Position numbers and translations under genes: made by a program. A DNA stretch of 37,929 nt from Actinomycetota bacterium. GTDB taxonomy: Bacteria > Actinomycetota > CADDZG01 > WHSQ01. Shown here piece by piece: positions 1 to 37,929 of the stretch. The stretch is taken from positions 1 to 37,929 of the forward strand of contig WHSV01000028.1 in assembly GCA_009379915.1 (NCBI GenBank). Reading direction: 5' to 3'. The notes under the pieces are model-generated. The model was not told where the DNA came from and did no database searches. It saw only the letters and a program-made list of their open reading frames with translations. Position 1 is the stretch's first letter. Each line of letters begins with the position of its first letter.

Positions 1-150
1 CATCAACCATCGGGGCTACGGCCATCACTCGGCGGCCGCGCTCATCTCGATGATCTACCTCTGCTGCGGCGGGATCACCGTCCAGCTACCCACAGAAAGG
101 TGAGGAGAACCCATAATCGGGGCCGCTTCCGGCCGAATCTCGGTTAACTG

Positions 151-363
151 CTGAGTCACGAGTGTCGAAAGATCGCGGTCTGCGACGCCTTCGACGCGAT
201 GGTCTCGGAGCGCCCCTACAGAGCTGCGATGAGCGTCGAGGAGGCGGTCGCAGAGTTGAAGCGCTGCGCAGGCACGCAATTCGACTCCGAGGTAGTCGAG
301 GCCTTCACCTCGGACATTGCGCTCAGGGACGACATCGAACCAGGTGCATTGAACCACCGCTGA
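151..363 (+). pseudogene. C-terminal remnant of an HD-GYP domain protein
   Basis: In the frame that ends at the TGA at 361-363, the translation from about 172 reads IAVCDAFDAMVSERPYR, then a run ending in GTQFDSEVVEAF. This matches the end of HD-GYP cyclic-di-GMP phosphodiesterase domains (consensus I..VADAFDAMTS.RPYR...s.eEA...L....GtqFDp.VV.aF). The frame is closed upstream by a TAA at 145-147, and the sequence before it does not give the HD or GYP motifs in any frame, so only about 70 residues survive. It is either a decayed gene or one broken by frameshifts just left of the window. No start codon is evident. The domain identity is fairly sure; the pseudogene status is inferred. Confidence 0.6.
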
Positions 364-387
364 GCAGGGCAAACCACCCCCAATTGC

Positions 388-403
388 TATAGTGGGGCCG
401 CCA
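388..403 (+). promoter_or_regulatory. Probable leaderless promoter of the small HTH gene
   Basis: The extended -10 element TTGCTATAGT has its hexamer TATAGT at 388-393, and the ATG at 403 follows 9 bases later. There is no Shine-Dalgarno sequence and no room for a 5' UTR, so the start codon probably lies at or next to the transcription start. Confidence 0.5.
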
Positions 404-627
404 TGAACGAGACCTCAGACGGCCCCACCGAACCCAACACGACCTCAGCAATGGGGGAGTTCCTCACCGTCGCCGAGGTCGCAAAGCAGTTGAGGGTCTC
501 GAACATGACGGTTTATCGCCTGATCAAAGCCGGCGAGATGCGCGCGGTTCGGGTCGGCCGGGGATACAGGCTCAAAGAGGACGACGTTCGCAGGTACCTG
601 CAACAGCGCTACATGGATGCCGGCTGA
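403..627 (+). CDS. Excisionase/MerR-like helix-turn-helix protein
   Basis: This 74-residue protein consists of a single winged helix-turn-helix of the excisionase (HTH_17) type. Residues about 20-70 read LTVAEVAKQLRVSNMTVYRLIKAGEMRAVRVGRGYRLKEDDVRRYL, with the family's 'tvaEvA..L.vs..TvyrlI..Gel.a.rvGr..Ri...dv..yl' pattern. Such proteins act as recombination directionality factors or, like actinobacterial BldC, as small DNA-binding transcription factors. No phage or integrase gene is nearby, so a regulatory role is more likely. The ATG at 403 is chosen because of the -10 box at 388-393; an internal ATG at 451 would give a 58-residue protein that keeps the whole domain. Target genes are unknown. 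Confidence 0.8.
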   Translation: MNETSDGPTEPNTTSAMGEFLTVAEVAKQLRVSNMTVYRLIKAGEMRAVRVGRGYRLKEDDVRRYLQQRYMDAG

Positions 628-718
628 GGCGGCCGTCGCCTTCCTAGCTCATTCCCTTCCCCCCCGACCCCGTCCGTCGCCTCCGAGTGCGTAGCGAAAA
701 CTGAAGGGTTGATGACGC

Positions 719-1618
719 ATGGGGACACACGCCGCTCTTGAAGAGGTCTACGAACGCCTGCTCGCAAATCCGGGCGTGGTCTTCCTGCTCGGAGCGATCG
801 ACGCGGGCAAGACGACCTTCGGAGTCGAGCTCGCTAAGAGAGCAACGGCTGCGGGGATAGAGACCGCCATCGTCGACTCCGACATCGGGCAATCGGTGGT
901 CGGACCCCCGACGACGATAGGCCTCAAATACAGCGGATTCGGTGACTTTTCTCCCGCCGCGTTGCGCCAGTCGGATTCACTGAGCTTCGTCGGTTCGGTA
1001 GCACCGCGCGGCCACATGCTCCCCCTAGTCACGGGGACGGCCAAGCTCACCCAGCGAGCCAAGGACTCGGGCGCGCGGATGATCATCGTCGACACCACGG
1101 GGTTCGTTTCCGGTCTGTCAGGTCAGGGGCTCAAGTATTACAAGATGGACGTGCTCGCGCCGGATTTCGTCGTTGGGTTCGAGCGGGGGGGTGAGCTCGA
1201 ACCGGTCCTGGGGGTGGCCCAGCGCTTCACGCCGGCCGAGGTCATCGAGATCGAGGTGGGTCCCGACGTCGTCGTGCGGTCGGTTGACGAACGGATCACC
1301 TTTCGCGAAGAGCAGTTTGCGACCTACTTCGCGGAGGGTGCCTCTCGCTGGCGGGTCAAACCGACGGTTTTCATGCCGACCCTCCCGCCGGAGTTCGACC
1401 TCGCTCTGCTCGACGCCCTGGTGGTCGGCATGGAGGACGGCAAGGGGACGTGTGTCGGCATTGGCGTGCTCGAATACGATGGCCGGGAGGACATCCTTCG
1501 CATGGTCTCTCCGGTCACGGCGGGGGTTCGGGGCTTACGCCTGGGTTCGATCCGAATCGACACCTCCGGTCGCTCGCGCGGTCCGGTGGATCTCAAGCAG
1601 TTGTTCCAGACCGAATAG
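719..1618 (+). CDS. Clp1/Grc3-type P-loop polynucleotide kinase-like protein
   Basis: A 299-residue P-loop NTPase. Residues 25-33 form Walker A (GAIDAGKTT), and residues 53-58 read DSDIGQ, the D-x-D-x-G-Q signature of the Clp1/Grc3/Nol9 family (CLP1_P domain); VDTTGFVSG near residue 125 fits Walker B and the following loop. Family members phosphorylate 5'-hydroxyl RNA ends in eukaryotes and archaea (tRNA/rRNA processing). Bacterial members are uncharacterised as far as I know, so RNA kinase activity is an inference. The C-terminal ~100 residues are a beta-rich extension with no motif I recognise. A GAAGGG at 703-708 serves as ribosome binding site for the ATG. The next gene, 31 bp downstream, encodes a ribosomal protein, which suggests a translation or RNA context. 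Confidence 0.75.
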   Translation: MGTHAALEEVYERLLANPGVVFLLGAIDAGKTTFGVELAKRATAAGIETAIVDSDIGQSVVGPPTTIGLKYSGFGDFSPAALRQSDSLSFVGSVAPRGHMLPLVTGTAKLTQRAKDSGARMIIVDTTGFVSGLSGQGLKYYKMDVLAPDFVVGFERGGELEPVLGVAQRFTPAEVIEIEVGPDVVVRSVDERITFREEQFATYFAEGASRWRVKPTVFMPTLPPEFDLALLDALVVGMEDGKGTCVGIGVLEYDGREDILRMVSPVTAGVRGLRLGSIRIDTSGRSRGPVDLKQLFQTE

Positions 1619-1649
1619 CTTTCAAGAAGATGAGAAAGGAACCACACCT

Positions 1650-1751
1650 ATGCCATCGCTGGTAAAGAAACGCCGAAAGAAGATGCGCAAGAAGAAGCAC
1701 CGCAAGATGCTTAAGAAGACACGCTGGCAGCGTCGCCAACAAGGCAAGTAG
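1650..1751 (+). CDS. Small basic ribosomal protein bS22 (AURKAIP1/COX24 domain)
   Basis: A 33-residue protein, MPSLVKKRRKKMRKK followed by KHRKMLKKTRWQRRQQGK, with about half Lys/Arg. It matches the actinobacterial AURKAIP1/COX24-domain protein (pattern ..vvKKRRKrM.KKKHRKlLrrTR.qRR..gK), identified in mycobacterial ribosome structures as bS22, near the decoding centre of the 30S subunit. The sequence GAAAGGA at 1634-1640 is a strong ribosome binding site 9 nt before the ATG. Being so short, it is easily missed by gene callers. Identity is nearly certain; its exact ribosomal position is taken from the family. Confidence 0.9.
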   Translation: MPSLVKKRRKKMRKKKHRKMLKKTRWQRRQQGK

Positions 1752-1820
1752 TCCCTTCGGGCCGACATGTGGCCGGAGCTTCGTGAAAGACCGCTGCCGA
1801 GTGCCCTCGAGGAGTAGCGC

Positions 1821-2422
1821 ATGCAGACCTCCGAGGCGGCGTCGAAAGGAGCACAGGGGGCTCTGGGCTTCGGCGGAGCTCCGCTGCGCCTCGCCGAGCG
1901 AAAGGCTCGGAATCCCGCCCTCCGGGCGGACAAATTCTCTCTTTGCGTTTGCCGTTCTTTGCTTTCTCCTCCCGTTCGTTTCGCTCCTCCTGCGCCTCCG
2001 AGGAGGCCGCCGAGGGCGTCGCGTTCCCGCAGGAGGATCAGGAGCTGACCGGAGTGCAGCTCGTGACCGGCGGCGCCGAGAGCGAGGGCTTCGATCCCAG
2101 CAACGCCATCGGTCCTCCGGATCCGAACACAGACCCCGAGTTCTCCATCCCTCCAGAGCCGTTCGCCTCGATCGCCCTCGCCGCCGCCCTGGTCGGGCTC
2201 TGCTTCGTTCTCGTGCGCGTCACCACAACGCGACTGCTCGGAGCAAGCATCGCCGGGACCGTCGGAGCGGCCTCTCTCGTCCTGCTTGCGACGAGCCCAA
2301 CGCTGAGGGCGCTGGGCCTGAGCGCGGTGACCCTCCTTTTCGGCTTCTGGCTGGCACTCGGGCTGTTCGTTCTGGCCGCTGGTGTGCACATCCTTCAGCT
2401 ACGGGGCGACCGGACCGGCTGA
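1821..2422 (+). pseudogene. Three-TM membrane protein gene apparently interrupted by a palindromic element
   Basis: The 3' part (about 2030-2422) encodes an acidic, Pro-rich ectodomain (…TGVQLVTGGAESEG…) followed by three membrane segments and a short tail ending in LRGDRTG. No homologue is recognised. The longest frame for this part starts only at a poor TTG (1943) with a Ser/Arg-rich N-terminus. A good start exists at ATG 1821, preceded by GAGGAG at 1808, but it is in another frame. In a third frame, 1945-1990 gives a signal-peptide-like stretch (FAVLCFLLPFVSLLL). Three inverted repeats lie between (1873-1929). I infer that the gene once ran from 1821 and was disrupted by insertion of a palindromic repeat. 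Alternatively the functional CDS is simply 1943-2422 (159 aa). Confidence 0.45.
1873..1929. repeat. Cluster of three perfect inverted repeats
   Basis: Three perfect inverted repeats occur within 57 bp: the palindrome GCGGAGCTCCGC (1873-1884), CCGAGC-GAAAG-GCTCGG (1894-1910) and CCGCCC-TCC-GGGCGG (1915-1929). A pyrimidine-rich stretch follows to about 1990. The density suggests a REP-like palindromic element or a structured RNA rather than a simple terminator, since no uridine tract follows on either strand. Confidence 0.5.
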
Positions 2423-2525
2423 CTTGAGGAACACCCAGAGACCTTCCCCATGTAGTGTCTGGCCGGGGCCGTTCTCGTCTCGATTCCAGTTCGCTCGGCG
2501 CCCCTGACAAGTTGGGAGCAACGAA

Positions 2526-2927
2526 GTGATCTTTGGTGGCGGGCTGTTCGCATTCGCGTTGCTCGCGCTCTGGATCTATTGCATCTTCGATGTGATCGCG
2601 ACCAACGAAGTCCTGATCCGCAACGTACCCAAGATCGCTTGGCTTCTCATCGTCATCTTCGTACCGACGATCGGGTCGATAGCGTGGTTGTTGCTCGGCC
2701 GTCCTCAGAGGACCGGGTTCGCTCCAGGCGACTCCACCGATCGAGCCGAACCGCGCGGTTCTCGTCTGGATCACTCGACGCGCCGGTCACTCGGGACTAT
2801 GGCGCCGGATGACGACCCGCGTTACCTGGCCGAGCTCGATGAGCGAACCAAACGGCTGCGAGACTGGGAAGCTGACTTGAAACGGCGTGAGGACGAGCTC
2901 CACCATCGTGAGGAGGACGACGGCTAG
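2526..2927 (+). CDS. PLDc_N-type small membrane protein with coiled-coil tail
   Basis: A 133-residue protein. Residues about 3-60 match the phospholipase D N-terminal membrane domain found alone in many actinobacterial proteins: two membrane segments around ALLALWIYCIFDV and AWLLIVIFVPTIGSIAWLLLG, with the typical PxxGSxAWLLlGRP ending. No HKD catalytic motif is present, so it is not a phospholipase. Residues 60-95 are polar and disordered, and residues 96-133 are highly charged and helical (YLAELDERTKRLRDWEADL…), a probable cytoplasmic coiled coil. The GTG start is supported by GGGAG at 2514-2518. The function of this family is unknown. Confidence 0.75.
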   Translation: MIFGGGLFAFALLALWIYCIFDVIATNEVLIRNVPKIAWLLIVIFVPTIGSIAWLLLGRPQRTGFAPGDSTDRAEPRGSRLDHSTRRSLGTMAPDDDPRYLAELDERTKRLRDWEADLKRREDELHHREEDDG

Positions 2928-2931
2928 GCCA

Positions 2932-3353
2932 TCAGGTTGAGCGCCGCGCTGCCCAACGCTCGAGCGCATTGACCGTCTCTGGGCGCAGGCTGGACTTGAT
3001 CGTGAGGCGCGCCGCGGCGAAGTGCTCTGCCGTGATCGCCGGGCTTCGATGTTCTCTCGCATTGCCGTCAAAGCCGCTTGGCGCGCCAGCGCGGCGATGT
3101 CGGCGGCCGAGAAAACCTCGCACGCGGCCGCGATCCCGGCGAGGTCGAGCCCTTCCTCGAGCGGCATCCGCTGAGCCACGGCGGTCAGGATGGCGCCCCG
3201 TGCTACCTCATCGGGCGGCGTCGGCGGCGAGAGGTTTGAGCACCACACGGGAGCTGGACGCCTCCTGAGCGTGAAAGAGAACGCCTCGTCCCACGTCCAC
3301 CGGAGGCTCCAGCGTGCATGCGCCGATCGGGTCGAAGCGCTGCGCTGATTCAT
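2932..3353 (-). pseudogene. Decayed C-terminal end of a Cdc48/FtsH-like AAA+ ATPase
   Basis: On the minus strand, about 3200-3045 encodes PLEEGLDLAGIAAACEVF then SAADIAALARQAALTAMRE, the alpha-helical lid following an AAA+ core in Cdc48/VAT/FtsH proteins (…FSGADIAAL.REAAl.Al…). The homology continues after a one-base frame change near 3050: SPAITAEHFAAARLTIKSSL then RPETVNALERWA, matching the Cdc48 C-terminus. It stops at 2932. No Walker A or B motif occurs upstream on this strand. The gene has therefore lost most of its 5' end as well as its frame. The frameshift alone could be a sequencing error, but the missing ATPase core could not. Confidence 0.65.
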
Positions 3354-3408
3354 ACCGCCTCTGAAACGGAGGCCTCGGCTTCTCGGAGGCCTCCCAGGAG
3401 ACGGCGGG

Positions 3409-3422
3409 TAACATCGCTCGAA
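3409..3422 (+). promoter_or_regulatory. Probable leaderless promoter of the SAM hydrolase operon
   Basis: TAACAT at 3409-3414 is followed after 7 bases by the ATG at 3422. There is no ribosome binding site. This is the same geometry as at other genes in the window. Confidence 0.45.
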
Positions 3423-4240
3423 TGGCCAAGCGATCGATCGTCACGTTCTTGTCCGACTACGGATTGCAGGATGAATTCGTCGGTGTCTGCCACGGGGTGA
3501 TGTTGGGGATCAAGTCCGATCTCAGCATCATCGACATCCACCACAACATCCTGCGTCAGGACGTTCGACACGGTGCGATCGTGCTGCAACAGTCCATCAA
3601 GTTCATGCCCGAGGGCGTTCACCTCGCGGTAGTCGATCCGGCCGTCGGGACGGAGCGACGACCGGTTGCGATCGTGACGCGCCACGGAGAGATTTTCGTC
3701 GCTCCAGACAACGGACTCGTCATGCCGGCCGTCAATGAGTGCGGCGGAGCGAGGTCCGCGCATCTGCTCACCAATCGCAGTCTCATGCTGAGCCCGATGT
3801 CGGCCACGTTTCACGGGCGCGACGTCTTCGCCCCCGCCGCGGCGCATATCGCCAACGGCGTCGAGATCAAGGAGTTCGGACCCGAGGTACCGGTCGATGG
3901 GTTGACGGGGCTCGAGATCCCCGTCGCCTGGCCGCACGACGACCACCTCCATGCGGAGGTGCTACAACTCGATCGGTTCGGCAATCTGCAACTCAATTTC
4001 AATCAGCGGATCCTCGAGGAAGTCGGGATGGCCGCCGGCAAGAGGGTGGAGATACGCATGGAGGGGCATCGCCTGCATGTGGCCTACGGCAAGAGCTTCG
4101 CCGATGTGGAGGTGGGCGAGTTCGTGCTGGTCGAGGACTCCTACGAGAAGCTATCGCTCGCCGTGAACAAGGGGGATGCGGCCGCCCGGCTTCAGGCGGC
4201 CGCCGGCTCCACGATCATCGTGGGTCCTTCAGTTGGGTAG
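3422..4240 (+). CDS. S-adenosyl-L-methionine hydrolase (adenosine-forming), DUF62 family
   Basis: A 272-residue protein of the SAM hydroxide adenosyltransferase family, related to fluorinases and chlorinases. These enzymes use an activated water to split SAM into adenosine and methionine. The N-terminal FLSDYGLQDEFVGV is the family signature. The catalytic Asp-Arg-His triad is visible as D72 (VDPAVG), R79 and H131 (FHGRDVF), with the same spacing as D68/R75/H127 in the Pyrococcus enzyme. The C-terminal domain carries DRFGNLQLN, the conserved adenine-side motif. Halogenases of the fold differ at these residues, so hydrolysis is the better call. It is expected to be a cytosolic trimer. The downstream epimerase gene starts 39 bp after its stop, so they may be cotranscribed. 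Confidence 0.9.
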   Translation: MAKRSIVTFLSDYGLQDEFVGVCHGVMLGIKSDLSIIDIHHNILRQDVRHGAIVLQQSIKFMPEGVHLAVVDPAVGTERRPVAIVTRHGEIFVAPDNGLVMPAVNECGGARSAHLLTNRSLMLSPMSATFHGRDVFAPAAAHIANGVEIKEFGPEVPVDGLTGLEIPVAWPHDDHLHAEVLQLDRFGNLQLNFNQRILEEVGMAAGKRVEIRMEGHRLHVAYGKSFADVEVGEFVLVEDSYEKLSLAVNKGDAAARLQAAAGSTIIVGPSVG

Positions 4241-4279
4241 AGACCCGAGTGCCGAACCGATCTAGAGAGACGAGGGACG

Positions 4280-5254
4280 ATGGGTCGAGGCAAGCGCATC
4301 CTCATCACCGGGGTTTCGAGCTATCTGGGCTTACGGCTCGCCAAGCGTTTCGAGCACGACGATGACATCGAAGCGATCATCGGAGTCGATCTTCAGGAGC
4401 CACCGGTTCCCATCGGCAAGCTCGACTTCGTGCCGGCCGACATTCGCAATCCTCTGATCGCGCGGGTTCTCGATTCGACCGAGGTCGACACCGTGATCCA
4501 CACCAACATCAGCTCTCATCCGAGCCGTCTCGGGGGCCGCTCCCAGATGAAAGAGAACAACGTCATGGGGACTTTGCAGCTCCTGGCGGCGGCTCAGCGA
4601 GTCAAGAGGGTGACGCGCGTCCTCATGAAGTCATCAACCGCGGTCTACGGCATGGGCCCGAAAGAGCCGTCGATAGTGCGCGAGGACCACGACAACCGCT
4701 ACGCTCACCTCTACGGGTACGGCAAGGACTGCAGCGAGGCCGAAACCTACGTGCGCGATTTCGCGCGACGGCGGAGGGACGTCGAAGTGGTCATCCTTCG
4801 CATGCAGAGCCTCATCGGGCCCACGGTGCGCACGAACATGAGCGACTACCTGTCGTTACCCGTAATTCCTACCGCGGTCGGCTACGATCCGCGGCTGCAG
4901 CTCGTACACGAGGAGGATGCGGTCGAGGCCTTCGCTCTGGCAACCCATGGCGCCCCCAAAGGCATCTACAACATCACCGGCCGCGGTGTTGTCTTTCTTT
5001 CCAAGGCCATACGCATGCTCGGCAAGGTTGGACTCCCGATGCTCTATCCGGCGGCGACGGCGGCCGGTTCGGTTCTCCGCCGCGTGGGAACGGTCGATTT
5101 CCCACCCGATCAGCTGCAGTTCCTCATCTATGGTCGAGTCGTCGACTACAAACGGGCGCGCGAGGAGTTCGGCTTCGTCGCTCGTTACACCACCGAGGAG
5201 GCCATTGCCGATTTTCGAGATCGCCGGCGAGCGAGAGACGAGGTGAGTGCCTAG
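4280..5254 (+). CDS. NAD-dependent epimerase/dehydratase (extended SDR)
   Basis: A 324-residue extended short-chain dehydrogenase. The Rossmann start is RILITGVSSYLGLRLA, a TGxxxxxG motif in which the usual middle glycine is Ser14. An acidic residue follows at the end of beta-2 (GVDLQEP), as in NAD users. The catalytic YxxxK is in YGYGKD near residue 150, preceded by the active-site serine strand KSSTAVYG. The C-terminal substrate region is variable, so the substrate cannot be named; a nucleotide-sugar or lipid-linked role is possible. A GAGGGA ribosome binding site lies just before the ATG. The stop codon overlaps the GTG of the next gene by one base (TAGTG), so it is translationally coupled to the acyltransferase. 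Confidence 0.85.
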   Translation: MGRGKRILITGVSSYLGLRLAKRFEHDDDIEAIIGVDLQEPPVPIGKLDFVPADIRNPLIARVLDSTEVDTVIHTNISSHPSRLGGRSQMKENNVMGTLQLLAAAQRVKRVTRVLMKSSTAVYGMGPKEPSIVREDHDNRYAHLYGYGKDCSEAETYVRDFARRRRDVEVVILRMQSLIGPTVRTNMSDYLSLPVIPTAVGYDPRLQLVHEEDAVEAFALATHGAPKGIYNITGRGVVFLSKAIRMLGKVGLPMLYPAATAAGSVLRRVGTVDFPPDQLQFLIYGRVVDYKRAREEFGFVARYTTEEAIADFRDRRRARDEVSA

Positions 5255-6312
5255 TGCGGAACCCGGCGAACGACAACGTCATTCGACTCGACGCCCGGCG
5301 AGAACCGCAGAGATGTGGAGCGACGACGACCTCGGGCCGGCCGTGCCGAAACCACGCTCTCGAGGGCGAGAGGTACTGCCACGTTCACCGGCGACAGAGG
5401 CACAACGTTCCAGCCATTGCCTCGGGATCACCGATCGGCGATGAGGAACAGCACGGCGAGCTCGTCGACGGCGATGCCGATGCCTCCGTACTCGACAGAC
5501 TGAGCGCCTTCATGTCCCGCCGGCTCAAAGGTGACTATCCGATCGATGAGTTCGGTTACGACGAGGAGTTGTCGCGCGCGATCCTGCTCCCCTTGCTCCG
5601 CCCGCTCTACGAGCACTACTTCAGAGTCCGTACTCTGGGCGTGAGTCGCATTCCGAGCGAGGGGCCCGCTTTGCTCGTCGGGAACCATTCGGGGACCATT
5701 CCGATCGACGCGGTGATGATGCAGTACGCGGTCGCAGCCGAACATCCAGCCGAGCGCGTCGTCCGAAGCATGGGGGCGGACCTCGTGTGGGCGGCTCCCT
5801 TCATTAGCCATCTCGCGCGCAAGACCGGTAGCGCGGTCGCCTGCGACGAGGATGCGTATGCGCTCCTCGAACGGGATCAACTGGTTGCGGTCTTCCCCGA
5901 GGGTTTCAAGGGAGTCGGGAAGGGATGGAGCGAACGCTATCGGCTCCAGCGTTTCGGCCGCGGCGGTTTCATCGAGGTGGCGCTGCGGGCGCGCGTTCCC
6001 ATCGTTCCCGTTGCGATCGTGGGGGCCGAGGAGGCTTTCCCGATGATGGGGAATGCGAAGGCGCTGGCATCCTTGCTGCGGCTCCCGTACTTCCCCATTA
6101 CTCCAACCTTCCCGCTTCTCGGGCCCCTCGGGCTCCTTCCACTCCCGAGCCGATGGGTTATCGAGTTCGGGGAACCGATTCCCATGGATGGATACCCGGA
6201 CAACGCGGCGGACGACAAGATGTTCGTCTTGGACCTCACGGACTCGATCCGGGACCGGATTCAACAGATGGTCTACAAGGGTCTGAAGTACAGGGGCAGC
6301 GCTTTTCTCTAG
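5254..6312 (+). CDS. Lysophospholipid acyltransferase with N-terminal zinc-binding motif
   Basis: A 352-residue protein in two parts. Residues 20-45 hold a Cys/His cluster, C21, C31, C42 and H45 (pattern RCGATTTSGRPCRNH…YCHVH), like the short motif found in small zinc proteins. Residues 115-350 are a PlsC/GPAT-type acyltransferase: the GNHSGTIPID block (H145 and D152, a longer spacing than the usual HX4D), VFPEGFKG (214-220) and PIVPVAIVGAEEAF. It presumably transfers an acyl group to a lysophospholipid or related lipid at the inner membrane face. Its coupling to the upstream SDR suggests a shared lipid or glycolipid pathway. The fusion of a zinc motif to an acyltransferase is unusual. The GTG start is chosen from the TAGTG overlap. 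Confidence 0.85.
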   Translation: MRNPANDNVIRLDARREPQRCGATTTSGRPCRNHALEGERYCHVHRRQRHNVPAIASGSPIGDEEQHGELVDGDADASVLDRLSAFMSRRLKGDYPIDEFGYDEELSRAILLPLLRPLYEHYFRVRTLGVSRIPSEGPALLVGNHSGTIPIDAVMMQYAVAAEHPAERVVRSMGADLVWAAPFISHLARKTGSAVACDEDAYALLERDQLVAVFPEGFKGVGKGWSERYRLQRFGRGGFIEVALRARVPIVPVAIVGAEEAFPMMGNAKALASLLRLPYFPITPTFPLLGPLGLLPLPSRWVIEFGEPIPMDGYPDNAADDKMFVLDLTDSIRDRIQQMVYKGLKYRGSAFL

Positions 6313-6380
6313 TCGGGCGGAACCCCGGGCCTTTTCGGCTCGTAGTGAGTCATAGGGACGAAGAGAACAGGGGGGTTCAC

Positions 6381-7634
6381 ATGAGACCGACGGTCAAGGC
6401 TTGCGTTGCCACCGCGGCGGCTCTGCTGCTCGCATCCTGCTCTACACTCGCAGACGAGGCCGAGCTCACTCGAGATTCCGCGCACACCGGCGACCGGTTG
6501 CTCGTGCGTACTCGTTCGGGGCACTCGGTGATTGACTCGGCCAGCCCGGCGACCGTCGCCCGTGCGCCGCGCTCGATCGTGTCCCCGGACTCGTCGCAGC
6601 TGTTTGCGGTTTCGGGAAAGGGAAAGGCGACACGAGTAGCGACTCTGGATTCCACGACGGGTGAGCAACTAGCAGAAACCTCCGCGCCGAGTGGCTTGAG
6701 GCCGGGGGTGGCGTCGTCAAATGGGGACCTGCTCGCGTTCGCTCCACCGCTCGAACCCGGAGTCACCCCCTGGCTTCCCGAGGGCAAGCGGCGGACGAGG
6801 ATCGCCGTCGTGCGAACCGACGGTTCGCAGGAAACTGCCAATTACAACTTGAGGGGCAACTTCGAGTTGGAGGGCTTTTCAACGAGCGGAAGACAGCTCT
6901 TTCTGCTCGAGTACTTGCCGGCGAGGAATCCAACCCACTACGGACTGAGGCACTTGCAGCTCGATACGGGACGGGTGCGCTCGATTCGCGAAGCCAAGCA
7001 AAACGCGCCGGGGCGCATGCGCGGCACAGGCAGGATCTCTGCCTTCTCACCGACCGGCCACGAGCTTTACACGCTCTATACGCAGCAGGGACCGAACTAC
7101 GCGCACGGAGGAGCGACCCACAAATCCGGCCATACCTATGCCTTCGTGCACTTGCTGAATCTCGAGGAAGGTTGGACGCACTGCATCGACCTTCGTGCTC
7201 CGTTCGGCACGGGCAGCGTGACTACGCACGCGATTGCGCTGTCCCCCAGCGGTGACCGGCTGTTCGTGGCCGACCCATCGTCGGGCGGCCTTGCGGTCAT
7301 CTCGCCGCAAGAGACCAAGGTGCTGAAGTCGGTGACTCTCGATCTCCGAGCTCTAACCAGGGGACGAGCGTCGGCGGCAGCCGGGGAGGACGGAACTCTC
7401 TATCTAGCAGGCGGCTCCGAGATTCTCGTAATCGATGGAGACACGCTTGAGATTCGCGATCGCTGGAACATCGACAAAGAGGTGACGGGCATTGCGCTCG
7501 GTTCGGACGGGCGGCGACTCTATGCATCGATGCGGGGCAAGCTCGCAGTTTTGGACGCGGCCAGCGGGGCCAGAATCAGCTCGTTCCGCCTGACGGGAGT
7601 CGAGGGGGTCGTCGAGGCCGTTCCGAGTCGCTGA
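6381..7634 (+). CDS. Lipoprotein with beta-propeller (YVTN/WD40-like) repeats
   Basis: A 417-residue secreted lipoprotein. The N-terminus MRPTVKACVATAAALLLASC is a lipoprotein signal peptide with lipobox LASC and modified Cys20. The rest consists of about six degenerate blade repeats with the rhythm '..sPdg..lfv..…..vldl.tg' (for example IVSPDSSQLFAVSG, ALSPSGDRLFVADP, ALGSDGRRLYASMRGKLAVLD), typical of seven-bladed YVTN/WD40-like propellers. No catalytic motif is visible, so it is probably a surface binding or scaffold protein. A G-rich ribosome binding site (AGGGGGG) precedes the ATG. The gene ends at 7634, directly against the converging minus-strand operon whose last base is 7635. Confidence 0.8.
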   Translation: MRPTVKACVATAAALLLASCSTLADEAELTRDSAHTGDRLLVRTRSGHSVIDSASPATVARAPRSIVSPDSSQLFAVSGKGKATRVATLDSTTGEQLAETSAPSGLRPGVASSNGDLLAFAPPLEPGVTPWLPEGKRRTRIAVVRTDGSQETANYNLRGNFELEGFSTSGRQLFLLEYLPARNPTHYGLRHLQLDTGRVRSIREAKQNAPGRMRGTGRISAFSPTGHELYTLYTQQGPNYAHGGATHKSGHTYAFVHLLNLEEGWTHCIDLRAPFGTGSVTTHAIALSPSGDRLFVADPSSGGLAVISPQETKVLKSVTLDLRALTRGRASAAAGEDGTLYLAGGSEILVIDGDTLEIRDRWNIDKEVTGIALGSDGRRLYASMRGKLAVLDAASGARISSFRLTGVEGVVEAVPSR

Positions 7635-7736
7635 TCAGCCTCCGGTTAGGCTCCAGACGCGAATGACGCTGAGAGTGCCGGCAATCGCGATAGCCGCGAG
7701 CAAGAGGACGATGGCGTAAAGGGTGTTTCGCCTCAT
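7635..7736 (-). CDS. 33-residue single-pass membrane protein coupled to the sulfate assimilation operon
   Basis: The reading frame gives MRRNTLYAIVLLLAAIAIAG then TLSVIRVWSLTGG: two N-terminal arginines, one strong membrane segment (residues 6-25) and a short tail. Its ATG overlaps the stop codon of the upstream zinc-ribbon gene in an ATGA arrangement, identical to the sulfite reductase/cysH junction, which strongly argues that it is translated. No family is recognised. The positive N-terminus predicts N-in topology. It is the last gene of the operon and its stop codon abuts the stop of the convergent lipoprotein gene with no spacer. Confidence 0.65.
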   Translation of the reverse strand: MRRNTLYAIVLLLAAIAIAGTLSVIRVWSLTGG

Positions 7737-7897
7737 GAGCTCGAGGATACGGCCGGCGCAGTGGCGGCCTCGCCGAATCCCTTGAAGGTCACCTCGAAGC
7801 GCCGGTCACACGACTCGCAGTAATAGTCTGGTCCGTCGCCGGCGGGCTCGATCGATTGCTCTGCGCAATAGGGACAATAGAAGGGCACCGCCCGCAC
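7733..7897 (-). CDS. 54-residue zinc-ribbon protein of the sulfate assimilation operon
   Basis: A small protein starting MRAVPFYCPYCAEQ and continuing to YYCESCDRRFEVTF, with two CxxC pairs (C8/C11 and C27/C30) that should form a zinc ribbon or a rubredoxin-like metal site. It ends in a Ser-rich tail. The GTG start overlaps the last base of the cysH stop codon (TAGTG), and its own stop overlaps the next ATG by four bases. Small CxxC proteins next to sir-cysH have been noted in actinobacterial sulfur clusters, but the function is unsettled. Electron transfer or sulfide/sulfite handling are possible roles. Longer versions of this frame would overlap cysH and are less likely. Confidence 0.75.
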   Translation of the reverse strand: MRAVPFYCPYCAEQSIEPAGDGPDYYCESCDRRFEVTFKGFGEAATAPAVSSSS

Positions 7898-8646
7898 TAC
7901 TGCTCGGCCTCCCGGAGCGACCTTCCCGAGGGACCGATTTGGTGGATGCCGCATTCGGTCTTGTCCATGCCCTGCCACCGACCGGCCCGTTCGTCGGGGT
8001 CACTGGACGCCGTTGGGCTGGTGCAGGGCGCACATCCAATGGAGGCGAAGCCCTGCTCGAGCAGCGGGTGAGTAGGAATGTCGTGCTTGGCGAGGTATCG
8101 ACGGACGTCGGCTTTCGTCCAGTTCGCCAAGGGATGAATCTTGATGACGTCTCGACCCGACATCAATTCTTGGTCCTCGGCAATCGGTGTCCGGGAGCGA
8201 ATCTTTGACTGGTCTCGACGAAGCCCAGAAATCCAGCCGTCGTACTCCTCTAGTGCCCGCTGTAGCGGCTCGACCTTGTTGATGAAGCAGCATTGGTCGG
8301 GATTGCGCCGGTAGAGCTCGGAGCCGTAGGCGAGGTTCTGCTGGGCAACGCTGCCGTGCTTGCCGCGCAGGTGGACGAGGTTCAGGTCCCACATCTCGAC
8401 GATCCGGTCTTTGAACGCGATTGTTTCGTCGAAGTGGAAGCCTGTGTCGAGGAACAACACGGGCAGGTCCACTCGAATGCTCTGCAGCATGTGCAGCATC
8501 ACCAGACCCGATGACTGAAACGAAGTGGCGATGGCCAGACGTTCAACTGTCTTCGCGGCCCAACTCAGGATGTGGTGCGGGTGCGCGTTCTCGAGCGCGT
8601 CCAAGTCGACAATAGGAGCGGCGGCGTTGAGCTGCGCGATGTTCAC
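7897..8646 (-). CDS. cysH: Adenylyl-sulfate (APS) reductase, [4Fe-4S] type
   Basis: A 249-residue member of the PAPS/APS reductase family. It reduces activated sulfate to sulfite in assimilatory sulfate reduction, using thioredoxin. The four cluster cysteines that separate APS reductases from PAPS reductases are present as C119-C120 and C205-x2-C208. The catalytic cysteine is C232 in the motif KTECGIH. The nucleotide-binding start ATSFQSSG and the LDTGFHFDET block are typical. APS (EC 1.8.4.10) is therefore the better substrate call. The ATG overlaps the stop of the sulfite reductase gene by four bases, and the next gene overlaps its stop by one, so product stoichiometry is probably translationally coupled. 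Confidence 0.92.
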   Translation of the reverse strand: MNIAQLNAAAPIVDLDALENAHPHHILSWAAKTVERLAIATSFQSSGLVMLHMLQSIRVDLPVLFLDTGFHFDETIAFKDRIVEMWDLNLVHLRGKHGSVAQQNLAYGSELYRRNPDQCCFINKVEPLQRALEEYDGWISGLRRDQSKIRSRTPIAEDQELMSGRDVIKIHPLANWTKADVRRYLAKHDIPTHPLLEQGFASIGCAPCTSPTASSDPDERAGRWQGMDKTECGIHQIGPSGRSLREAEQ

Positions 8647-10370
8647 GACGCGCGCGCCTCCGCAAGGATCCCGGGTGCCGGAGGCAGGCCGACGAAGTCG
8701 GGCTTGGCGCCGAACTCGCTAAGCTCCGCATCGGTGAGCCGGTTGACGAAGGACGCAAACGTGTCGTTGTCGCGTCGGGATCTCGTGTAACGCCGAACAA
8801 GGGTCTCGACGTACGGGCCCAACTCGTTCCCGAGCACCTTCACGCCTCTAACCTTCCTTCCAAACGCGCGGTCCGACCCAAGCTGCCCGCCGAGATGCAC
8901 GAGAAAGGCTTCGACCTTCCGTTTGATCTCGATCGGGTGACCCGCCCCGTCGGTGGCGTGGGCGCGTTCGCTGACCTGACAACCCATCAATCCGATGTCT
9001 GCGGTCTGGTACCGAGCACAGGAGTTCGGACAACCGTTGACGTTGATGCGGATGTCTTCGTTGAAATCGGGGACGCTTTCCTCGAGGTAGCGGTAGAGCT
9101 CGGCGGCCCGCCCTTTCGTTTCGACGATGGCCAGCTTGCAGAACTCGATTCCCGTGCAGGCCATCGTTCCGCGTCGCCACGCACTGGCATCGACCGGCAG
9201 GTCCAACGCGGTTAGCTCGTCGATGAGTGAGGCGACGCTCTCTTCGGGCACGTCGAGGATTACCATTTTTTGCTGGGTCGTGGTTCGCATGCGGCCATTA
9301 CCGTACTTGCTGGCGAGGCGCGCCACGGCACTTAGCTGATGACCGGCGATCCGGCCGGTTTTGGGAGCGAAACCGACATAGTAGGAACCATCGTGCTGAG
9401 GCCATACTCCTGCGTGCTCTCTGTGGGACGTCGGGGAGGCGGGCGGTTCGTCGAGGTCGTCGAGGGCGAAGCCGATGGTCTCCTCGAGCACCGCTCGGAA
9501 GCGCTCGGCCCCCCAGTCCTTGACCAGGAACTTGAGCCGGGCTCGGTTTCGGGCCCTGCGGTACCCGTGGTCGCGAAAAACGGCCGTTACTCCAAGGACC
9601 ACGGGGACGACCCGCTCCGGGGGGACGAAGGCGCCCAGTCGCTGAGCGAACATCGGATTGGTCGAGAGGCCGCCCCCTACCCAGAGGTCGAATCCTCTCC
9701 GCCCGTCCGGGCGGACGGCCCCTACGAGGGCGAGGTCGTTCACCTCGTGCTGGCAGCATTGGTGGGCGCAGCCCGAGATCGAGATCTTGTACTTGCGGGG
9801 CAGGTTCGAGAACTCTGGGTTGCCCGCGAGCTTGGCGTTGGCCTCCAAAAGGACTTCGGATGCGTCGATCACCTCGGAAGCATCCACCCCCGCAAGGGGA
9901 CATCCGAGGATATTCCGGGGTGTATCTCCGCAAGCCTCGGTCGTGGAGAGGCCGACTCGCTCGAGCTCGCCCCATATCTCGGGCATGTGCTCGATGCGGA
10001 TCCAGTGGAGCTGGATGTTTTGGCGGTCGGTGACATCGGCGAGGTCGCGGCCGAATCGTCGAGACAGGCCCCCGATCACCGCCGTCTGCTCGCCCGTCAG
10101 CTGACCTCCGGGGATGCGAATGCGAAGCATGAAGTAGCCGTCTGACTCGGGCCGTTGGGTGTAGAGGCCGTGCCAGCGGAAGCGGTTGCGCAGGTCGCTG
10201 GGCCAGATCGAGCCGAAGCCCTCCTTGGCGTAGATGCGTTCGATCCGGGGACGGACGTTCAGGCCGTCGTCCTCGCGCTTCGCCTGCTCGGCGGGGTTGA
10301 GGGGCTCCCGGTAGCCGAGGGCCCACTGGCCCTCGGAGCGCTGAGACCTGGTGGCCGTCGGGGGGCTCAT
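8643..10370 (-). CDS. Ferredoxin-dependent assimilatory sulfite reductase (NirA/Sir family)
   Basis: A 575-residue sirohaem/[4Fe-4S] reductase. Two ferrite-like half domains and two sirohaem domains are seen. The cluster/sirohaem cysteines are C405-x5-C411 (ACTGIEFC) and C447-x3-C451 (NGCPNSC). A first-half relic motif SGCAHQCCQHE is also present. The family reduces sulfite or nitrite by six electrons from ferredoxin; the coupled APS reductase gene makes sulfite the likely substrate. No flavoprotein subunit is encoded nearby. The ATG at 10370 is chosen, since the extra 34 codons upstream (to 10472) are not family-like and overlap the promoter region. Sirohaem would come from the SUMT domain encoded at 18796. 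Confidence 0.88.
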   Translation of the reverse strand: MSPPTATRSQRSEGQWALGYREPLNPAEQAKREDDGLNVRPRIERIYAKEGFGSIWPSDLRNRFRWHGLYTQRPESDGYFMLRIRIPGGQLTGEQTAVIGGLSRRFGRDLADVTDRQNIQLHWIRIEHMPEIWGELERVGLSTTEACGDTPRNILGCPLAGVDASEVIDASEVLLEANAKLAGNPEFSNLPRKYKISISGCAHQCCQHEVNDLALVGAVRPDGRRGFDLWVGGGLSTNPMFAQRLGAFVPPERVVPVVLGVTAVFRDHGYRRARNRARLKFLVKDWGAERFRAVLEETIGFALDDLDEPPASPTSHREHAGVWPQHDGSYYVGFAPKTGRIAGHQLSAVARLASKYGNGRMRTTTQQKMVILDVPEESVASLIDELTALDLPVDASAWRRGTMACTGIEFCKLAIVETKGRAAELYRYLEESVPDFNEDIRINVNGCPNSCARYQTADIGLMGCQVSERAHATDGAGHPIEIKRKVEAFLVHLGGQLGSDRAFGRKVRGVKVLGNELGPYVETLVRRYTRSRRDNDTFASFVNRLTDAELSEFGAKPDFVGLPPAPGILAEARAS

Positions 10371-10414
10371 CGGGGTCGCCTCAGGGGATGATCGTGGCAC
10401 ACGGCAAAAATCCT

Positions 10415-10493
10415 TTGTTGATGGGCGGTCGCTCGGCGAACGGCTAGCAGGGCCGCGTTGCCCCGTCAACAAGTTTTCTACTGTGCAAACAGT
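10415..10493 (-). promoter_or_regulatory. Candidate operators in the sulfite reductase promoter/leader
   Basis: Two symmetric elements are present. ACTGTGCAAACAGT at 10480-10493 is a perfect palindrome (ACTGT-N4-ACAGT). TTGTTGATGGG at 10415-10425 pairs with CCCGTCAACAA at 10462-10472 (one mismatch), enclosing 36 bases. On the minus strand a TTGACG lies inside the outer arm, and TAGCCG follows after 17 bases, a possible -35/-10 pair. The regulator is not known. Confidence 0.4.
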
Positions 10494-10518
10494 GCGAAGT
10501 CAAACGGCCGGTGGAGGC

Positions 10519-10896
10519 TTAGCTTCGGCTGATCTGGCGCGTGAGCTCCGAGATATGCCTCTCGAGCTGGGGCAGACCCTCCACCTTGCCAACGCACAGA
10601 GCGACCCCGGCTTCCCTCGCTCGTCTCTCGATTTCGGAATCGAGATAGGCGGTGTAGAGGATGATCGGTTGATCCGAGCGGCGCGCCCGAATCCGGCGCG
10701 CCGCCTCCAGTCCGTCCATTCCGGGCATCTGGTAGTCCATGATGACCACGTCGGGATCGTGTTCGTCGACGATCGTTATTGCCTGTGCACCCGACCCCGC
10801 CTGTCCCGCTACCTTGAATCCGTCGATTTCCAACATCACGACCAACATTGCCCGCACGTGCGCGGTGTCATCGACGACAACGACCTTCGCACTCAC
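10519..10896 (-). CDS. Stand-alone response regulator receiver (CheY-like)
   Basis: A 125-residue single-domain receiver. The acidic pair D9-D10, the phosphoacceptor D54 in VIMDYQMPGMDG and the Thr of ILYTAY are all present, and a Lys in CVGKVEGL takes the conserved lysine position. There is no output domain, so it signals by protein-protein contact or in a phosphorelay. No histidine kinase gene lies in the window, so the partner is unknown. The GTG at 10896 has a GGAGG ribosome binding site 7 nt upstream and gives the exact domain start; an upstream ATG at 10923 would add nine unlikely residues. It lies between the sulfite reductase promoter and the isomerase-like gene. Confidence 0.87.
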   Translation of the reverse strand: MSAKVVVVDDTAHVRAMLVVMLEIDGFKVAGQAGSGAQAITIVDEHDPDVVIMDYQMPGMDGLEAARRIRARRSDQPIILYTAYLDSEIERRAREAGVALCVGKVEGLPQLERHISELTRQISRS

Positions 10897-10929
10897 CGGC
10901 GACCTCCGTCCACGTAGGTGCAAGAACGT

Positions 10930-11763
10930 TTACTTGCGAGGCAGCCCTTTTGGCATTCGGCTGCGGCCCTTCAGACGTTCCTCCACGTAAATTCGATTGC
11001 GGGTTAGCATCTCCACGAGCTGATCTTGTGGTCGTTGAACGTAGCTACTCACCGACAGTTCGAGCGAAATAGCTCCCGCGTACTTCGTTCGACGCAACTC
11101 GCCCAGGAACCTTTCGAGCGGAAGAACTCCTCGACCGAGTTCGAGATGCCCATCCTTGCCGTCTCCAGCATTGTCACTTAGGTGGATGTGCGCAAGGCGG
11201 GGGGCCAAGATCTCGTAAGCGTTCAAGAGGTCTTCGCGCGATACAGACAAATGACTCGTATCAACTGCGACGTGTGGTGCCTCCGCCGCAAGCTCCGCCG
11301 GCTTGAGCCAGCGATACCCGCGTAGTTTCCGGCCGGCCACCCATTTCGGATACATGGTCTCGACCGCCACCTTCACTCCGGTAGATGCGTACGACTCTTC
11401 GGAGATTTCGGTGATCCACGCCGCGTAGCTGCGCTCCCACAGGAACGGCGGATGGACGACGAGCGTGTCGGCGCCGAGGGCCGTACACATCTCGATTCCT
11501 CGCTCGATCTTGCCGATCGGATCCATGCCCCAGACGCTCTTGGTGATGACCAGAAAGGGGCCGTGCAGCGACGCGATGCGAAGGCCGCGCTCCTCTGCGA
11601 GCTTCATCGGAATGTCCGGCTCGTGAGTCTTGGTGTCGCGCGTGACCATCAACTCGATCTCCGTGAAACCCGACTCGACGAGGGCGTCCATTGCGCGCTC
11701 GAGCTCGAAGGCCCAGAAGGGCCCGGTCGAGCACTGCACATTGGGTGGGTTGTACGAGGCCAT
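10930..11763 (-). CDS. Sugar phosphate isomerase/epimerase-like TIM-barrel protein
   Basis: A 277-residue protein of the xylose isomerase-like/AP endonuclease 2 TIM-barrel superfamily. Characteristic strands end in probable metal ligands: SGFTEIELMV, ASLHGPF, TLVVHPPF, VAVETMY, HVAVDTSHLS and AHIHLSDN followed by HLELGRGVLP. The Glu-Asp-His-Glu set needed for a divalent metal appears present. Members include isomerases, epimerases, dehydratases and endonuclease IV; the substrate cannot be decided. The gene stops 33 bp before the receiver gene start and may share its transcript. A GAACAT at 11771-11776 (complement strand) is well placed as the -10 of a leaderless promoter. Confidence 0.8.
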   Translation of the reverse strand: MASYNPPNVQCSTGPFWAFELERAMDALVESGFTEIELMVTRDTKTHEPDIPMKLAEERGLRIASLHGPFLVITKSVWGMDPIGKIERGIEMCTALGADTLVVHPPFLWERSYAAWITEISEESYASTGVKVAVETMYPKWVAGRKLRGYRWLKPAELAAEAPHVAVDTSHLSVSREDLLNAYEILAPRLAHIHLSDNAGDGKDGHLELGRGVLPLERFLGELRRTKYAGAISLELSVSSYVQRPQDQLVEMLTRNRIYVEERLKGRSRMPKGLPRK

Positions 11764-11770
11764 GGGGCTG

Positions 11771-11836
11771 ATGTTCGCACGGTCGTCGCCGGTACCCCAA
11801 ACGCGGCAAACGCTTCCGAACCGAAGTCCGGAAGCG
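11771..11836 (-). promoter_or_regulatory. Promoter and upstream hairpin of the isomerase-like gene
   Basis: Read on the minus strand, GAACAT (11776-11771) lies 7 bases before the ATG at 11763. Upstream is a perfect inverted repeat, CGCTTCCG at 11811-11818 and CGGAAGCG at 11829-11836, with a 10-base loop. This could be an operator or a terminator for upstream transcription. The rest of 11764-12018 holds nothing else I can identify. Confidence 0.4.
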
Positions 11837-12018
11837 CCTGGCCGCCTTGCTGAGTCCTTGGGAGGTGGACCGGCTTGGGGCGGGCTGGGAGGCTCAATTA
11901 CAGAGCGACGCCCTAACCGGGTGCCGCCTGAATCCCTAAACCTCGTCCGGACTCTGCTATCAACCTTCGGAGCTTTTTGCAGGCTCCTTGAGTGTCACTG
12001 GGCGAAAATCCCAGGGAA

Positions 12019-12729
12019 TCAGCCGATCTCTTCGAGGTCGCTTCGAGCCTCGCGTCCATCGCAACGGATTCGTTCGAGGGCATCGGGACGAAGAATCCTC
12101 AACTTGCGACCTCGATAATCGACAACACCCTCTTGTTTGAACGCCTTTAACGTTCGGTTCGCGCTCTCGCGACACATCCCGGCAAGCCCGCCAAGATCGG
12201 CCTGAGGGAGAGGAACTTCGAGCTCGACTGCGCCGTTGCGCACGCAGCCAACGAGATCCGCGAGGTCGAGCAGCCGGCCCGCGAGGCGAGCGGCGAGCTC
12301 ACTGCCCGTCCGTTCGAGAGCCGTGTCGATGATCCAACGAGTCCGTTGAGCCAGGGCCTTCGCAAGTTCGACCCCAGCGGCCGGGTTGCTCTCGAGCAGC
12401 TGTGCGAAGAGATCCGCGCCAAAACCGAGGACACTCGTTCGTATGACCGCTACCGCGTCGAGAGGTTGGGGCCGACCGTCGAGGGCCGCGACGTCGCCGA
12501 TCACATCCCCCGCCACACCCAGGCACAAGATGGTTTCGCGTGCCTCCGCGTCGCGCGCCGTCATTTTGATGACGCCGGAGCAAACGAGATGAACCCGATC
12601 CGCGCGGTGTCCGGCCAGGTAGAGCCGTTCACCCGCCACGAGTCCTCTCGGAACGGCCCGGTCGACCAGCCGAGACCGATCTCGGGGACACAACGCATCG
12701 AGCACTGCCGAGGCTGGTAGGTGCGACAT
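12019..12729 (-). CDS. Crp/Fnr family transcriptional regulator
   Basis: A 236-residue regulator. Residues about 10-120 form a cyclic nucleotide-binding-like beta-roll (RLYLAGHRADRVHLVCSGVI … VAGDVIGDVAALDG). Residues 150-225 form the Crp-type winged helix, with recognition helix CRESANRTLKAF. The N-terminus has only one Cys (LCPRDR), so it lacks the 4-Cys iron-sulfur site of classical Fnr, and the ligand is unknown. The ATG has a strong GGAGG ribosome binding site. Longer versions of the frame run into the repeat region and are rejected. Its position among redox genes is suggestive only. Confidence 0.88.
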   Translation of the reverse strand: MSHLPASAVLDALCPRDRSRLVDRAVPRGLVAGERLYLAGHRADRVHLVCSGVIKMTARDAEARETILCLGVAGDVIGDVAALDGRPQPLDAVAVIRTSVLGFGADLFAQLLESNPAAGVELAKALAQRTRWIIDTALERTGSELAARLAGRLLDLADLVGCVRNGAVELEVPLPQADLGGLAGMCRESANRTLKAFKQEGVVDYRGRKLRILRPDALERIRCDGREARSDLEEIG

Positions 12730-12791
12730 CGAGTTACCTCCACATTGTCGGCGGGTGGGGGGCCCGTCAGGTCCGGCATGTCGAGGCGCGG

Positions 12792-12818
12792 AAAAGGGGC
12801 AGGCGAAATGCCTGCCCC
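12792..12818 (-). terminator. Intrinsic terminator-like hairpin upstream of the Crp/Fnr gene
   Basis: GGGGCAGGC (12796-12804) pairs perfectly with GCCTGCCCC (12810-12818) around a 5-base loop. On the minus strand the stem is followed by TTTT (12795-12792), so it would stop transcripts heading towards the regulator gene. On the plus strand no T run follows. Confidence 0.55.
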
Positions 12819-12879
12819 TCCTCGGGTCCAAGCGTAAGAGACTTCGGCGAAATGTCCAGACCCAAACCGGGGCCGGGAG

Positions 12880-13125
12880 AAAACCGGCATCGAGACTGGC
12901 GAGTTGGTGGCCGGTGGGCTGGATCTGCCCGCTCCGGCCGGATTCTCGGGTCGGGCAGAGGCAAACCGGCATCGACGGGGGTGAGTTGGTGCAGGGAAGG
13001 CATGCGCCTGCCCGCTCCTGTTGTTCTCGGGCCTGGGAAAGGCAAAACCGGCATCGACGGGGGTGAGTTAGTGGGTGCTCGGGTAGATCTGCCCGCTCCG
13101 GGCGGGCAATTGGGTAGGCGTGGGC
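12880..13125 (+). repeat. Array A: three direct 82-bp repeats
   Basis: Three copies begin with (A)AAACCGGCATCGA at 12880, 12963 and 13044. The ACCGG cores start at 12883, 12965 and 13047, an exact 82-bp period. Each unit has a conserved head (AAACCGGCATCGACGGGGG, then TGAGTTGGTG) and a second conserved block (TCTGCCCGCTCC), with variable bases between. The first copy differs after ATCGA. Confidence 0.8.
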
Positions 13126-13130
13126 GCTCA

Positions 13131-13197
13131 CTCACCCGAGAGGGTGAGCACACGTCCGTAGCTTGGAACTCTCGACATTCAGCCACCGTTTCGGTGG
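13131..13197. repeat. Two perfect hairpins between the direct and inverted repeats
   Basis: CTCACCC-GAGA-GGGTGAG at 13131-13148 is a 7-bp stem with a GNRA-type tetraloop. CCACCG-TTT-CGGTGG at 13183-13197 is a 6-bp stem. Neither is followed by a T run. Together with the flanking repeats they fill the otherwise gene-free 12730-13462 interval. Confidence 0.5.
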
Positions 13198-13230
13198 GTT
13201 GAGGGTCGAACGTTCGCAGAATCCGCAATA

Positions 13231-13357
13231 GAGCGGGCACGAGAAGCCGAACAGCCGCCCACTTCCCCCTCCGGTGCTGGTTTGAGCCCGGCGGGACGAC
13301 GAGACCGGGCCCGAGAAGCCGAACGGCCGCCCACTTCCCCCGTCGATGCCCGGTTTT
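13231..13357 (-). repeat. Array A: two inverted 73-bp repeats
   Basis: On the minus strand two units begin AAAACCGGGCATCGACGGGGG (13357 downwards) and AAACCAGCACCGGAGGGGG (13283 downwards), 73 bp apart. They share a nearly identical continuation that on the plus strand reads GAGAAGCCGAACxGCCGCCC and ACTTCCCCC. The head matches the direct copies at 12880-13070 in opposite orientation. Confidence 0.75.
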
Positions 13358-13462
13358 CGTCCGGCGCGACGAGCATGGGCGGGCTCTCAATAATCGAAAA
13401 TCCGGGGAAGCCGGTTGCGTGCTGCATACAGTCTTTTAACGGCCTCGAAAGGAAAGGACGGC

Positions 13463-14122
13463 GTGGCAATCCAGCTGATCACCCGGGGATCGCTCAGGGA
13501 CGAGATTCTCGACCGGCTTCGCTCGCTCCTGGTCGAGGGCGATCTCCCGCCCGGAGCTCGGATCAACGAGTCGACCCTCTCGCGCGAACTCGGGATCAGC
13601 CGTACGCCCTTGCGCGAGGCCCTGTTGCTGCTTTCGGGAGAGGGCCTCATCGCGTGCGAGCCCGCACGCGGTTTCTTGGCCGCGCCGCTGACCGTCGATC
13701 GAGCGCGCGATGCCTTTCCCATCCTTGCTGCGCTCGAGGTCCTTGCACTTCGCAGCTCCAAGGGCGTCGCGCTTCATCGGTTGGACCAGTTGCGGAGCCT
13801 CCACTCGGAATACGAGTCGGCCCCGACGCTCGAGGCCGCTCGGGTAATCGACGAACGGTGGCATCGCGTGCTCATGTCGGGTTGCTCCAACGAATCGCTC
13901 AACGTTCAGCTCGAACGCCAGCGGGCGATCGAGCGCCGCTACTGGCTGGCTACCGCGGGAGTTGCCGGTCGGTGGCCTCAGCCCTCTTGGGTTTTCCAGC
14001 ACGCCGCCGTCATGGAGGCCGTCGACGACGGCGATACGGAGGCGGCCTGCGCTGCGCTCGAGCGTCATTGGGGCTCGTCGATGCGAGAGGCGTTGAGCTC
14101 GCTCGCCCGCAACGGCGGCTGA
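13463..14122 (+). CDS. GntR family (FadR subfamily) transcriptional regulator
   Basis: A 219-residue regulator. The N-terminal winged helix (residues 8-75) reads SLRDEILDRLRSLLVEGDLP … INESTLSRELGISRTPLREAL, the GntR signature. Residues 80-215 are the all-helical FCD ligand-binding domain, with histidines in ERWHRVLMSG and FQHAAVMEA that usually hold a metal for carboxylate effectors. The effector is unknown. The GTG at 13463 is preceded by GAAAGGA and starts the family domain properly; the frame open from 13415 is longer than needed. The gene lies 49 bp upstream of the TlpA gene and could be cotranscribed with it. Confidence 0.88.
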   Translation: MAIQLITRGSLRDEILDRLRSLLVEGDLPPGARINESTLSRELGISRTPLREALLLLSGEGLIACEPARGFLAAPLTVDRARDAFPILAALEVLALRSSKGVALHRLDQLRSLHSEYESAPTLEAARVIDERWHRVLMSGCSNESLNVQLERQRAIERRYWLATAGVAGRWPQPSWVFQHAAVMEAVDDGDTEAACAALERHWGSSMREALSSLARNGG

Positions 14123-14171
14123 CTCCCGGCACCCAGCGCGGGTTGGGACGGAGCCACGCGAAGATTGCTTC

Positions 14172-14735
14172 ATGGACACCCCCGCTCCGGCCGTGTCGGC
14201 GCGCACCCAGAGGAACTGGCTGAAGGTTGGGCTCATCATGGGCCCGGCCGTGGCCTTGGTCGCGCTGTTGGTTTGGGCGACCTTCACCAAAGGGAGTGCC
14301 CCGCAGCCCGGCGACGCCGCTCCCACGTTCGCCGCCGACCGGCTCGACGGGTCCGGTTCCCTTTCCCTGGAGGACTTCGAGGGCAAGCCGCTCGTAATCA
14401 ATTTCTGGGCCTCGTGGTGCCTTCCCTGCGAAGAGGAGGCCCCCCTGTTCGACACCATGGCCAAGCGGTACGAGGGCGATCTGGCGTTTCTCGGGGTCAA
14501 CATCAAAGATGCTGAAGGCGACGCCAAGAAGTTCGAAGAACGTTTCGACGTGTCCTATCCGAGCGTGAGGGACGAGGGTCGAACGATCGAGGACTCGTAC
14601 GGACTTACGGGCCAGCCGGAGACCTTTCTGATCGCCGCCGACGGCACCATCCACGAGCACATCCCGAGTGCCATCACCGACGCCGCCTACCTCCAGGGAC
14701 TCCTCGACGACCTCGTGACTACATCCGGCGAGTGA
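14172..14735 (+). CDS. Membrane-anchored TlpA/ResA-type thiol-disulfide oxidoreductase
   Basis: A 187-residue protein. One N-terminal membrane anchor (about residues 19-38) is followed by an extracytoplasmic thioredoxin fold with active site WASWCLPCEEE (C83, C86) and the cis-Pro region GQPETFLI. ResA, CcmG and TlpA proteins keep apocytochrome c CxxCH cysteines or other exported thiols reduced. The next gene is ccdA, the membrane electron donor for such proteins, only 7 bp away. Because the window also encodes a full Ccm system, a role as the CcmG-like reductant is likely, but this is inferred from context. Confidence 0.9.
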   Translation: MDTPAPAVSARTQRNWLKVGLIMGPAVALVALLVWATFTKGSAPQPGDAAPTFAADRLDGSGSLSLEDFEGKPLVINFWASWCLPCEEEAPLFDTMAKRYEGDLAFLGVNIKDAEGDAKKFEERFDVSYPSVRDEGRTIEDSYGLTGQPETFLIAADGTIHEHIPSAITDAAYLQGLLDDLVTTSGE

Positions 14736-14742
14736 TCAACAT

Positions 14743-15486
14743 GTGCTTGACTCGCTGATGGCCGACGTCGGGATCCCCATCGCCTTCGCCGCGGGGCTTG
14801 CGTCGTTCCTCTCGCCCTGCGTCCTGCCGCTGGTGCCCGGCTACATCTCCTATATGTCGGGACTTACCGCGACCGAGCAGGACGCGCGCGCGGGGCTCAG
14901 GGCAGGTGTCGTCGCCCTGGCGTTCGTCGGAGGATTCACCGCCGTCTTCATGGCGCTCGGCCTGACTGCGACCCTGCTCGGTCACTACCTCAATGACAAC
15001 CAGGAACTCCTCTCGCGCATCGGAGGAGCGCTCATCATCGGACTCGGGCTCGTCTTCCTGGGGGTTATCAAGTTGCCCTGGCTCTATCGCGAAAAGCGAT
15101 TTCACCCGCGCCCGGGGGCCGGCGCTGCGGGCAGCGCCCTGCTCGGCGCGACGTTCGCGTTCGGGTGGAGTCCGTGTATCGGAGCGACGCTCGGCGCGGT
15201 GCTCACCATGGCGGCCGGCAGCGGGGCCGCGACCGGAGGCGTTGCGGAGGGGGCCCTTTTGCTGCTCGTCTATTCGCTGGGCCTCGGCGTGCCATTCCTG
15301 CTCGCCGGCGTGGGAGTGAGCCGTCTAACAGGGGCCGTCGCCTGGCTGCGCCTGCACACGCGCGCCATCAATCTCGTCAGCGGTGCGCTGCTGGTCCTTG
15401 TGGGACTCCTGTTCATCTCGGGTCAGTTCTTCCAGATGTCGATCTGGTTCCAAAGAACGTTCCCGGAGGTCCCCTTCAGCCTCTGA
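14743..15486 (+). CDS. ccdA: Cytochrome c biogenesis protein CcdA (thiol:disulfide electron transporter)
   Basis: A 247-residue membrane protein with six predicted helices of the DsbD/CcdA family. It carries electrons from cytoplasmic thioredoxin across the membrane. The two redox cysteines are in the conserved SPCVLPLVPGY (near residue 26) and GWSPCIGATLG (near residue 143) motifs. The GTG start at 14743 lies 7 bp after the TlpA gene. An overlapping ATG at 14741 is in the wrong frame. It should recharge the adjacent TlpA-type protein and, indirectly, CcmH encoded at 34701. Confidence 0.92.
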   Translation: MLDSLMADVGIPIAFAAGLASFLSPCVLPLVPGYISYMSGLTATEQDARAGLRAGVVALAFVGGFTAVFMALGLTATLLGHYLNDNQELLSRIGGALIIGLGLVFLGVIKLPWLYREKRFHPRPGAGAAGSALLGATFAFGWSPCIGATLGAVLTMAAGSGAATGGVAEGALLLLVYSLGLGVPFLLAGVGVSRLTGAVAWLRLHTRAINLVSGALLVLVGLLFISGQFFQMSIWFQRTFPEVPFSL

Positions 15487-15488
15487 GG

Positions 15489-15695
15489 GGCAAGGCAATT
15501 GAAATAGCCGAGGATTCAGCTGGCTTTCCGATCATCACGACGACGGATGTGAGGGACCGATACAACATCTCTTATCAGGCCGCCGGTAACGCTATCGGAG
15601 TACTCGTGGAGGCGGGGTACCTTGACTCGGCTCTCCGCGCTCATCGGAAGGTCTTCTTGGCTCCTGCTGTCCTGAAGATTCTCGAAGAGATTTGA
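15489..15695 (+). pseudogene. Orphan C-terminal winged helix of a Fic-type protein
   Basis: Directly after the ccdA stop an open frame encodes GFPIITTTDVRDRYNISYQA, then AGNAIGVLVEAGYLDSA, then KVFLAPAVLKILEEI. This has the layout of the winged helix that ends many Fic/DOC proteins (…vTa.d.…..vs..tA..aI..L.eaGiL…..R..vy.a..vl..l). There is no Fic core (HPFxxGNGR), no start codon and no ribosome binding site. It is best read as the tail of a lost Fic gene, possibly left by a deletion that brought ccdA next to rex. Confidence 0.5.
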
Positions 15696-15813
15696 CCTCC
15701 AGGTGAGTCAAGTCAGTCGGCCCCCGACCGTACTCGGCGCACAATGTCACAGGTCGATCGTTGTGGCCTCCGGTGCATCCCCCAAAAGTGCAGGTCAGGA
15801 CAGGTTTTGCGGT

Positions 15814-15842
15814 TTGTGATTGCACTCACAAGCCCGTAAGAT
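15814..15842 (+). promoter_or_regulatory. rex-hem promoter with a perfect Rex operator
   Basis: TTGTGATTGCACTCACAA at 15814-15831 has perfect symmetric ends, TTGTGA-N6-TCACAA, the Rex operator consensus. Its left half (15814-15819) doubles as the -35 hexamer, 17 bp from TAAGAT (15837-15842), the -10 box. The ATG at 15852 follows 9 bases later. Bound Rex would block RNA polymerase; NADH would release it. Confidence 0.88.
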
Positions 15843-15851
15843 GCGGTGCAT

Positions 15852-16544
15852 ATGCGCAACCGACCGATCCCCGAAGCCACCGTCGCCCGCCTCCCGATGT
15901 ACCTGCGATCGCTTCTCGATCTCGCCGAGGGCCGCGGAGTCATGACGGTCAGCTCGGAGGAGCTCGCTCGCCTCGCGGGCGTCAACGCGGCGAAGGTGCG
16001 CAAGGACCTGAGCTATCTCGGGAGTTACGGGACGCGCGGTGTCGGATACGACGTCGAGTACCTGCTCTACCAGATCACGCGCGAGCTCGGCCTGACCCAG
16101 GACTGGCCCACTGCGATGATCGGGATCGGAAACCTCGGCCGGGCGCTGGCCTCCTACAAGGGTTTCGCCGAACGAGGTTTTCGGATCACCGCCCTCTTCG
16201 ATGCCGACGACAACGTGATCGGCGAGGAGGTCGGCGGCATCATCGTTCGGCACATCGACGAGCTCAAGGAGGCCGTAGCCGAAGAGGGCCTGTGCATCGG
16301 CATCATCTCGACGCCGCCCTCGGGAGCACAGGAGGTCGCGGAGAAGCTGGTGGACGCCGGCATCAAGTCGATCCTCAACTTCGCTCCCAGTCACGTGAAC
16401 GTCCCACCCGACGTCAACGTGCGCAGGGTCGACCTCTCGGTCGAACTCCAGATCCTCAGCTTCTACCAGCAGCGCACCAAGGCGATCGAGACGGCGCGTG
16501 AGGCCAATCGTCGCCTCGAGAACCAGCAGACCGACCGGAGGTAG
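15852..16544 (+). CDS. rex: Redox-sensing transcriptional repressor Rex
   Basis: A 230-residue repressor with an N-terminal winged helix and a C-terminal Rossmann fold that binds NADH or NAD+. Recognisable signatures are IPEATVARLPMYLR at the N-terminus, VRKDLSYLGSYGTRGVGYDV (DNA-binding wing and linker) and the dinucleotide motif GIGNLG (G91, G93, G96). Rex binds DNA when NADH/NAD+ is low and releases it when NADH rises. The ATG at 15852 is preferred because the -10 box ends 9 nt before it; a GTG at 15846 would add two residues. It heads the haem operon, as in Streptomyces rex-hemACD, and its own promoter carries a Rex site. Confidence 0.95.
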   Translation: MRNRPIPEATVARLPMYLRSLLDLAEGRGVMTVSSEELARLAGVNAAKVRKDLSYLGSYGTRGVGYDVEYLLYQITRELGLTQDWPTAMIGIGNLGRALASYKGFAERGFRITALFDADDNVIGEEVGGIIVRHIDELKEAVAEEGLCIGIISTPPSGAQEVAEKLVDAGIKSILNFAPSHVNVPPDVNVRRVDLSVELQILSFYQQRTKAIETAREANRRLENQQTDRR

Positions 16545-16553
16545 GTTCAACCC

Positions 16554-17831
16554 ATGTCCATAGTGGTCGTGGGGCTCAACCACAAGACGTCTCCGATCAG
16601 CCTGCTCGAACGCCTCGCCATCCCGGACGAGCGACACGCAAAAGCACTCGCCGAGCTGATGCACTGCGACCATGTCACCGAGGGCGCGATTCTCTCGACC
16701 TGCAACCGTGTCGAGGTTTATGCCAGCGTGACGAAGTTCCACCCCGGGGCTCAGGCCCTACGGAACTTTCTCAGTGACTTCTGTCATGTCGCGCCGGAGG
16801 ACTTCAGCGACCATCTCTACACGTACTTCGACGAAGGCGCGGTCTCGCACCTGTTCAGAGTGGCTGCAGGCGTCGACTCGCTGATAGTCGGCGAGTCCGA
16901 GATTCTCGGTCAGGTCCGCAGAGCAATCGCGTTCGCCGAAGACGAAGAATCTGTCGGTCGCAACCTGCGCCGCGCCTTCAGCCAGGCGCTCGCCGTCGGC
17001 AAGAGGGCCCGGACCGAGACCGAGATCGCCCGTAACCCCGTGTCGATTTCCTCGGCGGCCGTCGAGCTGGCGCGGCGCACCTTTGCCGAGAAGTCCCTAG
17101 AGGACAAGAAGGTCGTCATCGTGGGCGCGGGCAAGATGGGACGGCTCGCCGTGCAGTCACTGCAGGCTGCGGGTGCAACGGGGACCACAGTCGTCAACCG
17201 CAGCGAGGATCGGGCTCAGAGCCTCGCCGATACCTACGGTGTCGAGACGCGCACCTTCGGCGATCTGCAGGACGTCATCGCCGAGGCCGACATCGTCATC
17301 TGCTCGACTACGGCCACAGGGTCGGTGCTCGATTACACGACGGCTCGAGCCGCGATGGAACGACGCAACCGCCCCGATGCGCTGATCATCGTCGATATTG
17401 CAGTTCCGCGCGATGTGGAACCCTCGGTCGGCGAGATCGACAACCTCGTGCTGCGCGACATCGAGGATCTGCGCGCGCTCGTTGACAACAACATGGGTGG
17501 ACGGCTCGGTGAGATCTCGAAAGTCGAGGACATCATCGGCGCCGAACTCGAACGCTTCACGCGCTGGGAACGAGCACTCGAGATCGCTCCGGCGATCGCG
17601 CGCCTGGTTGACCGTTCGGAGGCTATGCGCAGCTCGGAACTGGAACGCTTCAGGTCTCAGTTGGGAGAACTGACACCCGAGCAAAGTGAAGCAATCGACC
17701 AGATGACACGCCGCATCGTTAACAAGATCCTGCACTCGCCGCTCAGCAAGTCCAGGGAAATCGCAAGCTCTACGCAGGGTCATGTCTACCTCGAGGCGTT
17801 GTACGAGCTCTTCGAGCTCGATGATGACTAA
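16554..17831 (+). CDS. hemA: Glutamyl-tRNA reductase
   Basis: A 425-residue enzyme catalysing the first step of C5-pathway tetrapyrrole synthesis: NADPH-dependent reduction of glutamyl-tRNA to glutamate-1-semialdehyde. The nucleophilic C50 lies in STCNRVEVY, GLNHKTSP marks the N-terminus, and GVDSLIVGESEILGQ is the conserved catalytic-domain block. VVIVGAGKMGRLA begins the NADPH domain. The C-terminal helical dimerisation domain is complete. The ATG is 9 bp after rex, whose last codons contain GGAGG. The 3' end overlaps hemC by 11 bp. It is the usual control point of haem synthesis and is here under Rex control. Confidence 0.96.
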   Translation: MSIVVVGLNHKTSPISLLERLAIPDERHAKALAELMHCDHVTEGAILSTCNRVEVYASVTKFHPGAQALRNFLSDFCHVAPEDFSDHLYTYFDEGAVSHLFRVAAGVDSLIVGESEILGQVRRAIAFAEDEESVGRNLRRAFSQALAVGKRARTETEIARNPVSISSAAVELARRTFAEKSLEDKKVVIVGAGKMGRLAVQSLQAAGATGTTVVNRSEDRAQSLADTYGVETRTFGDLQDVIAEADIVICSTTATGSVLDYTTARAAMERRNRPDALIIVDIAVPRDVEPSVGEIDNLVLRDIEDLRALVDNNMGGRLGEISKVEDIIGAELERFTRWERALEIAPAIARLVDRSEAMRSSELERFRSQLGELTPEQSEAIDQMTRRIVNKILHSPLSKSREIASSTQGHVYLEALYELFELDDD

Positions 17832-18792
17832 AGAGTGGCCCGATCGCATCGTCGTAGCGAGTCGCGGCTCGCAACTTGCAATGCGCCAGACCGAGATCCT
17901 CGGAGACCTGCTGCGCGCGGCTGATCCGGAACTTCAGGTCGATGTTCTGACCGTCAGCACGAAAGGCGACAAGGACAAGAGCATCCCGTTCAGCGCGATC
18001 GGGGCCAAGGGGATCTTCACCACCGAGGTCTCCGCCGAGGTGCTCGCCGGCAACGCGGACGTGGCCCTGCACTCGGCCAAGGACCTCACCGCCGAGCTTG
18101 GACCGGGCACCGCTCTGATCTGCATCCCCCGACGCGCCGATGCGCGCGATGTCGTCGTCGGAGGCGAGGGTGTAAGCGGAGAGGAACGGCTTGCGTCGCT
18201 TTCAACGGGGACCCGGGTCGGCACGTCGAGCATGCGCCGCAAGGTGCTTCTGACCGAGGCGCGCCCCAATCTCGAGGTCGTCGAGTTTCGCGGGAATCTC
18301 GATACCCGGCTTCGCAAGGTCGCCGAGGGCGAGGTCGATGCGGCGGTCCTGGCGGCCGCCGGGATCCACCGCCTGGGGGGAGTGGACGAGAATCAGTTCG
18401 GTCCGCTCGAGCCCACGCGCTGGGTTCCCTCGCCGGCGCAGGGCGCCCTTGCGGTCGAGGCGCTCGCGGAGCGCACCGACCTGGCCGAGCTGTTCGAGCG
18501 CATCGGGAGCCCCGCTGCGGCCGCCGAGGTCGCCTGCGAGCGGGCCTTCTCGGCTCGCCTGGAGGGCGGATGTTCGGTACCGCTCGGTTGCCACGCGCAG
18601 GCAAGTGAGCGAGGCTTGCTCGTTACCGGGATGTTGGGCTCGCCTCTCACGGACCAGGTGCTGCGAGATCGGATATCGGGCACACCGGCAGAGGCGGAGT
18701 CGCTGGGGGTCGAGCTGGCCGAGGCGATCCTTGCAGCAGGTGGCGGCGAGATCCTCGAAGACATCAAAGCCGAAGAGATACAGCGGAGCTGA
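17821..18792 (+). CDS. hemC: Porphobilinogen deaminase (hydroxymethylbilane synthase)
   Basis: A 323-residue enzyme that joins four porphobilinogens into hydroxymethylbilane. Signatures: IVVASRGSQLAMRQTE at the N-terminus, VALHSAKDLT (catalytic loop, with Thr where Pro is usual), GTSSMRRKVLL, VEFRGNLDTRLRK, and LEGGCSVPLGCHA, whose first Cys (C251) attaches the dipyrromethane cofactor. The ATG at 17821 lies inside the end of hemA; a second ATG at 17824 is equally possible. The frame is open further upstream but those codons belong to hemA. Its product feeds the HemD domain encoded 3 bp downstream. Confidence 0.95.
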   Translation: MMTKEWPDRIVVASRGSQLAMRQTEILGDLLRAADPELQVDVLTVSTKGDKDKSIPFSAIGAKGIFTTEVSAEVLAGNADVALHSAKDLTAELGPGTALICIPRRADARDVVVGGEGVSGEERLASLSTGTRVGTSSMRRKVLLTEARPNLEVVEFRGNLDTRLRKVAEGEVDAAVLAAAGIHRLGGVDENQFGPLEPTRWVPSPAQGALAVEALAERTDLAELFERIGSPAAAAEVACERAFSARLEGGCSVPLGCHAQASERGLLVTGMLGSPLTDQVLRDRISGTPAEAESLGVELAEAILAAGGGEILEDIKAEEIQRS

Positions 18793-18795
18793 GCC

Positions 18796-20400
18796 ATGCA
18801 CCGATCCGGATGTGTCTATCTCGTGGGGGCCGGGCCGGGTGATCCCGGGTTGGTCACCGCACGCGGTCTCGAGCTCCTTCGGGCTTGCGACGTTCTTCTG
18901 TACGACCGGCTCGTCGCGCGCGAGTTGCTCGACGAGGCGCCGCAGGCCGAGCGGATCTTCGTCGGCAAGAAGCCGGGCGAGGAGCACTCGCGTCAGTTGG
19001 TCGCCGACGCCTTGATGATCGATCGAGCCAAGGCCGGAGCAATGGTGGTTCGGCTGAAGGGCGGGGATCCATTCGTCTTTGGACGCGGGGGAGAGGAGCT
19101 CGAGCTCCTGTCGCAGGCAGGAGTGTCGTTCGAGGTCGTCCCGGGGGTCAGTTCCGCAATCGCCGCAGCGTCCTACGCGGGCATTCCCCTCACCCACCGA
19201 GGCGTTGCAACGAGCTTCGCCGTTCTCACGGCTAATGAGGAGGCTGAGGGGTCAATTGCTTGGGACCACATGGCGACGGGTCCCGACACGCTCGTGCTGA
19301 TGATGGGTGTTCGCTCGCTCCGGCGCGTAGCCTCACGGCTCATCGAAAGGGGACGAGACCCTCAGACGCCCGCGGCGATGGTCGAATGGGGGACGCTGCC
19401 GCGGCAGCGCGTGGTGACGGGGACTCTCGACAAGATCGCAGCTTTGGCGGCCGAGTCGGACATCAAGCCGCCGGCGACGGCCTACGTCGGGAACGTCGTC
19501 AAGCTGAGGGAGACGATCGCGTGGTTCGAGCAGCGCCCGCTACACGGTCTACGCGTGGTCGTTACGCGCGCTCGTCATCAGGCGGAGGCATTCGGGGACA
19601 TCCTCGCCGAGGCCGGCGCCGAGGTCATCTACCTGCCGACCATCGAGATCACCGATCCCGAGAGCTTCACGGATGTCGACCTCGCCGCGAAGAAGCTTGC
19701 CGAGGGTCTCTACGCATGGGTGGTGTTCACCTCGGCCAATGGACTCGAGAAGTTCTTCGAGCGTTTGCGCGCGTGTGGTTACGACGCACGTGCGTTTTCA
19801 CGAACCAAGGTCGCCGCCGTTGGGCGCGTGACGGCGGGCCTCTTGGAGGAGCGAGGAATCAGAGCCGACTTCGTTCCGGAATCCTTCGCCGCGGAGACTC
19901 TCGTCGAGAGCATGGACCGCGGAGTGGGCCGAGTGCTCCTGCCCCGCGTCGAGAACGGCCCGAGCGAGATTCTGGATCTGCTGAAGAGCGCAGGGTGGAC
20001 GCCGGAGGAGTGTGCGACCTACAAGAACGTGCTGGGTTCTCCCTCACATCCGGGAGTGGAACGCGTGCGCGCTGGGAGCTTCGATGTGGTCACGTTCGCG
20101 AGCGCGTCGGCAGTTCGTGCGTTCGTCGAACTGATGGGCGAACCCGAGGAGTTGGGACTTGGGGGACATGCCGAGCGGGGACTTCTGAATGTGGCCTGCA
20201 TCGGACCTCAAACGGCGGCCGCGGCCGAGGAGACCGGCTTCCGAGTCGACATCGTTGCGACGGAGCACACCGGGGGCGGCCTGCGCGACGCGATGATCAC
20301 TCATTTCTCCGGGGCGGGCATCGAAACGGAAGCGGAGTTGGGGGAGAGCGGCCCGTCCGAGGCAGAGATCCCGGACGATAGTGGGACAATGACCCAATGA
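18796..20400 (+). CDS. Fused uroporphyrinogen-III C-methyltransferase / uroporphyrinogen-III synthase
   Basis: A 534-residue bifunctional enzyme. Residues about 5-245 are the SUMT (CobA/CysG-A) domain: VYLVGAGPGDPGLVTARG, VRLKGGDPFVFGRGGEE and the PGVSS loop that contact SAM. Residues about 255-510 are the HemD domain (LRVVVTRARHQAEAFGDILAE … VVFTSANGLEKFFERL … VTFASASAVRAF), which closes hydroxymethylbilane to uroporphyrinogen III. The fusion channels the branch point towards precorrin-2, hence sirohaem and possibly cobalamin, as well as haem. Such cobA-hemD fusions are common in Actinobacteria and clostridia. Sirohaem is needed by the sulfite reductase at 8643. The stop overlaps the hemB ATG (ATGA). 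Confidence 0.94.
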   Translation: MHRSGCVYLVGAGPGDPGLVTARGLELLRACDVLLYDRLVARELLDEAPQAERIFVGKKPGEEHSRQLVADALMIDRAKAGAMVVRLKGGDPFVFGRGGEELELLSQAGVSFEVVPGVSSAIAAASYAGIPLTHRGVATSFAVLTANEEAEGSIAWDHMATGPDTLVLMMGVRSLRRVASRLIERGRDPQTPAAMVEWGTLPRQRVVTGTLDKIAALAAESDIKPPATAYVGNVVKLRETIAWFEQRPLHGLRVVVTRARHQAEAFGDILAEAGAEVIYLPTIEITDPESFTDVDLAAKKLAEGLYAWVVFTSANGLEKFFERLRACGYDARAFSRTKVAAVGRVTAGLLEERGIRADFVPESFAAETLVESMDRGVGRVLLPRVENGPSEILDLLKSAGWTPEECATYKNVLGSPSHPGVERVRAGSFDVVTFASASAVRAFVELMGEPEELGLGGHAERGLLNVACIGPQTAAAAEETGFRVDIVATEHTGGGLRDAMITHFSGAGIETEAELGESGPSEAEIPDDSGTMTQ

Positions 20401-21374
20401 GTTCCTTCCCGTCTTACCGGCCGCGCAGGCTTCGGCGGACCTCCGGCCTGCGGAGGGCGTTCGCGGAGACGGCAGTTGCGCCCTCGGACTTGATCGCACC
20501 GCTTTTCGTGAAGGAAGCGCTCTCGGAACCCGAACCGATCTCGTCCATGCCGGGCCACGGCCAGCACACGCTCGAGAGTCTCGTCAAGGAGGGCCGCGAG
20601 CTCGCGGAACGTGGAGTGGCCGGCGTGTTGCTGTTCGGTGTGCCCTCACACAAAGACGCCGAGGGCAGCCAGTCGCATCACCCCGACGGCATCCTGCAAC
20701 GGGGTCTGACTGGGCTGAAGGATGAGCTCGGCGACGATTTCGTCGTGGTGGCCGATCTGTGTCTCTGCGAGTACACGGATCACGGGCACTGCGGACTGCT
20801 GGATGGCGAACAGGTGGACAACGACTCGACGCTCGAGGTCTACGGGCGCATCGCGGTGAGCCAAGCCTCAGCCGGTGCCGACATGGTGGCACCGAGCGGA
20901 ATGATGGACGGTCAGGTTGGGTCCATTCGAAAGGCACTCGATCAGGCGGGACACGAGTCGACGCCGATACTCGCCTACTCCGCGAAGTATGCATCGGGTT
21001 TCTACGGACCGTTTCGGCAGGCCGCCGAGGGTGCGCCGCAGTTCGGTGATCGGAAGGGCTACCAACAGCCCCCCGAGAATGTCGACGAGGCGCTGCGCGA
21101 AGCCGAGCTCGACATCGCCGAGGGAGCCGACGCGGTCATGGTCAAACCCGCTCTCAGCTATCTCGACGTGCTTCGCGCGGTGAAGGATCGTTTCGCATAT
21201 CCGACCGCCGCCTACAACGTCTCGGGCGAGTACTCGATGCTGATTGCGGGGGCCGAGCGAGGATGGATCGACGAACGTCAGGCCGCGCTCGAGGTGCTCA
21301 CCTCGATCCGCCGAGCCGGCGCGGATCTGATCATCACCTACCACGCCAAGAAGGCGGCCGAGTGGCTCGCGTAG
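20397..21374 (+). CDS. hemB: Delta-aminolevulinic acid dehydratase (porphobilinogen synthase)
   Basis: A 325-residue enzyme that condenses two 5-aminolevulinates to porphobilinogen. The two Schiff-base lysines are K197 (AYSAKYAS) and K250 (VMVKPAL). The metal site is the three-cysteine zinc type: C122, C124 and C132 in ADLCLCEYTDHGHCG. Many bacteria instead have Asp and use magnesium, so a zinc enzyme is predicted. The start ATG overlaps the previous stop codon by four bases. In the operon it is one step after hemL biochemically although hemL is encoded downstream. Confidence 0.96.
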   Translation: MSSFPSYRPRRLRRTSGLRRAFAETAVAPSDLIAPLFVKEALSEPEPISSMPGHGQHTLESLVKEGRELAERGVAGVLLFGVPSHKDAEGSQSHHPDGILQRGLTGLKDELGDDFVVVADLCLCEYTDHGHCGLLDGEQVDNDSTLEVYGRIAVSQASAGADMVAPSGMMDGQVGSIRKALDQAGHESTPILAYSAKYASGFYGPFRQAAEGAPQFGDRKGYQQPPENVDEALREAELDIAEGADAVMVKPALSYLDVLRAVKDRFAYPTAAYNVSGEYSMLIAGAERGWIDERQAALEVLTSIRRAGADLIITYHAKKAAEWLA

Positions 21375-21404
21375 CAGCCCGCGCGGTGGCGTGTTGAGGC
21401 TCGT

Positions 21405-22706
21405 GTGAGCGCGCGCGATCACACCCGCTCGGACAAGCTCTTTGCCGAGGCGAGCGGTCTGATGCCGGGAGGAGTTTCGTCTCCGGTGCGCGCCTTCAGC
21501 GCGGTCGGCTCCCATCCGTTCTTCGTCGAGCGGGCGTCGGGTGCAACGATCACCGACGTCGATGGAAACCAGTACATCGACCTCGTCCAGAGTTGGGGCG
21601 CGTTGCTGTTCGGGCACGCGCACCCGGAGATAGTTCGAGCGGTCGCAGATGCTGCTGCGCGGGGAACGTCTTTTGGGACCCCGAGCGAGCTGGAAGTCGA
21701 GATGGCTCGCACGGTCGTCGGGATGATCCCCAATGTCGAGCGAGTGCGATTCGTTTCGTCGGGGACCGAAGCCGGCATGAGCGCAGCGCGTCTCGCGCGC
21801 GGCGCAACGGGGCGCACCAAGTTATTGAAGTTCACCGGTTGCTACCACGGGCATGCCGATGCGTTGCTGGTTCAAGCCGGTTCGGGTGTGGCGACGCTGG
21901 GAATTCCGGGAACACCCGGCGTCACCGATGGCGCGACGGCGGACACGATCACCTGTGAGTACAACGACCTCGACGAGGTGCGCTCTGTGGTCGAACCCTT
22001 TTCGGATCAAGTGGCCGCGATCCTGGTCGAACCGGTAGCGGCGAACATGGGGCTGGTCGTGCCGAACGACGGTTACCTCGAAGGCCTGCGCGCGATCGCC
22101 GACGAAATCGGCGCCCTGCTGGTCTTCGACGAGGTCATTACCGGTTTCCGGCTTGCAGCAGGCGGCGCGCAGGAGCGCTTTCAAGTACGCGCCGACATCG
22201 TGCTGCTCGGCAAGATCATCGGTGGAGGGCTGCCGGTGGGTGCGATCGCCGGATCTGCGGAGCTTCTCGACCAGTTTGCTCCCACGGGTCCCATCTACCA
22301 GGCGGGGACGTTGTCGGGAAACCCGGTCGCGATGGCGGCGGGGTTGACGAACCTGCAAATGATCCAAGCGGACCCCGGCATCTACGACCGTGTTCAGGAA
22401 CGTGCTCGGTCGCTCGTTCGAGGTCTTATCGACGCGGCCGACCATGCGGCCACCGTTCCGCTGTATGCCGCTGCCATCGGCGGCCTCGCCGGGTTCTTCT
22501 TCTCCGAGGACGAGATCATCAACTACAGCCAAGCCGCAGCCACCTCAGAGGAGACCTACGCTAAATTCTTCAGGGGGATGCTCGAGCGCGGCGTGTATCT
22601 GCCCCCCTCCCGTTTCGAGGCGCTGTTCATCGGCGACGCGCACACCGAGGATCACGTCGACCACATCGTCCACGCCGCGGCTGATGTCTTCGCCACGCTC
22701 CGGTAA
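21405..22706 (+). CDS. hemL: Glutamate-1-semialdehyde 2,1-aminomutase
   Basis: A 433-residue PLP enzyme that isomerises glutamate-1-semialdehyde to 5-aminolevulinate. Characteristic blocks: LMPGGVSSPVRAF, DVDGNQYIDLVQSWGALLFGH, SSGTEAGMSAARLARG, GCYHGHAD and the PLP lysine K270 in LLGKIIGGGLPVGA. The usual SGTEATMSA block has Gly in place of Thr here. The GTG start is preceded by GAGG. It lies 30 bp after hemB and completes the set that converts glutamyl-tRNA to uroporphyrinogen III. hemE and later haem genes are not in the window. Confidence 0.95.
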   Translation: MSARDHTRSDKLFAEASGLMPGGVSSPVRAFSAVGSHPFFVERASGATITDVDGNQYIDLVQSWGALLFGHAHPEIVRAVADAAARGTSFGTPSELEVEMARTVVGMIPNVERVRFVSSGTEAGMSAARLARGATGRTKLLKFTGCYHGHADALLVQAGSGVATLGIPGTPGVTDGATADTITCEYNDLDEVRSVVEPFSDQVAAILVEPVAANMGLVVPNDGYLEGLRAIADEIGALLVFDEVITGFRLAAGGAQERFQVRADIVLLGKIIGGGLPVGAIAGSAELLDQFAPTGPIYQAGTLSGNPVAMAAGLTNLQMIQADPGIYDRVQERARSLVRGLIDAADHAATVPLYAAAIGGLAGFFFSEDEIINYSQAAATSEETYAKFFRGMLERGVYLPPSRFEALFIGDAHTEDHVDHIVHAAADVFATLR

Positions 22707-22983
22707 GCCTCTCGACGAGGAGCCCCGGCGAGACGGCTCTTCGGGGGACACGGGCGTACCCGAAGGTGATGACCCCTCGTTCCCCCGACGTTGGTGGAGC
22801 AGGGTCGAGGCGTGGCGCCGGCTGATGCTCGGGGGGGGTGTCATTCTCCTGCTCGCGGCAATACTGCGCGCCCGCTTGGGTGACTCGTTCCCCGACTCGG
22901 CGTTGTTCGCTTCCAACGTCGGCGGCTACTTGCTGCTGGCCCTCGGTTTCGCGCAGTTCTTCCGGGACCGCGGCAACAAATAG
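22684..22983 (+). CDS. Small two-TM membrane protein at the end of the hem operon
   Basis: A 99-residue frame with an acidic, disordered N-terminal third (residues 1-35), an amphipathic RRWWSRVEAWRRL and two membrane segments (about 47-62 and 75-92) ending in FFRDRGNK. It resembles the small DUF-type membrane proteins found beside actinobacterial genes, but I do not recognise a family. The ATG overlaps the end of hemL by 23 bp with no visible ribosome binding site, so translation would rely on coupling; an internal ATG at 22822 is possible but would remove half the protein. Function unknown. Confidence 0.6.
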   Translation: MSSPRSGKPLDEEPRRDGSSGDTGVPEGDDPSFPRRWWSRVEAWRRLMLGGGVILLLAAILRARLGDSFPDSALFASNVGGYLLLALGFAQFFRDRGNK

Positions 22984-23097
22984 TCGGCCCCCCGGACGGG
23001 ATCCGGCACCAACTTCGCATCACGGGATCGACTTGGAAGAGGACCGTTTTTTCGGGCCCCTCAGACTCACCGGTAAATCGCGGATGAACGAGCGCCA

Positions 23098-23643
23098 CTA
23101 GAGTTCGGCGCGCAATTGGGCTAGGAACCTCCGGGCGAACTCGCGGCCCCCGAGAGACAACTCCTGCCCCCGCGGAGTCTTGAATTCCGTTCTTTCGAGG
23201 AAGCGCTCGTGAGCAACCATCGTCTCCTCGTAGGACCGGCCCTCGGCGCCGCCCTGCGTGAACGCGGCTGCAATCCCGAACGCTCCCATCAGCTCAATCG
23301 CGCTCGCGTCGTGCACGACGCGCTCTTCGACCGTGACCGGTGAGCTCGAATGTCTCACGAGAGCGACGAAGGCCGTGTCGATGTCGTCGTCCACCCAAGC
23401 GTCCTCCGTCAGGAACGCACGCGTGGCGTCTGCAAACCAGGAACCACCAACGATCCGGTCGGCGAGACCGTGCCAGCACGCAAGAAAGTGCAGCAGCGGG
23501 CGATCGTGGACCGCGAGTCCCGTCGCCAGGTCGTCGAGTCGCAGGCAGATTCGCATGATGTGGGCATAGTCGTGGGCGACGTCCTTCGCCTCGTAATGAG
23601 GCCGCACGTAGTCCAAGTAGGTCTGAAGGTCACCCCGAGCCAT
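23098..23643 (-). CDS. HD-domain-like protein with a degenerate metal site
   Basis: A 181-residue helical protein with the layout of a small HD phosphohydrolase: VAHDYAHIMRICLRLDDLA, then LLHFLACWHGLAD where the family has LLHDI, then VALVRHSSSPVTVEERVVHDASAIELMGAFGIAAAF, which matches the 'I..H…..t.EerivqDADrLd.lGaiGIaR.f' region. The second motif reads His58-Gly59 instead of His-Asp, so the metal site may be impaired. The gene might encode a nucleotide or nucleoside phosphohydrolase or a non-catalytic relative. The start is either ATG 23643, which follows a TATCGT -10-like box by 6 bases, or GTG 23649. Confidence 0.7.
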   Translation of the reverse strand: MARGDLQTYLDYVRPHYEAKDVAHDYAHIMRICLRLDDLATGLAVHDRPLLHFLACWHGLADRIVGGSWFADATRAFLTEDAWVDDDIDTAFVALVRHSSSPVTVEERVVHDASAIELMGAFGIAAAFTQGGAEGRSYEETMVAHERFLERTEFKTPRGQELSLGGREFARRFLAQLRAEL

Positions 23644-23670
23644 GCGCACACGATAGCCACTGAAGCGGGG

Positions 23671-23850
23671 TCAGTCCTCTTTTCCCAAAAAGATCGCCAG
23701 GATGATGCCGGTCACGACCAGCATGGCCGTAAACAAGATGAAGGCACGGCCCCCCTGCTCACCCGCATTGATCCCGGTCCCGGAGCAAGCCGTCGCGCCG
23801 AAGAGCAGCAACGTGGCGAGTGCGAGTCTGAGCTTTCGAATCTTGGCCAC
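23671..23850 (-). CDS. Small lipoprotein-like membrane protein of the bc operon
   Basis: A 59-residue protein with an N-terminal signal segment (KLRLALATLLLFGATACSG), in which Cys23 follows a loose lipobox, and a second membrane helix (AFILFTAMLVVTGIILAIFLG) before the C-terminal KED. The GTG start has GAGGAG 7 nt upstream. An earlier ATG at 23865 would overlap the previous gene. It is the last gene of the quinol:cytochrome c reductase operon and might be an accessory subunit, but nothing in its sequence proves that. Confidence 0.6.
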   Translation of the reverse strand: MAKIRKLRLALATLLLFGATACSGTGINAGEQGGRAFILFTAMLVVTGIILAIFLGKED

Positions 23851-23861
23851 GTCGTCTCTCC

Positions 23862-24632
23862 TCAAACCGTTCGGTTACCGACGTCGTCGGACAGGGCCTT
23901 GCTGCGCCTCTCGGAGTGTCCGAGTCCCAGCAGATGCAGGACGAGGAGCACGAACCCCCCCAGCGTGATGGTTCTCGCCGTACCTAGAGGATTACCGGGG
24001 TCGAGCTCGAACAGCGCGTATACGCGCGCGTCTTCGTCCGGCAACTCACTCGCCGGAGTGGCCTCGGGCGAGGGAACCGGAGGAACCTCGAGTTCCTGAA
24101 TCGGTGTGTCCTCTTCAGCTTCCTCTTCCTCGGCCTCGGCCTCGGGAGCCGGCTCGAGTTGAACGACGCCGTAGCGCACTCCGTCGGCCTCGAGCACCCG
24201 GGCGCTTCCCTCACTGACCACCGCTTGAGTGGCTTCCTCGAAGGCGTCGACCTCGCCGCTATCGATGGCCCCCTCGAGCGCATCGCTTCCCGCGCTCTCG
24301 AGCTCGGATGCGAGGGCCTGCTCGTCTTCGTCCTCCTCGTCGAACTCCTCCCACGGAGCGTCGGGGTAGCTGCTTGCGTTCGGTCCCTCCAACTCGGCCA
24401 CGTCCTCGCTCACTCCGGTCTCTTCCCAACCCGGGAGCGCACCGACGGGCCCCAGCGGGTTGATGGACCACACCACGCCCATCATCACCACGAACGCCAG
24501 CGTCACGGAGGCGGTCACGAAGTACGCGAGGCGAGCGCCGAGAACCATGGTCAGCAGAAGCCAGACGCTCCCGCAAAAGACGAGGATCGCCGAGACCGTC
24601 GCGCCGATGCCCTCGACGAGGAGAGTGTCCAT
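23862..24632 (-). CDS. Acidic membrane protein of the bc operon, unknown function
   Basis: A 256-residue protein with two N-terminal helices (about 10-30 and 34-57), a long strongly acidic extramembrane stretch (about 60-205, rich in Glu/Asp/Pro with runs such as EEFDEEDEDEQALASELE) and a third helix near residue 225-240. There are no cofactor motifs. The ATG lies one codon past the stop of the cytochrome c gene (stop at 24633), so it is clearly in the operon. The acidic region could dock basic cytochrome c or bind cations, by analogy with acidic hinge proteins of bc1 complexes; this is speculation. Confidence 0.75.
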   Translation of the reverse strand: MDTLLVEGIGATVSAILVFCGSVWLLLTMVLGARLAYFVTASVTLAFVVMMGVVWSINPLGPVGALPGWEETGVSEDVAELEGPNASSYPDAPWEEFDEEDEDEQALASELESAGSDALEGAIDSGEVDAFEEATQAVVSEGSARVLEADGVRYGVVQLEPAPEAEAEEEEAEEDTPIQELEVPPVPSPEATPASELPDEDARVYALFELDPGNPLGTARTITLGGFVLLVLHLLGLGHSERRSKALSDDVGNRTV

Positions 24633-25679
24633 CTACAGCCCTCGCTCGTACTGCATTACCGCCTGGATCTGCGCGTCGGTGAGCGGATAGGTCGGGACGG
24701 GCGTTCCCTGAGCCGGGGACTCTCCGAACTGCGGCATGAAGGCGAACCGTCTCCCGTTCATGATCGTCAGGAAATGCTGGCGCTCGTCCATACCCCTGAC
24801 GTCGCCCTTCCACAGGGCCTTGCCCTGGAACCAGGGGTCAGCGAGAGTGCCGAGGCCTTCCTTACCAGAGCCCTCGGGGCCGTGGCAGACGGCGCAGCGG
24901 GCCTGGAAGATCTCCTCGCCGCAGCGCCGTTCGGCGCTGGTGCCGGCGGCCGGTTCCCGGCAGGACTCGGAGATCGCGTCGTTGGGATCCTCCCGGTTTC
25001 CCGGTAGCGACTGCAGCCAGGCGATGACGTCGTCGACCATCTGGGTGGTCATGGGTCCGCCGTACTCGACGCCCCACGCGGCCATCGGAGTTCCGGGCCG
25101 CCCGCGCTCGATGGTGAACCTGACGACCTCCTCGTCCCAGCGCTGGAACACGGTGTTGAGCGGAGGTGCTCGGTACTGGATCTCGGCCCCCGTGACGGGG
25201 TCGACGTAGGCGGGGTTCGCAAGCCCGCCGCCGGCCGACGCGGCGGGGTCGTCCTCGTCCACGCCGCCGTGGCAGTTCGCACAAGCCATTCCCAGCGAGA
25301 TGGCGCGCTCCTCCGCCTTGTACTCGACCGGGTCGGGATCCTCCTCGAGTGGTGGCGGAGCCGAGAAGATGAGCTCCCCTCGTTCCAGCGATTCCTCGTC
25401 GAAGCGCTCCTGGAACGCGGCCTGGCGGTTGGCCTCGGGCAGCCAGTAGATCGGAATGAAGATCGCCAGGACCAGAGTGAATAGGAAGCCCCCTACCTGG
25501 ATACGTTCGAGACGAGGACCCTCGAGGGTCGAGTCGGGAGAACCGGGCCGCATCGCATGCGGGATACCGAGCAACGAACCCGGCTTCTGCTCCATGCGGT
25601 TACGCATGAGGAACAGCCCCCACAGAGCCAGTGCTCCCGCGAGGAGCAGCACCGCAACCGTCAGTACGTTGGTGTCCAT
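24633..25679 (-). CDS. Membrane-anchored dihaem cytochrome c of the bc complex
   Basis: A 348-residue protein with two N-terminal hydrophobic segments (about 5-25 and 62-80) and two cytochrome c domains. The haem-binding motifs are CANCH (C133, C136, H137) and CAVCH (C262, C265, H266). Probable Met ligands lie in PGTPMAAW and FAFMPQF. It is the equivalent of QcrC/cytochrome f: it takes electrons from the Rieske protein and passes them to a terminal oxidase or a soluble cytochrome. It requires the Ccm system encoded at 29-37.6 kb for maturation. Confidence 0.9.
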   Translation of the reverse strand: MDTNVLTVAVLLLAGALALWGLFLMRNRMEQKPGSLLGIPHAMRPGSPDSTLEGPRLERIQVGGFLFTLVLAIFIPIYWLPEANRQAAFQERFDEESLERGELIFSAPPPLEEDPDPVEYKAEERAISLGMACANCHGGVDEDDPAASAGGGLANPAYVDPVTGAEIQYRAPPLNTVFQRWDEEVVRFTIERGRPGTPMAAWGVEYGGPMTTQMVDDVIAWLQSLPGNREDPNDAISESCREPAAGTSAERRCGEEIFQARCAVCHGPEGSGKEGLGTLADPWFQGKALWKGDVRGMDERQHFLTIMNGRRFAFMPQFGESPAQGTPVPTYPLTDAQIQAVMQYERGL

Positions 25680-25715
25680 GTGGTTAGAGCGTTCTCCCCG
25701 TCTCGGCTGGGACCA

Positions 25716-26516
25716 CTAGACCGGCACGCAGAACGCGCCCTGTGGCTCGGCGAACTGCTCCCACGTGTTGGTGCCGCGCGGCGGGCCGACGACTACGGTC
25801 CCGGTGTCCACCATGACCGAGCTGCCGCTCAGCACGATGGGGAAGCGGTCGAGACCCCGGGGTGCCGGACCGCCGTAGTACTCGCCGTTGAGGCGGTACT
25901 TCGACCCGTGACACGGGCACTCGAACAGCGAGGAGGTCGGGCAGTGGGGCACGGAGCAACCGAGGTGCACGCACTTGCGATACAGAGCGACGAGCTTCGT
26001 ATCGACCGCGCCCGTGGTCTCGTAGGCGACACCCTCGCCCGTTCCTTCGTAGAAGGTCAGCCAGAAACGGCCCTCGGGGATGAACAGGGGCGCAAAGCCG
26101 CCGGCGGGACCGACCTGCTCGAGGACGTCGTCGTAGTTGCCGGCGTTGATCTCGGTGCCGAAGCCGCCGAGCACCTTGGGCCAGAGGAAACTCAGGGTCC
26201 CCATTCCGAAGAACCCGAGGAAGGTCAAGAAGCTGCCAGTCCATGCTCGGTTCAGGAACTGGCGCCGAGAGACCGCGAGCTGCTCGTTGGTGAGCGGCTT
26301 CTTTTTCTTCTCGGGCACCTTCTGAACGGTTACGTCGGGTTGTTTCTCGGGTTCGGCTTCCTTTGGAGCGTCGACCGTAGTGGTCCCGCCCCCGGAGCCG
26401 GACGCGCTCGCGAGCGCGGCCTTGCGCTCGCGCCGGATCGCGATGTTGGCCATGAATAGGCCCCAAGCGGCGACGCTCAGCGCTACGACTATGAGTGCGA
26501 TCGTTCCTGGACTCAC
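25716..26516 (-). CDS. qcrA: Rieske [2Fe-2S] subunit of quinol:cytochrome c reductase
   Basis: A 266-residue Rieske protein. The cluster ligands are C182 and H184 (CVHLGC) and C200 and H203 (CPCHGS); C187 and C202 form the usual disulfide. The N-terminus has one helix (residues 4-26), a charged Lys/Pro linker, then SRRQFLNR (83-90) before a second helix, a twin-arginine motif consistent with Tat export of the folded cluster domain. It moves electrons from quinol at the Qo site to the cytochrome c subunit. The GTG start has a GAGGGAG ribosome binding site. It sits between the cytochrome b pair and the cytochrome c gene. Confidence 0.93.
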   Translation of the reverse strand: MSPGTIALIVVALSVAAWGLFMANIAIRRERKAALASASGSGGGTTTVDAPKEAEPEKQPDVTVQKVPEKKKKPLTNEQLAVSRRQFLNRAWTGSFLTFLGFFGMGTLSFLWPKVLGGFGTEINAGNYDDVLEQVGPAGGFAPLFIPEGRFWLTFYEGTGEGVAYETTGAVDTKLVALYRKCVHLGCSVPHCPTSSLFECPCHGSKYRLNGEYYGGPAPRGLDRFPIVLSGSSVMVDTGTVVVGPPRGTNTWEQFAEPQGAFCVPV

Positions 26517-26567
26517 GTGCTCCCTCTAACTCCCTTGTCTTAACTCTCGGTTACTGCGTGTCACTCA

Positions 26568-27398
26568 CTACAACTCGAAGAAGATGCCGCCCTCCCACGG
26601 AAAGACGAAGTTGAAGCCCGGCCCCCGGAAGAACATTCCGATGATGGTCAGAACTGCGAACGTCAACATGAAGAAGGAGAAGAGCACGATCGCCAGCTTG
26701 CGGTCGTCGGGGCTGGTCGACGGATTGCGGTCGATGTACGGCGCCGCAAAGAGGGCGATGATGATCACCGTCGGGATCGTGACGCCGGCGACCTGCGGGT
26801 GGAAATAACGCAGCAGTTCCTGCAGACCGAGGAAGTACCACGGAGCCTTCGACGGGTTAGGTGTCTGGTTGAAGTTGCTGAGCTCGCGCAACGGGGCGTC
26901 CACCATGATCGAGAAGATCGTGACTGTGGCGAGCACCACGAGCAACGAGACCATCTCGGCGGCCATCAGGTGAGGCCAGACGTTGACGCGATCCATCGGC
27001 TGACGTTCGACCTTCTGGATGGCCTCCGGCTTTACCACTGCGAGGAGTCGCTGCACTCGCTCGGGGACGGCTCCGCTTCCGTTGCCCACCGCCTTGCGGG
27101 CCGGAGCGCCCGAGGATGGCTTCGAAGCGGGCTTGGCCGCGGCGGCCGGTTTCGCCTGAGTAGCCGCCGCAGCGGGCTTGGACTCGGGCTGCGTCGCAGG
27201 AGCGGATGCTGCGCCACTCGACTCGGGACTGCTCGAGGGAGCCGGCGCCGTGGACTTGTCGGGCACGCTGGGATTCTTGGCGCCGCGCTGCGCCCTCACC
27301 CGCGCCGCTTTGGCGCGCCCCTGCGCGACGGCGGGAGAGGAGCCCTTGGCGGTCTCCTCGGCCAGTACCTGTTCGAATACCTCGTCCGGCGTCGGCAT
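26568..27398 (-). CDS. Cytochrome b subunit IV-like protein (C-terminal half of cytochrome b)
   Basis: A 276-residue protein. Residues 1-150 are a low-complexity Ala/Pro/Lys/Ser linker; residues 150-276 hold three membrane helices matching b6f subunit IV (the C-terminal half of mitochondrial cytochrome b). The Qo loop reads NPSKAPWYFLGLQELLRYF, that is PWY without the Glu of the canonical PEWY. GVTIPT and AAPYIDRNPS are further family blocks. With the b6-like gene upstream it forms a complete split cytochrome b. The start is uncertain: ATG 27398 begins a plausible soluble N-terminus, while ATG 27449 would overlap the previous gene and has AGAAAGG directly before it. Confidence 0.85.
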   Translation of the reverse strand: MPTPDEVFEQVLAEETAKGSSPAVAQGRAKAARVRAQRGAKNPSVPDKSTAPAPSSSPESSGAASAPATQPESKPAAAATQAKPAAAAKPASKPSSGAPARKAVGNGSGAVPERVQRLLAVVKPEAIQKVERQPMDRVNVWPHLMAAEMVSLLVVLATVTIFSIMVDAPLRELSNFNQTPNPSKAPWYFLGLQELLRYFHPQVAGVTIPTVIIIALFAAPYIDRNPSTSPDDRKLAIVLFSFFMLTFAVLTIIGMFFRGPGFNFVFPWEGGIFFEL

Positions 27399-27423
27399 AG
27401 CTTTGTCCGATCTCGCGCGAGCC

Positions 27424-28197
27424 CTACATCGGGCCCGAGATTCCTCCATCCTTTCTAACTCGCCAGAAGTGAATCGAGATGAAGATCACGATGATGAAGG
27501 GCAGGAACAACACATGAAGCGTGTACCAGCGCAACAGGGTCTCCGCCCCGATGACCGGCCCGCCGAGCAAGGCGAACTGTACTTGATCCCCGATCACCGG
27601 TGAGTTCTTCATCATCTCGGTGCCGACCGTGACGGCCCATACCGCGAGCTGGTCCCACGGCAGGAGGTAGCCGGTGAAGGCCAGCAGCAGGGTCAACAGC
27701 AGCAGGATGACGCCGACGATCCAGTTGAACTCGCGCGGAGGCTTGTACGCACCTGTGTAAAAGACGCGAGCCATGTGCAGGAACACGCTGATGACCATCA
27801 GGTGAGCGCCCCATCGGTGCAGGTTGCGAACCAGAAGCCCGAAGCTGACCTGGGTGTGGATACGTTGCATGTCCGAATACACCTCGATGTCCGAGGGGCG
27901 GTAGAAGAACATGAGGTAGATGCCGGTGATCGTCAGAAGGATGAAGAGAAAGAACGTGAGCCCCCCGAGGCACAACGTGTAACTGAGCTTGATTCCGTGC
28001 CGCTTCACCTTCACCGGGTGCAAGTGGTAGAGCACCGAATTCATCACCACGTAGGCACGGTTGCGCGGCGAGTCGGCGTAGCCGCGCCTGAAGATCGAGC
28101 CCGGACGGAACATCGAGCGCCAGAGCTGTCCGTTGTGCAGCTGGTCGACCCTCTCGGCCAGCTTCTGTCGAGGATTCCAGCCCGAAGCCTTCGCCAC
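27424..28197 (-). CDS. qcrB: Cytochrome b6-like haem b subunit
   Basis: A 257-residue four-helix cytochrome b N-terminal half. The haem b ligands are H127/H141 and H228/H243, with the 14- and 15-residue spacings of cytochrome b6. C76 in LCLGGLTF aligns with the Cys of cytochrome b6 (YCLGGIT) that covalently holds haem c-n/c-i. The C-terminus VRKDGGISGPM matches the b6 ending (RKQGISGPL). YRPS and AYKPPREFNW are further b6 blocks. It therefore belongs to the b6f/Firmicutes-type Qcr group rather than the full-length QcrB of most Actinobacteria. An extra 45-residue N-terminal extension is present. It oxidises menaquinol together with subunit IV. Confidence 0.93.
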   Translation of the reverse strand: MAKASGWNPRQKLAERVDQLHNGQLWRSMFRPGSIFRRGYADSPRNRAYVVMNSVLYHLHPVKVKRHGIKLSYTLCLGGLTFFLFILLTITGIYLMFFYRPSDIEVYSDMQRIHTQVSFGLLVRNLHRWGAHLMVISVFLHMARVFYTGAYKPPREFNWIVGVILLLLTLLLAFTGYLLPWDQLAVWAVTVGTEMMKNSPVIGDQVQFALLGGPVIGAETLLRWYTLHVLFLPFIIVIFISIHFWRVRKDGGISGPM

Positions 28198-28209
28198 TAA
28201 GAGACCTTT

Positions 28210-28629
28210 CTAGGAAGCCTTTTGACTCTTGTCTACGGCGCCCATGGCTCGGGCGCCGCGCCTCTTCTTCCCACCGGTGACCTCCGACTGGACGAGCGCT
28301 CCGGTGGGGCACCGCTCGACACACAGGTTGCAGCGAGTACACGCGTTGTCATCGATCAAGAAAAGGATGTCGCTTCCCGACATCTGCCGCGACAACTCCA
28401 CGTTGCCCGAGTCCTCCACCGCCTGAGGGTCAACCATGAATATGCAGTACCAGGGGCAGATGTCGACGCAACCTTCGCACAGGATGCATTGCTCTGGGAT
28501 GAAGTCGATGAAGCGTTTGGGCTTGACCGCTCCCTTGAGCCAGTCGGCATCCACGAGTTGCATGTCGTAGTCGGTGCGAAAGATCGGCTTCTCGATGATT
28601 TCCATTGACTTGGGTTCTGGCTCTGGCAT
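28210..28629 (-). CDS. 2[4Fe-4S] ferredoxin-like protein within the bc operon
   Basis: A 139-residue iron-sulfur protein. Two full cluster motifs are present: CILCEGCVDICPW (near 48-60) and CTRCNLCVERCPTGAL (near 97-112), separated by a 35-residue insertion. The N-terminal 45 residues and the basic C-terminus (GGKKRRGARAMG) flank the double-cluster core. The start has a near-perfect AAGGAGG ribosome binding site. It stops 12 bp before the cytochrome b6-like gene. A ferredoxin is not a standard subunit of bc1 or Qcr complexes; encoded here it could feed electrons into the quinone-reducing side of the complex or dock another donor. That role is inferred. Confidence 0.9.
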   Translation of the reverse strand: MPEPEPKSMEIIEKPIFRTDYDMQLVDADWLKGAVKPKRFIDFIPEQCILCEGCVDICPWYCIFMVDPQAVEDSGNVELSRQMSGSDILFLIDDNACTRCNLCVERCPTGALVQSEVTGGKKRRGARAMGAVDKSQKAS

Positions 28630-28667
28630 CTCTCACACCTCCTTTTGTGGGCTCGATCGAGCTGGGC

Positions 28668-29039
28668 TTACTTGCCCGACATGTAGCCCTTGACGGTGTC
28701 CGTGTGACCCTTGGTCCCGAGCCGCTTGCGCTTGCGCTCCTGCCAGATGTACGCGGCGATCAGAGCGATGGTGAGGGCGCCAATCTGGACCGCATTCGCT
28801 ACCACGTCGCGCAGGATGGCGACCTGCTTGGGGTTGAGGCCCTCCGCATCGACACCCGGAATGCCGGTTGAGAAATCGATGATCTGGGCCACGTACTGGT
28901 CGGCGTAATAGATGATCACCGAAGGCAGTTGTCCCAACAGCAGGATCGCGAGGATCCAGACAATAGAGCCCATGACGATTGCCTTGGTCCAACTCATCGG
29001 TTGGTCCGTGCGCTTGTAAATGCGTTCCGTGATTGCCAT
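28668..29039 (-). CDS. Two-TM membrane protein heading the bc operon
   Basis: A 123-residue protein: short cytoplasmic start (MAITERIYKRTDQPMSW), helix 1 (about 18-46, ending LPSVIIYYADQYV), a periplasmic loop of about 45 residues (IIDFSTGIPGVDAEGLN…), helix 2 (about 82-100) and a basic tail ERKRKRLGTKGHTD. I do not recognise a family. It is the first gene of the operon and precedes the ferredoxin gene by 38 bp, so it may anchor the ferredoxin or be an extra complex subunit. There are no cofactor motifs. The ATG lies 9 bp downstream of a TAATAT box, which implies a leaderless start. Confidence 0.8.
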   Translation of the reverse strand: MAITERIYKRTDQPMSWTKAIVMGSIVWILAILLLGQLPSVIIYYADQYVAQIIDFSTGIPGVDAEGLNPKQVAILRDVVANAVQIGALTIALIAAYIWQERKRKRLGTKGHTDTVKGYMSGK

Positions 29040-29048
29040 CCGCGCGCC

Positions 29049-29121
29049 ATATTAGCAACCAAACGCGCGCTTTACGTTGTGCCATTGTGCTTTTGACCTG
29101 CGTGTTCGCGCTGCTCGAACA
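29049..29121 (-). promoter_or_regulatory. Promoter of the b6f-like operon with an upstream inverted repeat
   Basis: On the minus strand TTGCTAATAT contains the -10 hexamer TAATAT (29054-29049), 9 bases before the ATG at 29039. About 50 bp further upstream, TGTTCG (29103-29108) and CGAACA (29116-29121) form a perfect inverted repeat with a 7-base spacer, a candidate operator. No Rex site (TTGTGA-N6-TCACAA) is seen here. Confidence 0.5.
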
Positions 29122-29131
29122 ATCCGGCCGG

Positions 29132-29272
29132 TCAGGGGTGTGGCGGGCGACCCCGCAGCTCTTCCAATCGCCGGTTCAACACCCTCGTCCGCGCGCTTAT
29201 CGACAACAGGTAGCCGCCGATTCCTGCGCCCACGGCCAGAAACGCGACGACCATCCACGCGGTCGTGCTCAT
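29132..29272 (-). CDS. ccmD: CcmD-like haem exporter small subunit
   Basis: A 46-residue protein starting MSTTAWMVVAFLAVGAGIGG, with one membrane helix (about 5-25) and a charged C-terminus with LNRRLEELRG, the usual CcmD layout. CcmD stabilises holo-CcmE release from the CcmABC haem complex. The ATG overlaps the ccmC stop in an ATGA junction, which supports the call despite weak sequence conservation. Confidence 0.75.
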   Translation of the reverse strand: MSTTAWMVVAFLAVGAGIGGYLLSISARTRVLNRRLEELRGRPPHP

Positions 29273-30057
29273 GTCTCGCTCCCGGCCGGCCTTGGTGGGC
29301 GGCGGGGAGAGGGACCCGGATCTCGGACGCCCTCCACCGCGAGAGCCCTGGCTTCGACCTCGTCCGCCAGGCGACCCAGGCGGACGCGGATCGACAGCAG
29401 CCACGCGAACAGCAGAGTGAAAGCCCCCAGGGCCACAAAGAAGGTGGCCAGCTCGGGAGCTTCGAAGCCGGAGTTGTTGAGGGGGTCCGCCACCGTGGGA
29501 CCGACCGGATGAAGCGTCCTCCACCAGTTAACCGAGTAGTGCACGATCGGCACGTTGATGAATCCGACGATGCCGACGACGGCGGCCAGCCGGCCGCTGC
29601 GTGAGGGATCGGTCGACAGGCCCCGCAGCAGCAGGTACCCGACGTAGACGAGCCAGAGCACGAGGGTCGAGGTCAACCGAGCGTCCCACTGCCACCAGGT
29701 ACCCCAGATGGGACGAGCCCAGATCGGGCCGGTGATCAGAACGAGGCTGGTGAAGACTACGCCGACCTCGGCGGCCGAATGCGCCAGCAGGTCCCAGCGA
29801 CGGCTCTCCGTTCGCAGGTACGCGATGGAGCACACGAAAACGATCGCGAAGGACAGATATGCGAGCCAGGCCGAGGGTACGTGCACGTAGAAGATCTTCT
29901 GGATTGGCCCGTTGAAGTCGTCGACGCGGGCGACGAACAACATCATCCCCAGGGCCACCGCCACCGAGGCCCAGGCCGCGGCGCCGAGGGATCTGACCTT
30001 TGCGGAGTCCGCGGTTCGAGTCTCGGGGCCGGGCGTCGAAGCGTTGCTAGAGCTCAC
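29269..30057 (-). CDS. ccmC: Haem exporter/lyase subunit CcmC
   Basis: A 262-residue membrane protein with six predicted helices. The tryptophan-rich haem-handling motif WGTWWQWDARLTS is at 118-130, and the two flanking periplasmic histidines are in YVHVPSAW (H59) and NVPIVHYSVNWW. CcmC loads haem on CcmE in System I cytochrome c maturation. The C-terminal Arg/Pro-rich tail is longer than usual. The GTG is 7 bp after a TAGGCT -10-like box (30064-30069), so ccmCD may have its own leaderless promoter, apart from the upstream ccm genes and separated from them by a repeat array. Confidence 0.9.
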   Translation of the reverse strand: MSSSNASTPGPETRTADSAKVRSLGAAAWASVAVALGMMLFVARVDDFNGPIQKIFYVHVPSAWLAYLSFAIVFVCSIAYLRTESRRWDLLAHSAAEVGVVFTSLVLITGPIWARPIWGTWWQWDARLTSTLVLWLVYVGYLLLRGLSTDPSRSGRLAAVVGIVGFINVPIVHYSVNWWRTLHPVGPTVADPLNNSGFEAPELATFFVALGAFTLLFAWLLSIRVRLGRLADEVEARALAVEGVRDPGPSPRRPPRPAGSET

Positions 30058-30076
30058 GGGCCAAGCCTACCCACCG

Positions 30077-30299
30077 CCGGCCGGTAGGGGGCCGGGGGAC
30101 TTGTGGGGGGGGCCGGGTTGGGCGCGCCCGCTCTGGTCGGTCTGTGGTGGGCCAGAACCGGCAGCGAAGGGGGACTTGGGTGGGGCCGGATTGGGCGCGC
30201 CCCTCGAGTTGGTCTGTGGTGGGCCAGAACCGGCAGCGAAGGGGAAGGGGGTGGGGCCGGGTTGGGCGCGCCCGCTCCGGTCGGTCTGTGGAGGAATGG
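30077..30299 (+). repeat. Array B: three direct 72-bp repeats
   Basis: Copies centred on AGAACCGGCAGCGAAGGGG begin at 30155 and 30227, exactly 72 bp apart, and a more divergent copy precedes them (from about 30077). Each contains GGGCCGGxTTGGGCGCGCCC and GTCTGTGGTGGGCCAG. The head ACCGGCAGCGAAGGGGG and the later GCCCGCTC block correspond to those of the 82-bp units at 12.9 kb, so the arrays appear homologous. Confidence 0.75.
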
Positions 30300-30390
30300 C
30301 TTCGGTGAGCGGGGTTGAATCTCCGGAGAGTGATGGAGTGGCTGATCTGGCGGGACGGAGCCCGTCCCAGCTCGAACTCTGGTGAAATCT

Positions 30391-30405
30391 GCCCGGTAAC
30401 CGGGC
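30391..30405. repeat. 15-bp palindrome in the ccmC upstream region
   Basis: GCCCGGT-A-ACCGGGC is a perfect palindrome about 335 bp upstream of ccmC. No function is evident. The surrounding 30300-30440 holds nothing else that I recognise. Confidence 0.35.
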
Positions 30406-30440
30406 ACGGATGCCCGGAGTTGTCCTTGGTTCCGATTCAA

Positions 30441-30521
30441 AGCGGCGCGCAGACCCACAGGAGCGGGAGGATCGGGCCCGGCCCCCGGCCCCCGTGATTC
30501 CTCCCTTAGATGCCGGGGTTT
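30441..30521 (-). repeat. Array B: inverted repeat copy
   Basis: On the minus strand, just after the M15 peptidase gene, the sequence starts AAACCCCGGCATCTAAGGG and continues to CGATCCTCCCGCTCCTG and GTGGGTCTGC. It shares the AAACC-GGCATC head and the CCCGCTCC block of the repeat family but points opposite to the three copies at 30077-30299. It is more diverged than the other copies. Confidence 0.5.
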
Positions 30522-30540
30522 GCCTTTGACTTTGCCTTGC

Positions 30541-31707
30541 CTAGCCGGTCTCGACCAGGCTGCCCAGCTCGAAGTGCATCGGGTCGGGTCTCGACCAGTC
30601 CCCGCCCCACACGAAGCCCCATCGCTCGAAGATCTCGACGATGCGGGGGTTCATGTCTCCTTCGGTCCCGAGCTGGTTGGTCGAGACGTTGAGGTCGACG
30701 GCGAGACCGAAGGCGTGCATCGAGAGCGGCAGCGACGGGTTCCGGTCGATGAAGCGAGGCACGTAGCACCCGCCGTAGTCGCCGGGCCTCAGCTCGCCGC
30801 CGAGCCCGCGGCTCTCGATCTCGCTCAGTGCAGCCTGAAGCTGAGGAAGCATCAAGCGGTGACAGCTAACGTCGCCGATGATCGAGACGGTGGCCGTCGA
30901 GATGTTGCTGTCGACCCACGCCTGCTCCGGCTTGATGAAGCCGTCGTCGCGGACCTTGTAGTTCATCGTGCCGATGATGCCCCCGCCGGAGCTGCCGTCC
31001 TCGATCGCTCCCGTGAGGGGATCGGGATTCGACATGAGGTCGGGCGGAATCAGGGGGACCAACCTCGCGCCGGGTAGCTCGTCTGACAGCGCGGTCCCCA
31101 GCGCGTCGAGCGAGGTGCCGGGTTGCACCCCCACCGTGAGGACCTGATCGCTGGCGTCCCCGATCTGCCCACCGACGTTCGAGTCGATCATGACGTCCGC
31201 GATGTTCGGCGTCTGATTATCGGCGAACGCACCCACCTCCACGTCTCGGCCCCCGTCCAGTTCGATGGTGCCGCCGCCCTCGATGCCCAGGTCCTCGGCC
31301 GCTTCGAAGGTGAGCACGGCCTCGCCGCTCAACATCGAGGTCCAGACGAACTCGGCCTCGTTGGTGGCAACCGGAGCGATCGACCGGTAATCCAGCGCGT
31401 CCACGGTCGCGATCCTGAGGTTCTTGGTCCCCTCCGGTCCCGACACCTCCAACTTCTGGACGGACGCGGCAACGACGACGCTCACCCCGTCGACGCCCTT
31501 CAGGCGCTCGACCGTTTCTTCGTCGACCGGCTCGTCGGGAGAGATGAGGTACGCGGGGGTTGCGTCGACCGGGTCGGGGAGCGAGATCCCTCCCTCCGAG
31601 GAGGCCTCGCTCAGCAGCTCGTCGGCCGGAGGCGCGTCGGTCCCATCGCTCCCGCAAGCGGCCGGAGCGAGCAGAACCAGGAAGGAGATAACCAGGAGCT
31701 TTTTCAT
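30541..31707 (-). CDS. Lipoprotein with C-terminal peptidase M15 (D,D-carboxypeptidase-like) domain
   Basis: A 388-residue exported protein. MKKLLVISFLVLLAPAAC is a lipoprotein-type signal with Cys18. Residues about 60-225 form a non-catalytic domain whose pattern (VERLKGVDGVSVVVA … LDYRSIAP … DVMIDSNVG … LPGARLVPLIPPDL) recalls the periplasmic domain of MacB/FtsX-type proteins. Residues about 255-388 are an M15 zinc peptidase: SMHAFGLAVDLN gives H331 and D338, and DPMHFEL gives H378. Such enzymes cut peptidoglycan cross-links or stem peptides. The gene lies 19 bp after ccmB inside the ccm operon, which is not a usual place. The start 31707 fits the signal peptide; the frame is open to 31782. 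Confidence 0.8.
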   Translation of the reverse strand: MKKLLVISFLVLLAPAACGSDGTDAPPADELLSEASSEGGISLPDPVDATPAYLISPDEPVDEETVERLKGVDGVSVVVAASVQKLEVSGPEGTKNLRIATVDALDYRSIAPVATNEAEFVWTSMLSGEAVLTFEAAEDLGIEGGGTIELDGGRDVEVGAFADNQTPNIADVMIDSNVGGQIGDASDQVLTVGVQPGTSLDALGTALSDELPGARLVPLIPPDLMSNPDPLTGAIEDGSSGGGIIGTMNYKVRDDGFIKPEQAWVDSNISTATVSIIGDVSCHRLMLPQLQAALSEIESRGLGGELRPGDYGGCYVPRFIDRNPSLPLSMHAFGLAVDLNVSTNQLGTEGDMNPRIVEIFERWGFVWGGDWSRPDPMHFELGSLVETG

Positions 31708-31726
31708 GGACCGCCTGAATCGATCA

Positions 31727-32452
31727 TCAGTCGACTGCGAATTCGAACGCCAAGGCCCCCACCGTAACGAAAACCAGATCAAACAGGAGCAGTATGCCGA
31801 ACCAACCTCTGGCGGCGACCGCCCCGAGCCCCCCGCCTGCGAACAGATCCGACGTGAGCTCCACGGCCGCGATGAAGATCGGCACCAGGGACGGGAGGGC
31901 TAGGACCGGGAGAATCAGCTCCCTGCTGCGGGTCTGAGCGGCGAGAGATGCGAACAGGGTGCCGATGGCGACGAACCCGATATCGACGAGCGCGATGACG
32001 AGCACTAGCACCAACCAGTCCGCTCCCAATTCCAAGGTGAAGAACAGTGTGAACACCGGGACCAGAACGATCTCTACGACCGCGATGTAGACGAGGTTGC
32101 TCAAGGCCTTTGCGGCAAAGAGGCCCGAGCGATCGAGTGGAACCAAGAGGAGGGCATCGAGCGCTCCGTCCGCGCGCTCGACTTCGAACGTGCGCGCGAA
32201 ACCAATCAAGCCCGCAAAGAGAATCGTGATCCACAGAAACCCTGCGATGACGTCGGCGAGCGCAACCGTTCCGATGGGAACCTCCACGACGTCCTGCATG
32301 ACCGCGTTCCCGGGAAGAGAGAACGCGAGCAATAGGGCGACGGTCAAGCAAAACGCGAGCATGGGTGGCAGCGTGTCGCGGGCGCGTGTCTCAACGAGCA
32401 GATCCTTGCGAATCAACAGAGTTGTCTTCGCGACGAATCCCCGTTCCGCCAT
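31727..32452 (-). CDS. ccmB: Haem exporter ABC permease CcmB
   Basis: A 241-residue protein with six predicted helices. KTTLLIRKDLLVETRARDTL at the N-terminus, FARTFEVERADGALDALLLVPLDRSGLFAAKAL in the cytoplasmic loop and SRELILPVLALPSLVPIFIA are typical of CcmB. With CcmA it forms the ABC transporter that releases holo-CcmE from CcmC. Its start codon overlaps the last base of the ccmA stop codon (TAATG), so the two are translationally coupled. Confidence 0.92.
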   Translation of the reverse strand: MAERGFVAKTTLLIRKDLLVETRARDTLPPMLAFCLTVALLLAFSLPGNAVMQDVVEVPIGTVALADVIAGFLWITILFAGLIGFARTFEVERADGALDALLLVPLDRSGLFAAKALSNLVYIAVVEIVLVPVFTLFFTLELGADWLVLVLVIALVDIGFVAIGTLFASLAAQTRSRELILPVLALPSLVPIFIAAVELTSDLFAGGGLGAVAARGWFGILLLFDLVFVTVGALAFEFAVD

Positions 32453-33147
32453 TAGGTGGCCACCTCGTAGCCCGTCGCGGTCCTGCGGCGATAGCTGATG
32501 ACGGCGCCACGCTGAATGATGATGCCCGCGTCGGCAAAGGCCTTGACTCTTTTCGCTCCGTGCGTGGCGATGATCGCGACTCGTCCCGGAGCGCGCCAGT
32601 CCAGAACCGTGGCCGAAACGCGCTCGCTGGCGTCGTCGTCGAGGTTGGCGTAGGGCTCATCCAACAGCAAGACGTCCGGTTCGTGCAGCACCGCCCGCGC
32701 CACCGCGACTCTGCGAACGAGTCCGGCGGAAAGCGCCCCCACCTGCGTGGTTCGTCGTTCGCTCATATCCAGTCGCTCGAGCACATCCTCAACCCGAGTT
32801 GATGCAACTCCGTAGAGATTCGCGAAGAGAGTCAGGTTCTCAATGACCGAGAGCCGGGCGTACAACCCCGATTCGTGTCCGACGTAGCCGATCCTCCGAC
32901 GGATCGACTCTCTGGACGCACGGATCTCTTCCCCGAACAGAGTCGCGTTGCCGCTAGTCGGGCGCAGAAGTCCGGCCAGTACACGGAGCAGGGTGGACTT
33001 CCCCGCCCCGTTTGGGCCGAACAGCCCCGTGACTCCGTCGTACAGGGTCAGATCTACCGGCCTCAGTGCCAGCGTCGAGCCGTAGGACACGGTGAGTCCC
33101 ACAAGCTCGATGCAGCTTTGTTCCGAGCGAAAAGCGGAGTTACTCAA
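32452..33147 (-). CDS. ccmA: Haem exporter ATP-binding protein CcmA
   Basis: A 231-residue ABC ATPase. Walker A is GPNGAGKST (44-52), the signature is LSAGLVRR in place of the usual LSGGQ, Walker B is VLLLDEP and the H-loop is IIATHG. The Q-loop is GYVGHESGLY. The TTG at 33147 is chosen as start: it has CCGGAG upstream, overlaps the end of the previous gene by 8 bp, and yields normal length. The frame is open to 33381, but that part overlaps the preceding gene and is not ABC-like. It energises haem transfer from the CcmC-CcmE complex. Confidence 0.9.
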   Translation of the reverse strand: MSNSAFRSEQSCIELVGLTVSYGSTLALRPVDLTLYDGVTGLFGPNGAGKSTLLRVLAGLLRPTSGNATLFGEEIRASRESIRRRIGYVGHESGLYARLSVIENLTLFANLYGVASTRVEDVLERLDMSERRTTQVGALSAGLVRRVAVARAVLHEPDVLLLDEPYANLDDDASERVSATVLDWRAPGRVAIIATHGAKRVKAFADAGIIIQRGAVISYRRRTATGYEVAT

Positions 33148-34333
33148 CTGCGGGCTCCGGTGGCTTGTGCTTCGCCAGCCGCGACTTGAGCTCCGCGCGC
33201 CGCGCGTCCCATTCCTCGTGCTCGATCTTGCCGTTGCGATAGTCGAGATCGAGGCGAGCAATGGCAACCAGCAGATCGTCGCGCGTCTCGTCGCTCGGCG
33301 GCGTTGGCTTTTGGGCGGGAGCCGGTCGACGTGCGCGCCTCCGGGCAAGAGCAAGCGCCAAGATGACAAGCAGCAACCCACCGGAGGCTATGGCTCCAAG
33401 AATGAGAGCAGAGTCGTCGTCTGCCTGCGCGGTCACGATCATCGGAATCGAGTTGCCCTCGGTCACGCTCTCGTCGCTGCGGTAGCGCGTGTAGGTCTCC
33501 CCCTCGATCGTGACCTCGCCGTCCTCAGAGAGCCGGGTCGAATCGACCACGAAGGGAGGCTCGGCGAAGACCCCAAGGTTGAGAATCGGATAGAGAGCGC
33601 GCCGGCTGAGATCGAGTTGTCCGGTGTTCACCTGGAGGTCGTAGGCAAACGTGATGCGCGTTTCCTTGGGCGGCACGGCGCTCGTTATACCGAGCCCCGT
33701 CTCGGTGCTAAGGAGCTCGGGGATGTCGAGGTTGGACTCGGCAACCTGGATGCCCTCGGCCCCCTCGGGGAACGAGAAAGAGAGCGTCGGCGCGGGAGTG
33801 TCATCGGAGGCGGCGCGCGTCGCGGCCCCGCGCCCGATGTAGGCCTCTTCGCTGACGTTGATGATCGTGTACGAGTCGATGACGTTCGCTCCCTCGTCAC
33901 CCTGAAGCACGAACATGTTGTTCCGCTGAATCACGATTGCGCGCGGATCGGTGGTCGTGTCCCAGACTCTTTGTTCTATCTCGATGACGTCGCCGTCCGA
34001 CGGGATCGTGACCACACCGCCGGGGAAAGAGCCTCCGTCGAAGACCGCGTCGAGCACGTAGGCTCGGTCCTCGCCGGAAGGCAGGTCCTTGAACTCGAAC
34101 CTCCCGCGCTCGTCGCTCGTCGCGACCCCTGAAATCTCCTGGTTGAAGTTCCCCTCCTCGTCCCGAACCCCACCGAGCAACGAGATCTCGACGGCCTGCT
34201 GCGGCTCGTTGGTGGTCCCGTTGGTAACGACCCCGGCGATGGTGCCGCGCTTGCCTTCTTGTGCCGCAACCTGGGTCGGACCTACGAGGAGGAGGACGGG
34301 GAGTGTGGCGGTTAGGAGCCGCACTGTTCGCAT
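33140..34333 (-). CDS. Exported carboxypeptidase regulatory-like domain protein, C-terminal anchor
   Basis: A 397-residue protein. It has a signal peptide (MRTVRLLTATLPVLLL … VAAQEG), then GTIAGVVTNGTTNEPQQAVEISL and GRFEFKDLP, the pattern of a carboxypeptidase regulatory-like (CarbopepD_reg) beta-sandwich, then a long beta-rich region. Residues about 315-335 are a membrane helix (ALILGAIASGGLLLVILALAL), followed by a charged SHOCT-like tail (LLVAIARLDLDYRNGKIEHEEWDARR). This layout resembles proteins placed near cytochrome c maturation genes in several phyla, but the role is unknown. The gene overlaps the ccmI-like gene by 22 bp and ccmA by 8 bp, so it is firmly embedded in the ccm operon. 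Confidence 0.75.
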   Translation of the reverse strand: MRTVRLLTATLPVLLLVGPTQVAAQEGKRGTIAGVVTNGTTNEPQQAVEISLLGGVRDEEGNFNQEISGVATSDERGRFEFKDLPSGEDRAYVLDAVFDGGSFPGGVVTIPSDGDVIEIEQRVWDTTTDPRAIVIQRNNMFVLQGDEGANVIDSYTIINVSEEAYIGRGAATRAASDDTPAPTLSFSFPEGAEGIQVAESNLDIPELLSTETGLGITSAVPPKETRITFAYDLQVNTGQLDLSRRALYPILNLGVFAEPPFVVDSTRLSEDGEVTIEGETYTRYRSDESVTEGNSIPMIVTAQADDDSALILGAIASGGLLLVILALALARRRARRPAPAQKPTPPSDETRDDLLVAIARLDLDYRNGKIEHEEWDARRAELKSRLAKHKPPEPAVE

Positions 34334-34704
34334 GACTCGCCCGGACGCCGCGCCGCGCCGCAGTTGGGGCACCTCAACCGCTCCCTGATAGCGGCGATCT
34401 CATGCTCGAGCTCATCGTCATCGTAGGTTGAGTCTCGCAGAGCGTCGGCTTCACGCAGCGCGATCAGGGCCTGTGTTTCGTAAGCCGACCGAAGCGCGAC
34501 GAAGTCGCCCTCGGAGAGCTTTCCCGTGTCTCGCTCGGTTTCGATGTCCACTATCCCCATCAGCGCAGCCCTTTTCCTGGCATCGGCCTCCTCGAGTTGC
34601 AGGGAGGGGAGTGGTTCGTCGACCTTGGGGCCGCGCCGCAACGGGACAGCAACCCAGGCGAGAACGGCGAGGGCCAGCGTGGCGATCAGCAGCGCTTGGA
34701 TCAC
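34312..34704 (-). CDS. CcmI-like membrane protein with C-terminal zinc ribbon
   Basis: A 130-residue protein: an N-terminal helix (MIQALLIATLALAVLAWVAV), the region RGPKVDEPLPSLQLEEADARKRAALMGIVDIETERDTGKLSEGDF, which resembles the start of CcmI/CycH ('…l..Rr.al..l.dld.e...GklseeDy..lr'), and a C-terminal ribbon with CPNC (112-115) and CEQC (125-128). The large TPR domain of proteobacterial CcmI is absent. The GTG overlaps the ccmH stop by four bases (GTGA), with GAGGAAGGAA upstream. It is probably an apocytochrome-chaperone relative within the maturation complex. Confidence 0.7.
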   Translation of the reverse strand: MIQALLIATLALAVLAWVAVPLRRGPKVDEPLPSLQLEEADARKRAALMGIVDIETERDTGKLSEGDFVALRSAYETQALIALREADALRDSTYDDDELEHEIAAIRERLRCPNCGAARRPGESCEQCGS

Positions 34705-35171
34705 GATTCCTTCCTCAACCGGCCGAGCTCGGCGTCGAGTCGTTGCCTCTCGGAGGCGGAGAGCTCGACCGTCGTCTGGGGACTCTGGCTTTGCTGTGGG
34801 CGGCGCGACGATGTCCAGCGACGAACGAGCATCCATGCGAGCACTCCGCCCGCGAGCACCGCAACCGAGGGCAGAAGCCAGACGAGGATGCCTGCCCCCT
34901 CGGACGAGGGCTCTGCTCGGATCGACGGGCCGTACTCGGCTTCGAGTCGCTCCATGATGGCGGACTCGTCCATCCCCTGGCGCGCGTAGCCCTCGATGCG
35001 GTCGCGCATGTCGAGCGCGCTCGGCGAGGGACAGTCGTGCAATGTCACTCCGGGACAGAAGGGTGAGTTGATCTTGTTTGAGATGTCGTTGGCGAGGTCC
35101 TCGGGAGTTTGTGCCATCGCCGGAGCCGCCAGCGACAGGAACACGAACGTCACCCACGCGACTCGTTTCAT
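34701..35171 (-). CDS. ccmH: CcmH-type cytochrome c maturation thiol protein, CX7C variant
   Basis: A 156-residue protein. It has a signal peptide (to about A20), a helical periplasmic domain with the redox cysteines in SPFCPGVTLHDCPSPSA (C39 and C47), then a membrane helix (about 91-115). Classical CcmH has LRCxxC; here seven residues separate the cysteines. The downstream region ALDMRDRIEGYARQGMDESAIMERLEAEYG matches the family (…lr..I…l..G.s..eI...l...YG). CcmH reduces apocytochrome cysteines with electrons passed by CcdA/CcmG. Its ATG overlaps the ccmF stop by four bases. Confidence 0.85.
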   Translation of the reverse strand: MKRVAWVTFVFLSLAAPAMAQTPEDLANDISNKINSPFCPGVTLHDCPSPSALDMRDRIEGYARQGMDESAIMERLEAEYGPSIRAEPSSEGAGILVWLLPSVAVLAGGVLAWMLVRRWTSSRRPQQSQSPQTTVELSASERQRLDAELGRLRKES

Positions 35172-37177
35172 CGGGCCACCGCCGGTGCCCGTTTGGCGGG
35201 GGCCCGCTTTACCGAGGTCACGGTCACGGGGGCCCGGCCCGACATGATCACCAGCATCCCGGAGAGCATCACCGCGGCCCCCGCCCAGATCCACCACGTC
35301 AGAGGGTTCACGAAGGTTCGGATGACGGCGGATCCATCGGTATCGAAGCCGGTCACGACGACGTAGAGATCTTCGATGGGATTCGTGCGAATGGCGACCT
35401 CGCTCTGCCACTGGCCCTGGGCGAGATGCAGGTTGCGCTGGGGACGCATAGGCCCGAGGTCGTCGCCGCCGCGACTGACCGAGAGCCGTGCCTCGAGGAT
35501 CTCCTTCTCCGGGGTGGTCGCCGTGCGTACGCCTTCGTAGGTAAGCGTGTAGGCCGCGATGTCGAGTGTGTCACCGGGAGCCATGTCCGCGCGCCGCTCG
35601 ACCTTGAACGCGTTTCCCGCGAACCCGATGACGATCAGAAGCACCCCGAGATGCACGATGTAGCCGCCGTAGCGACGCCGGTTGCGCGCGATCGTTCGGT
35701 TGAGGGCGGTGAATGCACCGAGGTCGTCGCGTCGCCGGTAGACGCGGCTGCCGCGCACGAACTCGCCGATGATCGCCGTAGCGGTGAAGACAACCAGTGC
35801 AAAGGAGAGAAGCGCGCCTGGGCTGGACAAGCCGCCGACTCCGAGGACGACGACGGTCGTCCCTCCGGCTGCCAGTGGGACTCTGACCATGCGCCAGAAC
35901 GCGCCCTTGCTCATGCGGCGCCACGAGATGAGCGGTCCGATTCCCGTGAGCCCGATGATGGCGAGACCGATGGGGGTGAAGATCGCGTTGTAGAAGGGGG
36001 GGCCGACCGACAAGCGTATGCCGGAGGAAACCTCGGCCACGATCGGATAGATCGTGCCCCATAGGACCGTGAAGGCGGCGGCGACGAACAAGACGTTGTT
36101 GGCGATGAAGGCGGACTCGCGCGAGATGAGTGCGTCCAGTCGGTTCTCGCTCCTCAGCGCGTCGAGCCGGTAGGCGACCATTCCGAGGCCCCCGATGAGG
36201 AGCAGTGCGAGGAACGGAAGGAAGTACTTGCCGATCGGGCCCTCGGAGAAGGTATGGATCGAGCTGAGCAGGCCCGAGCGTGTGAGGAAGGTCCCGAATA
36301 CGGCAAACGCGTAGGTGAGCACGATCAGCGTGACGTTCCAGACTTTGAGCATCCGTCGCTTCTCCTGGATCACGACCGAGTGGAGAAACGCGGTGGCCGT
36401 CAACCAGGGCATGAACGACGCGTTCTCGACCGGATCCCAGGCCCAGTACCCGCCCCAGCCGAGCTCGGTGTACGCCCACGCGCCACCGAGGACGATGCCG
36501 ACGCTCAGGGCGGTCCAGGCGAACAAAGTCCATTGCCGCGTCGCCACAAACCAGGAGTCGTCCACCCGGTTGGTGAAGAGCGCCCCGATCGCGAAGGCGA
36601 ATGGAATCGAGAAGCCGACGAAGCCGGTGTAGAGAAGCGGCGGATGAATGATCATCCCGGGGGACTGAAGGAGTGGGTTGAGACCATTCCCGTCGATCGG
36701 CACATCGCCGGTGACCTGGGCGAACGGGTTGCCGGGAAAGGCGACCATGAAGAGGAAAAACCCGGCGATTGCCATCAGTACCGCCCCGGCCCCACCGATC
36801 AGCCTGGAGCGGCGCGCGGGGGCTTTGGCGATCGCGAGAGCCGAGAAACCGGTGAGAAGAGTCGTCCAGAACAACAACGAGCCCTCCATGCCACCCCAAA
36901 GGGCACTGATCGTGTACGGGACGCTGAGTGAGCGAGACGTGTAGTTGGCGACGTAGTTGAGGCTGAAATCGTGGGCCAGCAGCGCGCTGACCAGCGAGAT
37001 CGTTGCCAGCGCGGTGAACCCGAAGGTCGCATACAGAGCGCGCTTGCCGGCTTCGCTCAGGTCGCGCCGTCCGGTGCGCCCGGCGGCGATGAACGCGCCG
37101 ATGGCGAGCAGCGAGAAGACGAGAGCGACCAACAATGACGGCCGCCCCAGTCCGGCGAGAGACCGTACGGGGCTCAC
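35168..37177 (-). CDS. ccmF: Cytochrome c haem lyase subunit CcmF
   Basis: A 669-residue polytopic protein, typical for the family. The haem-handling WWD-type motif is seen as GGYWAWDPVENASFMPWL, with flanking conserved blocks HPPLLYTGFVGFSIPF and HLGVLLIVIGFAGNAFKVE. A large periplasmic domain lies near the C-terminus. CcmF with CcmH attaches haem from CcmE to apocytochrome CxxCH. The GTG at 37177 directly follows the ccmE stop (one base between) and begins the first helix correctly; the frame is open to 37243 inside ccmE. Confidence 0.93.
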   Translation of the reverse strand: MSPVRSLAGLGRPSLLVALVFSLLAIGAFIAAGRTGRRDLSEAGKRALYATFGFTALATISLVSALLAHDFSLNYVANYTSRSLSVPYTISALWGGMEGSLLFWTTLLTGFSALAIAKAPARRSRLIGGAGAVLMAIAGFFLFMVAFPGNPFAQVTGDVPIDGNGLNPLLQSPGMIIHPPLLYTGFVGFSIPFAFAIGALFTNRVDDSWFVATRQWTLFAWTALSVGIVLGGAWAYTELGWGGYWAWDPVENASFMPWLTATAFLHSVVIQEKRRMLKVWNVTLIVLTYAFAVFGTFLTRSGLLSSIHTFSEGPIGKYFLPFLALLLIGGLGMVAYRLDALRSENRLDALISRESAFIANNVLFVAAAFTVLWGTIYPIVAEVSSGIRLSVGPPFYNAIFTPIGLAIIGLTGIGPLISWRRMSKGAFWRMVRVPLAAGGTTVVVLGVGGLSSPGALLSFALVVFTATAIIGEFVRGSRVYRRRDDLGAFTALNRTIARNRRRYGGYIVHLGVLLIVIGFAGNAFKVERRADMAPGDTLDIAAYTLTYEGVRTATTPEKEILEARLSVSRGGDDLGPMRPQRNLHLAQGQWQSEVAIRTNPIEDLYVVVTGFDTDGSAVIRTFVNPLTWWIWAGAAVMLSGMLVIMSGRAPVTVTSVKRAPAKRAPAVAR

Positions 37178-37178
37178 G

Positions 37179-37601
37179 CTACGTCTGGGCTTTGAACTTG
37201 GAAGGGCACTTCGCGAACACCTGGGTGGCGGTGAAGGTGTCACCGTCGTACTCGCCCTGGGCGATGATCTCGATCACGTCGGAATCGCTGTAGAAGGCGT
37301 CGGGCAGCGTCGAGTCGGTCGTGATGGTTAGCTGCGAACTGCCGTCGCTGATGTCGAACGTCGTCGTGATCCCTTCCTCCACGACCGAGTCCCGCACCAG
37401 GTCTCCGTTGACCTTCACGTCCCCGCTCGGCTCAGACGCGCCCGCGGCCTGGATCTCGGTGGTTGTCATGTAAAAGGAGGTCGCGTTCGGTCTGGTCATG
37501 GCGAACACGACCAGACCGATGAGAGCGAGTGCGATCAGGCTGCCGCCGACGAGGAACTTGAGCCGTCGTCTATCGGGCGCGGGCGCAGTCTTCTGCTCCA
37601 T
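37179..37601 (-). CDS. ccmE: Haem chaperone CcmE, Cys-x3-Phe variant
   Basis: A 140-residue protein with one N-terminal helix (about 14-35) and a periplasmic OB-like beta barrel (SFYMTTTEI … VKVNGDLVRDSV … LPDAFYSDSDVIEIIAQGEYDGDTF). In classical CcmE a His in HxxxY binds haem covalently. Here the site reads AKCPSKFKAQT: C132 replaces His, as in the CxxxY type known from archaea and some bacteria, and Phe136 replaces Tyr. It is the first gene of the ccm operon. The ATG lies 8 bp downstream of a TATTCT box and has no ribosome binding site. Confidence 0.87.
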   Translation of the reverse strand: MEQKTAPAPDRRRLKFLVGGSLIALALIGLVVFAMTRPNATSFYMTTTEIQAAGASEPSGDVKVNGDLVRDSVVEEGITTTFDISDGSSQLTITTDSTLPDAFYSDSDVIEIIAQGEYDGDTFTATQVFAKCPSKFKAQT

Positions 37602-37633
37602 AGGGGGCCAGAATAGAGGAACCGGGCCCCCTA
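37601..37633 (-). promoter_or_regulatory. ccm operon promoter with a -10 box enclosed by an inverted repeat
   Basis: TAGGGGGCC (37601-37609) and GGCCCCCTA (37625-37633) are a perfect 9-bp inverted repeat with a 15-base spacer. The -10 box TATTCT on the minus strand (37615-37610) sits inside the spacer, and the ATG begins at 37601, so one arm covers the start of the message. A repressor bound to both arms would straddle the promoter. Confidence 0.55.
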
Positions 37634-37690
37634 ACCCGCCCCCCGGGCGCCCCGACCGGTTCGATGGAGATTAGGCACCGGAAACCGGCA

Positions 37691-37929
37691 CTAAGTATCC
37701 ATGGAACGGTCGACTTGGAAGAGCTCCCGGATTCCCAGCGCTTTTGTGACTGTACGGACGACATACGGCTCGTCTCGCACCACGTCTGAGACGTGGTCCA
37801 GGTAAATCGGATGACCCGTTTGCCCTCGCAGGAATGCGGCATTGTCCCGTCGCCGGCCGTCGTTGAAACGCTCACGAGAAGCGTGCCACTTTCGACCGTC
37901 CACCTCGATGATCAAGTTGTGAGCTTGGT
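37691..37929 (-). CDS. DUF559 endonuclease-like protein, 3' part (cut by window edge)
   Basis: The C-terminal 78 residues, open to the window edge. LIIEVDGRKWHASRERFNDG then RRRDNAAFL matches the DUF559 domain, a very-short-patch-repair-like endonuclease fold (…iEvDG..wH..r..f..Dr.Rdn.L...Gw.vlRftw.dv…). After FLRGQ the frame reads TGHPIYLDHV, but the next frame encodes RVIRFTW at exactly the family position; the original frame resumes in family register at DHVSDVV. A pair of compensating indels therefore seems to have scrambled about eight residues. It may be functional with an altered strand, or decaying. The 5' end lies outside the window. Confidence 0.65.
   Translation of the reverse strand, partial: QAHNLIIEVDGRKWHASRERFNDGRRRDNAAFLRGQTGHPIYLDHVSDVVRDEPYVVRTVTKALGIRELFQVDRSMDT

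Follow-up and report, generated by a model that had tools for sequence, protein, structure and literature searches.

An intergenic repeat array in an Acidimicrobiia genome and its possible relation to palindromes flanking AbiEi-EDxHD nuclease genes

Arrays and neighboring genes in the window

We analyzed a stretch of 37,929 nucleotides (the window) from an Acidimicrobiia draft genome of 3.39 Mb and 95% completeness. Judged by its HemA protein, the nearest named relatives belong to the Acidimicrobiia, at 42–45% identity. A Crp family gene and a GntR/FCD gene diverge from a gap that has no gene 3′ end inside it and contains array A (12876–13361), composed of 3 direct and 2 inverted units of 60–82 bp around 2 hairpins. 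Intrinsic-terminator-like sites and promoter-like sites were searched for in this gap, and none were found. A second array and a fragment of a nuclease gene were identified farther along the window. The features are as follows:

12019–12729, − strand: flanking Crp family regulator gene (Pfam HTH_Crp_2 and cNMP_binding; start at about 12729)
12876–12945, + strand: direct unit 1, with a degenerate head (profile match in own genome, E 9.5e-10)
12958–13028, + strand: direct unit 2 (profile match, E 2.2e-13)
13039–13106, + strand: direct unit 3, the best copy in the window (profile match, E 3.7e-17)
13122–13156, no strand assigned: central hairpin b (10 copies among loci examined; DNA folding z −2.6 for 13115–13160)
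13172–13210, no strand assigned: central hairpin a, TTCGACCCTCAACCCACCGAAACGGTGGCTGAATGTCGA on the − strand (15 own-genome copies; DNA folding z −3.9)
13229–13288, − strand: inner inverted unit (profile match, E 4.7e-13)
13297–13361, − strand: outer inverted unit (profile match, E 3.5e-14)
13463–14122, + strand: flanking GntR/FCD regulator gene (Pfam GntR and FCD; start at about 13463)
30106–30286, + strand: direct units of the second array (matches 30150–30215 and 30226–30286, E 4.9e-6 and 5.1e-7; period 72 bp)
30285–30330, no strand assigned: central palindrome of the second array (matches the palindromes bracketing the nuclease gene of contig C105, locus L167, at 84% over 45 nt, E 6.5e-7)
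30450–30524, − strand: inverted unit of the second array (profile match, E 6.8e-4)
37718–37921, − strand: AbiEi-DUF559 nuclease gene, C-terminal fragment ended by the contig edge (profile match, E 1.6e-9; translation)

The heads of the direct units begin at 12881, 12963, and 13045, which gives exactly the 82-bp period reported in the initial annotation, and the 2 opposite units that it had placed 73 bp apart are spaced 72–74 bp. The 2 stable hairpins described between the halves were recovered when the sequence was folded as DNA, and the divergent Crp/Fnr–GntR setting agreed with the Pfam domains and gene starts. The head AAACCGGCATCGACGGGGG, described as shared by all units, is common to them only approximately, with deviating forms in unit 1 (AAACCGGCATCGAGACTGG) and in the inner inverted unit (AAACCAGCACCGGAGGGGG). 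On inspection, the outer units give way gradually to degenerate partial copies; a target duplication was not seen. A CRISPR array was ruled out, as the annotation had also concluded, given units of 60–82 bp that drift and occur in both orientations.

In the second array, the central palindrome had a folding z of only −1.5 of its own, and the nuclease gene on C105 with which it shares this palindrome is intact. Just beyond the 3′ end of the window's nuclease fragment, at about 37682, we observed GAAACCGGCACTA. A 45-nt repeat that ends in CGACTTGGAAGAG has one copy in an intergenic gap (22997–23041) and another, 71% identical to it, at the 3′ end of the same fragment (37679–37723).

A polarized unit family and its central hairpins

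A dispersed family, which the initial annotation rightly allowed to be MITE-like or BIME-like, was found in the host's own genome. Here a search for the 18-mer head, allowing 3 mismatches, gave 110 matches versus 2 for a reversed control pattern, well beyond chance. A sequence profile recovered at least 138 units at E ≤ 0.01. On a map whose genes were called with a simple codon-usage gene finder, 142 units formed 81 clusters, and just 2 of the 81 touched a gene, weakly predicted. The clusters occupied tandem (35), convergent (20), and divergent (15) gaps or lay at contig edges (11). All 29 mixed-orientation clusters read plus then minus, with heads outward (p ~2e-9 under random order). The median distance from head to gene was 24.5 nt where the head faced a 3′ end (n = 62) versus 157 nt where it faced a 5′ end (n = 45; p 2e-12), with single gene ends possibly off because the genes come from the simple finder. 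Among single-orientation clusters in tandem gaps, orientation agreed with gene direction in 13 and disagreed in 9.

The conserved part of the unit is sequence, namely AAACCGGCATCGACGGGG followed by GAGTTGGTG and then GCCCGCTC. Across 50 units, the folding z-score averaged −0.01 and 0.00 for the two strands, RNAalifold returned no structure for the unit, and no Rfam family matched it, leaving the structured regulatory RNA suggested earlier unsupported for the unit. The exact head was at background level in 60 relatives, the unit profile gave 0–2 marginal matches per genome in 23 relatives of the class, and a search for the exact head in 84,980 species genomes plus viral contigs returned no match. 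Of the copies that the initial annotation proposed to look for, many intergenic ones were thus found in the own genome, whereas the exact family is absent from relatives, though an analogous family exists.

This analogous family was reached through 2 marginal unit-profile matches in a genome of the same taxonomic family (G006), whose arrays have the head AAAACCAAAGGCGGTAGCGACGGGG, units of about 74 bp, and a conserved 50-bp tail. One such array encloses an intact gene (L161:14486–15400), located between inverted tails and inverted units, with a product matching AbiEi_4 and DUF559 in Pfam. The units themselves accompany a nuclease gene in G006 only. Matches to the nuclease-bearing unit-plus-tail were confined to about 40 kb of one G006 contig (C19, L161–L162) around the gene, which suggests local spread of these arrays.

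The cluster centers carry strong hairpins of several families, named a (about 13 copies at the loci examined), b (about 10), c (about 20), and d (about 22); array A holds families a and b. A covariance model of hairpin a, searched across the class, gave no strong matches outside the own genome. The compensatory changes that were to accompany further copies were almost lacking within the hairpin families, and the argument about palindromes consequently rests on different genes having different palindromes.

Nuclease genes and their flanking palindromes

Genes encoding AbiEi_4-DUF559 proteins were present in 69 of the 297 Actinomycetota genomes sampled. The own genome has 8 intact DUF559 genes and several decayed ones, and several of these genes have a palindrome on both sides. 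Comparison of the own-genome nuclease flanks with the array loci gave 34 matches, not mutually independent, of which 30 fell on the tail side of the unit, a zone making up 14% of the searched DNA. The palindrome of the nuclease gene on C133 belongs to hairpin family c, present in about 12 arrays, and that of a decayed nuclease gene on C22 matches 3 arrays.

We compared upstream with downstream flanks, scoring a match at ≥20. Within the class, the 2 flanks matched for 22 of 66 AbiEi-DUF559 genes versus 3 of 158 controls (p 1e-10; 4 of 159 controls had matched, one of them itself a nuclease gene and removed), and elsewhere in the phylum for 16 of 52 nuclease genes versus 1 of 69 controls (p 3e-6). 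When all flanks were compared against all, the gene's own downstream flank was the best match for 41 of 117 upstream flanks, with 1 expected. About two-thirds of the nuclease genes had no clear matching flanks at the sensitivity used. Matched flanks form good folds, with a mean z of −3.1 upstream and −2.5 downstream. Downstream copies began within 10 nt of the stop codon in 23 of 36 cases, many palindromes lying 0–4 nt from it. Palindromes vary from gene to gene, each nuclease gene having its own type, across many genera. Direct pairs around the genes are about as frequent as inverted pairs, and the occurrence of both speaks against a simple transposon bounded by terminal inverted repeats. Solo copies of nuclease-flanking palindromes also occur in the own genome. 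In G002, a genome of another genus with an intact palindrome-flanked nuclease gene, further solo copies were found. The ones inspected are located outside predicted genes, in the gaps between them, and most form double hairpins in tandem.

Several further observations concern these genes. A CRP-like TGTGA-N6-TCACA sequence (≤1 mismatch) lies just upstream of or at the start of 8 of 8 intact own-genome nuclease genes (L163–L170), compared with 3 of 300 control genes and 0 of 59 nuclease genes from the other genomes in the set; the Crp family gene adjoining array A may encode the regulator. At L224, L257, and L261, from several genera, a palindrome is followed by a conserved 10–16-nt tail, which recurs on either side of the gene without a change of direction. 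Two genomes from another family of the class (G021 and G016) had 24 and 18 nuclease-profile matches, many apparently broken, in keeping with fast turnover.

An AlphaFold2 model of the AbiEi-DUF559 protein (74-sequence alignment) had a mean pLDDT of 93.8. Its N-terminal part matches 6y8q, the structure of an AbiEi antitoxin (E 6e-7), and its C-terminal part the homing endonuclease I-Bth0305I (3r3p, E 8e-4, target TM 0.79), the latter match being obtained by sequence as well. Conserved residues among the 74 members include E203 (70), D235 (74), H253 (73), and D262 (73). As modeled, the protein joins a DNA-binding module of AbiEi type to a catalytic domain of the EDxHD homing-endonuclease type. 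In their own promoters, both AbiEi and Rv2827c bind paired inverted repeats of 23 bp (PMC7319586). The target on which I-Bth0305I forms a dimer spans nearly 60 bp (PMC3943268), and DUF559 proteins are described as Vsr-like nucleases (PMC12907096). Ten neighbors of 7 own-genome nuclease genes were tested; none was an AbiEii toxin, and all were unrelated ordinary genes.

The central hairpins, not the units, connect array A to an enzyme. On C115, a decayed AbiEi-like fragment (E 5e-4) has one copy of hairpin a at a distance of 65 bp and a partial copy on its other side; this weakly scoring fragment is the sole own-genome nuclease link of hairpins a and b, an intact nuclease gene for them being absent from the own draft genome. 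The other link comes from G002, whose nuclease-flanking palindromes were made into a profile. In own DNA (331 kb searched), this profile matched hairpins a and b alone, with a best E of 0.004 and a weak match to hairpin a at 13174–13203 of the window (E 0.017). Its one match in the 406 kb searched from other genomes lies in a nuclease-gene flanking region. The 2 links of hairpin a are individually weak.

Origin of array A: proposed mechanism and alternatives

On balance, we lean toward array A being a non-autonomous, REP/BIME-like intergenic element served by AbiEi-EDxHD nucleases, an arrangement that would resemble REP-RAYT without the Y1 transposase. Short tandem units in 2 converging halves enclose 1 or 2 palindromes, which would be the part that the nuclease recognizes. 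The AbiEi module would bind the palindrome, possibly in dimeric form or with the hairpin extruded, and the EDxHD domain would nick or cut there. Recombinational repair could then copy palindromes, with or without the gene, to other intergenic sites, and repair between similar copies could duplicate units in tandem and inverted order. The unit family, its polarity, its placement away from genes, the association of palindromes with nuclease genes, and the protein architecture were observed here; binding, cleavage, and mobility are what we infer. The role of the head-bearing 60–82-bp units, which may be extra binding sites or repair by-products, is the least certain part of this explanation.

REP/REPIN-RAYT systems combine high-copy intergenic palindromes in tandem and inverted clusters with a single nuclease gene between 2 copies and solo copies elsewhere (PMC2817692). 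The arrays described here are like REP/BIME and REPIN with RAYT (TnpA_REP) in their high-copy intergenic palindromes and their tandem and inverted clusters in both orientations, and also in having a single nuclease gene bracketed by 2 copies, with solo copies elsewhere. In contrast to REP-RAYT, the enzyme is an AbiEi-EDxHD fusion rather than a Y1 HUH transposase, the hairpins measure 35–60 bp and lack a GTAG head, the flank copies are direct about as often as inverted whereas RAYT genes have inverted copies, and there are extra 60–82-bp units that do not fold. Y1_Tnp (PF01797) had 0 matches in the 95% complete own draft, the search being positive in 5 of 14 controls, and a GTAG/CGTC-type head next to the palindrome was absent from hairpin alignments A3–A5. 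The system would work like REP-RAYT, but with the Y1 transposase absent and the GTAG-type head missing it is no member of that group, and a RAYT was rejected on the same Y1_Tnp result.

Other known systems share single components. The EDxHD homing endonuclease I-Bth0305I has the same modeled catalytic fold and conserved E, D, H, and D residues, but here there is no intron or intein context, an AbiEi module is fused on, and palindromes bracket the gene. Likeness to the AbiE type IV toxin-antitoxin lies in the N-terminal fold, which matches AbiEi, an inverted-repeat binder; unlike that system, a nuclease domain is fused on and no AbiEii was found among the 10 neighbors tested, and a type IV toxin-antitoxin was rejected for want of a toxin partner among them. 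Vsr-like DUF559 proteins such as Caulobacter VsrA have the DUF559/PD-(D/E)XK nuclease domain in common, but VsrA is presented as a putative nuclease of mismatch repair with a tie to cytosine methylation rather than to palindromes (PMC12907096). MITEs of DDE transposons are likewise short, non-autonomous, dispersed elements with inverted ends; the arrays differ in their fuzzy outer ends, tandem end units, lack of a target duplication on inspection, and lack of an identified matching DDE transposase.

We consider it unlikely that the nuclease genes are passengers, with arrays spreading by another route and AbiEi-DUF559 genes inserting in or near palindromes targeted by their nuclease. Insertion of IS elements into REPs is known, the palindrome pairs occur in both orientations, and a mover other than the RAYT-like Y1 transposase, which was not found, is possible in a draft that is 95% complete. 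However, across many genera the palindrome type is particular to each nuclease gene, the palindromes often lie 0–4 nt from the stop codon, and the cognate palindrome has solo copies in the own genome and in G002. Solo copies, here in unrelated intergenic gaps, also speak against the palindromes being operator or regulatory sites of AbiEi-like proteins (for autoregulation or genome-wide) without mobility, as do the matching copy directly downstream of the stop codon, the conserved nuclease active site, and the lack of AbiEii toxin among the 10 neighbors tested; the binding of AbiEi and Rv2827c to 23-bp inverted-repeat pairs in their own promoters favors such a role (PMC7319586), which we judge quite unlikely overall.

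The placement of the units, with all but 2 of 81 clusters avoiding predicted genes and heads that face a gene 3′ end at a median of 24.5 nt past the stop codon, would suit ordinary BIME-like elements with a role at the ends of transcripts, such as terminating transcription or stabilizing mRNA. We consider this very unlikely: the divergent gap of array A contains neither a gene 3′ end nor an intrinsic-terminator-like site, single-orientation clusters in tandem gaps ignore gene direction (13 agree, 9 disagree), and the units do not fold. The central hairpins are stable, as a structured regulatory RNA family, the earlier option, would have them, but the units have a folding z of 0 and no match in Rfam, the hairpin families show little covariation, and the array A gap lacks a promoter-like site; we regard that option as most improbable.

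The spread of REP-like palindromes is poorly understood, and to our knowledge only Y1 transposases (RAYTs) have been tied to them. The open-access literature yielded no report of DUF559/AbiEi genes with palindromic repeats, a scope that is no proof of novelty, and the titles and abstracts of open-access papers naming DUF559 draw no tie to repeats. More tentatively, and as something possible rather than probable, the palindromes may form an undescribed mobile class across Actinomycetota, in which a nuclease fusing an inverted-repeat-binding AbiEi module to an EDxHD domain copies its own flanking palindromes to other places in the genome; REP-like sequences would then have arisen a second time with an unrelated enzyme, and array A would be a non-autonomous derivative. 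If so, a second, unrelated nuclease family would be bracketed by its own palindromes, and this kind of selfish repeat would have evolved more than once. AbiEi_4-DUF559 genes would gain a testable function, the binding and cutting of their own flanking palindromes, and the repeat-rich intergenic DNA of these bacteria would be explained.

Follow-up and report, generated by a model that had tools for sequence, protein, structure and literature searches.

Array B and its surroundings

The window analyzed here is one whole contig (G000:C8, 37,929 nucleotides) of a 3.39-Mb genome that is assembled in 158 contigs and is 95% complete. Within this contig, a ccmC-like cytochrome c assembly gene and an M15 peptidase gene are separated by 483 nt in which no gene was called (30058-30540), and this gap is occupied by array B, a stretch of about 440 bp (30078-30521) that consists of three plus-strand repeat units, a core and one inverted unit. 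A related array in the same contig (array A, 12879-13357) is flanked by a Crp-family gene on the minus strand and a GntR gene on the plus strand. Genes were called with our own codon-usage script, and results that rest on these calls should be taken with caution; repeat units were scored with R1, a sequence-only profile of the unit. The features of the two loci are the following:

12879-13124, plus strand: array A left arm, three units (12879, 12961, 13043) with a period of 82 (TRF, R1)
13125-13226, no strand: array A core of type III with two hairpins (z -3.11 for the RNA fold of 13098-13233)
13227-13357, minus strand: array A right arm, two units with head ends at 13357 and 13285 (R1 E 9.5e-12 and 3.5e-11)
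29269-30057, minus strand: ccmC-like cytochrome c assembly gene, start towards the left arm of array B (Pfam PF01578, E 2.9e-37)
30078-30152, plus strand: array B unit 1, left arm, degraded head at about 30078-30104 (72-bp register; boundary approximate)
30153-30224, plus strand: array B unit 2, intact head at 30155-30173 (R1 E 1.3e-5)
30225-30296, plus strand: array B unit 3, intact head at 30227-30245 (R1 E 2.8e-8)
30297-30458, no strand: array B core, short GC hairpins, folding unexceptional (DNA fold z -0.93)
30459-30521, minus strand: array B inverted unit, right arm, diverged, head end at 30521, inner boundary approximate (R1 E 0.008; 8.8 bits against a shuffle maximum of 7.4)
30541-31782, minus strand: M15 peptidase gene, stop 19 nt from the right-arm head (Pfam PF13539, E 5.1e-16)

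TRF delineates the tandem part of array B at 30094-30291 (period 72, 2.7 copies), and a separate repeat search recovered three copies at spacings of 72 and 72, along with inverted arms at 30253-30288 and 30450-30485. The first-pass annotation had described both arrays as three plus-strand units followed by an inverted part. This holds for the unit bodies, of which array B has three, but the intact head AGAACCGGCAGCGAAGGGG is present in only two of them; likewise, the direct-then-inverted layout is common to both arrays, but array A contains two minus-strand units and array B only one. That one was annotated as a diverged copy and is indeed only a weak R1 match. Elsewhere in the window, the protein encoded at 8643-10472 has as its nearest solved structure chain 1zj8, which we take to be NirA of Mycobacterium tuberculosis.

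The high GC content and the G-runs of these regions raise the possibility that the likeness of the two arrays arose by chance, the outcome that the first-pass annotation had singled out as fatal to its proposal. The plus-strand parts of arrays A and B align with a local score of 45, compared to a mean of 12.6 (sd 1.89) and a maximum of 20 among 500 dinucleotide shuffles of B, and the opposite-strand control scores 9, within its own shuffles. Scores above the respective shuffle maxima were obtained also for the minus units of A against the plus units of B (25, maximum 19), for the two arms of A (24, maximum 17) and for the two arms of B (19, maximum 17); the plus units of A against the minus unit of B score 12, below the shuffle maximum of 15. 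These alignments suggest that the minus units, too, are mostly members of the family. A profile of 37 units, all located outside this contig, matches array B at 18.4, 14.4 and 8.8 bits, compared to a top score of 7.4 among 1000 shuffled versions of the region; a fourth match, at 2.3 bits, is not above this maximum. The genome scan that had been proposed for the shared head found it, with at most one mismatch, at 37 places (20 forward, 17 reverse), compared to none for the reversed pattern. With the shuffles exceeded, the reversed-pattern control empty and no matches in relatives (see below), chance similarity of GC-rich sequence was rejected, and we give it practically no credence; within the family, array B counts as a diverged copy.

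A dispersed family with a fixed convergent layout

Across the genome, R1 detects at least 146 units at E<=1 and at least 115 at E<=0.01; these counts are lower bounds because only the best 150 of the 2812 first-look candidates were scored. The 115 units group into 68 clusters in the 3.4-Mb genome, in line with the earlier suggestion of a real element class, and the change of orientation noticed in the two arrays turns out to be a general rule. All 18 neighboring opposite pairs are in the order plus then minus, with none in the order minus then plus (two-sided sign test, ~8e-6), and at E<=1 this is the case for 26 of the 27 pairs. Thus, the complete loci are fold-back elements, each consisting of one to three plus units, a core and one to three minus units; layouts with tandem units in inverted arms include +++--, ++--, ++- and +--. 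Tandem units mostly recur every 63-87 nt, although two pairs are further apart (150 and 254). Because 38 of the 68 clusters are single units and 12 more contain units of a single orientation only, two-armed loci are a minority at E<=0.01; some of the remaining clusters have a diverged far arm that is recognizable from weaker matches and the type I alignment. Six clusters (on C17, C26, C80, C85, C106 and C151) are no more than 300 nt away from the end of their contig, as expected for repeats in a draft assembly. Contigs C16 and C26 share 111 identical overlapping bases (C16:6213-6323 and C26:1-111) and probably join inside one repeat element.

The family's repeat units, AAAACCGGCATCGA units, comprise, in an alignment of 45 of them, a conserved head, a variable middle and a conserved GCCCGCTC box; the outermost box is AAAACCGGCATCGAnGGGGG, and GCCCGCTC follows about 25-30 nt further inward. 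The outer heads (n=79) retain AAAACCGGCATCGAnGGGGG, conservation drops within a few bases beyond it, and the terminus of the element is AAAACCGG. The elements are GC-rich, not AT-rich with TA ends as is usual, though not universal, among MITEs. The covariation among units that the first-pass annotation had suggested looking for does not materialize: RNAalifold predicts no pairs in the 45 aligned units, nor are the units palindromic. Hence the units are conserved as sequence and not as structure, with the hairpins confined to the cores, and a structured-RNA unit was ruled out. The mean identity is 0.73 between units of the same arm (18 pairs), 0.61 between units of different loci (955 pairs) and 0.56 between units of opposite arms (17 pairs); since units of the same arm are more alike, the two ends are taken to be different end types that multiplied separately.

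The closest relationship between loci is that of array A and an element on contig C26, which are 83% identical across 477 nt, in an alignment that starts just past the stop of one C26 gene and ends close to that of the other. Units at matching positions in the two loci are more alike (0.76-0.95 identical) than neighbors within one arm (0.69-0.70), which argues that the tandem array is older than the copying and was copied as a whole. Judging from this alignment, array A and the C26 array represent one composite, and whole composites were copied between loci. At C26:4105-4130 (L069), the left gene has its stop codon at the position expected for the head of the first unit, and the C26 element may have supplied the end of this gene. 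Because copies are mostly 65-80% alike, with 83% the best case, no recent move is seen.

Several core types, mostly hairpin-bearing, share the family ends. Elements of type I can be aligned along their full length of about 300 bp, with common ends that have GGCATCGAnGGGG in inverted orientation, and contain two hairpins, H1 (TTCGACC...GGTCGAA) and H2 (TGGTCG-n-CGACCA); the type III core is found in array A, C26, C109 and C129. The type I stems are mostly invariant, with changes on both sides in 4 of the 36 predicted pairs, so that covariation says little here. No Rfam match above the gathering score was found in the window, and none on the repeats in 12 element loci; an FMN riboswitch (L074:3953-4129, plus strand) and a glmS ribozyme (L072:2819-2976, minus strand) lie near two elements, outside the repeats. 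Two other repeated sequences were encountered. A 116-bp segment, 98% identical between C142:27206-27321 and C16:6126-6241 (L157 and L068), has the appearance of a short insert distinct from the elements that moved recently, the C142 copy of which sits within the H1 hairpin loop of a type I element; a 956-nt segment, 64% similar between C73:19392-20293 and C119:9160-10086, is inverted between the two loci and lies outside the repeats.

Hairpin H1 occurs in both orientations, in each case 20-23 nt inside the unit. Classed against a single typed reference with a margin of 2 points, it points one way in nine elements (C11, C18, C33, C46, C101, C109, C121, C142 and C154_26936) and the other way in eight (C48, C73, C82, C94 twice, C128, C129 and C149), with C118_11647 ambiguous; this set leaves out six of 24 rows (C8, C26, C66, C106, C118_6888 and C154_5986) that were judged not to contain the type I H1. 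We considered a novel type of mobile DNA in bacteria in which hairpin-ended elements replicate as single strands, with tandemly multiplied ends, a flip-flop of H1 and a recombinase acting in trans that targets sites behind stops. If so, H1 would flip during copying and be found about half each way at the same offset. The best tree has at least 4 orientation changes, compared to a shuffled mean of 5.3, and its starred branches force only 1, so that repeated flipping is not shown; palindromes can flip via template switching, and H1 in both orientations therefore needs no special enzyme. We regard this scheme as very unlikely. The two orientations of H1 at one position, together with the two-box unit devoid of structure and the tandem multiplication of units, are also compatible with binding or recombination sites of a chromosome-organizing or site-specific recombination system that are not transposon ends; but multi-unit composites were copied whole, cores included, and we consider this explanation unlikely as well.

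Gene context and phyletic distribution

The placement of the elements relative to genes is asymmetric. Counting outer heads directed at a called gene (score>=20), 50 point towards a stop and 36 towards a start; for 30 of the 50 stop-facing heads, the stop codon is no more than 45 nt away (median 33), compared to 1 of the 36 start-facing heads within the same distance of the start. This bias may reflect either targeting or survival, which the data do not separate. In the gene-order tally, which covers 75 clusters at E<=0.05, 66 are flanked by called genes at either end, namely 19 between convergent, 31 between co-directional and 16 between divergent genes; the other 9 have no flanking gene at one end. 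The median gap between co-directional genes is 472 (++) or 483 (--) with an element and 42 or 48 without one. The midpoints of 9 of the 68 clusters fall in an accepted ORF, and several of these nine ORFs look over-extended; in C128, C154 and C94, genes occur between units.

Such positions suggest an alternative in which the repeats are functional 3'-end RNA elements (bidirectional terminators, attenuators or hairpins that stabilize mRNA) that were duplicated and are selected behind genes, and are not selfish. Consistent with this possibility, the cores fold better than shuffled sequences on average (mean z -2.0, 12 of 26 below -2), and convergent arms could pair in the transcript of either gene. 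However, divergent gene pairs host about as many clusters (16 of 66) as convergent ones (19), the units have no predicted structure, terminator-like sites are not in evident excess (one against 0.5 expected), and the family is missing from all relatives examined. For array B as a whole, the fold z values are only -2.12 and -1.70, and its core (30277-30461, RNA fold z -1.18) does not stand out among the cores. An RNA function of this kind thus seems rather unlikely to us.

A ccmC match was detected in 22 of 23 relatives, and 1 of the 22 has the same gene pair, allowing an empty-site comparison. This genome (G009, locus L166; same family, other genus) has the order ccmB-M15-ccmC, with 39 nt from the M15 stop to the ccmC start, compared to 483 nt here; array B is therefore interpreted as an insertion, relative to this one relative. 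Among the relatives examined, over loci of about 1.5 kb on each side, G009 alone has the M15 peptidase gene between ccmB and ccmC. For array A, no good GntR orthologue was available for an analogous comparison (1 of 15 relatives, at 26% identity).

All relatives compared belong to other genera, none being from the same genus. R1 finds no units at E<=0.01 in 40 relatives and none at E<=0.001 in 23 members of the class, the two sets of genomes being partly the same. Similarly, R2, a profile of the type I core, matches many loci in this genome (best E 1.8e-29), while 16 relatives yielded no match with E under 0.1. When 84,980 species, a set from which the present genome may be missing, were scanned for an exact 19-mer, 6 single matches turned up in unrelated bacteria and were taken as chance; viral contigs had none, and there were no matches of array B to plasmids or of array A to phages. 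At the level of sequence comparison, then, the family is real, dispersed and absent from the relatives examined.

Known systems and a probable mobile element

Dispersed extragenic repeats in many copies and mixed orientation, located behind genes and accompanied by hairpins, are characteristic of REP/BIME or REPIN systems moved by a RAYT (Y1 tyrosine transposase), and the present family shares these features. It differs in that its units are not palindromes and have a period of mostly 63-87 nt, in that their order is convergent only and not alternating, and in that PF01797 has 0 matches in this 95% complete genome, with the control positive in 5 of 14 genomes. Such a system is largely refuted and, in our assessment, highly improbable. 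The ends of Mu and Tn7 contain several direct-repeat transposase-binding sites (~22 bp), the two ends being mutually inverted, and these elements carry genes. The present elements resemble them in the direct repeats at each end and the mutual inversion of the ends, but have longer units, and the two rve genes in the genome have no units in the surrounding loci. The search for a partner enzyme (PF01797, PF00665 and PF01609) yielded no Y1_Tnp and no DDE_Tnp_1 matches.

In overall organization, the family has parallels in eukaryotes. Foldback elements and Galileo, as described in PMC3573991, have inverted arms with internal tandem repeats, the number of which varies by arm and copy, and many copies consist of arms only; for Galileo of Drosophila, that account gives up to three tandem repeats in the inverted ends and reports secondary transposase-binding sites. 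The elements described here are bacterial and about 0.2-0.5 kb long, with shorter units, and the comparison is one of organization and not of sequence. Among bacterial repeats, the RUP, Correia/NEMIS and ERIC MITEs are similarly short, non-coding, intergenic and dispersed, with inverted ends and hairpins, but in the description available from PMC2229807 they have an AT-rich sequence, TA termini and target duplications, whereas the present elements are GC-rich, with no target duplications found and with tandem terminal units. The CIR elements of Caulobacter, compared by their description in the same source, have two inverted arms and a linker, are likewise not fully MITE-like, and are described without tandem terminal units. 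In Streptococcus pneumoniae, BOX elements are likewise intergenic and modular, and the number of their tandem modules varies; according to the portion of PMC3049150 that deals with them, it is the middle module, boxB, that is multiplied, and the order boxA-boxB(n)-boxC does not apply here, where the tandem modules are terminal, inverted and present at both ends. A search of the mostly open-access literature found no bacterial MITE-like family with tandem terminal units in both inverted arms and no description of the present family. The tandem terminal units in both arms, the position right behind stops and the core hairpin in both orientations are unusual.

The best fit is a transposon-like element that is moved in trans, because the ends are defined and inverted, the elements are copied whole, and array B is absent at the orthologous site. 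We therefore consider it probable that array B is one copy of a lineage-specific, non-coding, fold-back, MITE-like family of mobile elements. Of the features of MITEs, the family displays terminal inverted repeats (the convergent units and the type I ends), short non-coding dispersed copies (the 68 clusters) and, at one site, insertion where a relative is empty. We infer that movement is driven by a transposase, with the boxes as protein-binding sites. Each end would consist of a terminal unit with two boxes, single or in 2-3 tandem copies, the ends facing each other around a core, and a putative transposase or recombinase supplied in trans would bind the two-box unit as the end signal; the extra tandem units could be additional binding sites or products of slippage. 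Copies of the whole composite would then enter intergenic sites, in most cases directly after a stop codon, where their presence is tolerated. Several observations count against mobility, namely, the GC-rich composition, the lack of a partner enzyme in the three families searched, the divergence of array B, the limitation of the empty-site comparison to 1 of 22 relatives, the apparent absence of recent moves and the lack of a target-site duplication (among 26 complete elements, 5.0 for own flanks and 5.01 for swapped flanks); such duplications were possibly lost by decay, the copies being old.

If these elements move, a foldback organization known from fruit flies would have arisen in bacteria as well. 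At the M15 peptidase-ccmC site and elsewhere, they put hundreds of base pairs between genes, which in this case are adjacent in a relative, and this site could serve as a test bed for the effects of extra end sites and palindromes on transposition and 3'-end control.
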